A stretch of 64,000 nt of DNA from Marinilabiliaceae bacterium ANBcel2. GTDB lineage: Bacteria; Bacteroidota; Bacteroidia; Bacteroidales; Marinilabiliaceae. This document shows positions 1 through 64,000 of the stretch, one piece after another. Made by a program: the position numbers and the translations under genes. Within the stretch, counting starts at the first letter, position 1. Each line of letters starts with the position of its first letter. The DNA lies in assembly GCA_029688995.1 (NCBI GenBank), contig JARULA010000002.1, positions 186,001 through 250,000 on the forward strand, read 5' to 3'. The notes beneath the pieces were generated by a model that saw only the letters and a program-made list of their open reading frames with translations, ran no database searches and was not told the DNA's origin.

Positions 1-249
1 CTCTTCAAATTTTAAGAGTATATCTAAAATTATTTTTGATGAGGCAGTATTAAAATATTCCAGTTTAAAATTGAACTCTGTTCTGTCATTGGGGTCTTTG
101 GCATATTCATCAATCCAGTCAAGAATTTGTTCATAAAACTGATTTACATCTTCAGGCAGCGATCTCCCGGATATTTCAAATTGACCGCTATCTTTATCTA
201 ATATTACGTTAGGGGTATCATCTGTTCCTTTGATGTTAATTACTTCCAT
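1..249 (-). CDS. SiaC-like regulatory phosphoprotein (DUF1987), 3' end cut by window edge
   Basis: I translated this from the complement; the start ATG lies at 249-247 and the gene runs off the left edge after 83 codons. The visible part has the SiaC/DUF1987 layout: a short N-terminal strand region, a segment with FEISGRSLPEDV, and the conserved LEYFNTASS motif. In Pseudomonas aeruginosa SiaC is the substrate of the SiaB kinase and SiaA phosphatase and, in its unphosphorylated form, activates the diguanylate cyclase SiaD; as I recall the phospho-site is Thr68, and the Thr of FNTASS here is also residue 68. It follows the SiaB-type gene by 16 bases and is the last visible gene of the signalling cluster. 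The family call is good; the output partner is unknown because it lies outside the window. Confidence 0.85.
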   Translation of the reverse strand, partial: MEVINIKGTDDTPNVILDKDSGQFEISGRSLPEDVNQFYEQILDWIDEYAKDPNDRTEFNFKLEYFNTASSKIILDILLKFEE

Positions 250-265
250 AGTAGTTCTCTTTTTT

Positions 266-832
266 TCAGTTTCTTCTAATTGTTGATGTTAAAATAAAGA
301 AGGATACCTGTTCATTTAACTCTTTAAACTGGTACGATAATTTACTGCCGGTCTTTTTAGCTATATCAATTAGTCCCAATCCGGCACCTCCTTTTTCAGA
401 CAATGAAGCTTCTCTTATCTGCTGCTTAAACAGATCGGATAATCCCTTTTTATCTAAACTGTTTATTAGCTCAAGAGTTTCTTGAAGTCCTTCAACTCTC
501 TCGTTTTTGATAATGTTACCGGTTATGATTTTATAAGTATCATCCCCTTTACTCACCATTACAATCCCTCTGCGGTCTTCATCATCTTCACTTAGTCCAT
601 CAGCATGTTTACTTATATTTTGTAAACATTCAACCATTACATTAAAAACCTTTTTTTGCACTGTATTTGATTCAGCACTTTTTGAAAGGTTTTTTTCTGT
701 TAATGCTGTAAAAGTTTTTGTAATTTCCTGAGTCACTTCACCCTCATATACAAGACTAATCTCGTTAGTCTTCATTGTTTTATAGAGTTGATAAGCAAAC
801 TCCAGAAAGTTGTGTTTTTCTTTTTCCATCAT
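266..832 (-). CDS. SiaB-family protein kinase (DUF6272, GHKL fold)
   Basis: Predicted 188-residue cytoplasmic kinase of the SiaB family, expected to phosphorylate the SiaC-like protein encoded next. An N-box-like stretch (VECLQNISKHAD) in the first half and a GGAGLGLIDIAKK glycine loop near the C-terminus match the GHKL ATP-binding fold of anti-sigma kinases such as SpoIIAB/RsbW. An upstream in-frame TTG would add four residues (start at 844), but ATG at 832 is more likely; a second ATG follows at once. It lies 38 bases after the SpoIIE phosphatase gene and 16 before the SiaC-like gene, the gene order expected of a phosphatase/kinase/substrate partner switch. There is no membrane segment. Confidence 0.85.
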   Translation of the reverse strand: MMEKEKHNFLEFAYQLYKTMKTNEISLVYEGEVTQEITKTFTALTEKNLSKSAESNTVQKKVFNVMVECLQNISKHADGLSEDDEDRRGIVMVSKGDDTYKIITGNIIKNERVEGLQETLELINSLDKKGLSDLFKQQIREASLSEKGGAGLGLIDIAKKTGSKLSYQFKELNEQVSFFILTSTIRRN

Positions 833-870
833 ATTTTGGTTCAAATAATCAAAATTTTGTGTAAATATAG

Positions 871-3489
871 TTACAATTCAATTCCTATCAATAAAACATC
901 ATCAACTTGTTTTTCGTCACCCATCCATTCATGGAACTCTTTCGAGAATGTACGCGAGTATTGGGCCATACTAATATTATCATCGGCAGTTAAAAGTTCT
1001 CTAATTCTTCTGGGCTGAAACTTTTTTCTTTTTGGCCCACCAATTTGATCAGGTAACCCATCACTAAAAATAAATATTTTATCCTCTTTTTCGTAATTAA
1101 TAACGTGATGTTCAAAATCTTTTTCAACTTTTTTTCGTAATGGGATACCACCAATAGCTTTTCTGCTCCCTTTGTATTCATGCAATTCACCATTTCGTAT
1201 TAAGAACAGGGGGCGGTTTGCGCCTGCAAAATCGAGTGTTTGATTCTTTTTATCTATAATGCATAGTGCTAAATCCATTCCATCTCTTCCTTTTGCTCCT
1301 TCCTGATCCTGTTTTAATGTTATTCTAACGTTTGAGTGCAGGTCATCCAAAATTTTAGCAGCAGACTCATTCTCCTGAGCATTAACAATATTATTTAATA
1401 AGAAGTAGCCGATAAAACTGATTAGTGCTCCCGGAACCCCATGTCCTGTGCAGTCCACTGCTGCAACATATGAGATATCTCCTTTTTGAAAAAACCAGGG
1501 GAAATCACCACTTACCACATCTTTGGGGCGGTAAAAAATGAAAGATCTGGGGAAGTAGTTTTGTATAAGATCTGTGTCGGGTAATATAGATGTTTGAATT
1601 CGTTGTGCGTAGTTTATACTGTCTGATATTTTCTTATTCTTCTCTTTAATATCCTGTTCAATCTTCTTGAACTCTGTCATATCATGCGCTACAAAAAGGA
1701 TTGTTTCCAGCTCTCCTTCTTCTCCCAGTTCCGGGATAGCCTTAATCTCCATTATTCTTTCACCCGATTTTGATAGCATAGTTACCTCAGAGATGGTCTG
1801 TTCCTGTTGCTCTCTTATATCGGTTAAGCTGGTTTCTACATATTTAGTGAATCTTTCATCTATCTCTATATCACTTATTCGTTTTTTTATTAGATCCGAT
1901 GGTCTATCGGCAACAAATTTTGATACTGCCGGATTTACATAAATAAGTTTTCCGGTGAGATTAATTCGCACTATCATATCGGGAGAGTTCTCCGATAAAC
2001 TTTGCATTCTCGATTTCATTCTCTCCTCTTTCTCTGCACGTTTTCTTTCGGTAATATCTTGTGTATTAAATATTATACCGCGAATTGCAGGATCATGAAG
2101 TAAATTTTTTCCTTTTGTTTCGAGAAATAGCTTCTCTCCGTTTTTACGCAGATAGGTATATTGTGCAGTTTTTTCTCCTCCCGGTGTTTCCAGTAGATAT
2201 TGAAACAGTCGGTTTATGGTTTTATAGCCTCTTGGAGTGAGGATATTAGGGTCCATACCTGTTATTTCATCATCATCGCTATATCCTAATATTCGTTTTA
2301 CCGACGGACTCTCAAATAGGAGTTCTTGGCGTTCGTTATAAATTGAGATAAATTCAGATGCGTTGGTGAGTAGCGCTTCAAGACGTTTACGTGAATGAGC
2401 TACTTCCTGAATTTGAGTCTCGAGCATTTTATTAGATTTTTCCAGCTCTTCTTGTGCCTCTATCATCTCCTGCGCATTTTGGCGCAATTGCTCTTCGTTT
2501 TCGCGAAGTGTTGCGGTCATTTTTTGTGACTCTTTAAGCAGCTCCTCGGTACGTGTTGTTATTTTAAGGTTGTAGAGGGTTTGTCCTATTATGGAGCTCA
2601 CCTCGCTTGAAAATGTTAGCTTATATTTGGGTAAAAACTTTTTTAAAAAGGCTATTTCAATTACTCCTTGTAACTCCTCTTCTTGTAAAAGGGGAATAAT
2701 AATAATGCTTTTTGGTTTTTTTTCTCCTAATAATCCTGAGGTTATCGAATAGTAATCATCCGGAATTTCATTGCGATAGATTAGCTCCTTTTCATAAGCA
2801 GCAGCACCTATTAATCCTTTACCAATAGCGATTTCATTATATTCAAATCTTCTGCGGTTATATGCATACATTGCAGATCTTTTAAGCAGATTATCCTTTA
2901 ATATGTAAAAGGCGCCCTGAACACCTCCCATATACCGGATTAGCTCTTTTACAGTGTTTACCGACAACTCTTCAAGGTTATGAGCATTACGAAGAATATT
3001 TGAAATATGCTCTTTTCCTGTTGATATCCAGTGTTGTTGGTCCTCCTTCTCTTTACTCTCCTTAATATTTTCTCCCAGATCAATTAATGTTTGAGCCAGG
3101 GTATCATCTGTTTTTTCTATTTTTTCCCAACTGTTTTGTTTAAGAGCATTGGCCAGTTTAATGTTATGGTCTATTCGCTCTTTAATCTGCTCATAATTAG
3201 AGCGAAGTTTGCTGGTTTTTTCATTGTAGCGATTGATTAGATAGATAACAGCCAGCGGGAATAGTACTATAATTAGATCAACTATTATAACAGGAAAATA
3301 GCTGTGAATTCGCACTATATTCATAAAAGAGAAGTGCATATCCATAAAATTGATAAATCCTGCCCAGGATAACATTAACAAAAGTATTATCCCGATTAAA
3401 AGAGAGTATTTACCATTTAAGGATAATATTTTGAACGAGAGTCGTTGTTTAAGATCTCTTTTTATTTTATTTAAATTGAGTCCGCTCAT
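871..3489 (-). CDS. Membrane SpoIIE/PP2C phosphatase with GAF and two PAS domains (SiaA-like)
   Basis: An 872-residue inner-membrane sensor phosphatase. Order: two N-terminal membrane helices (about residues 28-50 and 56-82), a coiled region, a GAF domain (about 165-320), a long coiled coil (310-380), two PAS domains (about 370-485 and 495-620) and a C-terminal SpoIIE-type PP2C domain (about 640-872). The phosphatase motifs are intact: VVSGDFPWF, the metal-site DCTGHGVPGAL, GMDLALCIID and IFSDGLPDQIG. By position it corresponds to SiaA, dephosphorylating the SiaC-like protein; P. aeruginosa SiaA has a different sensor region, so the signal probably differs. Its GAF domain contains PDDYYSITSGL, a signature shared with two other membrane proteins of the cluster. 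It starts 15 bases after the preceding GAF gene. Confidence 0.88.
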   Translation of the reverse strand: MSGLNLNKIKRDLKQRLSFKILSLNGKYSLLIGIILLLMLSWAGFINFMDMHFSFMNIVRIHSYFPVIIVDLIIVLFPLAVIYLINRYNEKTSKLRSNYEQIKERIDHNIKLANALKQNSWEKIEKTDDTLAQTLIDLGENIKESKEKEDQQHWISTGKEHISNILRNAHNLEELSVNTVKELIRYMGGVQGAFYILKDNLLKRSAMYAYNRRRFEYNEIAIGKGLIGAAAYEKELIYRNEIPDDYYSITSGLLGEKKPKSIIIIPLLQEEELQGVIEIAFLKKFLPKYKLTFSSEVSSIIGQTLYNLKITTRTEELLKESQKMTATLRENEEQLRQNAQEMIEAQEELEKSNKMLETQIQEVAHSRKRLEALLTNASEFISIYNERQELLFESPSVKRILGYSDDDEITGMDPNILTPRGYKTINRLFQYLLETPGGEKTAQYTYLRKNGEKLFLETKGKNLLHDPAIRGIIFNTQDITERKRAEKEERMKSRMQSLSENSPDMIVRINLTGKLIYVNPAVSKFVADRPSDLIKKRISDIEIDERFTKYVETSLTDIREQQEQTISEVTMLSKSGERIMEIKAIPELGEEGELETILFVAHDMTEFKKIEQDIKEKNKKISDSINYAQRIQTSILPDTDLIQNYFPRSFIFYRPKDVVSGDFPWFFQKGDISYVAAVDCTGHGVPGALISFIGYFLLNNIVNAQENESAAKILDDLHSNVRITLKQDQEGAKGRDGMDLALCIIDKKNQTLDFAGANRPLFLIRNGELHEYKGSRKAIGGIPLRKKVEKDFEHHVINYEKEDKIFIFSDGLPDQIGGPKRKKFQPRRIRELLTADDNISMAQYSRTFSKEFHEWMGDEKQVDDVLLIGIEL

Positions 3490-3504
3490 ACCTCTGTATA
3501 ATGC

Positions 3505-4263
3505 TTATAATATTCTGTTTTTGATAATATTTTTTGCTATATCTCCCCACATTTTTACAATATTGCTCTTTTTAAAAGTAAGCAGCTCTATTATAAAGAC
3601 TGTTTTATCATTTTTATTGACAGGCAAAATATATAAACAAGATCCTTTACTTTTACCCAATCCTGATTCGATGGAGAGATAATCCCCGGGTATATCTTCT
3701 ACCTCCATTGGCATTTGATCTTTTGCTGCCTGTCCGCTTAATCCTTCATTATAATTAAAAGTTGGCGGATTATAATCTTCGGGTACTGCATAACTCTCTT
3801 GTACGATAAATTTATTACATTGTTCATCCAATTTGTATAATAGTGCTGCACCTGCTTGAAAAGATTCACATAACAGATGTAAAAAATTGTGATCTCCTCT
3901 TGCTTTAGAGAATAGCTCTTTCAACATTTTATCTCTGTAAGAAGCAAACTTTTTTGATTCGTTTTTCTCTTTTTCGTACTCTTCAAGATTTTTACTTAGT
4001 TGTTCTATCTCGCTTTTATACTTTTCGTCTCTTTTGATAAGCTCTTTTTCCAACTCAGTTATTTGGCTTTTAAGTTTTTTGTTGTTTTTTTCGGCAATCA
4101 AAATTACCCCTAAGAATAAGAGTAGTGCAGTAATGCCTATTATATGATAAAGAGGTGAGGCATCAACGGGAAGAATTATATTGCGTATTAAAAAGAGCAA
4201 ATAGCCTGTTGTTGAAAAAGCTATTAATGTTATTATAAAATTATTATCTCTATTCTTAATCAT
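3505..4263 (-). CDS. Membrane-anchored GAF-domain protein with no output domain
   Basis: A 252-residue protein with two N-terminal membrane helices (about 9-27 and 37-57), a strongly charged coiled coil (60-115) and a GAF-like domain to the C-terminus. The GAF part carries PGDYLSIESGLGKSKG, the same signature as in the SpoIIE phosphatase and the GAF/PAS protein of this cluster. No kinase, phosphatase, receiver or cyclase domain is present, so it may act by dimerising with, or presenting a signal to, one of the neighbouring sensors (inference). Its ATG overlaps the TGA of the upstream CheB-like gene, suggesting coupled translation. No specific function can be assigned. Confidence 0.75.
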   Translation of the reverse strand: MIKNRDNNFIITLIAFSTTGYLLFLIRNIILPVDASPLYHIIGITALLLFLGVILIAEKNNKKLKSQITELEKELIKRDEKYKSEIEQLSKNLEEYEKEKNESKKFASYRDKMLKELFSKARGDHNFLHLLCESFQAGAALLYKLDEQCNKFIVQESYAVPEDYNPPTFNYNEGLSGQAAKDQMPMEVEDIPGDYLSIESGLGKSKGSCLYILPVNKNDKTVFIIELLTFKKSNIVKMWGDIAKNIIKNRIL

Positions 4264-4838
4264 TGAGGCAGGGAGTTTAAGAATTCAACAATTTGATCTG
4301 GTGAGAATACTTTATTGGGTTTAAAAAGTTTTAATGCCTCTTTTGGCATGGTATCAATATCGCATGTAGAAGGATCCTGAATTATTGTAAACCCTCTTTT
4401 ATCGTGTATATCTTTTAATCCTTTAGCCCCGTCTTTATTTGCTCCCGTTAATAAAATCCCTAATATTTTATCACGGTACACATAGGCCGCTGATGATAGT
4501 GTATAATCTATAGATGGTCGGCTATGGTTGTAGCTCTCTTCTGTTGACAGAGAGATGGATCCGTCTATCTCAATAAAAAGGTGATAGTTTGAGGGAGCAA
4601 GATAGACATTATTATAAGACAATTTCTCTTTGTCATTGGGTTCTATTACTTTGATTTTTGATTTTAAACTTAACCCTTCTACAAGTCCGCTTCTCACATG
4701 TTTTAACCTGTGTAGACTCAATATTATTGGAGGCTTAAAGTCGGGACGTATTTTTGACAATATATTAGAGATAACAGAAAAACTTCCCGCTGATCCTCCC
4801 ATTACTATTGCTTTAAAGTAGTGGTTATTATTAGGCAT
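4260..4838 (-). CDS. CheB-type methylesterase domain protein lacking a receiver domain
   Basis: A 192-residue protein consisting only of the CheB C-terminal esterase/deamidase domain. The expected catalytic triad is visible: Ser in VMGGSAGSFSVI, His in LSLHRLKH and Asp in LTGANKDGAKGL; RPSIDYTL matches the RPSVDVLF segment of CheB. With no receiver domain it cannot be switched on by CheA in the usual way. An upstream in-frame start at 4898 would overlap the preceding gene by 68 bases; I chose ATG at 4838 (8-base overlap) because the esterase fold begins right after it. It is paired with a degenerate CheR just upstream, which suggests both act on a target other than the main receptor, or as scaffolds (inference). 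Confidence 0.82.
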   Translation of the reverse strand: MPNNNHYFKAIVMGGSAGSFSVISNILSKIRPDFKPPIILSLHRLKHVRSGLVEGLSLKSKIKVIEPNDKEKLSYNNVYLAPSNYHLFIEIDGSISLSTEESYNHSRPSIDYTLSSAAYVYRDKILGILLTGANKDGAKGLKDIHDKRGFTIIQDPSTCDIDTMPKEALKLFKPNKVFSPDQIVEFLNSLPQ

Positions 4839-5664
4839 AGCTGTTGCTTTGTTTAGGTTGCGGTTTTTTATATATTTTCTCTGAGCTGTCAATTTCAATT
4901 AGATAATCCTTTATGGATTGCGGCAGCTCTTCTTTAATGCCAATAGCAAGGAATCCGCCTGGCATTAATTTGTCAATTAGCTCTTTATATATCTCTTCAG
5001 TTGTTTTGTGATTAAGATAGATAGCTATATTTCTAAATATTATCAGTCCGACATTAGCCTCAGAATCTATATTTGTAAATGAGTTACTAACATTACATTT
5101 TATATTATTTCTGAGCTCTTCTTTTATTGAGACCTCACCATTTTTACTGTTAAAATAGTCTTTAAATAACTCTTTGTTTTCTAATCTTTTGTAGTTTGTT
5201 TGATTTAGATCAAAATGTTTTGGATTTATTTTACCTGTAATTATTTCACTATATTTTGTTTTTGACGGGGTATTACACTCAATTTTAAATGCGCTTAATT
5301 TTTCTGATTCATGTAGAATTACCGATAATGAGAATAGCTCTTCACCAGTTGAAATATGAGGGAGCCATATTGTGTCAGCCTTATCTGGGATTTTGTCTAA
5401 GATATTCGATCTTATTGATCGCCAAAATGCCGGGTCGCGAAACATTTCGGTTACTTCAACACACATATAATCAGTTATGGTTCTACGAACAGTCTCATCC
5501 GATAAAGACTCTATAAAAAGATCTACTTTACGTATCTTTAATTTATCGAATATTAAAGAGAGTCGCCTCTTTAAAAAAGAGATTAAAAAGTTGCTATAAT
5601 CCATTTCCGGATATAGAGCCATAGCTTTTGTTATTTCTTTTATCTCATTAATACCCAAATTCAC
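4831..5664 (-). CDS. Degenerate CheR-like methyltransferase paralogue
   Basis: A 277-residue protein with the full CheR architecture (N-terminal helical domain, then methyltransferase fold) but a decayed cofactor site. Where active CheRs, including the two others in this cluster, have WxAGCSxGxE and TDIS, this one has WLPHISTGEE and CNTP; the late FCRNVLIYF motif reads FRNIAIYLN. VTEMFRDPAFW matches the substrate-side motif of the other copies. Binding of S-adenosylmethionine is therefore doubtful. The start is GTG at 5664; the next ATG (5622) would remove the first helix. It begins 11 bases after the intact CheR gene, consistent with tandem duplication followed by divergence. Confidence 0.78.
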   Translation of the reverse strand: MNLGINEIKEITKAMALYPEMDYSNFLISFLKRRLSLIFDKLKIRKVDLFIESLSDETVRRTITDYMCVEVTEMFRDPAFWRSIRSNILDKIPDKADTIWLPHISTGEELFSLSVILHESEKLSAFKIECNTPSKTKYSEIITGKINPKHFDLNQTNYKRLENKELFKDYFNSKNGEVSIKEELRNNIKCNVSNSFTNIDSEANVGLIIFRNIAIYLNHKTTEEIYKELIDKLMPGGFLAIGIKEELPQSIKDYLIEIDSSEKIYKKPQPKQSNSYA

Positions 5665-5675
5665 TTTTCTAAAAT

Positions 5676-6527
5676 TTAATATTTAAAATGAAATGTGTCT
5701 GTTTTTGAATAGACATAATTATTGCGGGCAAATTTTGTTCTAAAGAATCCATTTAATCCTTCGTGTGTACCCAATACCATTACTCCTTTATTGAACAGAT
5801 TGTCGTGAAATCTTTGAACAATTCGTGACTGTAAGCTTTCGTTGAAATAGATCAAGACATTTCTGCAAAATATTATATCAAACTTATTATAAAACGGCAT
5901 CTCCTCTTTAACCAAATCATGTTTTATAAAATTGGTTTTCTCTTTTAATTTAGCTTTAACCGAAATAAGATCTTTTGCTTTATCTACTTTGAAGTAGTCA
6001 TTAAAATTAACATTTGTGGTATGATTTTTAAATACTTCTTCGAAATTGGTTAAATACTTTTCGTAATTGAAATTATAAACATACTCCCCTTTAGCGGCAC
6101 AGTTTAAAGCTTTTTGGCTTATATCGGTAGCATAAATTTTACTCTTTTCCAGCATATTAAGCTGATCAAGTAGTATCATAAAGGAATAAACTTCTTGTCC
6201 TGTGCTACACCCTGCGTGCCATATATTAATTTGTGGATGCCCTTTAAGTTTTGGAACAACCTCTTTTAATAGATATTCCCATATCAGGGGGTCTCGAAAT
6301 AGTTCAGTTGTGTTAACTGTTATCGATTCAACTACATATTCTACAAAACTTTGATCTTTACGGGTTTTATAGATTAATTCATCCATATTTAACCTATTGT
6401 CCCTCATAATTTTTGTTATTCGGCGATCAATAGAGTTGTTTGAATATTCACAAAAATTATAGGGTGAACACTCTTTAAGAACCTTAAGATACTCTTTGTA
6501 TGTTTTACTTCCTTCCCTCTCCTGCAT
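5676..6527 (-). CDS. cheR: CheR-type protein-glutamate O-methyltransferase (second copy)
   Basis: A 283-residue CheR-family enzyme, expected to methylate glutamates on chemoreceptors using S-adenosylmethionine. Motifs are intact: NTTELFRDP near residue 95, WHAGCSTGQEVYSF as the cofactor loop, YATDIS as the acidic second motif, and FCRNVLIYFNE. It differs from the other intact CheR further up the operon in lacking the GHSESL ending (here GTHEGL), so the two may serve different receptors. It lies between the GAF/PAS membrane protein and the degenerate CheR. Confidence 0.88.
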   Translation of the reverse strand: MQEREGSKTYKEYLKVLKECSPYNFCEYSNNSIDRRITKIMRDNRLNMDELIYKTRKDQSFVEYVVESITVNTTELFRDPLIWEYLLKEVVPKLKGHPQINIWHAGCSTGQEVYSFMILLDQLNMLEKSKIYATDISQKALNCAAKGEYVYNFNYEKYLTNFEEVFKNHTTNVNFNDYFKVDKAKDLISVKAKLKEKTNFIKHDLVKEEMPFYNKFDIIFCRNVLIYFNESLQSRIVQRFHDNLFNKGVMVLGTHEGLNGFFRTKFARNNYVYSKTDTFHFKY

Positions 6528-6556
6528 ATTCAGCTTAAGGTATTAATAATTTAATA

Positions 6557-8434
6557 TTAAAACAGCTCTACTTCAACATTTTGGATAAAAGCTGTATATG
6601 ATTTTTGATCTCCTACCTGAGCCTCCGACAATAGCATTAATACGGGAACATCTTCTCCATATTTATTTCTTATTGAAATCTCTTTTCTATCTCCTACTAC
6701 TTTTGGTGCTTCCGGATTTATAAATGAGGCTACAAACTCATTTGACTTTGCAGTCTCTTTTGAAAAGAGTATGTCAACATTTTCACCCAACACCTCTTCT
6801 CTGTTGTATCCCCATAATTTTTCAGCTGCAGCATTAAAAAATTCTATTGTACCATCTTGATTTGATGTGAGTATTGCATCTAAAGCCCCTTCAAGAGTTT
6901 TTTCATTTCTAATTTTAACAGCTTCTATCTCTTTAAACTGTTCTTTCATCTCGTTTCGGGCCTCTTCGAGCATAACACCAAGCTCCTCTTTCGAGTGCTT
7001 AAGAGCCTCTTCCATCTGTACCTGTTCAGTGATGTCGTTTTCCAGACTTAAAATTTTGACTATTTCGCCATTGTGGTCCATAACCGGACTGTAAGTTGAG
7101 AGAAGATATATCTCTTCGCCCGGTTTTGTTCTTCTACGCGAGCGTCCTCTGTAATTATGTCCGTTTTGAAGATCAGCCAGAATTTTATCAAGCTCTCCCA
7201 CATCTTCTTTAAAAAAGAAGATTTTTAAGTTTTGGTTTTCTATCTCTTCTGGTAGATATTTAAATGTGCTTAAAAAGTTTTCGTTAACCGAAAGAAGCTG
7301 CCCTGTGGTATCAAATTCGCAGGAGATGGCTGCATGATCTATCGCTTCGAGAATCCCTTTTCTCTCCACCTCACGCCTGTCACTCTCTTCTTGAGTAGCT
7401 CTCATCTCCTCCAGGTTTTGTCTTAACTCCTCTTCTTGTTGAGCCATTTTTTCGGCTTGAATTTGTGTCTCTTTTAGGAGTTTGTTGGTCTGTATATTTG
7501 TTTTTACAGCTGAGATTGTTGATGCAATACTCTCTGCAGATTTTTCTACCAGTTCAATTTCAAAAGGCTGAAGAATTTGAAATGAGGCAAGTTCAATAAC
7601 GCCAAAGAGTTCATCATTAGCCTTTAATGGAACCAAAAGAATTGTTCCCGGATTCGCCCCTCCCAGTCCGGATGTTATATTAATATAGTCATGTGGAACA
7701 TCTGTTAAAAAGATAGTCTCCATCTCAAGACCGCATCTTCCTACCAATCCTTCTCCCCAGTTTACAATTTTATCGCTATATTTTCTACGGTCAAAAGCGA
7801 TGCATGCGGTTAGTTCAAAATATTTTTCTCCATGTTTTGATTCATTTAAGAGAAATACACCACCCTGATTAATTTTCATGTAATTGACCAGATATTTTGT
7901 TATTTCGTACGAGAGCTCTTCAAGATTATCATTTGATTTTCTTAATATTTCACCAAACTGTGCCAAACCTTGTGTCACCCAGTTTCTTTGTTCCTCTTCC
8001 ACTCTTCTTCTCTCCTGCTCCCTTTTATTTTTAACCATGTACTCACGTAGGTTGAGCAGTGCTATTGACAAGGGATCTTTTTTGTTTTTTCTGGTAAAGG
8101 GTTCATCAAGTTTATCTTTTCTCAGGTTATCGATGAAGGAGAGGACCATTTTTATACGGCCTGCCTCTTTCTTCAATTTTTTTGCCTGTTTTTTAATTAT
8201 ATTTATAAAGCGGTTCGAAAGATAGTAGTTGGTTATTGCCAAAACTACAGGCAAAAGCATAACAGCCCATAATGCCGGGAATATTGATAAAAGAGAGCTT
8301 AAAGACTTATCTTTTCCTTGCAGTGCTGGAGAATCCAGACTAACTAATATTATAATAAGAGCGATTACTACTCCTGTTACTATTCCCTGTAAAACAGATT
8401 TTGATACCAGATGGTTATACTTTATCTTCTTCAT
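6557..8434 (-). CDS. Membrane GAF-PAS-PAS sensor protein without output domain
   Basis: A 625-residue protein: two membrane helices (about 14-34 and 48-70), a basic linker and coiled region (75-160), a GAF domain (about 160-320), a coiled coil with repeated QQEEELRQ-type heptads, and two PAS domains (about 360-470 and 505-625). It ends with the second PAS; there is no histidine kinase, cyclase or receptor signalling domain. The GAF domain carries PHDYINITSGLGGANPG, shared with two cluster neighbours. Overall layout up to the PAS region parallels the SpoIIE phosphatase, so the two probably arose by duplication and may form mixed assemblies (inference). Located between cheB and the second cheR. 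Confidence 0.78.
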   Translation of the reverse strand: MKKIKYNHLVSKSVLQGIVTGVVIALIIILVSLDSPALQGKDKSLSSLLSIFPALWAVMLLPVVLAITNYYLSNRFINIIKKQAKKLKKEAGRIKMVLSFIDNLRKDKLDEPFTRKNKKDPLSIALLNLREYMVKNKREQERRRVEEEQRNWVTQGLAQFGEILRKSNDNLEELSYEITKYLVNYMKINQGGVFLLNESKHGEKYFELTACIAFDRRKYSDKIVNWGEGLVGRCGLEMETIFLTDVPHDYINITSGLGGANPGTILLVPLKANDELFGVIELASFQILQPFEIELVEKSAESIASTISAVKTNIQTNKLLKETQIQAEKMAQQEEELRQNLEEMRATQEESDRREVERKGILEAIDHAAISCEFDTTGQLLSVNENFLSTFKYLPEEIENQNLKIFFFKEDVGELDKILADLQNGHNYRGRSRRRTKPGEEIYLLSTYSPVMDHNGEIVKILSLENDITEQVQMEEALKHSKEELGVMLEEARNEMKEQFKEIEAVKIRNEKTLEGALDAILTSNQDGTIEFFNAAAEKLWGYNREEVLGENVDILFSKETAKSNEFVASFINPEAPKVVGDRKEISIRNKYGEDVPVLMLLSEAQVGDQKSYTAFIQNVEVELF

Positions 8435-8521
8435 TATTTCCGGGGTTGTTTGATTTTTTACTAACTTATATATACGGTTAATAAATTAAAGAGTTTTCGT
8501 ATGTAGCGTTAATTGATCCCT

Positions 8522-9598
8522 TTATAGAAACTTTTTTGCCAGATATGGAACAAGCTCTTCTACTCCCATAATCTTTTTAGCTGCTCCAATTTTTATAGCT
8601 TCACGAGGCATTCCAAAAACAACAGATGTCTCTTTATTTTGAGCTATTGTCTCTGCTTTTGCCTCTTTTAATTCCAGCAATCCTTTTGCGCCGTCTGATC
8701 CCATCCCTGTCATTAATATTGCTGTAGCATTTTGACCTGCATATCTTGATGCCGATCTAAATAGTACATCTACCGAGGGGCGGTGGCGGTTTACTAATGG
8801 TCCCTGTTTAATTTCAACGGAATATTCTTTACCGCTTCTTTTGAGTAGCATATGAAAGTTTCCGGGAGCAATTAAAACCCTACCCTGATAGAGCTTATCT
8901 CCGTTTTCTGCCTCTTTTACCTCTAATTTTGAGCTTCTGTTTAAACTGGCTGCAAATGACTTTGTAAACCCTTCGGGCATATGTTGTACAATTGCAATTC
9001 CGGGCATTCTTGGGGGCATAGCGTTTAAAATTTTACGTATTGCCTCAGTTCCTCCTGTAGATGCTCCTATTACAATTATTTTTTCTGTATCCGATATTTT
9101 TGTTTTAGTAACCCCCTTCTCTATAATTATATCGGCAGTATGCTTTGGTATAATTATTTCTGCCGCAGGCGGATTACTTATTTTTAAACGGGATAATTTA
9201 GCTTGTGAGGCAGCTTTAACAGCATCACATAATATGATTTTAGAATCATTAAAAAATTGCGCTGCATTCATTGCCGGTTTACCAATAATTTCTGAAGCTC
9301 CATATTCGAGAGCTTTCATAGCAACCTCTGTTCCTTCCTGTGTTAGTGAAGATATCACTACAACCGGTATAGGATGCTGCGACATTATTTTTCTTAGAAA
9401 TGTTAACCCGTCCATTCTGGGCATCTCTATATCCAGAGTAATCACATCCGGGATCTCTTTCATTATTTTTTTGACAGCAATTAATGGATCGGCCGCAGTC
9501 CCCATTACTTCGATTTGTGGATCTGTCTCTAAAATAGAAGAGAGGCTTTGTCTTACAACGGCTGAATCATCAACTACTAATACCCGGATCTTTTTCAT
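8522..9598 (-). CDS. cheB: Chemotaxis protein-glutamate methylesterase/glutamine deamidase CheB
   Basis: Full-length 358-residue CheB: an N-terminal receiver domain (acidic pair D10/D11, phospho-acceptor D56 in [10 protein letters not shown], and GKP lysine) followed by a linker and the methylesterase domain with Ser180 in IGASTGG, His206 in IVQHMPEGF and Asp302 in GMGSDGA. It demethylates chemoreceptors when phosphorylated by CheA. It follows cheD closely, and the pairing with intact cheR copies gives a complete adaptation system. All catalytic residues are present. Confidence 0.95.
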
Positions 9599-9627
9599 AA
9601 TATTATATTATCCTTCTCCTATAAAAT

Positions 9628-10101
9628 TTATACAACCTCTTTTTTGTCTATAAACTTATGACGAACCTCTCCGGTATCGGTAAAAAAGAGAATTTTTCTA
9701 CCTTTTTTACCTCCTGTACTTGATGCTACAACAGGTATTTTTTTATCCTCAAGAATCATCCGGGCTATTCTTATATTTCGTTCTCCAATGAGCATTGAGC
9801 TATTGGTTTGAGAAATAAGATCTCCCCCTCCAAATATTTTAGCCTGCATATTTTCTCTTTTACATCCTAACTGTATCATTTTATCTATTAATTTTTCAAT
9901 TGCTATATTTCCATATTTGGGAGAAGCAAGATCGTTACCATTCCATGTAGGTAACATATAGTGGTTAATACCACCTATTTTTGCTTTTTTATCCCATAGG
10001 CATATAGCAACACAGGAACCCAGTATAGTTTTTACCATATATGGTTCTCTGTTTGTGAATAGAGTAGAAGGATATAAAAAGTGTTGTAAATATTGATTCA
10101 T
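9628..10101 (-). CDS. cheD: Chemoreceptor glutamine deamidase CheD
   Basis: A 157-residue CheD. The family catalytic Cys is C30 in TILGSCVAICLWD and the conserved His is H47 in GGINHYML; KIFGGGDL is another family motif. CheD deamidates receptor glutamines and in many bacteria is regulated by CheC; no cheC, cheX or cheZ gene is present in this window, so how CheY-P is removed and how CheD is regulated are open. It sits directly between the kinase-like gene and cheB. Confidence 0.93.
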   Translation of the reverse strand: MNQYLQHFLYPSTLFTNREPYMVKTILGSCVAICLWDKKAKIGGINHYMLPTWNGNDLASPKYGNIAIEKLIDKMIQLGCKRENMQAKIFGGGDLISQTNSSMLIGERNIRIARMILEDKKIPVVASSTGGKKGRKILFFTDTGEVRHKFIDKKEVV

Positions 10102-10112
10102 TTAGCAATTCC

Positions 10113-11012
10113 TTAAAAAATCTCATCATCATCATCGAAGAAAATATCGTTTCCTTCTCCGCTAAATCCGTCAACAACATTTTTAGCTTCAGGAATGGTG
10201 ATACGGAATGTTGATCCTTCACCTTTTTTACTATCAATCTCTATTGTACCTCCCAGTACATCGAGTAGAGCCTTGGTTATAGATAGCCCTAATCCATGTC
10301 CTCTGTTGATAGAGTTAATACCTGAATCTAATCTTTTAAATCTCTCAAAGATGATTTTTTGATTTTTCTCAGAAATACCAGTTCCAAAATCCTGAACTGA
10401 AATATATAGTGCTTCCTCATCAGCTGTTACAGAAATGATAACTTTACTATCTTTAAAACTATACTTTAAAGCATTGTTAAGCATATTACTTAAGATAAGC
10501 TTAACTTTTTCACTATCTGTTTTAAAATAGAAGTTTTTACCAAAACCATACTCAATATCATAGTTGAAAACAATATTGATTCCCATTTTTCTTGCGATAA
10601 GATGAAATGAGTCGGTAAGTGTTTGCACTATATTTCTAATGTTGACTTTTGCTATGTTTGGAACTACTTCGCCCGCTTCAATTTTTGCGGCTACAAAAAT
10701 GTTTTTTAGCTGAAAGTCAAGATTGAAGGCCTCACTGTGGATTAGAGCCACCATTGACACTACCTTTTTCCAATCATTTTTTTCTACCGAAAGTATTGAT
10801 TTTGATAATCCCAGTATCGATGTAAAAGGATTAACTATTTCATTAGAAATATTGGAAATAAAGTGACTTTTGAGAGCTTCAGATTCTTTAAACCTTTTAG
10901 TAACGTCCTGTAGCTCCTGAGTGAGCAGTTTTATCTCCTGCTCATTTTTTTTGCGTTCCTGGAGTCGTTCTCTGATCTCCTTTAAAAGTTGTCTGTCCGA
11001 AAGCTTCGTCAT
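10113..11012 (-). CDS. Histidine-kinase-like protein with the phospho-acceptor His replaced by Asn
   Basis: A 299-residue soluble protein: an N-terminal coiled coil (about 1-45), a HisKA-like dimerisation region (45-115) and a complete GHKL ATPase domain. ATP-site motifs are present: NMLNNALKYSF (N box), VQDFGTGIS (G1), FERFKR (F box) and GHGLGLSITKAL (G2). In the H box, where active kinases read SHExRTP, this protein reads SNEIVNP, so the phosphorylated His is Asn57; H50 lies seven residues earlier on the wrong turn. It thus should not autophosphorylate normally. There is no sensor or receiver domain. The position inside a chemotaxis operon suggests an ATP-dependent scaffold, or a kinase acting on the STAS or Hpt protein (inference). 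Confidence 0.8.
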   Translation of the reverse strand: MTKLSDRQLLKEIRERLQERKKNEQEIKLLTQELQDVTKRFKESEALKSHFISNISNEIVNPFTSILGLSKSILSVEKNDWKKVVSMVALIHSEAFNLDFQLKNIFVAAKIEAGEVVPNIAKVNIRNIVQTLTDSFHLIARKMGINIVFNYDIEYGFGKNFYFKTDSEKVKLILSNMLNNALKYSFKDSKVIISVTADEEALYISVQDFGTGISEKNQKIIFERFKRLDSGINSINRGHGLGLSITKALLDVLGGTIEIDSKKGEGSTFRITIPEAKNVVDGFSGEGNDIFFDDDDEIF

Positions 11013-11048
11013 AGTTAGTCTATTAATATCTCTTTATAAGTTTATATT

Positions 11049-11915
11049 TTATAATTTCTCAAATATTGTTGGCTTAATATGCTTTAAAGGTACATCCATA
11101 GCTGAAAGAGACTCGGAATGACCAATAAAAAAATATCCTCCCTTTTTTAAATTCATACATAATCTATTTATTACTTTTTCCTGTGTTTCTCTGTCAAAAT
11201 AGATTAGTACGTTTCTACAAAAAATAGTGTCAAACTCTTTAGACATTCCATAGTGGTTGTCCATTAAGTTTAAATAATCATATGTTATGTTTCGTTGTAG
11301 AAATGGACTTACTTTTATTGTTTGGTTCTCTTTATCCTTACTTTTAAGGAAATATCTCTTTTTTAAATCCATTGAAACTGCCTCTGCTTTTTTTAAATTA
11401 TAAACACCTCTTGCTGCAGTTTTAAGCATTTTGGTTGAGATATCGGTTCCCAATAATTTAAAGGTAAAACCACTGTTTAACCTCTCAAACTCATTTAATA
11501 CTATTGATATAGTATAAGGCTCTTCGCCACTTGAACATCCGGCGCTCCACACTTCAAATGTTTTTCCCGGATTGTTTTTATAAAATTGTGGTAACACCGT
11601 TTCATTTAAAAATGCAAAATGAACAGGTTCCCTAAAAAAATCAGTTTTATTGGTTGTTACTACATTTAAAAAATGTAATAGTTCATTTTGTTGTCCCTCT
11701 TTACTAAAAAAGAAATCCTTGTATTCACTGTAGGATCTCATTTTAAGTTCTCTTATTCTTTTTAATAGCCTCCCTTGTAGCATTATACGTTTAATAGGAG
11801 GCATTTTAATTCCATATCGTGAATAGATATATTTACTGAATGCCTGAAAATCTTTTTCTGACAACTCTGCTCTAAAACATTCCAGTCCGCCTTCATTATT
11901 TTTATAATTCTCCAT
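11049..11915 (-). CDS. cheR: Chemotaxis methyltransferase CheR (first copy)
   Basis: A 288-residue CheR with all expected motifs: the N-terminal domain with GRLLKRIREL, TNKTDFFREP, the cofactor loop WSAGCSSGEEPYT, GTDIS, FCRNVLIYFDRETQ and the terminal GHSESL. It methylates receptor glutamates and lies directly after the two cheW genes, so it is the likely main adaptation methyltransferase for the receptor at the head of the operon. That receptor ends in an NWETF-like tail, which would tether this enzyme if its beta-subdomain binds it (inference). Confidence 0.93.
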   Translation of the reverse strand: MENYKNNEGGLECFRAELSEKDFQAFSKYIYSRYGIKMPPIKRIMLQGRLLKRIRELKMRSYSEYKDFFFSKEGQQNELLHFLNVVTTNKTDFFREPVHFAFLNETVLPQFYKNNPGKTFEVWSAGCSSGEEPYTISIVLNEFERLNSGFTFKLLGTDISTKMLKTAARGVYNLKKAEAVSMDLKKRYFLKSKDKENQTIKVSPFLQRNITYDYLNLMDNHYGMSKEFDTIFCRNVLIYFDRETQEKVINRLCMNLKKGGYFFIGHSESLSAMDVPLKHIKPTIFEKL

Positions 11916-11951
11916 TCTCCTCTGTTCTATTGCCAGACTATACAGTCTTCT

Positions 11952-12428
11952 CTATTTACCTTTTTTTACTGAATTTAAAATAGATATTATCTCTTTTTGA
12001 TTAAATACTTTATCAGCATTTAAAATATATATTAATGAATCATCATGCTTTATCGTTGATTGAATATATTTTGGACTATATTCATCTGTAATTGATTTCA
12101 TTTTATTATCGTCATACTCTAATACATCTGCAACAGAGTCAGCCAGTACCCCTATTCTGTATGATTTACCAAGAGTATCACTAATTAACTGCATAATGAT
12201 AATACAGGTTCCGGTCTCAATTGTTACAGGTTGTAAGCCAAATTTAACGCCGGTATCAATTAATGGGATAACCTCATTTTGATACTCTATTACTCCTGAA
12301 ACAAATTTTAATGCCTCGGGGATTGGATTAGGTTTTTGATACTCCCTTATTTCCATGATCTTAGTCACATTTACTCCAAATGTCTCTTCTCCTATTTTAA
12401 ATGTGAGATATGAATTCATTGAGGACAT
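11952..12428 (-). CDS. cheW: CheW-type coupling protein (distal copy)
   Basis: A 158-residue CheW-like protein: a single two-subdomain beta-barrel fold with LTFKIGEETFGVNVTKIMEI at the start, FVSGVIEYQNEVIPLID in the middle and a conserved VLADSVADVLEY strand. It links receptors to CheA in signalling arrays. It is longer at the N-terminus than its neighbour and differs in sequence, so the two CheWs are probably not interchangeable. A second in-frame ATG lies three codons downstream of the chosen start. Confidence 0.9.
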   Translation of the reverse strand: MSSMNSYLTFKIGEETFGVNVTKIMEIREYQKPNPIPEALKFVSGVIEYQNEVIPLIDTGVKFGLQPVTIETGTCIIIMQLISDTLGKSYRIGVLADSVADVLEYDDNKMKSITDEYSPKYIQSTIKHDDSLIYILNADKVFNQKEIISILNSVKKGK

Positions 12429-12445
12429 ATTTATGTTATGGTTTA

Positions 12446-12895
12446 TTATTTTTCTATTATTTCATTAAACGAGTTGAGATCTATTACATGAATAAACTCT
12501 TTGTTTATAACAACGGTTCCCTCGAACGAGTTTATTAATCCTTTTTTCCCTTCAAGTACTGTCTCTTTAAATTGCGAGCTTTCTGTCTCTATAACCTCTT
12601 TAACCATATCTACTATTAACCCTATCTTTGAATCTTGCTCTCCGGTAGGGTTGATTACCACAATAGAAGTATCGGCTCCTTTTTCCTTATTTTTTTGTCC
12701 GGTTAATATTCTCATATCTGCCACGGTAATGATATTACCATGTAGGTTAATAATACCTGTAATATAATCCGGAGTGTTTGGCACTTCAGTTATTTGTGAA
12801 GGAACCTCCAGTATATGATCAACTTTCATTGCATCAACTGCAAAAACTTCATCTTCTATTTGAAATGATAAAAGTGTTTTATCCTGCTCTTCCAT
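12446..12895 (-). CDS. cheW: CheW-type coupling protein (proximal copy)
   Basis: A 149-residue CheW with the canonical motifs LLSFQIEDEVFAVDAMKV, ITGIINLHGNIITVADMR and GLIVDMVKEVIE. The GIINLHG stretch is closest to classical CheW, so this is the likelier main coupling protein between receptor and CheA. It starts 32 bases after cheA and is followed after 17 bases by the second cheW. Confidence 0.93.
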   Translation of the reverse strand: MEEQDKTLLSFQIEDEVFAVDAMKVDHILEVPSQITEVPNTPDYITGIINLHGNIITVADMRILTGQKNKEKGADTSIVVINPTGEQDSKIGLIVDMVKEVIETESSQFKETVLEGKKGLINSFEGTVVINKEFIHVIDLNSFNEIIEK

Positions 12896-12927
12896 TGCTC
12901 TATATCTGTTTTCAGGTAAAAAAATTT

Positions 12928-14973
12928 TTACGATACTGCTTTCTTCCTCTTTCTTCTGTATAAAAGTCGCGATGTATCTATTACCAAAGAGATAGAACCA
13001 TCGCCCATAATTGATGCGCCTGAAATAATCTCCTGTTTTCTTATATGTTTACCGAGAGGTTTTACTACTGTTTGATATTCACCTATAATACTGTCAACAA
13101 TTAATCCGCTCTTTCTCTCTTCTGATTTAATTAAGATCATCTGCACTGTATCATTCTGCTCCACATCTTTCACATTAAATGTTTTACGCAGGTCAATAAA
13201 TGGTATCTGCTCATCATCTAAAATAACAACACTGTTAAACGACTCTTTTATTTGAGATTTTTCAAGTGCATAAATTTTTTCAATTGCAGTTATAGGAATT
13301 ACATATTGATTTTTATCTACCTTCACTAATAATCCGTCTATTATAGATAGTGTCATTGGTAAACGGATTGTTGTTACTGTTCCATTACCCTTTTCAGAGT
13401 CAATGGTAACCTCTCCTCTTATATCTGCTATTTTGCGGCGCACAACATCCATTCCCACGCCTCTTCCCGACACATCAGAAACCTCATCTTTTGTGCTAAA
13501 CCCGCTTACAAAGAGAAGATTTAGTACCTCTTTATTTTCGAGCTGGCTATTTTGATCTATTATCTCTTTTTCTATAGCTTTTTTTCTTATAAATTCAGGA
13601 TCAAGACCTTTACCATCATCTGAGATCTCTATTACTACATTAGCACCTGAATAGTAGGCTTTAAAAATGATAGTTCCTTTAGGGGGTTTTCCCGATGAAA
13701 TTCTCTCTTTTGGAGATTCAATTCCATGATCGATCGAATTTCTAAATATATGAAGAAGGGGATCTGTAAGGTGCTCAATAATATTTTTATCCAGCTCTAA
13801 ATCTCCACCCTCTATTACAAATTCAATCTCTTTCTCCTGCTCTTTTGAGAGATCTCTTACTAATCTTTGAAATCTCATCAATTCTGTTTGCAGGGGTATC
13901 AGACTAATATCAAAGGCATTTTCTCTTAACTGACGGGACAGTTTTTGCACCCCTTCGGTTAAGGTTAATATTGCAGGATCCTCTTTTTGCTCGGCGTAAA
14001 GGCTAAGTTGTGCCTGAATTGTAACCAGCTCACTGACAAGAGTTACCAGTTCATCAATTTTATGAGAGGCTACCCTTATACTGGAAATTTTATTATCTTT
14101 TATAGCAATTTTTTTCTTTGCCTGCTTCTCTTGTTTATCTTCTTTTTTCCAGACTTGCGTAGTGAAATTCTCTTTCGAAATTAATGTATTTGTTGAAAGA
14201 GATTCGGCAACCATATCTGATATCTCTTTTTTGTTAACTATATTTATATCTGCAACTTTTTCGATATTAAGGTCGCACTCATCTTCAACAAATATAAATA
14301 CGTCTTTAATTTCATTAAGAGACTCTGTTGTGGATAAAATTACTTGCCATATGCAATAGCTGGCTGTTGGATCTAATATTTCTGTTGATGGTATTTTGTG
14401 TGTAAAAGCGATTGTTTTAGCATCACCCAGTGCATGTAAATCATCCAAAAGGTACAATGGGTTTGTTCCGTTTTGGAGCAGATCTTTTTCGGGAATTATT
14501 GTTATTAAATATGTGCTTGATTCTTCTGTACTATCCTTACCCTTCTCTTCGTATATTTGATCTGTTTCATTTTTTACTTTTTCCTCTAAAGTAGATCCTT
14601 TTGAAAAGGAGTTTATTTTTTCTATAAAATCATTATGCTCTTTTAACTCATCGGTATCTGTTAAATCCCCTTTTTTGAGAAGGAAATTTATTTGATCAAT
14701 AGCAGAAAAAGTTAAGGTTATAAGATCAGAGGTGACCTCGATTTGATTGTTTCTCACCGAATCAAATACTGCTTCAAGATGGTGGGTTAAGTCACTTAAA
14801 TGATTAAAGCCAAACATAGCTCCTCCACCTTTCAGAGAATGCATAGCTCTGAAAATACGTTCAATAAGATCTCTATTTTTCATATCATTTTCTAAAAGAA
14901 GCAGAGCTTCTTCAAGATCTTGAACGTTATCTTTTGACTCCTCTACAAATTTAGCTTTAAACTTATCTATCAT
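12928..14973 (-). CDS. cheA: Chemotaxis histidine kinase CheA
   Basis: A 681-residue CheA. Domains: P1/Hpt (1-110) with the phospho-acceptor His45 in AMHSLKGGGAMFGF; a linker and a P2-like alpha/beta domain (about 155-250, with LYLLDDLHALGDAK); the dimerisation domain P3 (about 300-370); the P4 ATPase with FRNSIDHGIE, ISDDGKGLDP and SGRGVGMDVV; and the P5 CheW-like domain to the end. All catalytic motifs look intact. It phosphorylates the CheY-like protein and CheB encoded beside it; the free Hpt protein just upstream may be a further phosphorelay partner. Confidence 0.95.
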   Translation of the reverse strand: MIDKFKAKFVEESKDNVQDLEEALLLLENDMKNRDLIERIFRAMHSLKGGGAMFGFNHLSDLTHHLEAVFDSVRNNQIEVTSDLITLTFSAIDQINFLLKKGDLTDTDELKEHNDFIEKINSFSKGSTLEEKVKNETDQIYEEKGKDSTEESSTYLITIIPEKDLLQNGTNPLYLLDDLHALGDAKTIAFTHKIPSTEILDPTASYCIWQVILSTTESLNEIKDVFIFVEDECDLNIEKVADINIVNKKEISDMVAESLSTNTLISKENFTTQVWKKEDKQEKQAKKKIAIKDNKISSIRVASHKIDELVTLVSELVTIQAQLSLYAEQKEDPAILTLTEGVQKLSRQLRENAFDISLIPLQTELMRFQRLVRDLSKEQEKEIEFVIEGGDLELDKNIIEHLTDPLLHIFRNSIDHGIESPKERISSGKPPKGTIIFKAYYSGANVVIEISDDGKGLDPEFIRKKAIEKEIIDQNSQLENKEVLNLLFVSGFSTKDEVSDVSGRGVGMDVVRRKIADIRGEVTIDSEKGNGTVTTIRLPMTLSIIDGLLVKVDKNQYVIPITAIEKIYALEKSQIKESFNSVVILDDEQIPFIDLRKTFNVKDVEQNDTVQMILIKSEERKSGLIVDSIIGEYQTVVKPLGKHIRKQEIISGASIMGDGSISLVIDTSRLLYRRKRKKAVS

Positions 14974-15015
14974 TTGATAACAACTCTTTCTATTATTGAC
15001 TTAATATATGAGAAT

Positions 15016-15336
15016 TTAATCTAATTTATTCTCTTTGTTAAAACTCTCTATTAACAGGTCTATTGTTCTTTTTGTTTGATTTACAATTTGAGGTGTTAAT
15101 TCCCTCTGACCTCCTTTTATGTCGTAAAATGTCTTCTCCAGCTTTTTTGAAATTTTTGATGTTGTTTCAAACCCCAACATTGGTCCGGTTCCCGAAATAT
15201 GATGAGATACAGAAAATATTTTTTCGCTCAGATGAGGAACTTTTGGACTATAAGAATTATCTGAGAGTTCTCGACTTATACTTTCGAGCTCCTTTATAGT
15301 TTCTGTGTAAAACTGTTTTTTTATTTCATCAAGCAT
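15016..15336 (-). CDS. Stand-alone Hpt-domain protein
   Basis: A 106-residue all-helical protein resembling the CheA P1 domain next door. The Hpt motif HxLKG appears as SHHISGTGPMLGF, so the likely phospho-acceptor is His45, but the usual Lys three residues later is Ser. TSKISKKLEKTF resembles CheA's SDLTHHLEAVF segment. A role as a phosphate carrier or sink between CheA, CheY and other receivers is plausible; loss of the Lys could reduce phosphotransfer. It sits 8 bases after cheY and 42 before cheA. Confidence 0.72.
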   Translation of the reverse strand: MLDEIKKQFYTETIKELESISRELSDNSYSPKVPHLSEKIFSVSHHISGTGPMLGFETTSKISKKLEKTFYDIKGGQRELTPQIVNQTKRTIDLLIESFNKENKLD

Positions 15337-15344
15337 AAAATGGG

Positions 15345-15710
15345 TTATCTTAATACTCTTGAAATTGCTGATAGCAGTTTTGCCGGTACAAATGGCTTAA
15401 TAATCCATCCGGTTGCACCTGCCTCTTTTGCTTCCATCTTTTTAGAGGCTTGTGACTCAGTTGTTAAAAACAGAATTGGGATATGCTTATAATTATCCAT
15501 TTCTCTAACTTTGCGAATTAGTCCGAGTCCATCAAGATTGGGCATATGAAGGTCGGTAATAATAATATCAAGATGACGTCCGTCTAGAAATTTAAGTGCA
15601 TCATCACCATCTACACCAACTAAAACTTCGTATCCTTCATTTTGCAGTGTAAAATTTACTACCTCGCGGATACTTTCAGAATCATCTACTATAAGAACGG
15701 TTTTTGCCAT
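15345..15710 (-). CDS. cheY: CheY-type single-domain response regulator
   Basis: A 121-residue receiver domain with the acidic pair D9/D10, phospho-acceptor D53 in IITDLHMPNLDG, the conserved Thr in FLTTESQ and the Lys of IIKPF. It has no output domain. CheA should phosphorylate it. No flagellar switch gene is nearby, so its target is unknown; gliding machinery or another regulator are candidates (inference). It lies between the STAS-protein gene and the Hpt-protein gene. Confidence 0.9.
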   Translation of the reverse strand: MAKTVLIVDDSESIREVVNFTLQNEGYEVLVGVDGDDALKFLDGRHLDIIITDLHMPNLDGLGLIRKVREMDNYKHIPILFLTTESQASKKMEAKEAGATGWIIKPFVPAKLLSAISRVLR

Positions 15711-15723
15711 AGTCTTATACGGT

Positions 15724-16047
15724 TTAATTGTTTTTGTTTTGATTTAATAGTTTGCCAAATCCGGCATTTATAATTAATGATTTTAAATCTTCGGAAACAT
15801 CCATTTTTGTCTCCACCTCATATCCTTTTTTACCCCCTTGGTTAATTATTGAGTGGATCAGTTGTAAAAAGGTTAGGTCTATATTTTCAGCATCTGCAAC
15901 CATAATATTGATTTTTTCAGGATCATTAATATGATTTTTTACACTCTCGGTTATTTTATCAATTGAGTTGATGGTCAGCTGTCCACTAAACTTCATATTG
16001 AGAATGTTTCCCTCTTCTTTGTAATCTATATTATAATTATCGGTCAT
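15724..16047 (-). CDS. STAS-domain protein (anti-sigma-antagonist-like)
   Basis: A 107-residue single STAS domain, the fold of SpoIIAA/RsbV. Strand-helix pattern and ILNMKFSGQLTINSIDKI, INIMVADAENIDLTFLQLI and GKKGYEVETK fit the family. Where SpoIIAA has the phosphorylated Ser in DSSGL, this protein has IDLTFL, leaving a Thr as the possible site. It is placed between the chemoreceptor and cheY, and the same operon ends in GHKL kinase and PP2C phosphatase genes, the usual partners of STAS proteins. It could be a second substrate of that switch (inference). Confidence 0.75.
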   Translation of the reverse strand: MTDNYNIDYKEEGNILNMKFSGQLTINSIDKITESVKNHINDPEKINIMVADAENIDLTFLQLIHSIINQGGKKGYEVETKMDVSEDLKSLIINAGFGKLLNQNKNN

Positions 16048-16057
16048 AGTTCAAAAT

Positions 16058-17797
16058 TTAAAACTTTTCATAGTTATCAAGATCAAACTCTTTTCCTAGA
16101 TTTGAGATGTTTGGTTTTTTACTTTTAGAAGTTGAACTATCATTAGATTTTTTGCTGCTCTCCTCTACAGGTTTGTTCTTTTTAGAACTCTCTTTTTTAC
16201 TGCTTTTTTTATTTTGAGTTGCTTTTTTTGCGGCCTCTTCCTTTATTTTTTTATCCATATCGGCTCCAATGCTAAAGTAGCTTACTGCCTGCTGTAGATT
16301 TTGTGCCAGTTCTGATAGCTGCTCTGAGCTTTGCGTAAGCTCATCAGAGCTTGATGCATTTTCTTGTGTAATCATGTTTAATTGCTGCATCGCCAGATTT
16401 ATTTGATCGGCCCCTGTTTTTTGCTCCATACTTGCAGCAGCAATCTCTTTAATGAGCTGTGTTGTTTTTTCTATATCAGGGACTAGCAACTTGGTTTTAT
16501 CTCCTGCTTCTGTTGATACTTTTAGCCCTTTACCTACCAGTGTTACAATTTCATCTGCAGCTGTTTTACTTCTTTCGGCCAGTTTTCTAACTTCAGCAGC
16601 TACTACCGAGAATCCCTTTCCGTGTTCACCTGCTCTTGCTGCTTCAACAGCAGCATTTAATGCCAGGATATTAGTTTGAAATGCTATATCGCTTATTATA
16701 GAAATTTTTTCTGATATCTCATTCATTGCTGTAGCAGCCTCTGAGCTTAATTTGTTTGCTACATTAACATCTTTTGCTGTCTCTACTGTGATTTTTTCAG
16801 TTTCAACGGCATTATCGGTGTTTTGATCTATGTTGGCTACCATCTCCTCAATAGAGGTTGAGACCTCTTCGGCTGATGCTGCCTGATCGGCCGATCCTCT
16901 TGAGAGTGACATTGAACTTGACTTAAGTGTATCACTTGATGTAACAAGGTTGCCGGCATTATTTTTAATTGTTATAACCGTATTTTTTAGATTTATGGCC
17001 ATGTTGCTAAGCTCTTTTGATAGTATCCCTATCTCATCTTCCTGATCAACATCAACCTGTGCTGTTAAATCCCCTTTCCCTATCTTTTGAGCAAATTCTA
17101 CACCTTTTTGCAGGGGTAGTACAATAGCATTATAAAGCAACCAGGCTATACCTATCGATGCCCCAAACAGAAGTAGTCCCATGAGAATAACAACCCATGT
17201 AAGTGAGCTGAAAGATGATTGCATTGCTGCCAGAGCTTCATCATTTTGGCGGTTATAAAACCTAACCAACTCTCTAAAATTTTCTTCGATATTATCTGTG
17301 AGGCTCATTATTCCACGACCTTCCATAACCATATCTTCGGCCTGGAAAAATATCATAACATCTTCATAGGCTTCAAAGGAGTCGAGACTCTCCATGATTT
17401 CATGATGTAATCCCATGAGCGAATCTGTTTCATGCAAAGAGTTCTCAAGAAGTAAAATATTATCTTCATTTTCCCAGTAAGCTGAGCTGCTTTCTAACTC
17501 CTCTTTCAGCTCTGGCCAGTCATGTTCCCAAAGTTCGGCCAATCTTAATTTATCTGGAGTTCCGGGTTGGTTGTCAACAAACACCCAACTTCGTATAAGC
17601 ATTTTACTCTCATTTAACAGAGCCTGCATCTCTTCCAGTTGGTGAACCGTAGGGGTATATACTGATGTGACCTGATCATTTAGATTTGTACTTCGTGTAA
17701 GTGTGGTTATTGTAAGTATGCTGTTTAAAAGCACTACTAAAAGTATAAGGCCAAATCCGTACAGTAATTTTTGGCCTATATTTAACTTTATTTTCAT
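16058..17797 (-). CDS. Methyl-accepting chemotaxis receptor with C-terminal NYEKF tail
   Basis: A 579-residue receptor: membrane helix (about 9-29), a four-helix-type periplasmic domain (30-195), second helix (200-222), HAMP (225-275) and a cytoplasmic signalling coiled coil whose tip reads [19 protein letters not shown]. After the coiled coil comes a Lys/Ser-rich flexible tail of about 60 residues ending in NYEKF, which fits the NWETF-type pentapeptide that tethers CheR/CheB. The start is ATG at 17797; an upstream GTG would add three residues. It is the only receptor gene in the window and heads the che genes. Confidence 0.93.
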
Positions 17798-17914
17798 GGA
17801 AAACACTTTTATTTGTTTAGAGAACTCTCTTTAAATTAGTTATAAACTACCAAAATTTAAAATCGGCGAAAGTTAATAAAATTCCTAAAGATTATATCTT
17901 TAATTTTATGCTAT

Positions 17915-18442
17915 TTATAATACTATTGCAGCTGACATTCCTTCAAGTCTAGAGCTAAACTGCAGCCCCATCCATGCTGCATTACCCTGGTGTAATTCAA
18001 ATCGTAATGTGTTATCACGTATTACAAAATTGATTGCTGCTCCATGATCGGTAGCATTGTCTGCCTCTGATATTATCAGACTGTTGCTTTCTCTTGCTTT
18101 TTCAATTAATGTCTCTGATTCTCTTCTTATATTAATTCTGGAGCCTACATAAATAAGCTGGCACTCTTCTATCTCATCAACAGAGCTGTATTCTCTTACA
18201 ACAACATCCTGAAATCCAAATTTTTTCCCTTCAGATTGCTCTCTTAAATTGTTGGCAACGTTACTGTTTCGAATGACTCCTATTACAAAATCGCCTTCAA
18301 GTGAACTGTCGGGCCATCCAATATAACGTAAAAAGTTAAGTGTAAAAACAGCTTTGTATTCATCAACCTGTGCCTGTGCTTGTATGCTATTATTAAATAG
18401 CGGCAGCATAATTAATAAAGTTGCAAATAGAATTTTTTTCAT
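17915..18442 (-). CDS. YfiR-family periplasmic protein (DUF4154)
   Basis: A 175-residue exported protein with a clear signal peptide (MKKILFATLLIMLPLF, cleavage after the QAQA region) and the DUF4154 pattern: VDEYKAVFTLNFLRYIGWP, FVIGVIRNS, and late FVIRDNTLRFELH with AAWMGLQFSSRL. The ATG at 18442 is preceded by GAGGG; an upstream start would bury the signal peptide. YfiR in Pseudomonas restrains the diguanylate cyclase YfiN from the periplasm. The disulfide Cys pairs of Pseudomonas YfiR are absent; the mature part shows one Cys. It precedes the receptor gene by 117 bases on the same strand and may be its periplasmic partner (inference). Confidence 0.8.
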   Translation of the reverse strand: MKKILFATLLIMLPLFNNSIQAQAQVDEYKAVFTLNFLRYIGWPDSSLEGDFVIGVIRNSNVANNLREQSEGKKFGFQDVVVREYSSVDEIEECQLIYVGSRINIRRESETLIEKARESNSLIISEADNATDHGAAINFVIRDNTLRFELHQGNAAWMGLQFSSRLEGMSAAIVL

Positions 18443-18477
18443 AGTACCCTCTTTTCTTTTTATACCTTGAATTACGC

Positions 18478-18494
18478 ACCAAATTAATTTTGGT
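18478..18494. promoter_or_regulatory. Inverted repeat upstream of the YfiR-like gene
   Basis: ACCAAA and TTTGGT flank a 5-base spacer, about 36 bases before the start of the signalling cluster's first gene. It could be an operator for the cluster. A 6-base AT-rich repeat can occur by chance in DNA of this composition. Confidence 0.25.
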
Positions 18495-18676
18495 TTCTTT
18501 TTTTTATATAAAAGCATAAAATTATAATTTTTAGCCAAACTATTTAATTGTTTTGTTGATCTTATTTAATTCTATTTATTTTTTTTTAATCCTCCTAATC
18601 TTTTACATCGTTACAATCACTGTTATTTTCTTTAAATTCGCATGCTTCATATTATTTATATAATTAGTATTTTTTT

Positions 18677-21076
18677 ATGTGGGTAAAAGTTGCCGGTGTT
18701 ATATTAAGAAACAGGTTAGCTGTTTTGATTGTTATTGGGATATTAACACTGTATATGGGATATAATTCTCAAAAAGTTGAGATGTCATACGAGTATGCAC
18801 CATTACTGCCAGAAGATGATCAGGCTAATATTGAGTATGGAAAATTTTTAGAGGAGTTTGGCAGTGAGGGAGATATTATTTTTTTAGGTGTTCAGGATGA
18901 GAACTTTTTTAAATATGATAATTTCGTGCACTGGCAGGATTTTATTGATAATCTTGAGCAGGTTTACGGAGTTGAATCTGTATTGTCTGTCTTTAACAGT
19001 TATAATATTGTGAGGCGTGATACTAATCGTTCTTTTGATTTTGCACCACTTTTTGATGAGGTTAATAGTCAGGCCGCATTAGACTCACTATCGAATACTT
19101 TTAAATCTCTTCCTTTTTACAGGGATCTCATTTATAATGATTCAACTGATGTTTATATTGCGGCAGTAAATTTAACTTCAGATATTATTCAAAAACCTGA
19201 AAGAGTTAATATGGTTGAGTCTCTTAAAGAGGCGGCAATCAATTATGAAGAACATACCGGCAACAGAGTTAGGTTTTCGGGACTCCCTTTTATACGCGTT
19301 GAGACATCTGAAATGATAAAAAGTGAGCTTAATATGTTTATTTGGCTTGCTTTGGGAGTAACTGCAATAATAATTTTTCTCTTTTTTCGCTCATTTAAGA
19401 TTGTAATATTCTCAATGCTAATTGTTGGAATGGCCGTTATATGGGCATTGGGTACCCAGGCCTTATTGGGATACAAGATTACTATCTTAACCGGGATGAT
19501 TCCTCCTTTAATAATCGTTATTGGTATTCCGAATTCGGTATTTATGCTTAATAAATTTCATAATGAATATCGCATTCATGGTAATAAAGTTAAGGCTCTT
19601 CAACGGATGATAAGAAAAATTGGGAATGCCACCTTTTTAACAAATGTGACAACTGCAAGTGGATTTGCCACTTTTGTTTTTACCAGTAGCAGAATATTAA
19701 TTGAGTTTGGTATAATTGCAGCCATAAATATTATGGTGGTTTTCGTTTTATCTCTCTTTTTAATACCAGTTATTTTTAGCTATCTTAATGATCCTTTACC
19801 CCGACATATAAGTCATTTAGATCGAAATAACGTTAAAGGTTTTATTGAACAGCTACTTAGATTGTCACTACATCACAGGGTAAAAGTTTTTTCTGTTACT
19901 CTCTTTATTTTTTTTGTTGCTCTTTTTGGAATATCAAAAATGGAGTCAACCGGTTATATGGTGGATGATATACCTCATGACCATGACCTTTATGAAGATC
20001 TTGTTTTTTTTGAAGAACATTTTAATGGTTTAATGCCGCTGGAGGTTAAAATTTCAACGGGCACACCTAATGCTTTTTTGCAACCTTCTGCTATTAGAGA
20101 AGTTAATCAGTTTCAATTGAGTCTTGATTCTGTAAAAGAGGTTTCCAGAACTATTTCCTATGTCGATTTTTTAAAGTTTTCAAGGCAGGCTTATTATAAT
20201 GGATTGGAACAGTTTTATGATATTCCCGGTAATCATGATCGTAATTTTATTTTCTCTTTTTTGCGAAATAACGATTTTGATGGAGGTTATGGTATTGCTT
20301 CTGCTTTTGCTGATTCCTCAATGAGTCAGATAAGAATAAATATGCGTATGGCTGATGTAGGTACCTCAAAAATGCAAGAGGTTGAGAAAGAGTTAGATTC
20401 TATTTTGAATGCTGTTTTTGATTCTGAAAAGTATGATACTATCTTAACGGGTGCAAGTGTAATTTTTTTTAAAGGTGCTGACTATTTGGTTCGCAACCTT
20501 TTGCTTAGCCTCTTTTTAGCGGTTATTCTAATAGCCTCATTCATGGCATGGATGTTTAATTCTAAAAGGATGGTTTTGGTCTCACTTATTCCCAATATTT
20601 TACCTTTATTAACCACAGCTGCTTTGATGGGATATTTTGGTATTCCTGTTAAACCTTCTACTATTCTTGTCTTTAGTATAGCTTTTGGGATTTCGGTTGA
20701 TGATACAATACATTTTCTGGCCAAATACCGGCAGGAGCTTAATGAAACAAACTGGAGTATTCGTGCTGCTGTGGTTTTGGCAACCAAGGAGACGGGATTG
20801 AGTATGTTTTATACCTCTATTATTTTATTTTTTGGATTTGGGATCTTTAGTCTTTCCCAATTTGGTGGAACTGTAGCTTTGGGTTTATTGGTAGCTTTTA
20901 CGCTTCTTATTGCGCTATTTGCCAATTTAATTTTATTACCTTCACTACTTCTTTTTTTAGAACGTACAATAACCAATCAATCTTTCAAGGAGCCACTGCT
21001 AACAATTTATGATGAAGATGAAGATATTGAACTGCAGGATTTGGTTATAGAGTCTGAAGAAAATAGAGAGTTTTAG
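18677..21076 (+). CDS. RND-superfamily exporter, MMPL type
   Basis: A 799-residue integral membrane protein with the two-fold RND plan: one helix, a large periplasmic loop (about 40-215), a five-helix block, a linker, one helix, a second loop (about 430-620) and a final five-helix block. The second half has GISVDDTIHFLAKYRQE, matching IGIPNSVFMLNKFHNEYR in the first half; the Asp pair occurs only in the second. Such proteins export lipids or other hydrophobic compounds, and the polyprenyl synthase gene following after 24 bases hints at a lipid link (inference). The last 40 residues are acidic and cytoplasmic. No membrane-fusion or outer-membrane partner is adjacent. Confidence 0.85.
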   Translation: MWVKVAGVILRNRLAVLIVIGILTLYMGYNSQKVEMSYEYAPLLPEDDQANIEYGKFLEEFGSEGDIIFLGVQDENFFKYDNFVHWQDFIDNLEQVYGVESVLSVFNSYNIVRRDTNRSFDFAPLFDEVNSQAALDSLSNTFKSLPFYRDLIYNDSTDVYIAAVNLTSDIIQKPERVNMVESLKEAAINYEEHTGNRVRFSGLPFIRVETSEMIKSELNMFIWLALGVTAIIIFLFFRSFKIVIFSMLIVGMAVIWALGTQALLGYKITILTGMIPPLIIVIGIPNSVFMLNKFHNEYRIHGNKVKALQRMIRKIGNATFLTNVTTASGFATFVFTSSRILIEFGIIAAINIMVVFVLSLFLIPVIFSYLNDPLPRHISHLDRNNVKGFIEQLLRLSLHHRVKVFSVTLFIFFVALFGISKMESTGYMVDDIPHDHDLYEDLVFFEEHFNGLMPLEVKISTGTPNAFLQPSAIREVNQFQLSLDSVKEVSRTISYVDFLKFSRQAYYNGLEQFYDIPGNHDRNFIFSFLRNNDFDGGYGIASAFADSSMSQIRINMRMADVGTSKMQEVEKELDSILNAVFDSEKYDTILTGASVIFFKGADYLVRNLLLSLFLAVILIASFMAWMFNSKRMVLVSLIPNILPLLTTAALMGYFGIPVKPSTILVFSIAFGISVDDTIHFLAKYRQELNETNWSIRAAVVLATKETGLSMFYTSIILFFGFGIFSLSQFGGTVALGLLVAFTLLIALFANLILLPSLLLFLERTITNQSFKEPLLTIYDEDEDIELQDLVIESEENREF

Positions 21077-21100
21077 CAGTATTTTTTTAAATTGAATGTT

Positions 21101-22081
21101 ATGTCATTAATTGAAAAGTATCGTGAGAAGATCGCTAAACAGATAGATGATTTTATTATCTGTGAACGTAATCCGCGAGGGTTATATGAACCGGTAGAGT
21201 ATGTTCTCTCTTTAGGCGGTAAACGTATTCGTCCTGCACTTTGTTTGGCTGCTGCTGATATGTTTAATGGTAGCGATCTTAAAACTGTTTTTCCTGTTGC
21301 CCTGGGTATAGAGGTGTTTCACAACTTCACTCTTTTGCATGATGATATTATGGATGGGGCCGATCTTAGGCGCAACAGTGAAACCGTACATAAAAAGTGG
21401 GATTCCAACACAGCTATTTTGTCGGGTGATGTAATGCTTATTAAAGCTTATCAGCTCATAAGCAGGGCGCCCGAAACTGTTTTAAAACCAGTATTAGATC
21501 TGTTTAACTCAACGGCTGTTGAAGTTTGTGAGGGTCAGCAGTTTGATATGGAGTTTGAGAACCGTGAAACGGTCTCTGTCGATGAGTATATTAATATGAT
21601 TCGTTTGAAAACTGGTGTTTTAATAGGTTGTAGCTTAAAGGCAGGAGCAATAGTTGGAGGAGCTTCCACAATAAATGCTGATCTGTTATATCAATTTGGA
21701 GTTAACATAGGAATTGCTTTTCAGCTTCAGGATGATATCCTTGACGTATATGGTGATAGTGATCTGTTTGGCAAGAATATAGGAGGAGATATTGTCTCTA
21801 ATAAAAAAACTATGTTACTTATACATGCACTTGCCACGCTTAAAGGGGATAAACGTGAAGCACTTCTTTACTGGATGAATAGTCGAAATTTTAAGAGCGA
21901 AGAAAAAATTGAAAATGTGCGTAACCTTTATAACCTTGCAAACGTTCTTGAAGATACACAAAAGCTTAAAAATTATTTTTTTGAAAAAGCTTTGGGGTTT
22001 TTACATAGGTTAGATGTAAAGAGTAACATTAAAGATGAACTCTCTAATTATGCAAAAGAGTTGATGAGCAGATCAAAATAG
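21101..22081 (+). CDS. Polyprenyl (trans-isoprenyl) diphosphate synthase
   Basis: A 326-residue IspA/IspB-type enzyme that adds isopentenyl diphosphate units to an allylic primer. Both Asp-rich motifs are present: LLHDDIMDGADLRR and FQLQDDILDVYGD; GGKRIRP is the family's IPP-binding signature. There is no two-residue insertion in the first motif, and the residue five before its first Asp is Phe, which in characterised enzymes limits products to short chains (about C15-C20); chain length is inference. The start is ATG at 21101; a TTG three codons upstream is less likely. It lies between the exporter gene and atpD. Confidence 0.88.
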   Translation: MSLIEKYREKIAKQIDDFIICERNPRGLYEPVEYVLSLGGKRIRPALCLAAADMFNGSDLKTVFPVALGIEVFHNFTLLHDDIMDGADLRRNSETVHKKWDSNTAILSGDVMLIKAYQLISRAPETVLKPVLDLFNSTAVEVCEGQQFDMEFENRETVSVDEYINMIRLKTGVLIGCSLKAGAIVGGASTINADLLYQFGVNIGIAFQLQDDILDVYGDSDLFGKNIGGDIVSNKKTMLLIHALATLKGDKREALLYWMNSRNFKSEEKIENVRNLYNLANVLEDTQKLKNYFFEKALGFLHRLDVKSNIKDELSNYAKELMSRSK

Positions 22082-22130
22082 TTTTTTTAAGGCAAGATCT
22101 TTTTGTATCTTAAACTATGTTTTTATTTAA

Positions 22131-23663
<1,533 letters not shown>

Positions 23664-23667
23664 CATT

Positions 23668-23943
23668 ATGATATTGGTTGAAGATCTATATCTGGAAGTG
23701 GTAACACCTGAGGAGATTCTTTTTGACGGTCCTGTAGGAATGGTAGAAGTACCCGGCACTAAAGGCCGTTTTACTGTTTTGCGTGATCATGCACCTATAA
23801 TATCTACTCTTGAAAAGGGAAGGATTAGAATTATAGGTAAAGATGGTGTTGAACGTATTTTTGAGTGTCGTACAGGAGTTGCAGAGTGCCATGATGATCA
23901 TATGGTTGTGCTTATGGACTCTGAAATTGAAACAGTTAATTAA
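23668..23943 (+). CDS. atpC: F-type ATP synthase subunit epsilon, beta-sandwich domain only
   Basis: A 91-residue epsilon subunit, against about 130-140 residues in most bacteria. The N-terminal beta-sandwich is complete (LEVVTPEEILFDGPVGMVEVPGTKG, RFTVLRDHAPIIS), but the two C-terminal helices that inhibit ATP hydrolysis in other bacteria are missing. Short epsilon subunits are usual in Bacteroidota. It starts 4 bases after the atpD stop. Its end overlaps the end of the convergent Stealth gene by 8 bases, so no terminator can lie between them. Confidence 0.93.
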   Translation: MILVEDLYLEVVTPEEILFDGPVGMVEVPGTKGRFTVLRDHAPIISTLEKGRIRIIGKDGVERIFECRTGVAECHDDHMVVLMDSEIETVN

Positions 23944-24931
23944 TATTTAGAATATTATCAAGTGTTCCAACTCTTTTATTAAGCCATTTAAATAGTATTT
24001 TTCTGGTTTTTTTACTTGCAAGATCCAGACTTTGAATACAGCCAAAGTCGTATTTCTTGTATAAATAGTCGGTTCCCCATAATTGAATTTTCAGTTTCAA
24101 CCAGTTAGTTTGATCCATTTTTAATCTCATCGATGAGTTCTTTTCTATTGTAACAGCCTTATTTTGCTTTAATGCCAGATGTGTTGTTAAGGCTGTGGGG
24201 ACAAACTGCTTATGTGATCGAAATTTATATTTTATATTTTGGGATAATATTTCCGGATTTTTAGTGTAAAAGTTTGATTGTAATGAGACCAACTGTGGAT
24301 GGGGATTGTGCGGAGCTCTAAAATATTTTTTTTCAAATCCTGCTTTATCGGCAGCATAGGCCTGTCCTCTACGATTGCCTGCACGCTTATACTCTTTGTT
24401 TTTTAAGCTATATTCATAAAAGAAACGAGTTAAAGTCTTTTTTGTTTGTTGAGTTTTCCATTTTCCTCGAACAACAATTTTTTCATTTTTAAAAAAGTTC
24501 TCAGGTGAAAGGGGTTTTAATAAAATAAAATCATCATCGAGATATATATACCTTTCTGACAATCCCGGGATTCTCCAAAGCATTGTAAAAATTGATCTAC
24601 AATTAAAGGTTGGTAGCTCTTGAGTGTGACCTTTAAATATTACATCATGACTTACTATCTTAACTTTATCTTTAAATTTTGATTCTTTTAATTTGCTCCA
24701 AAATGCAGGTTTTTGATTGTCGGTGACAATATATATTTTATTTAGCCAGGGAGCAAAACGTAACAGCGAAGCAATAGAATACTCAAATTCTCCTGTTTCT
24801 ATGAATCTGGTCGGATCAGCTGCTTTTGTTTCAACTTTGAGTTGATTGAGGCATTTTGAAACTCTCTTTTTATGATCAGATTTTTTCCCGTCAACCCATG
24901 TTATTACAGCATCAATTGGCTCATTAGGCAT
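23936..24931 (-). CDS. Stealth-family sugar-phosphate transferase
   Basis: A 331-residue protein with the Stealth conserved regions in order: CR1 as DAVITWVDGKKSDH, CR2 as TGEFEYSIASLLRFAPWLNKI followed by IYIVTDNQKP, a YLDDDFILLKPL Asp cluster, and CR3 around RAPHNPHPQLV. Stealth proteins transfer hexose-1-phosphate in capsule and cell-surface polysaccharide synthesis. The start is ATG at 24931, 2 bases beyond the stop of the preceding gene; a longer reading would overlap it by over 50 bases. It is the last of three glycosyltransferase-type genes on this strand. Confidence 0.85.
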   Translation of the reverse strand: MPNEPIDAVITWVDGKKSDHKKRVSKCLNQLKVETKAADPTRFIETGEFEYSIASLLRFAPWLNKIYIVTDNQKPAFWSKLKESKFKDKVKIVSHDVIFKGHTQELPTFNCRSIFTMLWRIPGLSERYIYLDDDFILLKPLSPENFFKNEKIVVRGKWKTQQTKKTLTRFFYEYSLKNKEYKRAGNRRGQAYAADKAGFEKKYFRAPHNPHPQLVSLQSNFYTKNPEILSQNIKYKFRSHKQFVPTALTTHLALKQNKAVTIEKNSSMRLKMDQTNWLKLKIQLWGTDYLYKKYDFGCIQSLDLASKKTRKILFKWLNKRVGTLDNILNIN

Positions 24932-24933
24932 TT

Positions 24934-25665
24934 TTATTTCCAATTTTCTTCTACCCATTTTACCGGTGCTACACGACGATACCATTTCCCACTCACTCCT
25001 TTTATGGCTTCAGGGGGATTTGGTCTTCCATGAAAAATAATAATTTTTGAATTTTCAGGGAGCTTTGCAGTGCCAAACCATCCATATGGTTTTGGTAAAC
25101 AGTGACGCTTAAAGCTACGACACCATTCTGCAGGCCAGTATTTTAGTCTTCCCTGAGAATGTATATATTGTGTGATAAACTCCTGTTCATTTCTTACCGA
25201 AGATAGAACTTTATCCATATTGTTTTTTAAATATTCCAGGGCATCTGCATGATTTCCCGCATTAAATCTATAAACTGAGGTGTTGCCTGTTTCATCCTTT
25301 TTATCCCACTCTTTTATAACTAAAAATTCTCCCTCTTCTTCAAAAAGTGAGTCTATATTATCTACAATTAGAACATCTAGATCGAGAAAAAGGGTTGGTC
25401 CCTCTAAATCATGTAATTTTTTTACAAAGCTTGCTATTTTTAACCAGCCATGACCGTAAACCCAAGGTTCCCTCCCATCAAACTCCTTAATACCTGTTTT
25501 AGGAATATCTTTCACCTCAACCTCGGGGATTATTCCTTCTCCGTCATCGGTTAGGCATACAAATCTAAAATCTATTGTGGTATTGCGTTTAACCATCGAG
25601 TATAAGCGGTTTATATAGTCTGGTCCAAATTTGGTCCCCCACTTTATGCAGATAATATTATTCAT
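24934..25665 (-). CDS. Putative glycosyltransferase (GT-A fold, DxD motif)
   Basis: A 243-residue protein I recognise only in general form. It begins with a strand-rich segment (NNIICIKWGTKFGPDYINRL), has TLFLDLDVLIVDN, which looks like the metal-binding DxD of GT-A enzymes, then NEQEFITQYI and a C-terminal IIFHGRPNPPEA; this resembles the GT8/GT32 layout with a late His. There is no signal or membrane segment. It is directly followed by the Stealth gene, and the pair probably acts on one surface glycan. Confidence 0.65.
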   Translation of the reverse strand: MNNIICIKWGTKFGPDYINRLYSMVKRNTTIDFRFVCLTDDGEGIIPEVEVKDIPKTGIKEFDGREPWVYGHGWLKIASFVKKLHDLEGPTLFLDLDVLIVDNIDSLFEEEGEFLVIKEWDKKDETGNTSVYRFNAGNHADALEYLKNNMDKVLSSVRNEQEFITQYIHSQGRLKYWPAEWCRSFKRHCLPKPYGWFGTAKLPENSKIIIFHGRPNPPEAIKGVSGKWYRRVAPVKWVEENWK

Positions 25666-25818
25666 ATTAATTTATTTAATGTTTAAGGTTGAATAAGATT
25701 TTTATAAAATATGTTTGTTTTATTGTATATGCAGATAGGCATAGCCGAGTTTGTTTTTATTTTGAGCTTTAATTAAAACAAAAGTATTGATTTATTTTAC
25801 ATTTTGTTTAATAAAAAT

Positions 25819-26658
25819 CTATTGATTTTTATTGTTTATATATTTATGGAGTCCTTTATTGGTATAAATGTTTTTTCTTTTTTTTATTTCAGCACGTATT
25901 TTTTTATTCTTTTGTATCGACTTTTTAGTTTTATAAAGCCTCCCATGTTCTAAGTGTAAACAGATAGCTGTATGGCGTATTTGCTTTGATTTTAATCCAT
26001 AGTTGAACAACCTTTCCCCAAACTCTCTATCCTGACCTCCATAAAGCATTTCTTCATTAAATCCGTTTATTTTTTCAATATGTCTTCGCCATGTAGATGC
26101 ATTACCTCCATTCCAGGTTGCTTTAGCAGGGGTAATAGTGTTCATTAATTTTGAGAAAAACTTGTTTTGTATCAGTTTTGTACTTTTTATATTCTTTGTT
26201 AGTCCGTTTTTTGTAGCCCAATTAATATTGAAAGCTTTTTGACTATATATCTCTTTTTTATTGATATAATGGCTTAATTTTAAAGGTAATCTTATTGCTC
26301 CCCCTGAAAGAAAATAACCTGGCTCTCTCTGTTTAAGATGCTCTTCTATAAAATCTTTTCTTGGTACGCAGTCACCGTCACTAAAAATTAAATAATTTGA
26401 TTTAGAAGCTGCTATGGCTTTGTTTAAAATCGTACATTTTTGGTATCCTTCATCGGGGTGCCAGATATGCTTTATATTAAGGCTCCCTTTTTTTATAAAT
26501 GATTTTATAACTCTTTCTGTTTCATTTTTTGAGCCATCATCAGCTATAACTATTTCGAAGTTTTTATGAGTTTGGCATTCATAACCCCAAAGAACTTTTT
26601 CTAACCATTTTGGTTGATTATATGTTGTGAAAATCACTGAAATAAAATCTTGTTGCAT
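25819..26658 (-). CDS. Family 2 glycosyltransferase with a galactosyltransferase-type C-terminus
   Basis: A 279-residue GT2 enzyme. The N-terminal nucleotide-sugar domain has SVIFTTYNQPKWLEKVL and IVIADDGSKNETERV, then FSDGDCVPRKDF as the DxD motif. The C-terminal part, NGGNASTWRRHIEKINGFNEEM with GGQDREFGERL, matches the Glyco_transf_7C module. It adds a sugar to a cell-surface acceptor that cannot be named from sequence. It is 153 bases upstream of the next glycosyltransferase gene, in which I see no clear terminator. Confidence 0.82.
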   Translation of the reverse strand: MQQDFISVIFTTYNQPKWLEKVLWGYECQTHKNFEIVIADDGSKNETERVIKSFIKKGSLNIKHIWHPDEGYQKCTILNKAIAASKSNYLIFSDGDCVPRKDFIEEHLKQREPGYFLSGGAIRLPLKLSHYINKKEIYSQKAFNINWATKNGLTKNIKSTKLIQNKFFSKLMNTITPAKATWNGGNASTWRRHIEKINGFNEEMLYGGQDREFGERLFNYGLKSKQIRHTAICLHLEHGRLYKTKKSIQKNKKIRAEIKKRKNIYTNKGLHKYINNKNQ

Positions 26659-26880
26659 TTGTTAATTTATAAGTAGCTTTTAGTCACTTAATATTGGTAA
26701 TTGTATTGTAAAAAAGTGTCTCTTTATTTATTTATATAACCTTTTGTGTTACTATTTTCGTTTAAATTAAAATATGGTGTTAATTTGTGAGGTAAAATTA
26801 ATTATTTTTTTAATGTAGAAAGCCTCTAATTCGTTAAGTTTTTTATCATTGTCTTTAATGCTTTATGTCATAAATTTTAT

Positions 26881-28131
26881 ATGGAAAGAAGTGATTTTGA
26901 GATTATGGCTCCTGCAGGGTCTTTTGATTCTTTAATAGCTGCTGTTCAGGGTGGGGCTGATTCGGTATATTTTGGTGCTGGTAGTTTGAATATGCGTTCG
27001 CGCTCCTCATCTAACTTTTCTTTAGATGATTTAAAAGAGATTTCTAAAATCTGTTATGATAATGGTTTAAAATCATACCTTACACTTAATACTGTTTTAT
27101 ATGATGATGATCTCTCTGAAATGAGGCAGATGATTGAATTGGCCAGGGAAACAGGTATTTCTGCTGTTATAGCCTCTGACCAGTCTGCTATAACATATGC
27201 CCGAGAAAAGGGGGTTTCGGTTCATCTATCAACTCAAGTTAATATTTCTAATAGTGAGGCACTTAAATTTTACTCTGATTTTGCAGATGTTGTTGTGCTG
27301 GCTCGCGAACTTAATGTTAATCAGGTTAAAAAAATTTACAATACTATTGTTGATGAAGATATTCGCGGACCGGGAGGTGAGCTTATTAGGATTGAGATGT
27401 TTTGTCACGGGGCTTTATGTATGGCTGTTTCAGGAAAGTGTTATCTTAGTCTGCACCAGTTTAATAAATCGGCTAACAGAGGGGCATGTTATCAAACTTG
27501 TCGTCGTGGCTATTATGTTACAGATAGGGATAGTGGATATGAGCTTGAGGTAGATAATAAATATATTATGTCTCCTAAAGATCTTAAAACTATTCATTTT
27601 ATAAATAAGATGATAGATGCCGGGGTTTCTATCTTTAAAATTGAGGGGAGGGCACGCGGTCCTGAATATGTGAGAAAGGTGACTCAATGTTATAATGAAG
27701 CTATAGAGTCAGTTATTGAAGATACATTTACATCTAAAAAAATTGATAACTGGGATAGTCGTTTAGTTTCTGTATTTAACAGGGGTTTTTGGGATGGTTA
27801 CTATCTTGGGCAAAAGTTGGGAGAGTGGAGTAAAGAGTATGGATCGCAAGCTACTCAAAAAAAACTCTATTTGGGTAAAGGGATGAACTATTTTCCTAAA
27901 ATTGGGATAGGTGAGTTTTTGCTTGAGACTAATACTCTTAATGTTGGTGATAAGGTATTATTAACAGGTCCGACAACCGGAGCTGTTGAGTTTACAGTTA
28001 AAGAGTTAAGGGTTGATCTTAAGCCTGTTAAAAGGGTTGAGAAGGGAGAGCGGTTTTCTATGCCTGTTGATGCCAAGGTAAGGCGTGCCGATAAACTCTT
28101 TAAAATTGTTCATAAACAAAAAGATAATTAA
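26881..28131 (+). CDS. Peptidase U32-family protein (TrhP/RlhA type, RNA hydroxylation)
   Basis: A 416-residue U32 protein. It starts with the family opening FEIMAPAGSFDSLIAAVQGGAD and contains the U32 signature EMFCHGALCMAVSGKCYLS exactly, followed by NRGACYQTCRR. The conserved Cys residues fit an iron-sulfur or metal site. Characterised relatives TrhP (tRNA uridine-34 hydroxylation) and RlhA (23S rRNA) use prephenate; length and motif fit TrhP better, but substrate assignment is inference. It is followed after 6 bases by the DUF2797 gene. Confidence 0.85.
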   Translation: MERSDFEIMAPAGSFDSLIAAVQGGADSVYFGAGSLNMRSRSSSNFSLDDLKEISKICYDNGLKSYLTLNTVLYDDDLSEMRQMIELARETGISAVIASDQSAITYAREKGVSVHLSTQVNISNSEALKFYSDFADVVVLARELNVNQVKKIYNTIVDEDIRGPGGELIRIEMFCHGALCMAVSGKCYLSLHQFNKSANRGACYQTCRRGYYVTDRDSGYELEVDNKYIMSPKDLKTIHFINKMIDAGVSIFKIEGRARGPEYVRKVTQCYNEAIESVIEDTFTSKKIDNWDSRLVSVFNRGFWDGYYLGQKLGEWSKEYGSQATQKKLYLGKGMNYFPKIGIGEFLLETNTLNVGDKVLLTGPTTGAVEFTVKELRVDLKPVKRVEKGERFSMPVDAKVRRADKLFKIVHKQKDN

Positions 28132-28137
28132 TCAGAT

Positions 28138-28944
28138 ATGTATGTTGAGGGAAATTTAAGAAGGATGAAGGTTCAAACGTTTGATAATTTATACGTTAAA
28201 TACTATTTAATTTCAAATCAGCAGGAGCCTTTGCTGCTTAATGATTTTATAGGAAAAGAGATTAAACTGCAATTTACAGGTGTTATTAACTGTATTTTAT
28301 GTGGAGCTGTAACGAAGAGGTCTTTTGCTCAGGGTTTTTGTTATAGCTGTATGAAGAGTGCCCCGGAGGCTGAGGAGTGTGTTTTAAAACCGGAGTTGTG
28401 CAAAGCTCATTTGGGCGTAGCTCGCGATATTCAATATGCTCAGGAGCACTGTCTTATTCCTCATTATGTTTATCTTGCCAATACCGGGTCGGTTAAGGTT
28501 GGGGTTACCCGGGAAACTCAACTCCCTGTGAGATGGATCGATCAGGGTGCTTATGAGGCTATTCGGGTGTGTAAGACTCCTTCACGACATATTGCCGGAG
28601 TGATAGAGAGACATTTAATGCAAATTTTTTCGGATAAAACTAGTTGGAAAGGGATGGTAAGTGGTATTGTAGATAAAGAGATTGACCTGATCAAGTTGAA
28701 AAGTGCTGCAATTGAAAAGTTAACTCTACCTATGAAGCAGTATGTTTGTGATGATGATAATGTTGTTCAATTTAATTATCCTGTTAAAAAGTATCCATTT
28801 AAACCTGAAACTATAACTTTTGATAAGACAGCTGCTTTTGAAGGTGAGTTGATAGGGATAAAAGGACAGTATCTTTTTTTTAATGCAGATCGTGTTTTTA
28901 ATGTAAGAAGACATTCTGGTTACTCCTACAAACTTCTGTTTTAG
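28138..28944 (+). CDS. DUF2797 zinc-finger protein
   Basis: A 268-residue member of the uncharacterised DUF2797 family. It has a four-Cys cluster (CILCGAVTKRSFAQGFCYSC), a second Cys pair (EECVLKPELC) and then a GIY-YIG-like segment HYVYLANTGSVKVGVTRETQLPVRWIDQG. The latter resembles nuclease-fold proteins, but function is unknown. Immediate linkage to the U32 gene and a terminator just behind suggest a two-gene operon. The zinc site and the link to RNA modification are inference. Confidence 0.8.
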   Translation: MYVEGNLRRMKVQTFDNLYVKYYLISNQQEPLLLNDFIGKEIKLQFTGVINCILCGAVTKRSFAQGFCYSCMKSAPEAEECVLKPELCKAHLGVARDIQYAQEHCLIPHYVYLANTGSVKVGVTRETQLPVRWIDQGAYEAIRVCKTPSRHIAGVIERHLMQIFSDKTSWKGMVSGIVDKEIDLIKLKSAAIEKLTLPMKQYVCDDDNVVQFNYPVKKYPFKPETITFDKTAAFEGELIGIKGQYLFFNADRVFNVRRHSGYSYKLLF

Positions 28945-28951
28945 TGATAGA

Positions 28952-28988
28952 CTCACCGAGGGAGTAATTGCGGTGAGCCTATTTTTTT
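28952..28988 (+). terminator. Intrinsic terminator after the DUF2797 gene
   Basis: CTCACCG and CGGTGAG form a 7-bp stem around a 12-base loop, followed within three bases by a run of seven T. It lies 8 bases past the stop of the plus-strand gene and before the convergent oxidoreductase gene. Confidence 0.8.
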
Positions 28989-28998
28989 GAGCTACTTA

Positions 28999-29988
28999 CT
29001 ATTCTATATTTACCCATTTACCAGTTTCAGCCGATTTTAATACAGCATCTGTAACTTTTGCATTTTTTACAGAGTCATCTAATGAAAGTGGCATCTCTTT
29101 TTGATTAATAATTGAGTATGCAAATTGATCAAACATATTTTTATAGGCATCCTCTACCGTGAACTCAACTTTTCTGCTTCCCTGAGAGGTGTTAACGGTT
29201 ATATACGATTTAGTATCTACATAGGTGTTAAATGGTATGTGAACAGTGATACTTCCACCTGTTCCAATTATATCAACGGTTTGAAATGGTTGTGAAAGGG
29301 TAGAGACGTTAAATGTAGCTCTGGTGTCTCCAAAATCCATAATTGCTGATGTATGCATATCGGTATCAAAATCGGGATGTCTGGAGATTAAAGATACTAC
29401 CTTTTTAGGCTCTTTATCTAAAAGGAACCTTGGAACCGAAATAGTATAACAACCTATATCCATTAATGCACCACCTCCATACTCTTTAATATTTCTGATG
29501 TTTGAAGCCGATGGGTTATTATATGAAAATGAGCTGTTTATATATGTTATATTACCTATTTGATTGGTTTTAATAATGTTTTTTACATGTATCCACATTG
29601 GATGAAATTTATACATAAATCCCTCCATCAATGGAATGTTATTCGATGATGAAATCTCAGCCATTGTTTGAGCCTCTTCAAAGTTCATTGCTAAAGGCTT
29701 TTCGCATAGAACAGGGGTTCCCTGTTTTATAGATTTAATTGTCCAGTCAAAATGAAGATGGTTAGGTAGTGGAATATAAATTGCATTTACTCCCGGTGTT
29801 TCAAGTAGCTCCTGATAGTTTTCAATAGCTACAGGAATATCAAATTTATCTGCAATTTCTTTAGCCTTATCAGGATTTCTTGATGCAATGGCATAGGGCA
29901 TACAGTGTTTACACTCTTTAAGGGGAAGTATAATTCTTTTTAAAAAATGGTTTGACACTCCCAATATTCCGAATTTCAATTTTTCCAT
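28999..29988 (-). CDS. Gfo/Idh/MocA-family NAD(P)-dependent oxidoreductase
   Basis: A 329-residue sugar-type dehydrogenase. The Rossmann start is FGILGVSNHFLKRIILPL, then IPLPNHLHFDWT, the family CEKPLAM with its catalytic Lys, and EYGGGALMDIGCY with the Asp/His-region motif. The substrate cannot be told from sequence; relatives act on sugars or polyols such as 1,5-anhydrofructose or scyllo-inosose. It starts 15 bases after the 905-residue gene and may share its transcript. Confidence 0.85.
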   Translation of the reverse strand: MEKLKFGILGVSNHFLKRIILPLKECKHCMPYAIASRNPDKAKEIADKFDIPVAIENYQELLETPGVNAIYIPLPNHLHFDWTIKSIKQGTPVLCEKPLAMNFEEAQTMAEISSSNNIPLMEGFMYKFHPMWIHVKNIIKTNQIGNITYINSSFSYNNPSASNIRNIKEYGGGALMDIGCYTISVPRFLLDKEPKKVVSLISRHPDFDTDMHTSAIMDFGDTRATFNVSTLSQPFQTVDIIGTGGSITVHIPFNTYVDTKSYITVNTSQGSRKVEFTVEDAYKNMFDQFAYSIINQKEMPLSLDDSVKNAKVTDAVLKSAETGKWVNIE

Positions 29989-30003
29989 AAATACAAATTA
30001 TTT

Positions 30004-32721
30004 TTAATCAATTCTGTAATTATAAAGGTAGTTATAATCACCTCCTGTAATTAAATTAAAACGTCGAGATGATTCTGACAGTATTCCAATACTAAATCTG
30101 CTGTTTCCTCTTAAAGGAAATCCCTGGTAAAAAGTTCCATTTTTATTTATTAAATGGATGTTGCCCTCTTCTTTCTCGACCGCTCCAAACTTGATATCGT
30201 TTGCAGAGAATCGGTAAATATCTGAAAAAGGGATTATCTCGTTTTCAAACTCTATTGTTGTAATCTTTGACAGCTCACTATCTAATAATAATATAGAGTA
30301 TGGTTTTGTTATTAGATATTGAGGAGCAGATCCCTGAGAAGGGATTAATTTCATAGAGTGTTTTTTGGGACTGTCAAGTAAAGGCTCAACAGTAGTTTTG
30401 CCCGATGGTAATGAGATTTTTGCTAACTCTCCGTTGGTTGTTGTGGTAACAAGTGCTGATTGGTTAGAGTTTTCTCTTTCGAGATAAAATGGAGTATTGC
30501 TGTTTCTTGAAAAATTAATTTCGGACCTTACTCTTGTCTCTCCCCGTCGATTTAAAATATAATTTTTAAAATTATCGCTAAAAACAATATAGTCCCTGCC
30601 CAGATTTCTAAAATGTTGTATGGGTTGAGTTACCCTTCCTTCAGTCTGAGTAATTTCCCAGCCGGGTATTCTGTTCCCTGTTTTATCAAACAGATATATG
30701 CGTTGATCTTCTAATGCAATAAAAATTCTGTACTCTTTATTATCGTTATAGTCAAACAGGGCAATTCCATTGGTGGCTTGAGCCGGTAAAGAGACAGGGT
30801 ATCTGGCGACATGATTTCCGTTTCGATCTAAAAGATATATACGGTCTTTTGTATTAAAAAGGTATTGAAGCTTACTGTTTTTATAGTAATCAATTTGGTA
30901 TATCTCACTCTTTATTCTTCCGCTCAAAGATCTCTTCCATAAAATTCTTCCCATTCTATTTAAAAGATAGAGATTGTTTTTATTGTCCTGCACAAGAATT
31001 TCATTTTCGCCTGTATTGTGATTAGTAACTATTGCAGGTTTAATGCCTACTGTAGAATCTAGTCTGCTTTGCCATACTGTACTGGGCTCTTTATCTCTGT
31101 CGGGTGTGTGGTTGGCATAAATTGTTGTATATATCATATTGCCTGTTGTTGACATTTGCGCCCCGGCTCCGTAAAAATTAAAGAGTATCTCTTTTTGCTC
31201 TTGTGTAGGATTAAAAATTTCGCGGTTTAATTTATCGCCTGCTATTGATTCGATGTGGGGGATATCTGTAAAGAGAAAAAAGTTGTCGGCATAACTAAAG
31301 TTCTCTTCAAACTCTGAATAATATGGTGTATTGTCAATTGTTTGATTTAATATATTGGAGTATATATAAGAGGTTAAAGCCTCTTCATTTTGGGCAAATA
31401 TTATATAGTTTTGATAGAAGGTGAAATAGTGGTTTGGCACTTCGGGTAAAATGGGTTCCCACAAATTGGTCATAATTTCCGGTTGCGGAGTTTTATATAC
31501 CGGGATTTCGGTTTCATCATCTAACAAGCTGTGTTTTGCCGGAGTTAGAGTCTCATTTGCCGATTGAGCTATAGTTTTAAAGATCTCCAGTGTTTTATTT
31601 TGACCTGTTGTTTCAAATATTAAGAGTGGATTATAACTGTTTTCTTCTGCTTCATTGTATATAAATGCCAATTCTGTACCTAAAAAGGAGAAAAATTGCT
31701 CTTCGTAATATTTGCTGGTTTTACTGTTAAATTGTTCAGAAAGAGGAGTATAGTTATTTTCACTGCTGTTTTTTATAAATGAGAGCAAATTATTTTTAAA
31801 CTGCTCTTTTGGCTTAATATTATATCTCATTATAAACCTTGAGTTTGAGGGAATAATAGTAGATATGGTAGAACGTTGCGGTGAGAGATTTTTTAATACC
31901 TCTGTAAAATGGCTCCCATTGTCTCCTTTTGAGAATCCGTTTAATATTATTGCATCATCTCTTAATGAGAGATCAAGTCCCGACCATCTTGATATATTTG
32001 ATATTGAAGGGTTATAAAAAAGAGGATCTGTTAAACTGTTGAGGTTTTTATAGTTGAAATAGAGTGTTGCCACATTTGAAGATGAGGTGGTTCTTTCTAT
32101 TTCGTTGAAAAGGGTCTCTTTTATTATGCTTTTGCTCTCTTTTAATGTAAGTGATTCCTTTAAAAGCTCCGGGCTATTTGAGACTAAGAGAAATCCATCT
32201 TCAATGGAAGTGTATATTGAAAATGGAATTTCTTTCGACTCTTTAATCTCTGTTATTGAATTATCTTTTTTTTCTGATTTGGGACTTAATTTTACCGCTC
32301 TTTCAGCAATCTTTTTTATTTCATTGTATTCACCTCTATTTTTTATGCTCTTGGTTATAAGCCATGAAATCTCTTGTTTGTTTTTAGGATGCAGTGAAAC
32401 GGTATATGGTTTATGAAATATTTTGTAGTCAGAATTTTCGGGATTTAAAAGTGGTGATCTGTTTAGATATTCGGTTATTTCCTTAATTTCTTTATAAGAA
32501 TCAAAATTTAAGAGGTTATGATTTAGTTGTGAATTATCAGCAGGATAGTTATAAAACTGTAGCGGCTGATTTATTTTTATAATAACTGCTGCACTATTGG
32601 GTATTGCTTTTATTGTGCTTTTTTGATCAAACCTTTCAATTTGTAAAAGATAGATAAACGAAGCAACTATTATTGTTATTAATATGGTAATGGCGCCGAT
32701 TGTTATTTTTTTTCCTGCCAT
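30004..32721 (-). CDS. Anchored exported protein: DUF3352-like domain plus beta-propeller
   Basis: A 905-residue protein with one N-terminal membrane helix (about 6-27) and the rest predicted outside the cytoplasm. Residues about 30-540 resemble DUF3352-type regions (IPNSAAVIIKINQP near the start). Residues about 570-905 contain repeated blade-like units such as NNLYLLNRMGRILWKR, DRIYLLDRNGNHVARYP and QRIYLFDKTGNRIPGW, suggesting a PQQ/quinoprotein-like propeller, without visible cofactor residues. Function is unknown. It follows porZ after 25 bases, so an envelope-assembly role is possible (inference). Confidence 0.7.
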   Translation of the reverse strand: MAGKKITIGAITILITIIVASFIYLLQIERFDQKSTIKAIPNSAAVIIKINQPLQFYNYPADNSQLNHNLLNFDSYKEIKEITEYLNRSPLLNPENSDYKIFHKPYTVSLHPKNKQEISWLITKSIKNRGEYNEIKKIAERAVKLSPKSEKKDNSITEIKESKEIPFSIYTSIEDGFLLVSNSPELLKESLTLKESKSIIKETLFNEIERTTSSSNVATLYFNYKNLNSLTDPLFYNPSISNISRWSGLDLSLRDDAIILNGFSKGDNGSHFTEVLKNLSPQRSTISTIIPSNSRFIMRYNIKPKEQFKNNLLSFIKNSSENNYTPLSEQFNSKTSKYYEEQFFSFLGTELAFIYNEAEENSYNPLLIFETTGQNKTLEIFKTIAQSANETLTPAKHSLLDDETEIPVYKTPQPEIMTNLWEPILPEVPNHYFTFYQNYIIFAQNEEALTSYIYSNILNQTIDNTPYYSEFEENFSYADNFFLFTDIPHIESIAGDKLNREIFNPTQEQKEILFNFYGAGAQMSTTGNMIYTTIYANHTPDRDKEPSTVWQSRLDSTVGIKPAIVTNHNTGENEILVQDNKNNLYLLNRMGRILWKRSLSGRIKSEIYQIDYYKNSKLQYLFNTKDRIYLLDRNGNHVARYPVSLPAQATNGIALFDYNDNKEYRIFIALEDQRIYLFDKTGNRIPGWEITQTEGRVTQPIQHFRNLGRDYIVFSDNFKNYILNRRGETRVRSEINFSRNSNTPFYLERENSNQSALVTTTTNGELAKISLPSGKTTVEPLLDSPKKHSMKLIPSQGSAPQYLITKPYSILLLDSELSKITTIEFENEIIPFSDIYRFSANDIKFGAVEKEEGNIHLINKNGTFYQGFPLRGNSRFSIGILSESSRRFNLITGGDYNYLYNYRID

Positions 32722-32746
32722 ATAATTTAAAGTTTGCTATGATGAA

Positions 32747-35158
32747 TTAACGGATTATTGCCAATTTAATAACTTCTGATCTGTTTCCATCGTGTGATGA
32801 TGCAAAAATTAAATAAACTCCCGATTTAACTTTTTCTCCCCACATGTTTAATCCGTCCCAGATAGCTTGTCCGCCTGTTGATACTGTTTCATAAACAATA
32901 TTTCCTGCGATATCTGTAATTTTTATTATGGAATTACTTTGTAGAGCTGCAATTATGATATCTCCTTCGAAACCCGGGCGGACTGGGTTTGGATATACAT
33001 ACATTTGTGAGAAAGTCTCCTCGCCTTTTGTTGCAATATCTTTGTATGAAACTAATCCTTCACTGGTTGCAAAAAAGACCTCTCCTGTAATTTCATTCAC
33101 TGTTATGGAGTTTATATAATTTGAGGGGAGTGGACTATTGCTTGAATTGAATGATTTTAATTGCTCCGATCCATCGGGAGAGACAAGAAAAACCCCGCTC
33201 CCTTCGGTTCCAAGCCATTTTCGGTTGCCCGGATCAACAGCTATGGTGTTAACAATTTCATTTCCTAAAAGATAATCAGCCAATCCTGTATCATCTTCTC
33301 TGGCAATAAGAATTCTTGAAAAAACAGGGTATTCACGTGAAAAAACTGTTTGTGGCTGATACATAACAACCACTCCTTTATCTGTCCCAAACCATAAATG
33401 TCCGTTATGATCCTCTTCTATTGCAAAAATATTGTCTGTTATTACTTCCCTGTTTTGATCCCACATCTGGATTTGGCCTGCATTTCTTGAATCTGTTTCA
33501 TTGCGTGGGTGTATAGCGCTACGGTAGCGGTCATCACTTTGATTCATGGGAGTATTATTATCATCCCATACAAACAATCCTTTAGAGTTACCCCTTGTTA
33601 CGGTAAGCCAGTTGTAATTAGAGGTTACTGTAACAAGATTCATGGTGTGCTGATCTATTAATGATTCATAGGAGAATCTTTTCCAGAGTTGCTCTTTTGG
33701 TGAATAGGCAACCAATCCATTATCTACTTCAGCGTTTGTCATCCATAAGATGTTGTTTCTGTCAAAATCTGATGATGCAACTCTTACAAAGCGTGAGGCG
33801 GGATTTTCAAAAATGTTTTGCAATCCGTTTTCGGGTGTGAAGAAGTTGTTAATAACTTTTAACCCGTCATCTGTTTTATCAATTTCATAAATTCCGTTAC
33901 CATATGAACTAAGAAATATGTTATTGGGGTTTTCAGGATTTATAGTTACATAAAGAATATCTCTTCCATTATGCATGACAGAGGAGTTTTCCCTGGTAAA
34001 ATGTTTCCATCCACCAGGTGCTAAAAGTGATGCAGAGGCCGGAATATTTTCATTGTTCCAGTATTGGTTTACTCCACCGGGAACAACCCAAATATCTCCA
34101 TTTGGAGCTGCTGTTATAAAATGACTATTATTATTGTAAGGTCCGTTCGGTAAAAAATTGTGCCATGTATCTACCTCCTTTTCAAATAGTAACATCCCCA
34201 TATTGATATCTGATATTACCATTTTATTATTATCTGTTAACATAGCATCTGTAAATGAAGGGGAAAAAGATCTGTTGTTAATTTTATAATTTGAGGTGCA
34301 CCACTCAATATTTAAGCTGTTGTTATAAACAGTTATTGTGGATGAAGAGGTGACAATTATCTTGTTCTTTTCTGCTTTTATGTTTTGGTAGTTTGTTACC
34401 TCTTCACTATTGATTATGGTCCCCTCTTTTGAATAGGCATAAATGTTTGCTTCACTGTTTTTTGAGCCCCGGGCTGCTATTATGTGATTATCTGTGGCTA
34501 TAATATTTGCATAATTTTTATTGTCTTGTGAAAATTGCTCCCAATTCGAATAGAGTTGCATATTTTGCATCTTTGAATCGACCCGCTTTATTCCATCTTC
34601 TGTTGCTGCATAGATATATTTGCCGTCGTAGGTAATACTGTTTATAATTAAATCAGAAGCTTCATCTCCAATGTAAAATGATGACTCTATTTCTCGCGAA
34701 TTCATATTTATTGTTAATATGCCAAAATCGGTTGCACAAAAAAGAGTTTCTCCTATTAACTTAAAATGGTTAACAGCTTTACTTCCTTGCAGGTTCTTAA
34801 TTTTAAGATCATTAATATTATATACTCTTTTATCCTTAATAATGTCAATATTACCGTTTGAATAACCAATTAATATTGAGTTATACTTTTCTATATATTC
34901 GATAGAATTAATATTGGTGTCGGATAATTTATTGACTCCCGTTTCTGTTTTGAGTGTATAATCTTCTCTGCTTAAAAAAACCAAGCCTTGACTGGTTGCT
35001 GTGATATAGTATTTTGGAGTAACAGAGACGGCAAAGCTATTGTTCCAGGCAAAATGGGATCTCCATTCACCGGGTTTAAGGTTTATATCTTCTCCTGAGA
35101 CTTTCGGATGATATAAAATAGATATTATACAGCAAATAATAGTGCTGATTTTTTTCAT
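32747..35158 (-). CDS. porZ: PorZ-like type IX secretion protein with propellers and C-terminal sorting-type domain
   Basis: An 803-residue exported protein (Porphyromonas PorZ is of similar length). A signal peptide is followed by W..HFAWNNS and propeller repeats with QGLVFLSREDY, IGYSNGNIDIIKD and FGTDKGVVV units, as in two-component-regulator propellers. The last 85 residues form a type IX C-terminal-type domain: YVYPNPVRPGFEGD, IKITDIAGNIV and GVYLIFASSHDG. PorZ belongs to the PorU/PorV/PorQ attachment complex that joins cargo to anionic lipopolysaccharide. It begins 1 base after rdgB ends. A generic sorted propeller protein is the alternative call. Confidence 0.78.
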   Translation of the reverse strand: MKKISTIICCIISILYHPKVSGEDINLKPGEWRSHFAWNNSFAVSVTPKYYITATSQGLVFLSREDYTLKTETGVNKLSDTNINSIEYIEKYNSILIGYSNGNIDIIKDKRVYNINDLKIKNLQGSKAVNHFKLIGETLFCATDFGILTINMNSREIESSFYIGDEASDLIINSITYDGKYIYAATEDGIKRVDSKMQNMQLYSNWEQFSQDNKNYANIIATDNHIIAARGSKNSEANIYAYSKEGTIINSEEVTNYQNIKAEKNKIIVTSSSTITVYNNSLNIEWCTSNYKINNRSFSPSFTDAMLTDNNKMVISDINMGMLLFEKEVDTWHNFLPNGPYNNNSHFITAAPNGDIWVVPGGVNQYWNNENIPASASLLAPGGWKHFTRENSSVMHNGRDILYVTINPENPNNIFLSSYGNGIYEIDKTDDGLKVINNFFTPENGLQNIFENPASRFVRVASSDFDRNNILWMTNAEVDNGLVAYSPKEQLWKRFSYESLIDQHTMNLVTVTSNYNWLTVTRGNSKGLFVWDDNNTPMNQSDDRYRSAIHPRNETDSRNAGQIQMWDQNREVITDNIFAIEEDHNGHLWFGTDKGVVVMYQPQTVFSREYPVFSRILIAREDDTGLADYLLGNEIVNTIAVDPGNRKWLGTEGSGVFLVSPDGSEQLKSFNSSNSPLPSNYINSITVNEITGEVFFATSEGLVSYKDIATKGEETFSQMYVYPNPVRPGFEGDIIIAALQSNSIIKITDIAGNIVYETVSTGGQAIWDGLNMWGEKVKSGVYLIFASSHDGNRSEVIKLAIIR

Positions 35159-35159
35159 C

Positions 35160-35747
35160 CTATTTATTTTTGTATTCTTTACTCAAAAAGTTTGCCAGTT
35201 TTGTCACTGCTTCTGCTCTGTGGCTTATTTTGTTCTTCTCTTTGCCATCCATTTCTGCAAAAGAGATGTTATAATTTTGAGGAATAAAAACCGGGTCATA
35301 CCCAAAACCTTTGTCACCTGTTGGTTTAACTGCTATACTCCCCTCAATGCTCCCTTCAAATGTATGCTCACTCTCTGCTGTTATAAATGCTATTACTGTT
35401 TTAAAACGAGCTTTTCTGTTGTTATGTTTACTTAACTCTTTGAGAAGTTTGTTTATATTATCGGTAGAGTTTTTATCTTCTCCTGCATATCTTGCCGATA
35501 ACACCCCTGGCTCTCCGTTTAATGCATCTGTTTCCAGGCCTGTGTCATCGGCAATAACCGGAGTATTATATTTGTTGAAGATCTGTTTTGCTTTAATGAT
35601 TGCATTTTCTTTTAGAGTGGCTCCGGTCTCTTCAATTTCGGTAAAATAACCTATCTCATTTAAACCCTTAATATTTATATCTGTGTCTAAAATATTGCGA
35701 AGCTCTTTTAATTTGTTTTTGTTGTGTGTTGCAAATATTAAGTCCAT
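35160..35747 (-). CDS. rdgB: Non-canonical purine NTP pyrophosphatase RdgB/HAM1
   Basis: A 195-residue Ham1-family enzyme that hydrolyses dITP, ITP and XTP to monophosphates, protecting DNA and RNA. Motifs: IFATHNKNKLKEL at the N-terminus, IADDTGLETDALNGEPGVLSARY, GDKGFGYDPVF and SHRAEA with the base-recognition Ser-His-Arg. It is of normal length. It is the first gene of the minus-strand group with porZ, and a terminator of the preceding stress-protein gene lies just upstream. Confidence 0.95.
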   Translation of the reverse strand: MDLIFATHNKNKLKELRNILDTDINIKGLNEIGYFTEIEETGATLKENAIIKAKQIFNKYNTPVIADDTGLETDALNGEPGVLSARYAGEDKNSTDNINKLLKELSKHNNRKARFKTVIAFITAESEHTFEGSIEGSIAVKPTGDKGFGYDPVFIPQNYNISFAEMDGKEKNKISHRAEAVTKLANFLSKEYKNK

Positions 35748-35794
35748 ATATTTTTTTGTTGCGAAAATATAAAAAATCTTGTTTTAAAGAGATT

Positions 35795-35832
35795 AAAATA
35801 AACCCCCCTTAGCTCATTTTAGAAAAGGGGGG
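35795..35832 (-). terminator. Terminator after the universal stress protein gene
   Basis: CCCCCCTT and AAGGGGGG form an 8-bp stem around a 14-base loop, with TTTATTTTAA following on the minus strand. It separates the stress gene from rdgB. Confidence 0.75.
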
Positions 35833-35863
35833 CTTACTTTATTATAATATTGATGTTATGTGT

Positions 35864-36700
35864 TTAACCAAAACTGCCGTACCCATAGATCATTAAATCG
35901 GTACGGGGATTTATTACCATTACAGGAATTTTTGCATTGTTTGCTATCATATATTGCTCTTCGGCACCCAAAACGTAATCATGAAAAGCAATATCTCTTG
36001 TTGTCATTATAATTATAAGATCGGCATTATGATTTTTTGAAAAATCGATTGTTTCGTTGCTAAAAGAGTCTATATGTTTTGATAACTCTAATTTGTATTC
36101 GATTTTTTTGCTCTCTAAAAATTGTTTGCAAAAAGCCAAATTGGCTTTTGTTTTTGGATTAAGGGTTCCCTCTTTTGAGGTTTCGCTGAAAAGAAGAATT
36201 TTTGATGGAAAATAATTTGTAATGAACTGTGCCCATTTTAGTTTTTCTTTGTTCTCTGATTTGAAATCTACCGGAAATACTACATTCTCATATTCATAAT
36301 TTGGTTTTGGAGGGCCTTGCACAACAAGAAATGGAATTTTAGATCCTATGATAACTTTTAATGCCCAACTACCGGTTAATTTTTGTAATCCTTTCATCCC
36401 GTGTGTTCCCATAACAATCAGGGTTGCTTCCAATTCGTGCGCTACCTGATTAATTGTTTTGAAGATGGAGCCCTCTCTTATTAAAGTATTGGGAGTTATA
36501 TTATGGATTTCACTAATTTTTTGTGCTTCTTTTTTAAGCTGCTGATCCATCTCATCTTTTTCACCTTCTTTTTTGATGATATGTAAAAGGGTTATTTCTG
36601 TCTCAAACTTTTTTGACAGGAGAACGGCATGAGCAACAGCATCCATCGCCACCTCTGTGAAGTCGTAAGGTACTATGATACTATTATATAGGGTTTCCAT
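35864..36700 (-). CDS. Tandem universal stress protein (UspA family)
   Basis: A 278-residue protein with two UspA domains. The first (about 1-140) starts SIIVPYDFTEVAMDAVAHAV and has the ATP-loop pattern VMGTHGMKGLQKLTGSWA; the second (about 145-278) is shorter and ends IPVMVINPRTD, with a weaker ATP motif (TTRDIAFHDYVLGAEEQ). Tandem Usp proteins respond to stress or energy state. It is a single-gene unit, with a candidate promoter upstream and a terminator downstream. Confidence 0.88.
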   Translation of the reverse strand: METLYNSIIVPYDFTEVAMDAVAHAVLLSKKFETEITLLHIIKKEGEKDEMDQQLKKEAQKISEIHNITPNTLIREGSIFKTINQVAHELEATLIVMGTHGMKGLQKLTGSWALKVIIGSKIPFLVVQGPPKPNYEYENVVFPVDFKSENKEKLKWAQFITNYFPSKILLFSETSKEGTLNPKTKANLAFCKQFLESKKIEYKLELSKHIDSFSNETIDFSKNHNADLIIIMTTRDIAFHDYVLGAEEQYMIANNAKIPVMVINPRTDLMIYGYGSFG

Positions 36701-36760
36701 ATTTGATTGTGCTTGAGTGTTATGAATTTATGTAAACTTACTTCTTTACGATATAATAAT

Positions 36761-36793
36761 ACAAGATATCTTTTTAAACGCTCTTATCAAAAA
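36761..36793 (-). promoter_or_regulatory. Candidate Bacteroidota-type promoter of the stress protein gene
   Basis: On the minus strand TTTTTG is followed after 19 bases by TATCTTGT, close to the TTTG / TAnnTTTG elements of the major Bacteroidota sigma factor (one mismatch in the -7 box). It lies about 60 bases upstream of the start codon. Confidence 0.4.
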
Positions 36794-36866
36794 TTTGTTA
36801 TAAATTTAATTACTATATTCCAATTTTACATCTTTTACCTGTTTTTAAATGTTTTTTTTCTCTTTT

Positions 36867-36897
36867 TTTATGGATCTAACCTTTAAAATTATCTTTT
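36867..36897 (+). promoter_or_regulatory. Weak candidate promoter of the cyclase/HD gene
   Basis: TTTA, 19 bases, TATCTTTT: one mismatch in each Bacteroidota promoter element, 42 bases upstream of the ATG. In such AT-rich DNA this may be chance. Confidence 0.3.
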
Positions 36898-36939
36898 CTT
36901 ACTAGACTAATTTATTTTAAAATATGTATATTCAATAAA

Positions 36940-38403
36940 ATGTTTTTCATTTATATCTCTTTTATGGATTATAAATCAATACTCTATCTTTTTGCTCTGC
37001 TTTTTTTTGTAGTTCTATTTACTCTTCTTTTTATTGCCCGACAATGGATAGGTAAGAAAGTTGAGCAGGAAGTGAACAGAAGAGTTGAAAAAAAAATGCG
37101 AATAAAGGAGAAAGCAGTTAATATTCGTACTTACAATGATTCTGTTAACCATATTAAAAGCTCAAATGGTTATAAAGTTAAATCTATTAAATATAAATGT
37201 GTAACAGTTTTGTTTGCCGATATTCAAGGGTTTACTAAAATTGTGGAACATCTCCATCCCGACTTGCTAATAGATGAGTTAGATGAGTTCTTTATTAGAT
37301 TTGATTCTATAGTAGAGAGATATTCGATAGAAAAAATTAAAACCATTGGCGATGCATATATGGCTGCCGGGGGATTACCTGATAAAAGCAGTACCCATGC
37401 CATTGAGATGGTTTTGGTTGCACTGGAGATTCAATCTTATATGGAAAAGCTTCGGGCTGTAAAAATTGATCAGCATAAAGATTATTGGGAGTTGAGGATT
37501 GGTATTCATTCCGGACCTGTAATATCGGGACGTATTGGACGAAATAAGGTTAGCACTGATATTTGGGGCGATACTGTAAATATTGCCAGTAGAATGGAAT
37601 CTTCAGGGGTAGCTGGTAAAATAAATATTACAGGTGTTACGTTTGATATGATTAAAGAGTTCTTTATTTGTGATTATAGAGGTAAAATGCCAATTAAATA
37701 CAAGGGGGAAATTGATATGTTTTTTGTAGATAGGATTAAACCGGAATTGTCTGACGATGATCAGGGAGTTATTCCTAATCAACTCTTTTGGACACGTCTT
37801 GCACATATACGATTTGCTGATCTTGAAGAGGCTGTTACAGAGCGTTTAAATAAAGAGCTGCCAGATAGCATCTTCTATCATAATGCTGAACATACTCTTG
37901 ATGTTATAACGCAAGCTGAAATAATTGCCCGAAGCGAAAATGTTGACGAAGATGATCTGTTGCTAATTAAAACTGCTGCATTGATGCATGATACAGGTTA
38001 TATTGTAAATTACAATGATCATGAAATGAGTAGCATTGAAATTGCTTGTGAAGTTTTGCCCAGGTTTGGCTATGATCAGAACCAGATAGATGAGGTTGTT
38101 AAATTGATTGAAGTTACTATTCCTTCTAATGAACCTGGTAATTTAAATGAGTATATTATAAAAGATGCTGATCTAGACTACCTGGGAAGGAATGACTTTT
38201 TTAGGGTTTCTCAACTACTATTTCAGGAGTTACAGGCGTTTGATTTTGACATAACTGTTGATGAGTGGAATCAAAAGCAGCTCGATTTTTTAAGATCTCA
38301 TAAATATTACACTTCAACAGCAACCAGACTCAGGCAAAGAAATAAGGAGAAGCAAATTTATCGGTTAAAAAAGATGTTAGAACACAGTGAAGAGCTGGTT
38401 TAG
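36940..38403 (+). CDS. Membrane class III adenylate cyclase fused to an HD phosphohydrolase domain
   Basis: A 487-residue protein: one N-terminal membrane helix (about 9-33), a basic coiled segment, a class III cyclase domain (about 85-260) and an HD domain (about 285-420). Cyclase residues are complete: metal Asp94 (FADIQGFT) and Asp138 (IGDAYM), Lys134 and Asp207 in the positions that select ATP over GTP, and Asn214/Arg218 (DTVNIASR). The HD domain has NAEHTLDV, LMHDTGY and a later KDADLDYLG, giving the H...HD...D set. It may make and break a cyclic nucleotide, or the HD part may be regulatory. ATG at 36964 is an alternative start; the A-rich leader favours 36940. Confidence 0.85.
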   Translation: MFFIYISFMDYKSILYLFALLFFVVLFTLLFIARQWIGKKVEQEVNRRVEKKMRIKEKAVNIRTYNDSVNHIKSSNGYKVKSIKYKCVTVLFADIQGFTKIVEHLHPDLLIDELDEFFIRFDSIVERYSIEKIKTIGDAYMAAGGLPDKSSTHAIEMVLVALEIQSYMEKLRAVKIDQHKDYWELRIGIHSGPVISGRIGRNKVSTDIWGDTVNIASRMESSGVAGKINITGVTFDMIKEFFICDYRGKMPIKYKGEIDMFFVDRIKPELSDDDQGVIPNQLFWTRLAHIRFADLEEAVTERLNKELPDSIFYHNAEHTLDVITQAEIIARSENVDEDDLLLIKTAALMHDTGYIVNYNDHEMSSIEIACEVLPRFGYDQNQIDEVVKLIEVTIPSNEPGNLNEYIIKDADLDYLGRNDFFRVSQLLFQELQAFDFDITVDEWNQKQLDFLRSHKYYTSTATRLRQRNKEKQIYRLKKMLEHSEELV

Positions 38404-38458
38404 TTTTTGTATGTAATTTATCCCTACTAAATCTTCTTTATAAAATAAATGTTTTTAA

Positions 38459-38466
38459 TACATTTG
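38459..38466 (+). promoter_or_regulatory. Candidate -7 element of the bactofilin gene
   Basis: TACATTTG matches the Bacteroidota -7 consensus TAnnTTTG perfectly, 45 bases before the start. The expected upstream TTTG at 19-20 bases is poorly matched (CTTT). Confidence 0.35.
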
Positions 38467-38511
38467 TGAAATGTGAAAAGGTATTAGGAAATAAAATAAA
38501 ATTAATCTTAA

Positions 38512-38913
38512 ATGAGCAGGAAAATGAAAAATAATGAGCCGGAGAGTCGGTTGCCTAATATGATTGGACCAGGCACCAAGATTGTTGGAGATATTGAAAC
38601 AAATGGGGATATTCGAATTGATGGTAATATTGAAGGAAATATCAGCTCCAAAGGTAAAGTCGTAATTGGAAATAATGGATTTGTTAAGGGCGAGGTTGCA
38701 TGCACAAATGCTGAAGTTTCAGGAACTCTTAATGGTAAACTTGCCGTTACAGAACTTCTCTCTTTTAAATCAAGTTCTAAAGTGTCGGGAGATATTAAAT
38801 CGGGGAAACTTTCTATTGAGCCTGGAGCTATCTTTTCCGGAACCTGTTCGATGGGAACCGGATCGGGACAAAATAGCTCTCTTATTAATAAAGAGAAGGA
38901 GCTTAAAAAATAG
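38512..38913 (+). CDS. Bactofilin (polymer-forming cytoskeletal protein)
   Basis: A 133-residue bactofilin: a short polar N-terminus, then a right-handed beta-helix core with regular repeats (IVGDIETNGDIRIDGNIEGNI, KGKVVIGNNGFVKGEV, NAEVSGTLNGKL) and a short Lys-rich tail. Bactofilins self-assemble into filaments that position envelope enzymes. It lies directly upstream of the ATP-synthase membrane genes but is separated from them by a good terminator. Confidence 0.9.
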   Translation: MSRKMKNNEPESRLPNMIGPGTKIVGDIETNGDIRIDGNIEGNISSKGKVVIGNNGFVKGEVACTNAEVSGTLNGKLAVTELLSFKSSSKVSGDIKSGKLSIEPGAIFSGTCSMGTGSGQNSSLINKEKELKK

Positions 38914-38935
38914 AGGAGTTAATATATTTTGCTTT

Positions 38936-38973
38936 AAATTGCCAATAGACTTGTTTGTTTATTGGCAATTTTT
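38936..38973 (+). terminator. Terminator after the bactofilin gene
   Basis: AAATTGCCAATA pairs perfectly with TATTGGCAATTT (12 bp) around a 12-base loop and is followed by T-rich sequence. It separates the bactofilin from the ATP synthase group. Confidence 0.8.
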
Positions 38974-39014
38974 ATTTAATTTAACAATTAAAACTCCCTG
39001 AAAATAAAATTATT

Positions 39015-39392
39015 ATGGTTAAAGTGTTGATAAAGGAATTCATATTTGCTGTTGTTGCATTTGGGGTTGGTGTAAAGTTTATTTTGCTAATGGATGATGA
39101 TGTCTTTTTAAAATGGGGGGTTTTTTGCACTCTTCTTTTTGCTCTTTTTGCCATTGGTACCCTTTTATGCAACCATCTGAAAATTAGTCGTCCTGAATGG
39201 ACTGCTCCCGGGTTGGCAATAATAACGCTTGCTCATCAGTTAATTCTTTTATTAATTTTATTCATATTTCTTGAACCTGAAAATGAAAATCACCGTATAG
39301 TGGTTAAAAAAGGTTTAGGTGCCTATCTTTTTTTTCTTGCTTTAGATACTTATTGGAAGATTATGTGGCTTTTTCCCCGTAAAAAACGGTAA
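39015..39392 (+). CDS. Small four-helix membrane protein at the AtpI position
   Basis: A 125-residue protein with about four hydrophobic segments (roughly 5-25, 33-52, 64-84 and 98-116) and a basic C-terminus. I see no recognisable motif. Its place directly ahead of atpB is where AtpI/AtpZ-type assembly helpers are found, so an ATP-synthase assembly role is possible, but this rests on position only. Confidence 0.6.
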   Translation: MVKVLIKEFIFAVVAFGVGVKFILLMDDDVFLKWGVFCTLLFALFAIGTLLCNHLKISRPEWTAPGLAIITLAHQLILLLILFIFLEPENENHRIVVKKGLGAYLFFLALDTYWKIMWLFPRKKR

Positions 39393-39422
39393 TTTATTGT
39401 TTTAGAACTGTTTTAGTAGAAT

Positions 39423-40493
39423 ATGAGATTGTTTGTTACCATATTGTTGTTTTATTTCTCTATGTTCTCTTTTGAAGTTGAGGCTTCGCAAAAAGAGGTT
39501 GAGGATTTTGATCCTATGGATATGATTATGCATCATATTGAGGACTCACATGAATTTCATATTTTATCATATCATAATAGTGCCGGGGAAAAAATTGATA
39601 TTGCATTACCTTTGCCTGTTATTTTATGGCATGAAGGAGGGTTTCATTTTTTTATGTCATCAAATTTTGCAAGGGGAGAAGAGATTATATCTCTTAATGA
39701 TAGTGATGAGTATATTAGATTGTATCATGAAAAAATCTATTATACCGATTCATCGGGCAGGATTAATTATGATGAGCAGGGTAATATTGCAAATTCAAAA
39801 CCGTTAAGCTTTTCAATTACTAAAAATGTGTTTAGTCTTTTTATAGGCTCCCTTTTAATTTTCTGGATTTTTGGAGCTGCTGCACGAAAATATTCAAAAC
39901 GTGGTGGACTCTCTGTTCCAAAGGGCATTCAACTTGTGGTAGAACCTATAATTCTTTTTGTCAGGGATGATATAGCCAGAGCTCAAATTGACAAAAGCAA
40001 GGCAGACTTTTTTATGCCCTATTTGCTTACACTTTTCTTTTTTATTTGGATTAATAATTTGGTTGGCTTAATTCCTTTTTTTCCTGGAGGAGCTAATCTC
40101 TCAGGTAATATAGGTTTTACCCTCGCGCTTGGAATATCTGCTTTTATTGCAGTAAATGTTTTTGGTTCTAAAGAGCATTGGCAGGAGGTTTTGACAGCAC
40201 CGGGAGTTCCTTTTTTCGCAAAGATTTTTTTAGTTCCTGTTGAGATAATTGGACTATTCACAAAGCCTTTTGCCTTGATGCTGCGTTTGTTTGCTAACAT
40301 AACTGCAGGTCATATTATTATTTTGAGTCTTACATCAATGATTTTTATTATGCGATCTATATATGTTGCTCCTGTGACCATTTTGTTATCGCTTATAATG
40401 ATGTCTTTAGAGTTTTTAGTGGCTATTTTACAAGCATATATTTTTACACTTTTAACCTCACTTTTTATTGGAATGGCTGTTAATGAGCATTAA
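39423..40493 (+). CDS. atpB: F-type ATP synthase subunit a
   Basis: A 356-residue subunit a, about 100 longer than in E. coli because of an N-terminal signal peptide and an extracytoplasmic region (about 22-135), as is usual in Bacteroidota. The channel part has the essential Arg in PFALMLRLFANITAGH and ends with AILQAYIFTLLTSLFI. It forms the proton half-channels next to the c ring. It starts 30 bases after the small membrane protein gene. Confidence 0.95.
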   Translation: MRLFVTILLFYFSMFSFEVEASQKEVEDFDPMDMIMHHIEDSHEFHILSYHNSAGEKIDIALPLPVILWHEGGFHFFMSSNFARGEEIISLNDSDEYIRLYHEKIYYTDSSGRINYDEQGNIANSKPLSFSITKNVFSLFIGSLLIFWIFGAAARKYSKRGGLSVPKGIQLVVEPIILFVRDDIARAQIDKSKADFFMPYLLTLFFFIWINNLVGLIPFFPGGANLSGNIGFTLALGISAFIAVNVFGSKEHWQEVLTAPGVPFFAKIFLVPVEIIGLFTKPFALMLRLFANITAGHIIILSLTSMIFIMRSIYVAPVTILLSLIMMSLEFLVAILQAYIFTLLTSLFIGMAVNEH

Positions 40494-40520
40494 ATTATAT
40501 AACTTTTAAATTGTTTTAAA

Positions 40521-40727
40521 ATGGAAGGAATTGATATTACAGTATTTGGTTTGGCTTTAATAATTTTTGCCGCAAGTTTTGGGATTAGTAAAATTGCACA
40601 ATCAGCTATGGAGGCCATGGCTCGTCAACCCGAAATTAGCTCTAAAATTCAGACAGCAATGATTGTTGTATCTGCATTAATTGAGGGAGCTACACTTTTT
40701 GCCATTGTTGTTACATGGTTAAATTGA
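40521..40727 (+). CDS. atpE: F-type ATP synthase subunit c
   Basis: A 68-residue two-helix proteolipid: helix 1 (about 6-24), the polar loop EAMARQPE and helix 2 with the ion-binding Glu in SALIEGATLF. The Gln and Ser/Thr ligands that mark sodium-driven c subunits are absent (Ile in helix 1, Gly after the Glu), so proton coupling is predicted. Confidence 0.95.
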   Translation: MEGIDITVFGLALIIFAASFGISKIAQSAMEAMARQPEISSKIQTAMIVVSALIEGATLFAIVVTWLN

Positions 40728-40753
40728 TTTTTTTGTAATTAAATTTTTGTTTG

Positions 40754-41248
40754 ATGGGAATATTGACGCCTGATCCGGGGCTTGTTTTCTGGACTACCAT
40801 TTCATTTCTTACTCTGCTTTTTTTGTTGCGTAAATATGCATGGAGGCCTATTTTACGTGCATTAAAAGTTAGAGAAGAGTATATTGAGTTTGCATTAAAA
40901 GATGCTGCTCAGGCAAAGGATGATTTGGATGGTATGGCCGAAAAGAAGAGGCAAATGTTAAATTCGGCCAGATTAGAAAGAGAAAAGATTATTAGTGAAG
41001 CAAAGGTAGTTCGCGATGAGATTATTCAAGAGGCCCGGGATAAAGCTGAAACCGAAGCTGAACTTATTATGTCGCATGCCCGAGAGAATATTGAAAAGGA
41101 GAGAGCCGAAGCTATTGCCGGGATAAGAGAGCAAATAGGAACTATCTCACTGGATATTGCTGAGAAGATTCTTAAGCAGGAATTGAGTGAAGAAGTTAAG
41201 CAGGAGTCGGTTATCAAAAACTACCTTAAGCAGATAGAGTTTAATTAA
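40754..41248 (+). CDS. atpF: F-type ATP synthase subunit b
   Basis: A 164-residue subunit b: one membrane helix near the N-terminus (about 10-27, VFWTTISFLTLLFLLRKYAW) and a long charged helix forming the peripheral stalk. The start is ATG at 40754; an in-frame TTG directly before it is not needed. It lies between atpE and atpH. Confidence 0.93.
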   Translation: MGILTPDPGLVFWTTISFLTLLFLLRKYAWRPILRALKVREEYIEFALKDAAQAKDDLDGMAEKKRQMLNSARLEREKIISEAKVVRDEIIQEARDKAETEAELIMSHARENIEKERAEAIAGIREQIGTISLDIAEKILKQELSEEVKQESVIKNYLKQIEFN

Positions 41249-41259
41249 AATTAGATTTT

Positions 41260-41802
41260 ATGAATGCAGCCTTGTTGGCAGTCAGATATGCTAATGCTCT
41301 CTATTTGTACGGGAAGGATAATACTTCTCTGTTAGATAGGTTATATAGAGATTGTACCTTTTTAAACAGTGCATTTAGAGAGTCTGATGATTTAACCAAT
41401 TTCGTTAATAATCAGCTTATTAGGACTGAGAAGAAGATAAGAGTGCTGCAGAACATTTTTAAAGATGTTTTGCATAGTTCAACTTTAAGATTTTTAGCTG
41501 TTATAGTTGAGAATAACAGGGAAGCTATTTTGAGATCGGTTATGATTAATTTTATCGATTTTTATCGGTCTTATAAAGGAATAAAAAGTGCAACCGTTAT
41601 TTCTGCAGTACCCTTAAATCAAAAATTTCAGGACTACATATGTGATATTATTGAAACTGCTTTAAATTGTAAGGTTGAACTTGAGTGTCGTAGCAACAAA
41701 GATCTTATTGGTGGTTTTATATTACGAATGGATGGGAAAGAGTTGGATGGTAGTGTCAAAGGAGAGCTGCGATCTTTAAAAAAACAATTGATGATTAAAT
41801 AG
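41260..41802 (+). CDS. atpH: F-type ATP synthase subunit delta
   Basis: A 180-residue delta subunit linking the stalk to F1. It starts [14 protein letters not shown], as the family does (RYAxALxxxA), with a helical N-terminal domain and the C-terminal [23 protein letters not shown] segment. It is 11 bases after atpF and 10 before atpA. Confidence 0.92.
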
Positions 41803-41812
41803 TGTCGTAAAA

Positions 41813-43402
41813 ATGGAACAGATAAAACCTTCGGAGGTATCGAATCTTTTAAAAAAGCAGATAGAGGAGTTTAAATCGGCTACTAATTTGCAGGAGATTG
41901 GTACAGTTTTACAAGTAGGAGACGGGATTGCTCGTGTTTATGGTTTAGAAAATGTTAAGTCCAATGAGCTGGTAGAACTTGAAAATTGTATGGGTGTAGT
42001 TTTGAATCTGGAGCAGGATAATGTTGGAATTGTTCTTTTTGGCCCCTCTCACCTTGTTCGTGAAGGTGATGTTGTTAAACGAACCGGAAAGATTGCTTCT
42101 GTAAAAGTTGGAGATGGTATGGCCGGACGGGTTGTAAATTCGTTGGGCGAGCCTCTTGATGGTAAAGGTGTTGTTACAGGGAAGGTATATGAGATGCCTT
42201 TAGAGAGAAAAGCTGCGGAGGTGATTTACAGACAACCTGTAAAAGAACCTCTTCAAACCGGATTAAAAGCTGTTGATTCGATGATTCCTATAGGAAGAGG
42301 GCAAAGGGAGTTGATTATTGGCGACAGGCAAACCGGAAAAACTGCTATAGCAATTGATACAATTATAAATCAGGCTCCTTTTTATGATAGAGGAGAGCCT
42401 GTTTATTGTATTTATGTGGCCATTGGTCAAAAAGGAAGTACAGTAGCACAAATAGTTCGAACCCTGGAGCAACATGGTGCTATGAAATATACTACCGTTG
42501 TTTCTGCCACTGCATCTGATCCTGCTGCAATGCAATTTTATGCCCCTTTTACTGGCACTGCAATAGGAGAATATTTTCGTGATACCGGACGACATGCTCT
42601 TATTATTTATGATGATCTTTCCAAACAGAGTGTTTCGTACCGCGAGGTATCACTATTGTTGCGTCGTCCCCCCGGAAGGGAAGCTTTCCCGGGAGATATT
42701 TTCTATCTCCATTCTCGTTTGTTAGAGAGAGCTGCAAAATTAACCGACTCTACAGATATTGTCTCTAAGATGAATGATTTGCCTGTAGCTCTTAAAGATG
42801 TTGTTAAAGGTGGAGGAAGTCTTACCGCACTTCCTATAATTGAAACACAGGCCGGAGATGTTTCGGCTTATATTCCTACTAACGTTATCTCTATTACCGA
42901 TGGTCAGATATTTCTTGAAACCGGCCTTTTTAATGCCGGTGTTCGTCCGGCTATTAATGTTGGAATATCTGTCTCCCGGGTTGGTGGTAATGCTCAAATT
43001 AAATCTATGAAAAAGGTTGCCGGGACTCTTAAACTTGATCAGGCTCAATACAGAGAACTTGAGGCTTTTTCTAAATTTGGGTCTGACCTTGATCCTGCTA
43101 CAATGGAGATTCTGGATAAAGGGCGTAAAAATGTTCAACTTTTAAAGCAGGCTCAATATAAACCTATGCTGGTTGAGCATCAGATAGCGCTCATTTATTG
43201 TGGCACACAGGGTCTTTTACGCGATGTCCCCATCGAGCATATTGCAGATTTTGAACGCGATTTTATTGAACATCTTGAGCTTCGAAACAGAGTGGTTTTA
43301 GATGATATTGCTGAAGGGAAGTTTGATGAGGATATTACGGCCCTACTTGAGGATGTTGCTGAGGATATAAGTGTAAAGTACCGACTTGAAGAAGAGGAAT
43401 AA
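41813..43402 (+). CDS. atpA: F-type ATP synthase subunit alpha
   Basis: The 529-residue non-catalytic alpha subunit. Walker A is [13 protein letters not shown], the arginine-finger region reads [14 protein letters not shown], and [25 protein letters not shown] is the alpha signature. It is slightly longer than E. coli alpha (513 residues), with extra acidic residues at the C-terminus. Confidence 0.97.
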
Positions 43403-43414
43403 AAAAATTAAAGG

Positions 43415-44299
43415 ATGGCTAATTTACGAGATATCAAAACCCGCATTAATTCTGTTAAAACTACCAGGCAGGTTACCAGTGCAATGAAGATGGTATCTGC
43501 TGCCCGTTTAAAAAAATCACAGGATGATATATCTCATATACGTCCTTATACCAGTAGATTAGCTGCAATAATTCAAAATTTAATGAGTGCTATTGATGAT
43601 AATGTTGAGGTGGATTATTCCAGGCCGGTAGCTGAGAGTAAAAAAATTTTAATAATTGCGATTGCTTCAAATCGTGGTCTTTGTGGTGCCTTTAATATAA
43701 ATATTGTGAAAGAGGTTCAATCTTTATTACGCAATAAGTTTCGTGATGAGAAAAAGAGTGATAATGTTTTGCTTGGTGTGATGGGGCAACAGGCCGAGAA
43801 AATGTTTAAATCGCGAAATATTAATATTGACTTTACCTATCATTCATATTTGAACAGACCTTTATATGAGAGTATTGCCCGATTAGCAGCTGAGTTTATG
43901 AGGGATTTTAATGCAGGTGGCATAAAACAGGTTGTTTTGGTTTATAATGGATTTGTTAATGCTGCAGTTCAGGAGGTTCAGGTTCAGCAATATCTTCCTT
44001 TTTATGTTCCTGATGCAGAACCTCAGACTGAATGGTGTTCAGATTATATACTTGAACCGGACCCTTGTTATATTGTTCAAACTTTAATCCCTAAAATGCT
44101 ACAAAGTATGTTTTATCAGGTAGTTTTAGAATCTGTTGCCTCGGAACATGGGGCACGGATGACATCAATGCATAAAGCTACCGATAATGCAACCGATTTG
44201 ATAAGGGAGCTACAACTGGGTTATAATAAAGCACGTCAAACAGCTATTACAAATCAAATAGTCGAAATAACCGGAGGAGCTGAAGCGTTAAAAAAGTAA
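43415..44299 (+). CDS. atpG: F-type ATP synthase subunit gamma
   Basis: A 294-residue gamma subunit, the rotor shaft. The N-terminal helix has RDIKTRINSVKTTRQVTSAMKM in family form, SNRGLCGAFN is conserved, and the C-terminal ends NKARQTAITNQIVEITGGAEAL. It is the last gene of this half of the ATP synthase locus; no strong terminator is visible behind it. Confidence 0.95.
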   Translation: MANLRDIKTRINSVKTTRQVTSAMKMVSAARLKKSQDDISHIRPYTSRLAAIIQNLMSAIDDNVEVDYSRPVAESKKILIIAIASNRGLCGAFNINIVKEVQSLLRNKFRDEKKSDNVLLGVMGQQAEKMFKSRNINIDFTYHSYLNRPLYESIARLAAEFMRDFNAGGIKQVVLVYNGFVNAAVQEVQVQQYLPFYVPDAEPQTEWCSDYILEPDPCYIVQTLIPKMLQSMFYQVVLESVASEHGARMTSMHKATDNATDLIRELQLGYNKARQTAITNQIVEITGGAEALKK

Positions 44300-44372
44300 A
44301 ATAATGATTTGCTGCGAATGGTTTTTATAAAGTTGTTGTCTAAAGGGTACAAACAATTTAAAAAAAGGTATT

Positions 44373-44753
44373 ATGAAAAAATTAGTTTTAACATTAGCAG
44401 CGTTTGTATTTATGTTCTTTTCAGGAGCTTCTCTAATGGCTCAGGAGAATAACGAGAAGTCACAGGAGAGAGAAGTGGCTACAGGTTTTATTGATACAAC
44501 CGGAGATGGTGTTTGTGATAATTATGATGGCACCAGACCGGGTCAGGGTTTAGGTCCGGGCACAGGTAAAGGTGAAGGACGTGCTACAGGTCAAGGAGCT
44601 GCATTAGGAGAGGGATTAAGAGATGGCAGTGGTCAAAGAGAAGGTGTTGGAAGAGGAGAGGGTAACAGATCCGGCGCCAGAGATGGACGAGGTAATGGGC
44701 GGCAATTACGTGATGGAAGTGGTGATAATTGTACTGTACAACCTTCTAACTAA
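44373..44753 (+). CDS. Exported glycine/arginine-rich low-complexity protein
   Basis: A 126-residue protein with a signal peptide (cleavage near SLMAQ), a short acidic stretch, an FIDTTGDGVCDNYDG segment resembling a calcium-loop (DxTxDGxCD), and then about 70 residues of Gly-rich repeats such as GQGLGPGTGKGEGR and GVGRGEGNRSG. I do not recognise a function. It lies upstream of the ECF sigma gene, with a strong hairpin between them, and may be the most abundant product of a shared transcript or a target of that sigma factor (inference). Confidence 0.65.
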   Translation: MKKLVLTLAAFVFMFFSGASLMAQENNEKSQEREVATGFIDTTGDGVCDNYDGTRPGQGLGPGTGKGEGRATGQGAALGEGLRDGSGQREGVGRGEGNRSGARDGRGNGRQLRDGSGDNCTVQPSN

Positions 44754-44768
44754 TTCAATTTTTATTTG

Positions 44769-44804
44769 ATCCATCTGTGAGGTACAGGCCTCACAGATTT
44801 GGAT
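44769..44804 (+). other. Strong hairpin between the Gly-rich gene and the ECF sigma gene
   Basis: ATCTGTGAGG and CCTCACAGAT pair over 10 bp around a 6-base loop, and flanking ATCC/GGAT extend the stem past a 2-base bulge. No T run follows, so it resembles an attenuator or RNA-processing element more than a simple terminator. It ends 26 bases before the sigma start codon. Confidence 0.65.
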
Positions 44805-44829
44805 TTATATCCTTCTTATATTTTAGTTA

Positions 44830-45393
44830 ATGGGACGTTCATTTGACGAAAGTTTTATTATTCAACGCATAAAAGAAGGAGATAAGGAGGCCTTTTCTCA
44901 TATTATTGATCGGTATGGTCAAAAAGTTTTTCAAACTTCAATTGGATTTGTTCGTGACATCAGTGAAGCTGAAGATCTTGTTCAGGATATATTTATAAAA
45001 GTTTACGAAAAACTTGATAAGTTTAAAGGGGAATCTGCTTTTTCAACCTGGTTGTATCGAATCGCTGTGAATATGGCAATTAACCGGAGTCGTAAATTAA
45101 AGATGAGGTCGTTCTTTTCCTCTGTTGAAGGTTCTGAAGTGTTACTTAATGAGGTTTACAGGAGTGTTGGTAATGATACTATTATTGAGGAGAAAGAAAA
45201 GAGAGCGATTATTCAAAAGGCTATAGAGAAGCTAACTTTAATGCAGCGTAAGGTTTTTGTTTTAAGTTATTATCAGGATATGGCAAATAGTGAAGTGGCC
45301 GAAGTGCTTGGGATTACTGTAAAGGCCGTTGAGAGTCTTCTTTTTCGTGCCAGAAAAAGATTGCAGGAGCAATTAAAAAAAGTTGAGTTTTAA
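44830..45393 (+). CDS. ECF-type RNA polymerase sigma factor
   Basis: A 187-residue ECF sigma factor. Region 2 (about 25-95) has SEAEDLVQDIFIKVYEKLDKFKGESAFSTWLYRIA in typical form; region 4 (about 130-180) has the helix-turn-helix with YQDMANSEVAEVLGITVKAVESLLFRARKRL. An anti-sigma gene follows 35 bases later. It is expected to direct a stress response, probably including its own operon. Confidence 0.93.
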   Translation: MGRSFDESFIIQRIKEGDKEAFSHIIDRYGQKVFQTSIGFVRDISEAEDLVQDIFIKVYEKLDKFKGESAFSTWLYRIAVNMAINRSRKLKMRSFFSSVEGSEVLLNEVYRSVGNDTIIEEKEKRAIIQKAIEKLTLMQRKVFVLSYYQDMANSEVAEVLGITVKAVESLLFRARKRLQEQLKKVEF

Positions 45394-45428
45394 TTGTGGT
45401 TAAATCTCTTATAACAAATTGTATTCAA

Positions 45429-45836
45429 ATGAAGTGTGAAAGTTTTAATAACGAGCTTGTTAATAGTGGCGATGCAGAAAAATTATCTGCAGAGGCATTA
45501 AAACATATTGAAAAATGCTCATCGTGTAAATATCAGGTTGAGATGGATAGAGCAGTTAAGGGATATATTAATGAGCAAAAGAGTAGAAAGCTGCCTTCTT
45601 ATATTAAGAGCAATATTATAACATCTATTGAGAGAGAATCTGTGAACTATTTTAATATATTTATGCCTGCTTTAAGAGTTGCATCTCTTTTGGTTCTCTT
45701 TTTTACCGGTTATTATACTGCTGGATATATGGCTCAAGAGAGGAGTGATGTTGGTGATGAGCAGATAGTTTATTATGACTATTTTACGACAAAGGATTCC
45801 GGTTTTTCTTTTGAGTCTATCTGGTTTCAGGATTAA
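45429..45836 (+). CDS. Anti-sigma factor with zinc-finger (ZAS) domain
   Basis: A 135-residue single-pass membrane protein. The N-terminal cytoplasmic part has H-x3-C-x2-C (HIEKCSSC), the zinc-binding anti-sigma motif, and a membrane helix lies at about 76-97 with a short outer tail. The start is ATG at 45429; a GTG further upstream is less likely. It should hold the sigma factor inactive until an envelope signal arrives. Confidence 0.85.
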   Translation: MKCESFNNELVNSGDAEKLSAEALKHIEKCSSCKYQVEMDRAVKGYINEQKSRKLPSYIKSNIITSIERESVNYFNIFMPALRVASLLVLFFTGYYTAGYMAQERSDVGDEQIVYYDYFTTKDSGFSFESIWFQD

Positions 45837-46397
45837 ATGAGATATTTTATGAGAGGCAAAACTTTTATATTGTTTATGGTTGCGGTTGCAGTCTTTCTTT
45901 TAGGGGCAGTTGCTTATTATTTTTTTGAAGCTGGTAATAGTGAAGTCCCACAGGAGGAGCTAAGTGAGCCTATATCTGATGTTACCCGTGCGATTGCTTT
46001 TCAAGGACGTGGAGCGAACAGGGTAGAGAACTATCTTGAGTTGGATTCTTCACAACGTGTGCAATTTCGTGATATGGAAAGTCAATATCGTATCAAATTT
46101 TATGCTATAACTAATCGTATAGATAGTATAGAGTCTAAGATTGTTAAAGAGTTAGCCAAGGAGAACTATGATACTGCCTTGCTAGATCATTATGCTGATA
46201 GTATAGGATTATTGCACTATAATGCCAAAACTTTAACCATCAATCATTTTATTGCTTTGCGTAAGATCTGTACTGATGAACAGTTAGAACGACTCTCTCA
46301 ACTATTTTTTGAGATTGATGATTTCCGTAGGCGGCGATTCGAGAGAGATGGAGAGAGAGGGGCTCAACGTGGAAGACGTATGCGTGGGAATAACTAA
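45837..46397 (+). CDS. Periplasmic Spy/CpxP-like heavy-metal-resistance sensor
   Basis: A 186-residue protein anchored or exported through an N-terminal helix (about 8-27), with a helical core of the Metal_resist/LTxxQ type (LELDSSQRVQFRDMESQYR and CTDEQLERLSQLF) and a Gly/Arg-rich end. Sigma / anti-sigma / Spy-like sets recall CnrH-Y-X, in which the periplasmic protein senses metal or misfolded protein. Its ATG follows the anti-sigma stop codon directly. The stimulus is unknown. Confidence 0.75.
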   Translation: MRYFMRGKTFILFMVAVAVFLLGAVAYYFFEAGNSEVPQEELSEPISDVTRAIAFQGRGANRVENYLELDSSQRVQFRDMESQYRIKFYAITNRIDSIESKIVKELAKENYDTALLDHYADSIGLLHYNAKTLTINHFIALRKICTDEQLERLSQLFFEIDDFRRRRFERDGERGAQRGRRMRGNN

Positions 46398-47386
46398 AAT
46401 GAAGGCTTTTTAAAAATATCTTTACTTACTCCAGGTTTTTTGCCAAAATAGATTGATAGATCGATAAAAGGGAATATTGCAGGTGTCGAGTTATTAAAAT
46501 CTCCAAATGAAATTATGTAGCCGGGTGCAATTGAAAAGTTATTTGTTATAAAGTAGTTTAACAGAGTTTTATGTTCTACAGGGATACCAATATTATCACT
46601 ACTGTTTATAGTTTTGAATCCTTTTATTGAGCTGCTTAAAAATAAATTTCGGTTTAATTGAATATCTGCATTCAATCTTACTGCTAAAACCCCACCCTTC
46701 GCAATTAAAGCTTCGCTTCTGCTACCCAGTATATGTTTATCTATATGTTCCAAATTATTATCTTCAAATGAAAATCCATGTGTATAGCCTGCACCTGCAC
46801 TTAAAATCATCCAGGGGGATGTTTCATTGCATGAGTAGTTATCGATGAAAGGTCGGCTAATAACCAGTTCGTTTTTTATTCCTACTATAGAGGGAACCGA
46901 TTTTGTGGTGTCGATAATAGATGTGTGATTGTTGTTTTTGGCATAATTTAATCCCGGGGTAGTAGAAAAGATCGAGTGGTTAGTGGCAATAATCCAGTTT
47001 TCTCCTGCATACAATCCTCTTTTTACTCCTATGTTTGGAATCCAATATGATAATCCAACTGTTGAACGGATTTCATATCTGTTTGATAATCCAAATCGTG
47101 ATGGTGTTGTTAAATTTATATTACCTGTATTAAGGCGGGTATTGTATGCAGTGTTATGTGACCATATATGATCATTACGCTCCCGGTTATGTGACACTCC
47201 CATTGGTTGCTCTTCATTAAACACATTAGCCTCGCCTGCCTGTTGACGTCTCTCTTCCAGATCTCTTGTTGCTCTTTCTACTTGTCTGCTACGTTGCCCA
47301 AAGGGCCATATTTGAGAGCTTGCATGATTGGGACAAAATATGTTTGATAATAGCAGAATCGATATTATCAAAATAGTGTGTCGCAT
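46394..47386 (-). CDS. Exported outer-membrane-type protein of unknown function
   Basis: A 330-residue protein with a signal peptide (cleavage near HASSQ), a charged stretch (VERATRDLEERRQQ) and then alternating-hydrophobicity segments with aromatic ends such as YEIRSTVGLSYWI, ELVISRPFI and FSIAPGYIISFGDF, suggestive of a beta-barrel. I do not recognise a family. It is convergent with the Spy-like gene, overlapping it by 4 bases, and follows the Na/Pi transporter gene by 17 bases. Confidence 0.6.
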   Translation of the reverse strand: MRHTILIISILLLSNIFCPNHASSQIWPFGQRSRQVERATRDLEERRQQAGEANVFNEEQPMGVSHNRERNDHIWSHNTAYNTRLNTGNINLTTPSRFGLSNRYEIRSTVGLSYWIPNIGVKRGLYAGENWIIATNHSIFSTTPGLNYAKNNNHTSIIDTTKSVPSIVGIKNELVISRPFIDNYSCNETSPWMILSAGAGYTHGFSFEDNNLEHIDKHILGSRSEALIAKGGVLAVRLNADIQLNRNLFLSSSIKGFKTINSSDNIGIPVEHKTLLNYFITNNFSIAPGYIISFGDFNNSTPAIFPFIDLSIYFGKKPGVSKDIFKKPSF

Positions 47387-47403
47387 TTATATTTAATTTT
47401 AAT

Positions 47404-49104
47404 CTATTTCCTGGCTGCCACCTCCTGAAGTGCTTCAGAAACATTAATTGCATAATCTGCCAGTTTTTCACATTCTGAAAAGAGATCGTTGAATAGAATC
47501 CCGGCTTCGTATGAATATATTTTTCTTGATAAATTATCAAGATGTTCTGCTTTTAGCTGATTTCTGTAATTATTGATCTGCTCTTCAATTTGAACACCTT
47601 TGGTTAAAACAACATTTGTCTCATCTTTGTCAAGATTCTCACGCATTATCTCTAATGCTTCCTCACATAGATTAAACATTAACTCCAGTTTGTCAAATGC
47701 TTCTTGATTAAAGGTAATATCTTTTTCACGCATTTTACTTACGGTACGTGCCAAATTGAAGTTGCAATCTCCTACACTTTCTAAGTCGCCAATTAGCTTA
47801 AGCATTGTTCTCATTCTCCGTCGCCCCTGCTCACTCATTTTATATTGAGATATCTGACTTAAATAGTTAGTGATTTCTACTTCGACATTATCGCTTATAC
47901 CTTCATACTTTTGAATTTTAGTTAAGGTCTTATTAAATTTTTTGTCACTCTTCTCCTTTATAAGCTTTCTGAAGAAACCAAACATTTTTGTTGTATGCTT
48001 AGCAAAAAATTGTATCTCTTTTTTAGCTTGAAGAAGTGATAATTCAGGTGTGGAAAGCATCCCTGTGGTGATAAATTTTAATCTGAACTCTTCCTCCGAA
48101 TCGGTTTCCTGTTGCGGCACAATTCGTGTTGCTATTCTTTCCAGAATAGGAGTAAACCATACGAAAAGAAGAACATTAATTAGGTTGAATGATGTATGGT
48201 ATAGTGCCAGTGCTGCTGGAATAGCTGCAGGGGATTCCGATGGTGAAACTCCATTGTATTGGGTAATGAATTGATCAATGGTTGATGTAAATGTGTTAAA
48301 AATTGAGAGCATCCATAAAAGACCAAGCATATTAAAAATAAGATGGACCCGCGCAGTTCGTTTTGCGCTAATATTTCCTACCGATGCTGCTACATTTGAT
48401 GTGATTGTTGTTCCGATATTCTCTCCTAAAACCATTGCAGCAGCCATTTCGAATGGTATCCACCCCTGGTTACACATGACAAATGTTAAGGCCATCGTGG
48501 CAGAGGAGGATTGTATTATTACTGTTAATATAGTCCCTACTGCTAAAAAAATTAATGTTGATGTGAATCCCAGTTCTGTATAGCTCTGTAAAAAACTTAA
48601 TAGTTCGGGGTTTTCATCTATTGCCGGAACAGCATCTTGTAAAAAGTCAAGTCCCATAAATAGTAATGCAAACCCTACTAAAAATTCTCCCCAGGAGCGC
48701 CTGGTTGAAATTTTTGAAAAAATTAAGGGTATTCCAATTGCTATCATGGGTAATGAGTAGTCACTAATTTGTATTTTAAAACCAAAGAGTGTAATTACCC
48801 ATCCGGTAACGGTTGTGCCAATATTGGCTCCCATGATTACCCCTATCGACTCTTTTAATGTTATTAAGCCGGCATTTACAAAACCTACAACCATTACAGT
48901 TGTTGCTGAAGATGATTGTACTACTATGGTAACAAAAAATCCTGTCAGTATCCCAAAAAAGCGGTTTGAGGTCATTGCTGACAGGATGCTTCTCATTTTT
49001 GAGCCGGCAACTTTTTGTAGTGATTCACTCATCATTTTCATTCCGAAAAGGAACATTCCAAGTGAGCCTACTACCGTAAGAAAATCAAAAAAGGAGTAAT
49101 TCAT
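47404..49104 (-). CDS. Na/Pi cotransporter family protein with PhoU-like domain
   Basis: A 566-residue NptA-type transporter: two inverted blocks each with a QSSSAT motif (VVQSSSATTVMVVGFVNAG and IIQSSSATMALTF), about eight to ten membrane helices up to residue 330, and a C-terminal helical PhoU-like domain (about 355-555). It takes up phosphate with sodium. A 333-base gene-free stretch lies upstream. Confidence 0.9.
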   Translation of the reverse strand: MNYSFFDFLTVVGSLGMFLFGMKMMSESLQKVAGSKMRSILSAMTSNRFFGILTGFFVTIVVQSSSATTVMVVGFVNAGLITLKESIGVIMGANIGTTVTGWVITLFGFKIQISDYSLPMIAIGIPLIFSKISTRRSWGEFLVGFALLFMGLDFLQDAVPAIDENPELLSFLQSYTELGFTSTLIFLAVGTILTVIIQSSSATMALTFVMCNQGWIPFEMAAAMVLGENIGTTITSNVAASVGNISAKRTARVHLIFNMLGLLWMLSIFNTFTSTIDQFITQYNGVSPSESPAAIPAALALYHTSFNLINVLLFVWFTPILERIATRIVPQQETDSEEEFRLKFITTGMLSTPELSLLQAKKEIQFFAKHTTKMFGFFRKLIKEKSDKKFNKTLTKIQKYEGISDNVEVEITNYLSQISQYKMSEQGRRRMRTMLKLIGDLESVGDCNFNLARTVSKMREKDITFNQEAFDKLELMFNLCEEALEIMRENLDKDETNVVLTKGVQIEEQINNYRNQLKAEHLDNLSRKIYSYEAGILFNDLFSECEKLADYAINVSEALQEVAARK

Positions 49105-49437
49105 TGCTCTTTTTTATATTCTGTTTATGAATGTTTTACTCTAGATGTAGAGATAAAGTTACTTAAATATTTATATCTGATTAACGGTGCAAAAATAATT
49201 TTTTTTTACAGTAATTTTTTGTTTATCATTTTATTTTATCGACAGGGATAAAATTATAACTCATTTTTAATATAAGTTGCATTAAAACAGGTTAATATAG
49301 AAAAAGAGCCAGGTTATTAAAAAAAACAAATAATTTTTAATATAGCGTTAATATTCATCACACTTTATAATCTCTCACTTACGATTTAATTTAAAGTTGT
49401 ATCTTTATTAAATGTAAAATCTAATGGTAATAGGGAT
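49105..49437. other. Divergent gene-free region between the Na/Pi transporter and the permease
   Basis: Very AT-rich, with no ORF of coding character. It must hold both promoters. On the minus strand a TTTTTGCACC stretch could be a -33 box for the transporter, and on the plus strand TATCTTTA could be a -7 box, but neither has a convincing partner. No strong hairpin was found. Confidence 0.5.
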
Positions 49438-51558
49438 ATGAAGCTAAAAAAAGAACTGGGATTATTTGATGTTTTTACTATTAGTACAGGAGCAATGTTT
49501 AGTTCCGGATTTTTTTTGCTGCCTGGCTTAGCCTCCCAATTTACTGGTCCGTCAGTCTTTCTTGCCTATCTCGTTGCCGGATTACTTATTATGCCTGCAA
49601 TGTTTAGTATTGCAGAGATATCTACAGCTCTTCCGAGATCGGGAGGGGCTTATTTTTTTCTTGATAGATCACTTGGTCCGATGATGGGGACTATAGGCGG
49701 ATTGGGAACCTATTTTGCTTTAATGTTTAAAACAGCATTTGCTATTATTGGTATAGGAGCCTATGCTGCAATATTTTTTGATGTCCCGGTACGTACTATA
49801 GCCATATCTGCCGTTATTCTTTTTACTGTTCTTAATTTAATGGGGGTTAAAAAGACTACAGGATTTCAAAACTTTTTTGTTGTGTTTTTAATTATTGTAG
49901 TTGGTACTTTTATATTGGATGGACTTTATAATATATTTTTGACTGACCGATTTGCACCTCCTGCTTCTAATGATAATTTTTCACCTTTTTTCTCAGAGGG
50001 GTTCGAAGGAGTAATTATTACTGTTGGTTTTGTTTTTGTCTCTTATTTAGGACTTACCCAAATAGCCAGTGTTGCTGAAGAGATTAAAGATCCTGAACGC
50101 AATATTCCATTAGGTATGTTACTCTCTTTAGTGGTTACCGGAACAGTATATTTTTTGGGAGTTTTTGTTATGGTTTCGGTTATAGATACTGAATCATTTG
50201 CTCAGGATCTGGCTCCTGCTGCAACTGCAGTAAAAGAGCTTTTTACCTGGTTACCTGGTGATTTAGGCGTCTATTTTATGACAGCTGCTGCAATGGCTGC
50301 TTTTGCCTCTACCGGTAATTCCGGACTGCTTACCTCATCACGATACCCTTTTGCAATGAGCCGTGATAATCTTTTCCCGCTTAGATTTTCCAGAGTTGGG
50401 GCTTCCGGAACTCCTACTCTCTCTATTCTCTTAACTTCAACTATTATTCTCTTTTTTATTTTGGTGTTATCAGAAGAGGGGATTGCAAAGCTGGCAAGTA
50501 CTTTTCAGCTGGTGATTTTTATGTTGATTAATTTTTCGGTAATTGTTTTTCGCAATAGTAAAATAGAATCGTACGATCCCGGATATAAAACACCTTTATA
50601 TCCCGGTATGCAAATTGCCGGAATAGTTGTCTCTATTGTTGTTATTGCTTATATGGGGTGGCTTGCAATTCTGTTTTGCAGTTTTATAATATTTGTGGGG
50701 TTTTTATGGTATAAATATTATGTTAGAAATAAAGTTAAAAGAGAGGGTGCTGTTTTTCATTGGTTTGCATTACTGGGAAAATATCAGCATGAAGATTTGG
50801 AGAATGAATTTATGATGATTTTAAAAGAGAAGGGTTTACGTCGAGGAGACCCTTTTGATGAGACATTGATAAGAGCCAGAGTTACACGAAGCGATAAGAA
50901 AATTGAATTTGAAGAGCTGGTTGATTTTGTTGCTGAAGGTTTTTCTATAGAGAGCCACATTAGTGCCGGGACTTTAACCAAAGAGTTAATGGCAACCTCC
51001 CCAATAGAGCCTGCTCTTGTGATTCCAGAGGTTTCTCTTTTATATGCTAAGCATGAGAAGATAGAGCATCCTTCTTTACATATTGTTATTTCTCCTCAGG
51101 GGATAAGAAAACCTGTTAGTAAAGGTGGTGTTTCATCGGAGGATTATATTAAGGTTTTCTTTTTTCTGGTTAATCCTACCGAAGAGTCGCGACAACAGCT
51201 GAGAATGCTATCGCGTTTAATTGATATTATTGAACGGGAAGATTTTGTAGAGGAAATCTTAAAGAGGGATAATACCAGAGAGCTTAAAGAGTATCTTCTT
51301 CATAATGAAAGATTTCTTACAGTCAGGTTACTCCCTGGCACTGTTCAGGCCAATATGATAGGTAGGCAGTTGAAAGATGTTCGATTCTCTTCAAAAGTGT
51401 TGGTTGCATTAATTGAACGGGATGGAAAAACGTTTACTCCTCATGGTGAAACCGAGCTTAAAGAGAGTGATGTTTTAACAATTATAGGAGAACCGGATGC
51501 TATTTCCAGAATCTTTAATAAATATATAAAATACGATTCCAATAATAAGGAGATTTAG
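49438..51558 (+). CDS. APC-family amino-acid permease fused to EIIA-like and TrkA-C domains
   Basis: A 706-residue protein. Residues about 1-430 form a 12-helix APC permease beginning GLFDVFTISTGAMFSSGFFLLPG with RSGGAYFFLDRS. Residues about 460-610 resemble a PTS EIIA type-2 domain (VFFFLVNPTEESRQQLRML) but lack a clear phospho-His motif. Residues about 620-700 are a TrkA-C/RCK-C domain (MIGRQLKDVRFSSKVLVALIER, ESDVLTIIG), which binds ligands in ion transporters. The permease is probably gated by a bound regulator. It is followed after 2 bases by an SDR gene. Confidence 0.85.
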   Translation: MKLKKELGLFDVFTISTGAMFSSGFFLLPGLASQFTGPSVFLAYLVAGLLIMPAMFSIAEISTALPRSGGAYFFLDRSLGPMMGTIGGLGTYFALMFKTAFAIIGIGAYAAIFFDVPVRTIAISAVILFTVLNLMGVKKTTGFQNFFVVFLIIVVGTFILDGLYNIFLTDRFAPPASNDNFSPFFSEGFEGVIITVGFVFVSYLGLTQIASVAEEIKDPERNIPLGMLLSLVVTGTVYFLGVFVMVSVIDTESFAQDLAPAATAVKELFTWLPGDLGVYFMTAAAMAAFASTGNSGLLTSSRYPFAMSRDNLFPLRFSRVGASGTPTLSILLTSTIILFFILVLSEEGIAKLASTFQLVIFMLINFSVIVFRNSKIESYDPGYKTPLYPGMQIAGIVVSIVVIAYMGWLAILFCSFIIFVGFLWYKYYVRNKVKREGAVFHWFALLGKYQHEDLENEFMMILKEKGLRRGDPFDETLIRARVTRSDKKIEFEELVDFVAEGFSIESHISAGTLTKELMATSPIEPALVIPEVSLLYAKHEKIEHPSLHIVISPQGIRKPVSKGGVSSEDYIKVFFFLVNPTEESRQQLRMLSRLIDIIEREDFVEEILKRDNTRELKEYLLHNERFLTVRLLPGTVQANMIGRQLKDVRFSSKVLVALIERDGKTFTPHGETELKESDVLTIIGEPDAISRIFNKYIKYDSNNKEI

Positions 51559-51560
51559 AT

Positions 51561-52376
51561 ATGGTTGCTAACTATAGGGCAAAATTTGCTGTCGTCACCG
51601 GAGCCAGTAATGGATTGGGCAGATATTTTGCTTTTGAGCTTGCTAAAAGAGGTATTAATCTTTTGTTAGTCTCTCTGCCCCATTCTGGTATTGAAAAGGT
51701 TGTTGGTGATTGTAAAAAGTTATACAGCGTTGAATGTTTTGCTTTTGAAGTTGATCTCAGAGAGAAACAAAGTGTAATTGAGCTTGCAAAATTGATAAAT
51801 CAGGATTATAAGCTTATTGCACTTATAAATAATGCCGGAATGGGAGGGACCTCTTCTTTTGTGGATTGCGATATAGAGTATATAGATAGTATTATACAAC
51901 TTAATGTTGCTGCCACATCATTGTTGACTCATCAGCTTCTTTCAAATATGATAGAGCAGGGTGAAGGATATATTTTGAATGTTTCAAGCATGGCCTCTTT
52001 TAGTCCGATGGGCTATAAAACAGTATACCCTGCATCTAAAAAGTTTATTGAGTCGTTTACTTTAGGACTAAATCAGGAGTTAAAAGGCTCCGGGGTTTCA
52101 GTTAGTGTTGTTCATCCAGGTCCTATGAAAACAAACAGGAGTATTACACTTAGGATTGAGAAGCAGGGGCGCCTTGGCAGATTGAGTTTGCAGTGTCCCG
52201 AGAAGGTGGCAAAAGATAGTATTGATATGATGTTTAAACGTAAATCCCAGATGGTATTGGGTATTCATAATAAGTTTAACCGTTTTGTTCTTCAGATAGT
52301 GCCCGGATGGATTAGGCTGCCTGTTATCACTAATGCTGTAAAGAGGGAGCTTATTTCAGAAAAAGTTAAAAAATAG
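51561..52376 (+). CDS. Short-chain dehydrogenase/reductase
   Basis: A 271-residue SDR with VVTGASNGLGRYFA for cofactor binding, NNAGMGG and the catalytic YPASK preceded by NVSSMAS. The start has a good AAGGAG upstream, unusual in this window. The substrate is unknown; the C-terminal basic part (KTNRSITLRIEKQG) resembles reductases of fatty or long-chain substrates (inference). It lies between the permease and epimerase genes. Confidence 0.85.
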   Translation: MVANYRAKFAVVTGASNGLGRYFAFELAKRGINLLLVSLPHSGIEKVVGDCKKLYSVECFAFEVDLREKQSVIELAKLINQDYKLIALINNAGMGGTSSFVDCDIEYIDSIIQLNVAATSLLTHQLLSNMIEQGEGYILNVSSMASFSPMGYKTVYPASKKFIESFTLGLNQELKGSGVSVSVVHPGPMKTNRSITLRIEKQGRLGRLSLQCPEKVAKDSIDMMFKRKSQMVLGIHNKFNRFVLQIVPGWIRLPVITNAVKRELISEKVKK

Positions 52377-52381
52377 TTTCT

Positions 52382-53362
52382 ATGAATAGTGTTCTTGTCA
52401 CCGGAGCAAACAGTTTGCTTGGTGTCAATCTTGTTTTAACCCTATTAAAAAAAGGGTATAACGTGAAAGGGGTTGTACGAAGAAGGGAGTCATTTCCAAT
52501 ATCTATTTGTGATTTAAATTTTGAGCTTTTATGTGGTGATATCTCAAATTCTGAATTTGTGCGATCATCCTTAAAAGATTGTGGCTCCATTATTCATATT
52601 GCTGCGGTAACTTCACCTTCATTATTGAGGTATAGAGATTATAAAGAGTTTAATGTTAATGTAACTCAAATGCTTATTGAGCTTGCCTGTGAAGAAGGAG
52701 TTCATTCTTTTATATATGTTAGCAGTGCTAATGCTTTTGGGTATGGTGACCTCTCTAATCCGGGTAGCGAATTGTCTTTTGTGGATGGACCTTTTAATAA
52801 ATCATTTTATGCCTTGAGTAAAATCGAGGCGCAAAATGTGGTTTTATCATACAGTGAAAAGATACGTGCTATTGTTCTTAATCCCTCTTTTATGATTGGT
52901 CCCTATGATAGCAAGCCCAGTTCAGGTACTATTGTTTTGATGGGGTATGGTAAAAAAGTGATTTTAGCTCCCCCCGGGGGTAAAAATTTTGTTAATGTTA
53001 AAGATGTGGCCCAGGGTGTAGAGCAGGCTTTGAATAAGGGCGAAAACGGAAATTGTTATCTGCTGACCGGAGAAAATCTATCATACAGAGACTTTTTCTC
53101 TTTACTTAACAGTATTTATGGGTATAACTCTTTTGTTATTACTATTCCTAAGTTTCTGCTGCTATTTATCGGCTTAATTGGAGATTTTCTAAGATTTTTT
53201 AAAATTGCTGTACCCTGGTCATATGTTAATATGAAAATTTTGACGGTAAGGAATTTTTATCACTCTGCAAAAGCAATTGATGAGCTGGGCTATAGTTATA
53301 ATAGGGTTGTTAATGGGATTAAAGAGGCTGTTGAGTGGTTTAAAAATAGTGGTAAGATATAA
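52382..53362 (+). CDS. NAD-dependent epimerase/dehydratase (extended SDR)
   Basis: A 326-residue extended SDR: VTGANSLLGVNLVLTLLKKG at the N-terminus, a YVSSANAFG segment with the catalytic YALSK, and a C-terminal substrate domain. Relatives act on nucleotide sugars, or as dihydroflavonol-reductase-like or sterol-type dehydrogenases; the substrate is not clear. It is the last gene of the operon, followed directly by a terminator. Confidence 0.83.
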   Translation: MNSVLVTGANSLLGVNLVLTLLKKGYNVKGVVRRRESFPISICDLNFELLCGDISNSEFVRSSLKDCGSIIHIAAVTSPSLLRYRDYKEFNVNVTQMLIELACEEGVHSFIYVSSANAFGYGDLSNPGSELSFVDGPFNKSFYALSKIEAQNVVLSYSEKIRAIVLNPSFMIGPYDSKPSSGTIVLMGYGKKVILAPPGGKNFVNVKDVAQGVEQALNKGENGNCYLLTGENLSYRDFFSLLNSIYGYNSFVITIPKFLLLFIGLIGDFLRFFKIAVPWSYVNMKILTVRNFYHSAKAIDELGYSYNRVVNGIKEAVEWFKNSGKI

Positions 53363-53363
53363 T

Positions 53364-53397
53364 AAAAAAAGGATGTTAATTTAACATCCTTTTTTTG
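53364..53397. terminator. Bidirectional terminator between the epimerase and tRNA genes
   Basis: A run of seven A, GGATGTT, a 5-base loop, AACATCC and a run of T. It works for both the plus-strand operon and the minus-strand tRNA. Confidence 0.85.
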
Positions 53398-53471
53398 TGG
53401 GCCCAACAGGGCTTGAACCTGTGACCCCCTGATTATGAGTCAGGTGCTCTAACCAGCTGAGCTATGGGCCC
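53398..53471 (-). tRNA. tRNA with anticodon CAU, probably tRNA-Ile2 (lysidine type)
   Basis: A 74-nt cloverleaf: 7-bp acceptor GGGCCCA/TGGGCCC, D arm GCTC/GAGC, anticodon arm CCTGA-CTCATAA-TCAGG, T arm ACAGG-TTCAAGC-CCTGT, discriminator A, and no encoded CCA. The initiator tRNA is excluded because the acceptor pairs at 1-72 and the anticodon stem lacks the three G-C pairs. C4-G69 and C5-G68 fit the TilS determinants of tRNA-Ile2, but elongator Met is not excluded. Confidence 0.9.
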
Positions 53472-53501
53472 TGCATTACATCTTTAATGCTTTAGCGATT
53501 G

Positions 53502-53531
53502 CAAAAATACAAAGAAATTGGAATTATCAAA
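53502..53531 (-). promoter_or_regulatory. Promoter of the tRNA gene
   Basis: TTTG, 18 bases, TATTTTTG on the minus strand: both boxes of the Bacteroidota housekeeping promoter are perfect, about 31 bases upstream of the tRNA. Confidence 0.65.
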
Positions 53532-53569
53532 CATTTATTTGATCTATAATTTTAAAAATAGCGAAAAAA

Positions 53570-54187
53570 ATGAGTGCTATATCTAATATTATTTTTGATT
53601 TGGGTGGGGTTGTTATTGATATTGAGGCGGAAAGAACTAAAAGTGCATTGCAGTTGCTACTGAGGCACTCTAAAGGTGATGATAATATTTTTAAAAGTGA
53701 TTACTTTTTTAAATATGAGACTGGATTAATTGGGAGCGATCAATTTTTAGATGCTCTATTAATGCATTCTCGTGATGGTGTTACCCGTGAAAATTTAATT
53801 GTTGCATGGAATAGCATGATTATTGGTATTCCTGTTGAACGCCTAAAGATTATTAAAGAGCTTTCTAATAGATTTCGTCTTTTTGTTTTAAGCAATACAA
53901 ACTCGTTGCATGTCAGTTTTTTTGAATCAATGATTCCTTGTGAGTATGATTTTAAACGGCTATTTGAGAAGGTCTATTATTCCCATTTGATTGGTAGCAG
54001 AAAGCCTGACACAGAAGCTTTTTTTGCTGTTTTGTCTGATAGCGGTCTGCAACCGCGGGAAACACTTTTTATTGATGATTTGGATGATAATATTGAATGT
54101 GCTGAAAAGATTGGTATGAAGGTGTTACATCTTAATCCACCCGGGTTTAAAGGATTTGCTAATACCCGCTACAGCAATTTACTGTAG
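53570..54187 (+). CDS. HAD-superfamily hydrolase (phosphatase-like)
   Basis: A 205-residue HAD protein with motif I NIIFDLGGVVIDIE, a helical cap, motif II LFVLSNTN, motif III Lys in GSRKPD and motif IV LFIDDLDDNIE. It resembles YihX/epoxide-hydrolase-N-type sugar phosphatases. It is a single-gene unit; the start is preceded by an A-rich stretch. Confidence 0.87.
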   Translation: MSAISNIIFDLGGVVIDIEAERTKSALQLLLRHSKGDDNIFKSDYFFKYETGLIGSDQFLDALLMHSRDGVTRENLIVAWNSMIIGIPVERLKIIKELSNRFRLFVLSNTNSLHVSFFESMIPCEYDFKRLFEKVYYSHLIGSRKPDTEAFFAVLSDSGLQPRETLFIDDLDDNIECAEKIGMKVLHLNPPGFKGFANTRYSNLL

Positions 54188-54188
54188 C
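54168..54188. other. Hairpin overlapping the stop of the HAD gene
   Basis: GCTACAG and CTGTAGC form a 7-bp stem around a 7-base loop across the stop codon. A T7 run begins 15 bases later, inside the convergent gene's end. It may slow polymerase at the convergent junction; it is not a typical terminator. Confidence 0.4.
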
Positions 54189-54200
54189 AGGCGTGACAAA

Positions 54201-54632
54201 TTATTTTTTTACGAGAATCCAAACATCGTCGGTCTCTTCTTCTGCACGATCTTTGGTAAGTTGTTGTAGTGCCAGATTCCAGACATCAAATGACATATAT
54301 GACACTTTGTGGAATTCCTGATTTGGACCGTAGTCTCTTTTGATTATTTGAGAATTAAATCCTTTTTGTGATAGCTCTTTTTGCAAAGCCTCTGCATTAG
54401 AATGCTTTAGAAAACTTCCTGCTATAAGAAAATACTTATCATCTTTTTCCTCTTCCGTTATTTTCGGTTCCGGTTCCGGTTCTGGTTCTGGTTCTGGCAA
54501 AGCTGTTGCAGTATCCTGCGTTTCAGGCTCTATAGTTACCTGTTCAGCTGTAACAGCATCCTCTTTAGTTCTGTTTTTGCATGCTGATGTTAACATTAAT
54601 GCAAAAATCATTATTAAAATATAGGCTTTCAT
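54201..54632 (-). CDS. SPOR-domain lipoprotein with Pro-Glu repeat linker
   Basis: A 143-residue lipoprotein: lipobox MLTSAC, an acidic linker with PEPEPEPEPEP, and a C-terminal SPOR domain (about 65-140) with YFLIAGSFLKHSNAEALQKELSQ. SPOR domains bind peptidoglycan lacking stem peptides, often at division sites. The Pro-Glu run is encoded by a hexamer repeat. Confidence 0.85.
   Translation of the reverse strand: MKAYILIMIFALMLTSACKNRTKEDAVTAEQVTIEPETQDTATALPEPEPEPEPEPKITEEEKDDKYFLIAGSFLKHSNAEALQKELSQKGFNSQIIKRDYGPNQEFHKVSYMSFDVWNLALQQLTKDRAEEETDDVWILVKK
54466..54495. repeat. Hexamer tandem repeat GGTTCY
   Basis: Five exact or near-exact copies (two GGTTCC, three GGTTCT) encode the Pro-Glu run of the SPOR lipoprotein. 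Copy changes would keep the frame and alter linker length. Confidence 0.8.
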
Positions 54633-54708
54633 TGAGAAATAATTTAGTTTATCTGCTTTAATATATTGTTTAAACTAAAATAAACCTTTTTTTGTTCATA
54701 ATAAACAA

Positions 54709-54748
54709 ACCGGCACCCTGTTTTTGATCAGAATGCCGGTTTTTTTTA
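54709..54748. terminator. Terminator downstream of the first acidic lipoprotein gene
   Basis: ACCGGCA and TGCCGGT form a 7-bp stem around an 18-base loop, with T8 on the plus side and TTGTTTATT on the minus side. It lies 50 bases past the minus-strand lipoprotein stop and ahead of the SPOR gene. Confidence 0.75.
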
Positions 54749-54797
54749 ATAGAACGGGTGGAAATTTTTGTTTTTTCTATATTTTAATTAGATATTA

Positions 54798-55862
54798 TCA
54801 ATCATTATTTTCGTCGTTTTCAGAATCTTCCTCCTCATCATCTTCTTGCTCAATCTCTTCTACCTCTATGGTATATTTTATTTGTTCATTATCAGTATTA
54901 TTTTGGTATGTGAGTAGTCTTAGATAAACAAATCCTGTTTCTGTTATTATGCTAAATGAGACCGACTCTCCTTTTTCTTTAATCCGTTTTTCTGTGGCGT
55001 TATTTTCATCGGGATTGTCGGCTACCTGAGCCTGTAAATATTTCATCCAATCCTTTGGTAAATTGTAGATTGCCTCATCTAAGCTTACTGTTATTTTATA
55101 TTTTTTGTACTGCTGCCCATGAATAAAGTATCTAAACTGAGATGAAGCGTCGCTCTCTTTTATTGTCGGCATCTCTTTATTTGATACTCCATCTTCGATA
55201 TTCAGCTTTTTGGGGTTCTCAAATGAGCCCTCCTCTTTATCTTTATTATGCCACTCTTTTGTAAAATTTATATAGCTGACACCATTTTTATCATCTTCTT
55301 CGGGTTTTGGATGTACTTTAAAGTGGGTTGCTTCCACTCTTTTTACATGATACTCCTGATCAGATGATAATGAGATTATTATTTGATCTCCTCTAATGTC
55401 AAAATTGGCTGAAAGAATTTTATCGGGGGTTTCTATCTCCAAGCTGTTACTATTTTTACTGTATGAATAGTTATATAGAATTTCGGTATTGTTGTTTTCA
55501 AGGCGCTCCTCTATGATTAGCTCTCCTGTATGTCTAAAATCGAGCATTATCTCTCTTCCGTTTTCATCCGGAAAATTAAGAGTTTTTCTTTTATCTTCCT
55601 CCTGATAATTATTGTCATCTTTTACCTCCTTTTCATTTTCTGAGTCGTTTGAACCTTCATCTTCGTTATCATCACCATTATCACTGGCCGACTCTGTTGT
55701 ATCTGAATGATTCTCTTCTTCCTCATTTTTTTGTTCTTCCTCAATTTCTACTAAGTTGACCACCCAAACACCTTCGATTGGTTGGTTAATTAATGGAGTA
55801 TCATCTGAGCTGCATGCTGCTATTAAGAGGATAAGTAGTATATGAGCAACTATTTTTTTCAT
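54798..55862 (-). CDS. Acidic lipoprotein, lipocalin-like N-terminus
   Basis: A 354-residue lipoprotein: lipobox LLIAAC followed by SSDD, which resembles the Bacteroidota lipoprotein surface-export signal. An IEGVWVVNLVEIEEE start like lipocalin-type lipoproteins is interrupted by an acidic linker (about 45-95), then a beta-rich region and a domain from about 220 resembling PPC-type jelly rolls. It ends in an acidic tail. It is 49 bases after a similar gene. I do not know the function. Confidence 0.65.
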   Translation of the reverse strand: MKKIVAHILLILLIAACSSDDTPLINQPIEGVWVVNLVEIEEEQKNEEEENHSDTTESASDNGDDNEDEGSNDSENEKEVKDDNNYQEEDKRKTLNFPDENGREIMLDFRHTGELIIEERLENNNTEILYNYSYSKNSNSLEIETPDKILSANFDIRGDQIIISLSSDQEYHVKRVEATHFKVHPKPEEDDKNGVSYINFTKEWHNKDKEEGSFENPKKLNIEDGVSNKEMPTIKESDASSQFRYFIHGQQYKKYKITVSLDEAIYNLPKDWMKYLQAQVADNPDENNATEKRIKEKGESVSFSIITETGFVYLRLLTYQNNTDNEQIKYTIEVEEIEQEDDEEEDSENDENND

Positions 55863-55911
55863 TAGAATTGAATTTTGTTCTGTTTGATGAGCAACTATTT
55901 TATAATAAAAC

Positions 55912-57009
55912 TTACTCGGTTAGTGTAACTTCAAACTTATATTCTACTTCGGCCTGATAGCTTGAGAATGAGATGTAAAGGCATTCAGATGCTGAAATTA
56001 TTTCTGCATATTGAGGCATCTCGTCATCTTCTAATATATCTATAGTGGCCAGTACATTTCCTGAGTTATATTGATCGGTTATTTCAATTGTTGTGTTTTT
56101 AAATCTTGGGTCGTCAAACATATCATCATAATCGGTTATGATCTCCAAGATTTTGATTTTATAAAACTCACCCGGAGTTACAACTGTATAATAGTGGAAC
56201 TCATTTTTTTCATCACCATCATCTGGTAATACTCCTTCCCACGTTTGTTCGGTTTCTATAAATGCGGGATTGTGCAACGAGCCTGTTGGAGATGTTTGGT
56301 TATGATATTGTGAGCAAGAGGTCTCTTCACCATTTTCATTCTCCTCACCATCCTCCTTATCTTTATCCCCGTCTTCATCCTCACTATTTTTTTCATCGTT
56401 CTCCTCATCTTCCTCTTTATCTTTATCCCCTTCTTCATCCTCACCATTTTCTTTATCTTTCCAAGGGGCATCAGACTCTCTTATTGCTATTATTTCGCGA
56501 ACATCTCCACTATTGAATCTTTTAATTGTAAGCTGCTCTTTATTTATTTCAGCAACCGCTTCGGTCTTCTCTTCGTTATACTCAAATGAAATGGTATTAT
56601 CCTCACTTGAATAGTAATAAGTTTTAGTTTTTATTGTATCGGTTTTTTCATCCTCTTCTTCAATATTGACGTTATATTTTATAATATATAATTTGTTCTT
56701 GTCAAATAGCATAAAAAGGTGCTCTCCTTCTATGGGATAATTTATCTCATTTAAGCTCTCATCATTACTATTTGGCTCTTCTGTCTCATTACTTTCATCC
56801 TTACCCGGTTGCTGAGAGCTGTTTTCGTCCTCATTGCTCTCTTCTGTTTCCGATTTTGAATCGTCGATTTTGGTTATTTTCTCTATTTCCCACAACCCCT
56901 CTATAAAGTGTTCTTTGTTGTCATTGCTGCTACTACTACAACCTATAATAATAATTGTTGTTAAGATGAGTAAACTTATACATGTAAGGAAGCTGGTTGT
57001 CTGTTTCAT
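55912..57009 (-). CDS. Acidic repeat lipoprotein, paralogue of its downstream neighbour
   Basis: A 365-residue lipoprotein (lipobox IIIIGC). The layout mirrors the next gene: FIEGLWEIEKITKI, acidic linker, beta-rich middle, then a very acidic low-complexity stretch (about 180-230) made by two 20-residue repeats with GDKDKE, then a beta-rich C-terminal domain with LHNPAF and FHYYTVVTPGEFYKI. The export signal after the Cys (SSSSND) is less clear than in the neighbour. Function is unknown. Confidence 0.65.
   Translation of the reverse strand: MKQTTSFLTCISLLILTTIIIIGCSSSSNDNKEHFIEGLWEIEKITKIDDSKSETEESNEDENSSQQPGKDESNETEEPNSNDESLNEINYPIEGEHLFMLFDKNKLYIIKYNVNIEEEDEKTDTIKTKTYYYSSEDNTISFEYNEEKTEAVAEINKEQLTIKRFNSGDVREIIAIRESDAPWKDKENGEDEEGDKDKEEDEENDEKNSEDEDGDKDKEDGEENENGEETSCSQYHNQTSPTGSLHNPAFIETEQTWEGVLPDDGDEKNEFHYYTVVTPGEFYKIKILEIITDYDDMFDDPRFKNTTIEITDQYNSGNVLATIDILEDDEMPQYAEIISASECLYISFSSYQAEVEYKFEVTLTE
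56341..56460. repeat. Two tandem 60-bp repeats in the acidic lipoprotein gene
   Basis: Two adjoining 60-base units share long identical stretches, such as ATCTTTATCCCC at equal spacing, and encode similar 20-residue acidic units. The in-frame length allows copy number to vary without frameshift. Confidence 0.75.
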
Positions 57010-57178
57010 TTGAATAAAATTATATTACAGTTTAATGTAATTTATATTTTAATGATTTTATACGCTATATTTTTTATAAAGTTTTGCTTTTAAAAGGAAA
57101 TTATGATTTTAAACTGAAGAAATAAAATTGCTAATCTGCTTTTATAATATCACAGGTAATTGATGAGTTTTAAGATAC

Positions 57179-57211
57179 AAAAAAAGGAGAGTTTTTAGCT
57201 CCCCTTTTTTG
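57179..57211 (-). terminator. Terminator after the coiled-coil membrane protein gene
   Basis: AAAAAAGG.GAG and CTC.CCTTTTTT pair with one mismatch around a short loop, about 55 bases past the minus-strand stop. Confidence 0.7.
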
Positions 57212-57264
57212 AGTTATAGTTATAACAAAAGTTGTTTATCTTTTGATTGTTTTTGTTTTCTGTT

Positions 57265-57864
57265 TTAATTCTCTCCTTTTAATTTTTGAATTTCGCGATG
57301 ATGCTCTATTACTATTCTTTCTTTGTTTTTTCTTGTTTCCTGACGATACTCTTCAAACTCCTCTTTTAGTTTATGAAGCTCTTTTTGGTAGTTACATGAA
57401 ACGTTGTTGCATCTTTTTAATAAAATCAGTGCTCCACCAGTTAATGTTAACAGAACTATAAAGAGGAAAATTACGATGCTTATAAAAAAGGATTTTGAAA
57501 TTGTTGCTCCAAATATTATAAATGAGTTTTTTTCCTTAATTGCTTCGTCCCGATCATTTTTCAATTTTTCAATTTCTGTTAGCAGATTTTGCTGGCTCTC
57601 TCTTTTGTTTTCAATTGTTGTTTTTTGTGATTCAATGGTGTAGCTTAAATTTGCAATTAACTGATAGGAGTTCTCTTTAAAACTGTTTACATCTGATGTT
57701 AAAATCATTGTATAGTTTTCCCAACGGGATGCGTTCTCTATTAGTTGCTCAAAACTATTTTGCAGATTTTTTGCATCTGTAGTTAATTCTTGGTTATTAT
57801 CTTGGGTATAACATAAAGATGCACCCACAATTAATGCTAAAATAGAAAGTTGTAACTTTTTCAT
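57265..57864 (-). CDS. Exported coiled-coil membrane protein of unknown function
   Basis: A 199-residue protein: signal peptide (about 1-20), a helical coiled-coil region outside (25-115), a membrane helix (about 122-150), then a basic cytoplasmic coiled coil (155-199). There is a Cys pair (CNNVSC) just inside the membrane. I do not recognise it. It is a single-gene unit, upstream of the acidic lipoprotein pair. Confidence 0.6.
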   Translation of the reverse strand: MKKLQLSILALIVGASLCYTQDNNQELTTDAKNLQNSFEQLIENASRWENYTMILTSDVNSFKENSYQLIANLSYTIESQKTTIENKRESQQNLLTEIEKLKNDRDEAIKEKNSFIIFGATISKSFFISIVIFLFIVLLTLTGGALILLKRCNNVSCNYQKELHKLKEEFEEYRQETRKNKERIVIEHHREIQKLKGEN

Positions 57865-57956
57865 TTTAATTTTTTTGATTGATATAGAGAATCTCTTTTC
57901 CGCAATCTAAATTATCAAATTAAATTGTGAAATATTGATTAAAGGGGGGAAATCTC

Positions 57957-58007
57957 ACTTAAATAACGATATGTTGATTTAATATATTGTTATTTAAGTA
58001 TTTTTTT
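57957..58007 (+). terminator. Strong terminator-like hairpin ahead of the DoxX gene
   Basis: ACTTAAATAAC and GTTATTTAAGT pair over 11 bp; a G-U pair and ATAT/ATAT extend the stem to about 16 bp, and T8 follows on the plus strand. No plus-strand gene precedes it, so it either ends an antisense or leader transcript or attenuates the gene 60 bases downstream. Confidence 0.65.
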
Positions 58008-58066
58008 TATTGAATTGAACTTATAGTCTTGTTAAACTGTTTTTTTTATAATAAAAAGTATCTGAG

Positions 58067-58516
58067 ATGAATAAAAGGTTAATATATTGTATGAATCAAC
58101 AGGGGGTTAATTTACTTCGTATATCTATAGGAGTTGTATATTTATGGTTTGGTGCTATTAAATTGATCCCCGGTGCTAGTCCGGCCATTGATTTAGTGAT
58201 TGACACTATTTACCTTTTAACATTCGGGTTGATTGGTACGGAGTTTATGATTTATGGTTTGGCAATATGGGAGGTGATTATAGGATTGGGTCTGCTTTTT
58301 AAAAAATATCTCTCGCTTATATTGACTATGCTTTTTTTGCAGATGGCAGGAACATTTACTACAATATTTTTATTGCCTGACGCTGTTTTCACTACTTTTC
58401 CTTATGGTTTAACTATGGAGGGCCAATATGTCTTTAAGAATATTGTAATTATTTCAGGTGCTGTTGTTGTTGGAGGATACTATTTAGGGGGTGCGAAAAA
58501 TAGATCGAAGAGATAA
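58067..58516 (+). CDS. DoxX-like membrane protein
   Basis: A 149-residue protein with four hydrophobic segments and the family opening LLRISIGVVYLWFGAIKLIPG, followed by a YGLAIWEVIIGLGLLFK segment. DoxX-family proteins are linked to thiol or redox metabolism in some bacteria, but a specific role cannot be given. It is a single-gene unit preceded by a hairpin and followed by a bidirectional terminator. Confidence 0.8.
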   Translation: MNKRLIYCMNQQGVNLLRISIGVVYLWFGAIKLIPGASPAIDLVIDTIYLLTFGLIGTEFMIYGLAIWEVIIGLGLLFKKYLSLILTMLFLQMAGTFTTIFLLPDAVFTTFPYGLTMEGQYVFKNIVIISGAVVVGGYYLGGAKNRSKR

Positions 58517-58563
58517 AAAAGGTGGAATCTTAATAAAATAGTATCGAGAGTTCCACCTTTTTA
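58515..58563. terminator. Bidirectional terminator between the DoxX and polyferredoxin genes
   Basis: AAAAAGGTGGAA and TTCCACCTTTTT pair over 12 bp around a 23-base loop, between two convergent genes. Confidence 0.85.
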
Positions 58564-58585
58564 TCCAATTGTTATGAGTTTGTTT

Positions 58586-60190
58586 TTAGAATGGAAAATC
58601 CTCTTCTGGCTCATATATTTGTGCTTCTCCCTCATCAGGCGGATCTGCCAATATATGTTCACTGTTTCCATTAACATAGATTGCCCTAAAAGGATAGGGA
58701 ACCGGACAGGGATATTCGCATGCTCCACATCCTATACAGATATCTACATTTACCTCAGGAATTAGCAGTCCGTCGCGATACGGAACCATATCAACTGCTT
58801 TAGTTGGACAATGTTCTGAGCATGCACCGCAATCTGTATTATCTGTATAAACAATACAGTTTTCTTTTAAAAAAACAACTTTTCCTAATTGAGTCCTCTT
58901 TTTCTCTTCAAGAGGAAGGGGTAGTATTGCCCCTGTTGGACAAACATCTGAGCATTCGTGGCATTCAAAATTGCAATAATTGGTTGAAAAATCCATGTAT
59001 GGCTGCATAAACCCTTTTAATCCATATTCGGTTATTGATGGTTGCAGCACTTTTGTAGGGCATGCCGAAACGCATAAAGCACAGCTGGTACATATCGAAT
59101 TGAATCTTTTAATGCTTTTTGAGCCGGGAGGAGAGGGGTAGTACTCTATCTTGTTGCGTGTGAGATTTTGTTGTGATTCCGGTAGTTGATTTTTTTTAAG
59201 TGAATATACTTTAGCACTTGTTAATAATACAATTGCTGTTGTTACCAGCTTTCTTCTATCTTTATTATGAACTTCCTCTTTTTGTGGCTTGCTTTTTTCT
59301 ATACCCGGGTTGTTATTATGAGGTGTTGTTTTAAATGGACCAAAAAGCATTGCTCCGTCGGGGCAACTTTGAAGGCAATTGAAACATGTAACACATCGTT
59401 CAATGTCAATCGACTGGTTTTTTATATCTATACATTCGCTCTTACATACTGCGGCGCACTTACCGCATTTTGTGCAGTTATTACTATTAAATTTAACTTT
59501 TAACAGTGACAGCTTTGATGCTTCTCCTAAAAAAGTTCCTACCGGACATATTAAGTTACAAAAAAGTCGTCCTCTTTTATAAGCAAGAATCCCTATAGTA
59601 ATCATTATAGCTAATGTTATTGAGAGCGGAAGCCATGATACATGATGTACTGTAACATGATAAAAATTATAATTATCATATCTTTGTGCTATTGTTGCAA
59701 CTGTATTATTTATTGCTGCAGCTATAGGTTCAATCACAAATGAAAAAAAGCGACCTATTATACTATAAGGATCGAGCCATAAAACAATAAATGCTGATCC
59801 GGTTAACAGGGCTATTGTAAAAAGGGTTAAGAGTGAATATTTTACAATTTTTTTACCTGGTTTGAATTTATAAAAGATCTTTTTTTTAGATAGTTTTTTT
59901 GCAAACCATGATATAATATCCTGATATATGCCCAAAGGGCAAATGGTGGAGCAGTACAATCTGCCTGTAGCAAAAGTTAATATAAGTACAATAATAAACC
60001 CGCCTGCTGCCGACAATGATAGGGTTTGAATAAATTTTAGCAGTGAAGGGATAAACTGCATGTAAAGAATCCCATTGTAGTAACCGGGCTCAATTTTCTC
60101 ATATAAATCTATAAAAAGAGCCAGAGTTAGTAGAAAAAATGATATTCCTATAAGCACCCGGCTCTTTTTTAAAAAAGAAAAAAGCGTCAT
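58586..60190 (-). CDS. Polyferredoxin: NapH-like membrane part fused to a NapG-like ferredoxin
   Basis: A 534-residue protein. Residues 1-230 have four or five membrane helices with CSTICPLG and CNLICPVG, the CxxxCP motifs of NapH/NosR-type proteins. Two 4Fe-4S motifs follow (about 239-249 and 266-276). A charged linker, an RRKLVTTAIVLLTSAKV segment (312-328) resembling a retained Tat-type anchor, and four more Cys clusters (about 367-377, 406-417, 445-461 and 485-495) complete it. It moves electrons between the quinol pool and a periplasmic or cytoplasmic acceptor (inference). It is 28 bases after the DUF362 gene. Confidence 0.85.
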   Translation of the reverse strand: MTLFSFLKKSRVLIGISFFLLTLALFIDLYEKIEPGYYNGILYMQFIPSLLKFIQTLSLSAAGGFIIVLILTFATGRLYCSTICPLGIYQDIISWFAKKLSKKKIFYKFKPGKKIVKYSLLTLFTIALLTGSAFIVLWLDPYSIIGRFFSFVIEPIAAAINNTVATIAQRYDNYNFYHVTVHHVSWLPLSITLAIMITIGILAYKRGRLFCNLICPVGTFLGEASKLSLLKVKFNSNNCTKCGKCAAVCKSECIDIKNQSIDIERCVTCFNCLQSCPDGAMLFGPFKTTPHNNNPGIEKSKPQKEEVHNKDRRKLVTTAIVLLTSAKVYSLKKNQLPESQQNLTRNKIEYYPSPPGSKSIKRFNSICTSCALCVSACPTKVLQPSITEYGLKGFMQPYMDFSTNYCNFECHECSDVCPTGAILPLPLEEKKRTQLGKVVFLKENCIVYTDNTDCGACSEHCPTKAVDMVPYRDGLLIPEVNVDICIGCGACEYPCPVPYPFRAIYVNGNSEHILADPPDEGEAQIYEPEEDFPF

Positions 60191-60218
60191 TAATTATATT
60201 TATTAGCAGGTTAAAAAA

Positions 60219-61148
60219 TTAACTAATTCTTACTCTGTTTACCGACAACGTTTCCAGATTCGTTGTTCCCAGCCCCATCTCTTCAGCTATTCTAACATGA
60301 GATATTTCTTCGGGCTGAGATCCAAAGAAGAGAGTGGCAGCTGTATCAACAGCAACAATATCGGTGCCTGCAATTAATGCCCCTAAATCTACAAGATCAT
60401 TTACTGAAACTCCTTTTGGACCGTTTTGGGTCATCATTCTATAACCATCAATAATGTTGAGATCGGGTTTGCGATAATGAAGAAAGTCGGCTATACATTG
60501 ACTAAGATTGTTTCCATGGTAGTAACGTCTGTCCCAGATAACACCCATTAAATTTTTGATTGCAGCTGTAACTGTTGTTGAGCCGTGATGTTTTAAAACG
60601 GGGACATTTATAAAGACGTCGTTATTATGGAGAGCCTCATGAACTTTTACTGTTTTTAATCTTTTTCCGTTAGGGTTAGAGACTTCTACATAGTTTCTTT
60701 CATTATTCCCTGGTATAATTCTTCCTCCGTTATCTCTTACCGCAGCTTCGATACCGCTGTTACGATAACATCTGTCCCACTGATCACAGGTATGATCAAA
60801 TACAGTAACGCTTTCAGCTCCAACTTCAAAAGCTCTTTTAACCATATGACCTACCAGATCTGGATTTGTATTTGCGGCTCTTTCAGGAGGAGTGTCCCAT
60901 CCTATATTTGGTTTAATTAATACCGATTGCCCCGGTTTAATAAATCTATCATATCCGCCGAGAGATTCTATTGCTTTTTCGAACATCTCTTCAGGTGATC
61001 CACCTCTTATTGCAGCCAGATCATAGTTGCCATTAGCCGGAGGTTTTGCCGATAATTTATCTAAATCACCAAACATTAAAGGTACTACCGTAGTAGCTAT
61101 TCCTGCACTTACGCTTTTTGTTAAAAACTCTCTTCTCTTCATACTCAT
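60219..61148 (-). CDS. DUF362 protein with Tat signal
   Basis: A 309-residue protein with a twin-arginine signal (MSMKRREFLTKSVSAGIA; R5/R6), so exported folded and probably with a cofactor. The DUF362 core has SVLIKPNIGW, TVFDHTCD, VPVLKHHGSTTVTAAIKNLMG and NIIDGYRMMTQNGP. DUF362 function is unknown. It is followed by the polyferredoxin, and the two likely form a redox unit. Confidence 0.85.
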   Translation of the reverse strand: MSMKRREFLTKSVSAGIATTVVPLMFGDLDKLSAKPPANGNYDLAAIRGGSPEEMFEKAIESLGGYDRFIKPGQSVLIKPNIGWDTPPERAANTNPDLVGHMVKRAFEVGAESVTVFDHTCDQWDRCYRNSGIEAAVRDNGGRIIPGNNERNYVEVSNPNGKRLKTVKVHEALHNNDVFINVPVLKHHGSTTVTAAIKNLMGVIWDRRYYHGNNLSQCIADFLHYRKPDLNIIDGYRMMTQNGPKGVSVNDLVDLGALIAGTDIVAVDTAATLFFGSQPEEISHVRIAEEMGLGTTNLETLSVNRVRIS

Positions 61149-61535
61149 TCTCTTTTAAGTTTATGTTATAGCTTACTATTACGATAATTAAATATATGAA
61201 AATTTTTATCTTTATAATTATTAATCTTCTTATTTTTATAGGGTATAAATAGCTGTTTGTTTGTTTGATATATAATTATATGTGTTAATACAGGCATAGA
61301 TAAAGAGGCCATATTCATAATATAAAATTATGATACGGCCTCTTTATTTAGATTTAGCTGATTTTAAGGGAAAGGTCTTTTGTTTAGCATCACAAAAATA
61401 GACAATTTTTAACAATAAAAAAACAAACTTGATTTATATTAAAGTCAAACCTTTTTTTGAGTATAACTGTTTTGCCTTTATTCTATTTCTTATTTTTGTT
61501 CTTTTGTTGAATTACTATTATATACATTTACATAT
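61149..61535. other. Divergent gene-free region between the DUF362 gene and dnaE
   Basis: This holds the promoters of both genes and one strong hairpin, listed separately. TATTTTTG at 61491-61498 is a perfect Bacteroidota -7 box 38 bases before dnaE, but the nearest TTTG (61471) is only 16 bases upstream of it. Everything else is AT-rich and unremarkable. Confidence 0.55.
61301..61350. terminator. Orphan terminator-like hairpin upstream of dnaE
   Basis: AAAGAGGCC pairs with GGCCTCTTT (9 bp) and, inside it, CATAAT pairs with ATTATG. Short T-rich sequence follows on each strand. It lies between divergent genes, 150 bases from one and 190 from the other, so it serves no annotated gene end. Confidence 0.6.
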
Positions 61536-64000
61536 ATGTCAACTCTTCCTTATACACATCTGCATGTGCATTCGCAATATTCAATTCTTGATGGTCAGGC
61601 AAGTGTGGAATCTTTAGTTAAAAAAGCTGCTGCTGACGGAATGAGAGCTGTTGCCTTAACAGACCACGGAACCATGCTTGGTATTAAAACATTTTTTGAT
61701 GAGTGTAAATCATATAATCTTAAACCTATAATTGGCGTTGAGGCTTATGTGGCGAGACGTACCATCTCAGATAAAAGTGATAAGGTGCATGACCGCTCGG
61801 GTTATCATCTAATACTGTTAGCAAAAAATTGGAAGGGATATAAGAATCTTTTAAAGCTTACCTCAATTGCTCATGTTGACGGGTTTTATTTTAGACCTCG
61901 AATAGATCGTGAGCTTTTAAAAAAGTATCATGAAGGATTAATTGTTACTTCAGCTTGTTTGGGTGGAGAGATACCACAAAAAATATTAAATCGTGACTAT
62001 GAAGGTGCTAAAGAGGCTGTTTTATGGTATAAACATCTTTTTGGAGATGATTTTTATCTTGAGTTGCAGCGACATCCTTCAGAGGATCCGCAATTAAGAG
62101 AACAGGTTTATAGTGAGCAAAAGGTGGTGAATGAAAAACTTCTTGAATTGTCAAAGCAGTTTGGTGTAAAAGTGGTGGCTGCAAATGATGTTCACTTTGC
62201 AAATGCTGAAGATTCTGCTGTTCATGATATAATGATCTGTCTTAATACAGGCAAAGATGTTGATGATGTTAACAGGATGCGATATACCGGTCAGGAGTGG
62301 TTTAAGAGTACTAAGGAGATGAATGAGCTTTTTGCAGATATCCCTGCTGCTCTTGAAGGTACTGCTGATATTGCCAATAAAGTAGAGTTCTTTGAATTGG
62401 ATTCGCCGCCTATTATGCCACTTTTTTCCATTCCTGAAGAGTTTGGAACATGGGATGATTATAAAAGCAAATTCTCTGAGGAAGTTTTGAAGCAGGAGTT
62501 TGGGGCACTATGTTATAAGACTCTTGGGAATGATTATGAACATATTCTTCGTGTTAAACAGGAGGCTGATTATTTAGAACATCTTACCTATAAAGGTGCT
62601 AAAGACTTTTATGGAGAAAATTTGAGTGATGAGGTTAAAGAGAGGATCGATTTTGAGCTAAAGACCATAAAAACAATGGGTTTTCCGGGATATTTTCTAA
62701 TTGTTCAGGACTTTATCAATAAAGCAAGGAGTATGGGTGTTTTAGTTGGTCCCGGGAGAGGTTCTGCTGCTGGTTCGGTAGTTGCGTATTGTGTTGGAAT
62801 TACCACAGTTGATCCTATAAAATTTGATCTTCTCTTCGAGAGGTTTTTAAATCCTGACAGGATATCAATGCCCGATGTTGATATTGATTTTGACGATGAT
62901 GGCAGAGCTCTTATTCTTAATTGGGTGGCACAAAAATATGGAAAAGATAAAGTAGCTCATATCTGTACTTTTGGTACTATGGCTGCTAAATCGGCTATCA
63001 AAGATGTAGCAAGGGTGTTAAAGCTGCCTCTTTCTGAAGCTGAGAGATTATCTAAAAGGATTCCCGACAAGCCCGGGACTAAACTTTTAAATGCCTATAA
63101 AGAGGTCTTAAATCTTGAGAATGAGTTTGGTGCAGTTGACCGTGTAATCCCATTCTTAGAGAAAAAAACCAAGGAAGCCCGTAAAGCTGAAAAAGATAAG
63201 GATGTTGCTTTTTATGAGATGCTTGTAATATTTGCAGAGGAGATAATAAAAGGGCGGCAAGAGAATAATGATATTTTACTTCGAACTCTTGAATATGCAT
63301 GTGATTTAGAGGGTTCGATAAGACATACAGGAGTACATGCATGTGGTGTTTTAATTGGGCGGGACCCTTTAAATGAGCATATTCCTCTGATGCCGGCTAA
63401 AGAAGGGGTTGACCTGTTGGTGACTCAATATGACGGGAATTATGTTGAGTCTATAGGTCTTTTAAAGATGGACTTTTTAGGTTTAAAAACTCTCTCTATT
63501 TTGAAGGAGACTTTAAATGCAATAAGGCTCTCTAAGGGGATAGATTTAGATCTGGATAGTTTGCCGGATGATGATCAAAAAACTTTTGAGCTGTTTAGCA
63601 GGGGAGAGACTACAGCTATATTTCAGTTTGAGTCGGCCGGAATGAAAAAGTACCTTAAAGAGCTTCAGCCAAACCGGTTCGAAGATTTGGTTGCTATGAA
63701 TGCTTTATACCGTCCCGGCCCTATGGAATATATCCCCAACTATGTTGCGCGAAAGCACGGTAGGGAGGATATTCATTATGATCATCCCATAATGGAATCA
63801 TATCTTAAAGATACATATGGGATTACAGTTTTTCAGGAGCAGGTTATGCTTTTGTCTCGTTCTCTTGCAGGATTTACCAGAGGAGAATCTGACTCTCTGC
63901 GAAAAGCTATGGGGAAGAAGCTTTTTGATGTAATGGAAAAGCTTAAGGTTAAATTTGAAGAGGGTTGTCGCAATAACACTCAATTTATTGATGGATGTAA
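61536..64000 (+). CDS. dnaE: DNA polymerase III subunit alpha, 3' end cut by window edge
   Basis: I read about 821 codons from ATG at 61536 to the right edge without a stop. The PHP domain opens YTHLHVHSQYSILDG, with LTDHGTM. The polymerase core has VGPGRGSAAGS and the catalytic Asp motif PDVDIDFDDDGR; HVDGFYFRPRID and ACGVLIG are also typical. It is the replicative polymerase. In complete Bacteroidota DnaE about 1,250 residues are expected, so roughly a third is missing. No intein or frameshift appears in the visible part. Confidence 0.95.
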   Translation, partial: MSTLPYTHLHVHSQYSILDGQASVESLVKKAAADGMRAVALTDHGTMLGIKTFFDECKSYNLKPIIGVEAYVARRTISDKSDKVHDRSGYHLILLAKNWKGYKNLLKLTSIAHVDGFYFRPRIDRELLKKYHEGLIVTSACLGGEIPQKILNRDYEGAKEAVLWYKHLFGDDFYLELQRHPSEDPQLREQVYSEQKVVNEKLLELSKQFGVKVVAANDVHFANAEDSAVHDIMICLNTGKDVDDVNRMRYTGQEWFKSTKEMNELFADIPAALEGTADIANKVEFFELDSPPIMPLFSIPEEFGTWDDYKSKFSEEVLKQEFGALCYKTLGNDYEHILRVKQEADYLEHLTYKGAKDFYGENLSDEVKERIDFELKTIKTMGFPGYFLIVQDFINKARSMGVLVGPGRGSAAGSVVAYCVGITTVDPIKFDLLFERFLNPDRISMPDVDIDFDDDGRALILNWVAQKYGKDKVAHICTFGTMAAKSAIKDVARVLKLPLSEAERLSKRIPDKPGTKLLNAYKEVLNLENEFGAVDRVIPFLEKKTKEARKAEKDKDVAFYEMLVIFAEEIIKGRQENNDILLRTLEYACDLEGSIRHTGVHACGVLIGRDPLNEHIPLMPAKEGVDLLVTQYDGNYVESIGLLKMDFLGLKTLSILKETLNAIRLSKGIDLDLDSLPDDDQKTFELFSRGETTAIFQFESAGMKKYLKELQPNRFEDLVAMNALYRPGPMEYIPNYVARKHGREDIHYDHPIMESYLKDTYGITVFQEQVMLLSRSLAGFTRGESDSLRKAMGKKLFDVMEKLKVKFEEGCRNNTQFIDGC

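Follow-up and report, generated by a model that had tools for sequence, protein, structure and literature searches.

The window, i.e. the whole stretch of 64,000 nucleotides that was analysed, carries a chemotaxis gene cluster on the minus strand in the order MCP, STAS, CheY, Hpt, CheA, two CheW, CheR, NHK, CheD and CheB. NHK, a name coined here, is the open reading frame (ORF) at 10113-11012 (minus strand). It encodes a kinase-like protein of 299 amino acids with a DHp and a HATPase_c domain, from which the phospho-acceptor His is absent. CheR (11049-11915, minus strand) is located immediately upstream of NHK, and CheD (9628-10101, minus strand) immediately downstream. CheB (8522-9598, minus strand) was assigned by domain match and combines a receiver with a methylesterase domain. 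The expected phosphate donor is CheA (12928-14973, minus strand), with Hpt, dimerisation, HATPase_c and CheW domains. A standalone Hpt protein (15016-15336, minus strand) and a STAS protein (15724-16047, minus strand) were assigned by their Pfam domains, and a CheY-type single receiver domain (15345-15710, minus strand) is the proposed substrate of NHK. Past CheB, the cluster continues with a GAF-PAS protein, two further CheR-domain proteins and a CheB-methylesterase-domain protein, and it ends with a weakly GAF-like protein, a PAS/SpoIIE-phosphatase protein and a SiaB-family protein.

The SiaB-family kinase gene is located at 266-844 (NF038262, 174.6 bits, cut-off 85), and its product had a median identity of 76.9% in 35 loci. 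The PAS/SpoIIE phosphatase beside it (the pair spanning 266-3489) has a SiaA-like C-terminus, with a score of 172.3 bits that is under the cut-off. Together with the STAS gene, these two genes possibly form a partner-switching module coupled to chemotaxis. The second CheB-methylesterase-domain protein (4260-4898) lacks a receiver, and its ORF overlaps a CheR-domain ORF (4831-5664). A YfiR/HmsC-like (DUF4154) protein is encoded after the MCP gene at 17915-18538, an arrangement shared by many other loci. In locus L104, an ORF of 598 amino acids (1617-3410) to which no Pfam family matched lies ahead of STAS-CheY-CheA, and ORFs of about 600 amino acids occupy the equivalent position in L088 and L105.

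Homologous loci were collected in two sets. The first was obtained by a species-level scan with one genome per species, which provided loci from 80 of 146 relatives, the remaining 66 being unseen. The second came from an even draw of the order, in which NHK was found in 88 of 393 genomes and 56 of 207 genera; 80 of the 90 NHK matches were examined as a second pool, and the other ten were already among the orthologue rows. The two pools, which overlap in some organisms, comprised 161 NHK rows, of which 159 cover the H box (150 distinct sequences). The term order is used as in the genome tool; NCBI places Marinilabilia in Marinilabiliales.

In the first 80 loci, CheR was located directly upstream of NHK in 77 and CheD directly downstream in 79, the exceptions being contig ends. 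Among the 80 loci of the second set, the closest gene of a type present in the window was CheR upstream in 67 and CheD downstream in 75. Three of the five loci without CheD lack room for it, and two, belonging to one family, have none there. In L286, an intact NHK is followed by an NAD-kinase gene where CheD would stand. In L277 (1860-2724), NHK is broken into two overlapping frames, and a gene similar to that of L286 but no CheD is found downstream. CheY was the best conserved protein of the cluster, with a median identity to the window of 91.7% in 59 loci, followed in the same loci by NHK (77.9%), CheB (77.0%), CheD (73.0%) and CheR (66.7%). The corresponding values were 60.1% for CheA (58 loci), 35.6% for STAS (57 loci) and 31.4% for Hpt (33 loci).

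Domain organization and predicted structure of NHK

In NHK, an N-terminal helix precedes a DHp-type helical domain; a HATPase_c domain comes next, and an acidic/aromatic tail closes the protein. The HATPase_c domain (PF02518) was recognized with an E-value of 1.6e-25 (90.2 bits) and was also present in 56 of 56 members checked, and HATPase_c_2 matched just at its cut-off (27.4 bits). The Pfam HisKA family scored 18.4 bits on residues 48-114, which is below the cut-off of 26.9 bits; a weak HisKA match (E<=1) was obtained with 54 of the 56 members. Neither PAS domains nor the CheC/CheX families (PF04509, PF13690) gave a Pfam match to NHK at E<=10, and the CheZ family PF04344 gave no Pfam match either. 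A kinase-like protein with Asn in place of the phospho-histidine had been proposed by an earlier, sequence-only reading; the ORF, the H box and the HATPase_c match confirm this description.

The C-terminal tail (residues 281-299; 10116-10172, minus strand) is predicted to be disordered (pLDDT <50). Many homologues retain its consensus, approximately DGN[ED]-hydrophobic-F[DG]xDE[IL]F, and in others the tail is shorter or different; the final Phe was present in 81 of 81 rows of the first pool, but in only 49 of 80 of the second. The tail could serve as a short motif to which CheY or CheD binds. It may resemble the C-terminus of CheZ or the N-terminus of FliM.

An AlphaFold model of NHK was calculated with 56 sequences and had a mean pLDDT of 78.6, with values below 50 for residues 223-239 and 281-299. 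The closest fold match was DivL (PDB 4q20; Z 24.0, rmsd 3.7, 229 residues), followed one Z unit lower by HK853-RR468 complexes (Z up to 23.0), in a comparison limited to chains preselected with Foldseek, by which families outside the preselection could be missed. The modelled fold is that of a kinase core, and a phosphatase and a non-catalytic reader would be indistinguishable by it. To our knowledge, few pseudo-histidine kinases have a known logic, DivL being the model case.

Residues of the H box and the ATP-binding site

The H box of NHK reads ISNEIVNP, with Asn57 at the acceptor site, Glu58, and Asn61 at position H+4, followed by Pro62. The codons of residues 57-62, read from the sequence, span 10827-10844 (minus strand), with Asn57 at 10842-10844, Asn61 at 10830-10832 and Pro62 at 10827-10829. 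All four residues were found in 28 of 28 orthologues (28 of 41 relatives; 42-100% identity) and in 81 of 81 rows of the first pool (window plus 80 loci, from 80 of 146 relatives). In the pooled set, Asn57, Asn61 and Pro62 were each present in 159 of 159 rows and Glu58 in 158, with one Gln. Ordinary kinases served as controls. Among the other kinase stretches of this genome, all 26 have His at the acceptor site, a few of them being one kinase counted twice from overlapping loci, and the same holds for all 31 best other kinases of the order and the phylum. Position H+4 of the 26 own-genome stretches was Thr in 22 and Asn in none. Since both Asn residues are conserved in the homologues and the controls all carry His, they appear to be derived and fixed. 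In a phylogenetic tree, 149 NHKs formed one clade against 53 ordinary kinases, with a support of only 0.604. Replacement of the acceptor His by Asn implies that neither autophosphorylation nor phosphotransfer proceeds from that site.

The sequence-only reading had called for an alignment of orthologues, in which His at position 57 was to speak for a recent mutation; none of the 159 covering rows has it. A recent mutation, a sequencing error or a decaying pseudogene would find parallels in the frame fault of L277 and in the internal stops flagged in 3 of the 90 matches of the order draw. However, with Asn57 in every covering row and the gene spread over the order as given above, such an origin of Asn57 is practically ruled out.

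Another residue might have taken over autophosphorylation, for example His50 (codon 10863-10865), located two helix turns ahead of Asn57. His50 was present in 81 of 81 rows of the first pool, and none of 57 ordinary kinase stretches has His at the equivalent position. Across the 159 rows, however, 149 have His at position 50, and the other 10 have Asn there while keeping both Asn57 and Asn61. No acidic residue follows His50. A relocated acceptor at this position was therefore rejected, and autophosphorylation elsewhere in NHK is considered very improbable.

The N, G1, F and G2 boxes of NHK were all recognizable by eye, so that the ATP-binding motifs remain, as had been claimed from the sequence. 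The N box comprises residues 174-186 (10455-10493, minus strand), with Asn176 and Asn180 both present in 161 of 161 rows. The G1 box comprises residues 204-216 (Asp208, Gly210, Gly212; 10365-10403, minus strand), and the G2 box, placed by homologue alignment, residues 234-246 (10275-10313, minus strand). The N box, Arg224 and the G2 box were retained in nearly all 161 rows. The G1 box was degraded in 7 homologues, six with D208N (all of which also lack Gly212) and one with G212D, and all 7 retain Asn57-Glu-x-x-Asn61. Decay of G1 with both Asn residues retained indicates that the ATP site is less constrained than the DHp motif. Conversely, the near-invariance of Glu58 and the retention of the N box, Arg224 and G2 make it probable that ATP binding is important in most species. 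In bifunctional kinases, nucleotide acts as a phosphatase cofactor. By analogy, it is perhaps a phosphatase cofactor of NHK as well. ATP-dependent scaffolding by NHK is also possible.

These retained residues would fit a kinase that acts in trans on the standalone Hpt protein, the P1 domain of CheA or the STAS protein. Genes for Hpt and STAS are part of the window's cluster, and a split kinase pair, CheA4/CheA3, is described for R. sphaeroides. Against this stand the degraded G1 boxes, the complete CheA in the same cluster and the variability of the partners. A standalone Hpt, defined as an ORF less than four times as long as the Hpt of the window so that divergent copies could escape, was undetected in 22 of 62 NHK loci showing the region; in L088, L104, L105 and L108, the gap between cheY and cheA is too small for it. 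At position 59 of the STAS protein (Thr59 in the window), 59 of 63 rows have Thr or Ser and 4 have Ala, and the four loci with Ala retain Asn57 and Asn61 in NHK. Hpt and the STAS Thr were therefore rejected as obligatory partner and substrate, and NHK appears to depend on neither. A kinase in trans is thus regarded as improbable. Of the suggestions made from the sequence alone, phosphorylation of STAS or Hpt is disfavoured, and a changed role inside the che operon is supported.

Distribution of NHK and the partner slot of CheD

The named NHK-bearing relatives were Marinilabiliaceae and MAGs titled Bacteroidales. Three loci (L100, L103 and L110) were titled Chitinophaga, Spirochaetaceae and Chlorobi; all are on short MAG contigs, and their out-group titles were taken for misbinning. 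Among 395 genomes of the phylum, the best NHK match besides the window's own (497.4 bits) did not exceed 176.5 bits, and a spread of NHK beyond the order was therefore rejected. No literature on NHK was found among the titles and abstract starts of open-licence PMC papers.

Cys30 and His47 were present in 155 of 155 NHK-associated CheDs. CheC, CheX, CheZ and the FliM/FliN C-domain were each found in none of 41 relatives, 28 of which carry NHK, while control genomes were positive. With the FliM/FliN C-domain undetected in these 41 relatives, CheY~P probably acts on a target other than a flagellar motor. CheD was present in 29 of the 41, namely the 28 NHK genomes and G036, in which it adjoins a His-bearing kinase. 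Another 33 of the 395 phylum genomes carry CheD, none with an NHK-level match. The resulting 34 NHK-less CheD genomes were searched for CheX and CheC. CheX was found in 22 (one call sits under the cut-off), 14 of which have CheC as well; of the 22 CheX genomes, 19 have a copy no more than 1.1 kb away from cheD. CheX or CheC thus occurred in 0 of 28 NHK genomes versus 22 of 34 NHK-less CheD genomes, with a nominal Fisher P of 1.7e-8 that treats related genomes as independent, most CheX genomes being of one family. The slot can also be empty, since 12 of the 34 have neither NHK nor CheX nor CheC.

The CheD interface was compared at one position, tentatively equated with F102 of B. subtilis by means of a motif. 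It was hydrophobic in 153 of 155 NHK-associated CheDs (two gaps) and Lys or Arg in 22 of 32 CheDs from genomes lacking NHK.

Proposed role and comparison with known systems

NHK carries Asn at H+4 and adjoins cheD in genomes in which CheC, CheX and CheZ were not detected; these features point to a role in dephosphorylating or reading CheY~P. It is proposed, at even chances, that NHK is a kinase-dead HisKA-type CheY~P phosphatase which occupies the place of CheC/CheX beside CheD. The dimeric DHp bundle would bind CheY~P in the way in which HisKA kinases engage their regulators, and Asn61 would position a water molecule for attack on the aspartyl phosphate, as suggested by HisKA mutants. Nucleotide in the CA domain would act as an allosteric cofactor, and the usual retention of the ATP site would be accounted for in this way. 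The neighbouring CheD might, more speculatively, bind NHK and tie the CheY~P level to receptor control, like the Bacillus pair CheC-CheD; CheC is described as the partner of CheD in B. subtilis (PMC3513319).

The proposal relies on mutants described in PMC3510030. According to this source, the acidic residue after His serves only the kinase activity of the HisKA kinases tested, and Thr or Asn at H+4 only the phosphatase activity; in CrdS, the H+4 residue Asn375 is required solely for the latter. The half-life of CrdA~P was shortened there from 53.5 to 2.6 min by CrdS-H371A, compared with 0.7 min for the wild type. Together with these mutants, a phosphatase is supported by the fixed Asn57 and Asn61, the decay of G1, the adjacency of CheD and the fact that CheC, CheX and CheZ were not found in the 41 relatives, whereas CheX commonly adjoins cheD in the NHK-less genomes. 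The conservation values, with CheY highest and NHK next, and the closeness of the model to the HK853-RR468 complexes count on the same side. PleC-H610A loses both activities (PMC3510030), so that His matters in some enzymes. Further points against a phosphatase are the DivL precedent, the near-invariance of the kinase-type Glu58, the kept ATP boxes, the empty CheD slots elsewhere and the two loci of one family in which NHK has no CheD downstream.

The main rival explanation, which is given a distinctly smaller but still substantial chance, is a DivL-like pseudo-kinase that binds CheY~P without dephosphorylating it and relays this signal, in the simplest case by CheY~P-dependent capture of the adjoining CheD, like a CheC devoid of catalysis. 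DivL, the top structural match, has Tyr at the acceptor site and binds DivK~P, being neither kinase nor phosphatase as described in PMC4211667. It is likewise a kinase core whose non-His acceptor residue is conserved among its homologues. In B. subtilis, binding between CheC and CheD is reported to outweigh the phosphatase activity of CheC (PMC3513319), which also favours a reader, as does the adjacency of CheD. However, such a reader leaves the fixed Asn at H+4 (0 of 26 in the other own-genome kinase stretches) unexplained, and likewise the removal of CheY~P in the 41 relatives in which CheC, CheX and CheZ were not found. Furthermore, DivL has PAS domains, binds ATP weakly and acts on CckA (PMC4211667), whereas NHK, which is encoded in a che cluster, has no PAS match, carries Asn instead of Tyr and retains ATP boxes that are mostly intact.

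The wider version of the phosphatase proposal is more doubtful: that across the order, in bacteria in which no flagellar switch protein was detected, chemotaxis signalling is terminated by a phosphatase that arose from a histidine kinase through fixation of Asn at the acceptor site and at H+4, replaced the unrelated CheC, CheX and CheZ and took over the partnership of CheC with CheD. If the phosphatase proposal is true, the two halves of a histidine kinase, phosphatase and kinase, would have been separated naturally and order-wide, and chemotaxis reset would be explained in bacteria without detected CheC, CheX, CheZ and FliM/FliN. CheD would gain a partner other than CheC, and a new way to build a chemotaxis off-switch would be recognized. 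The proteins involved are small and apparently soluble, which makes the proposal testable. The annotation 'sensor histidine kinase' in such che clusters is misleading for NHK genes.

Several known systems share single traits with NHK. The GHKL serine kinases of the RsbW/SpoIIAB/SiaB type are GHKL ATPases encoded near a STAS gene, as is NHK, but NHK has a DHp helical domain, and the cluster has a separate SiaB-family gene. CheA3 of R. sphaeroides, a species without CheZ, is a kinase-related protein described to dephosphorylate a CheY~P (PMC2924250). Its Hpt domain can be phosphorylated, and it acts together with CheA4, whereas NHK is of the HisKA type, lacks the acceptor His and is encoded beside a complete CheA. 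CheC and CheX occupy the same kind of place near cheD, and the spacing of Glu58-x-x-Asn61 equals that of the ExxN motif of CheX (PMC3510030); their fold is unrelated and they gave no Pfam match. The bifunctional HisKA kinases HK853, CrdS and NtrB share with NHK the DHp and CA core, Glu at H+1 and Pro at H+5, and their phosphatase residue, Thr or Asn at H+4, stands in the same place as Asn61 (PMC3510030). Unlike them, NHK has lost the kinase half together with the acceptor His. If the phosphatase proposal is correct, NHK mirrors in nature the laboratory mutants in which His was dispensable and Asn at H+4 essential.
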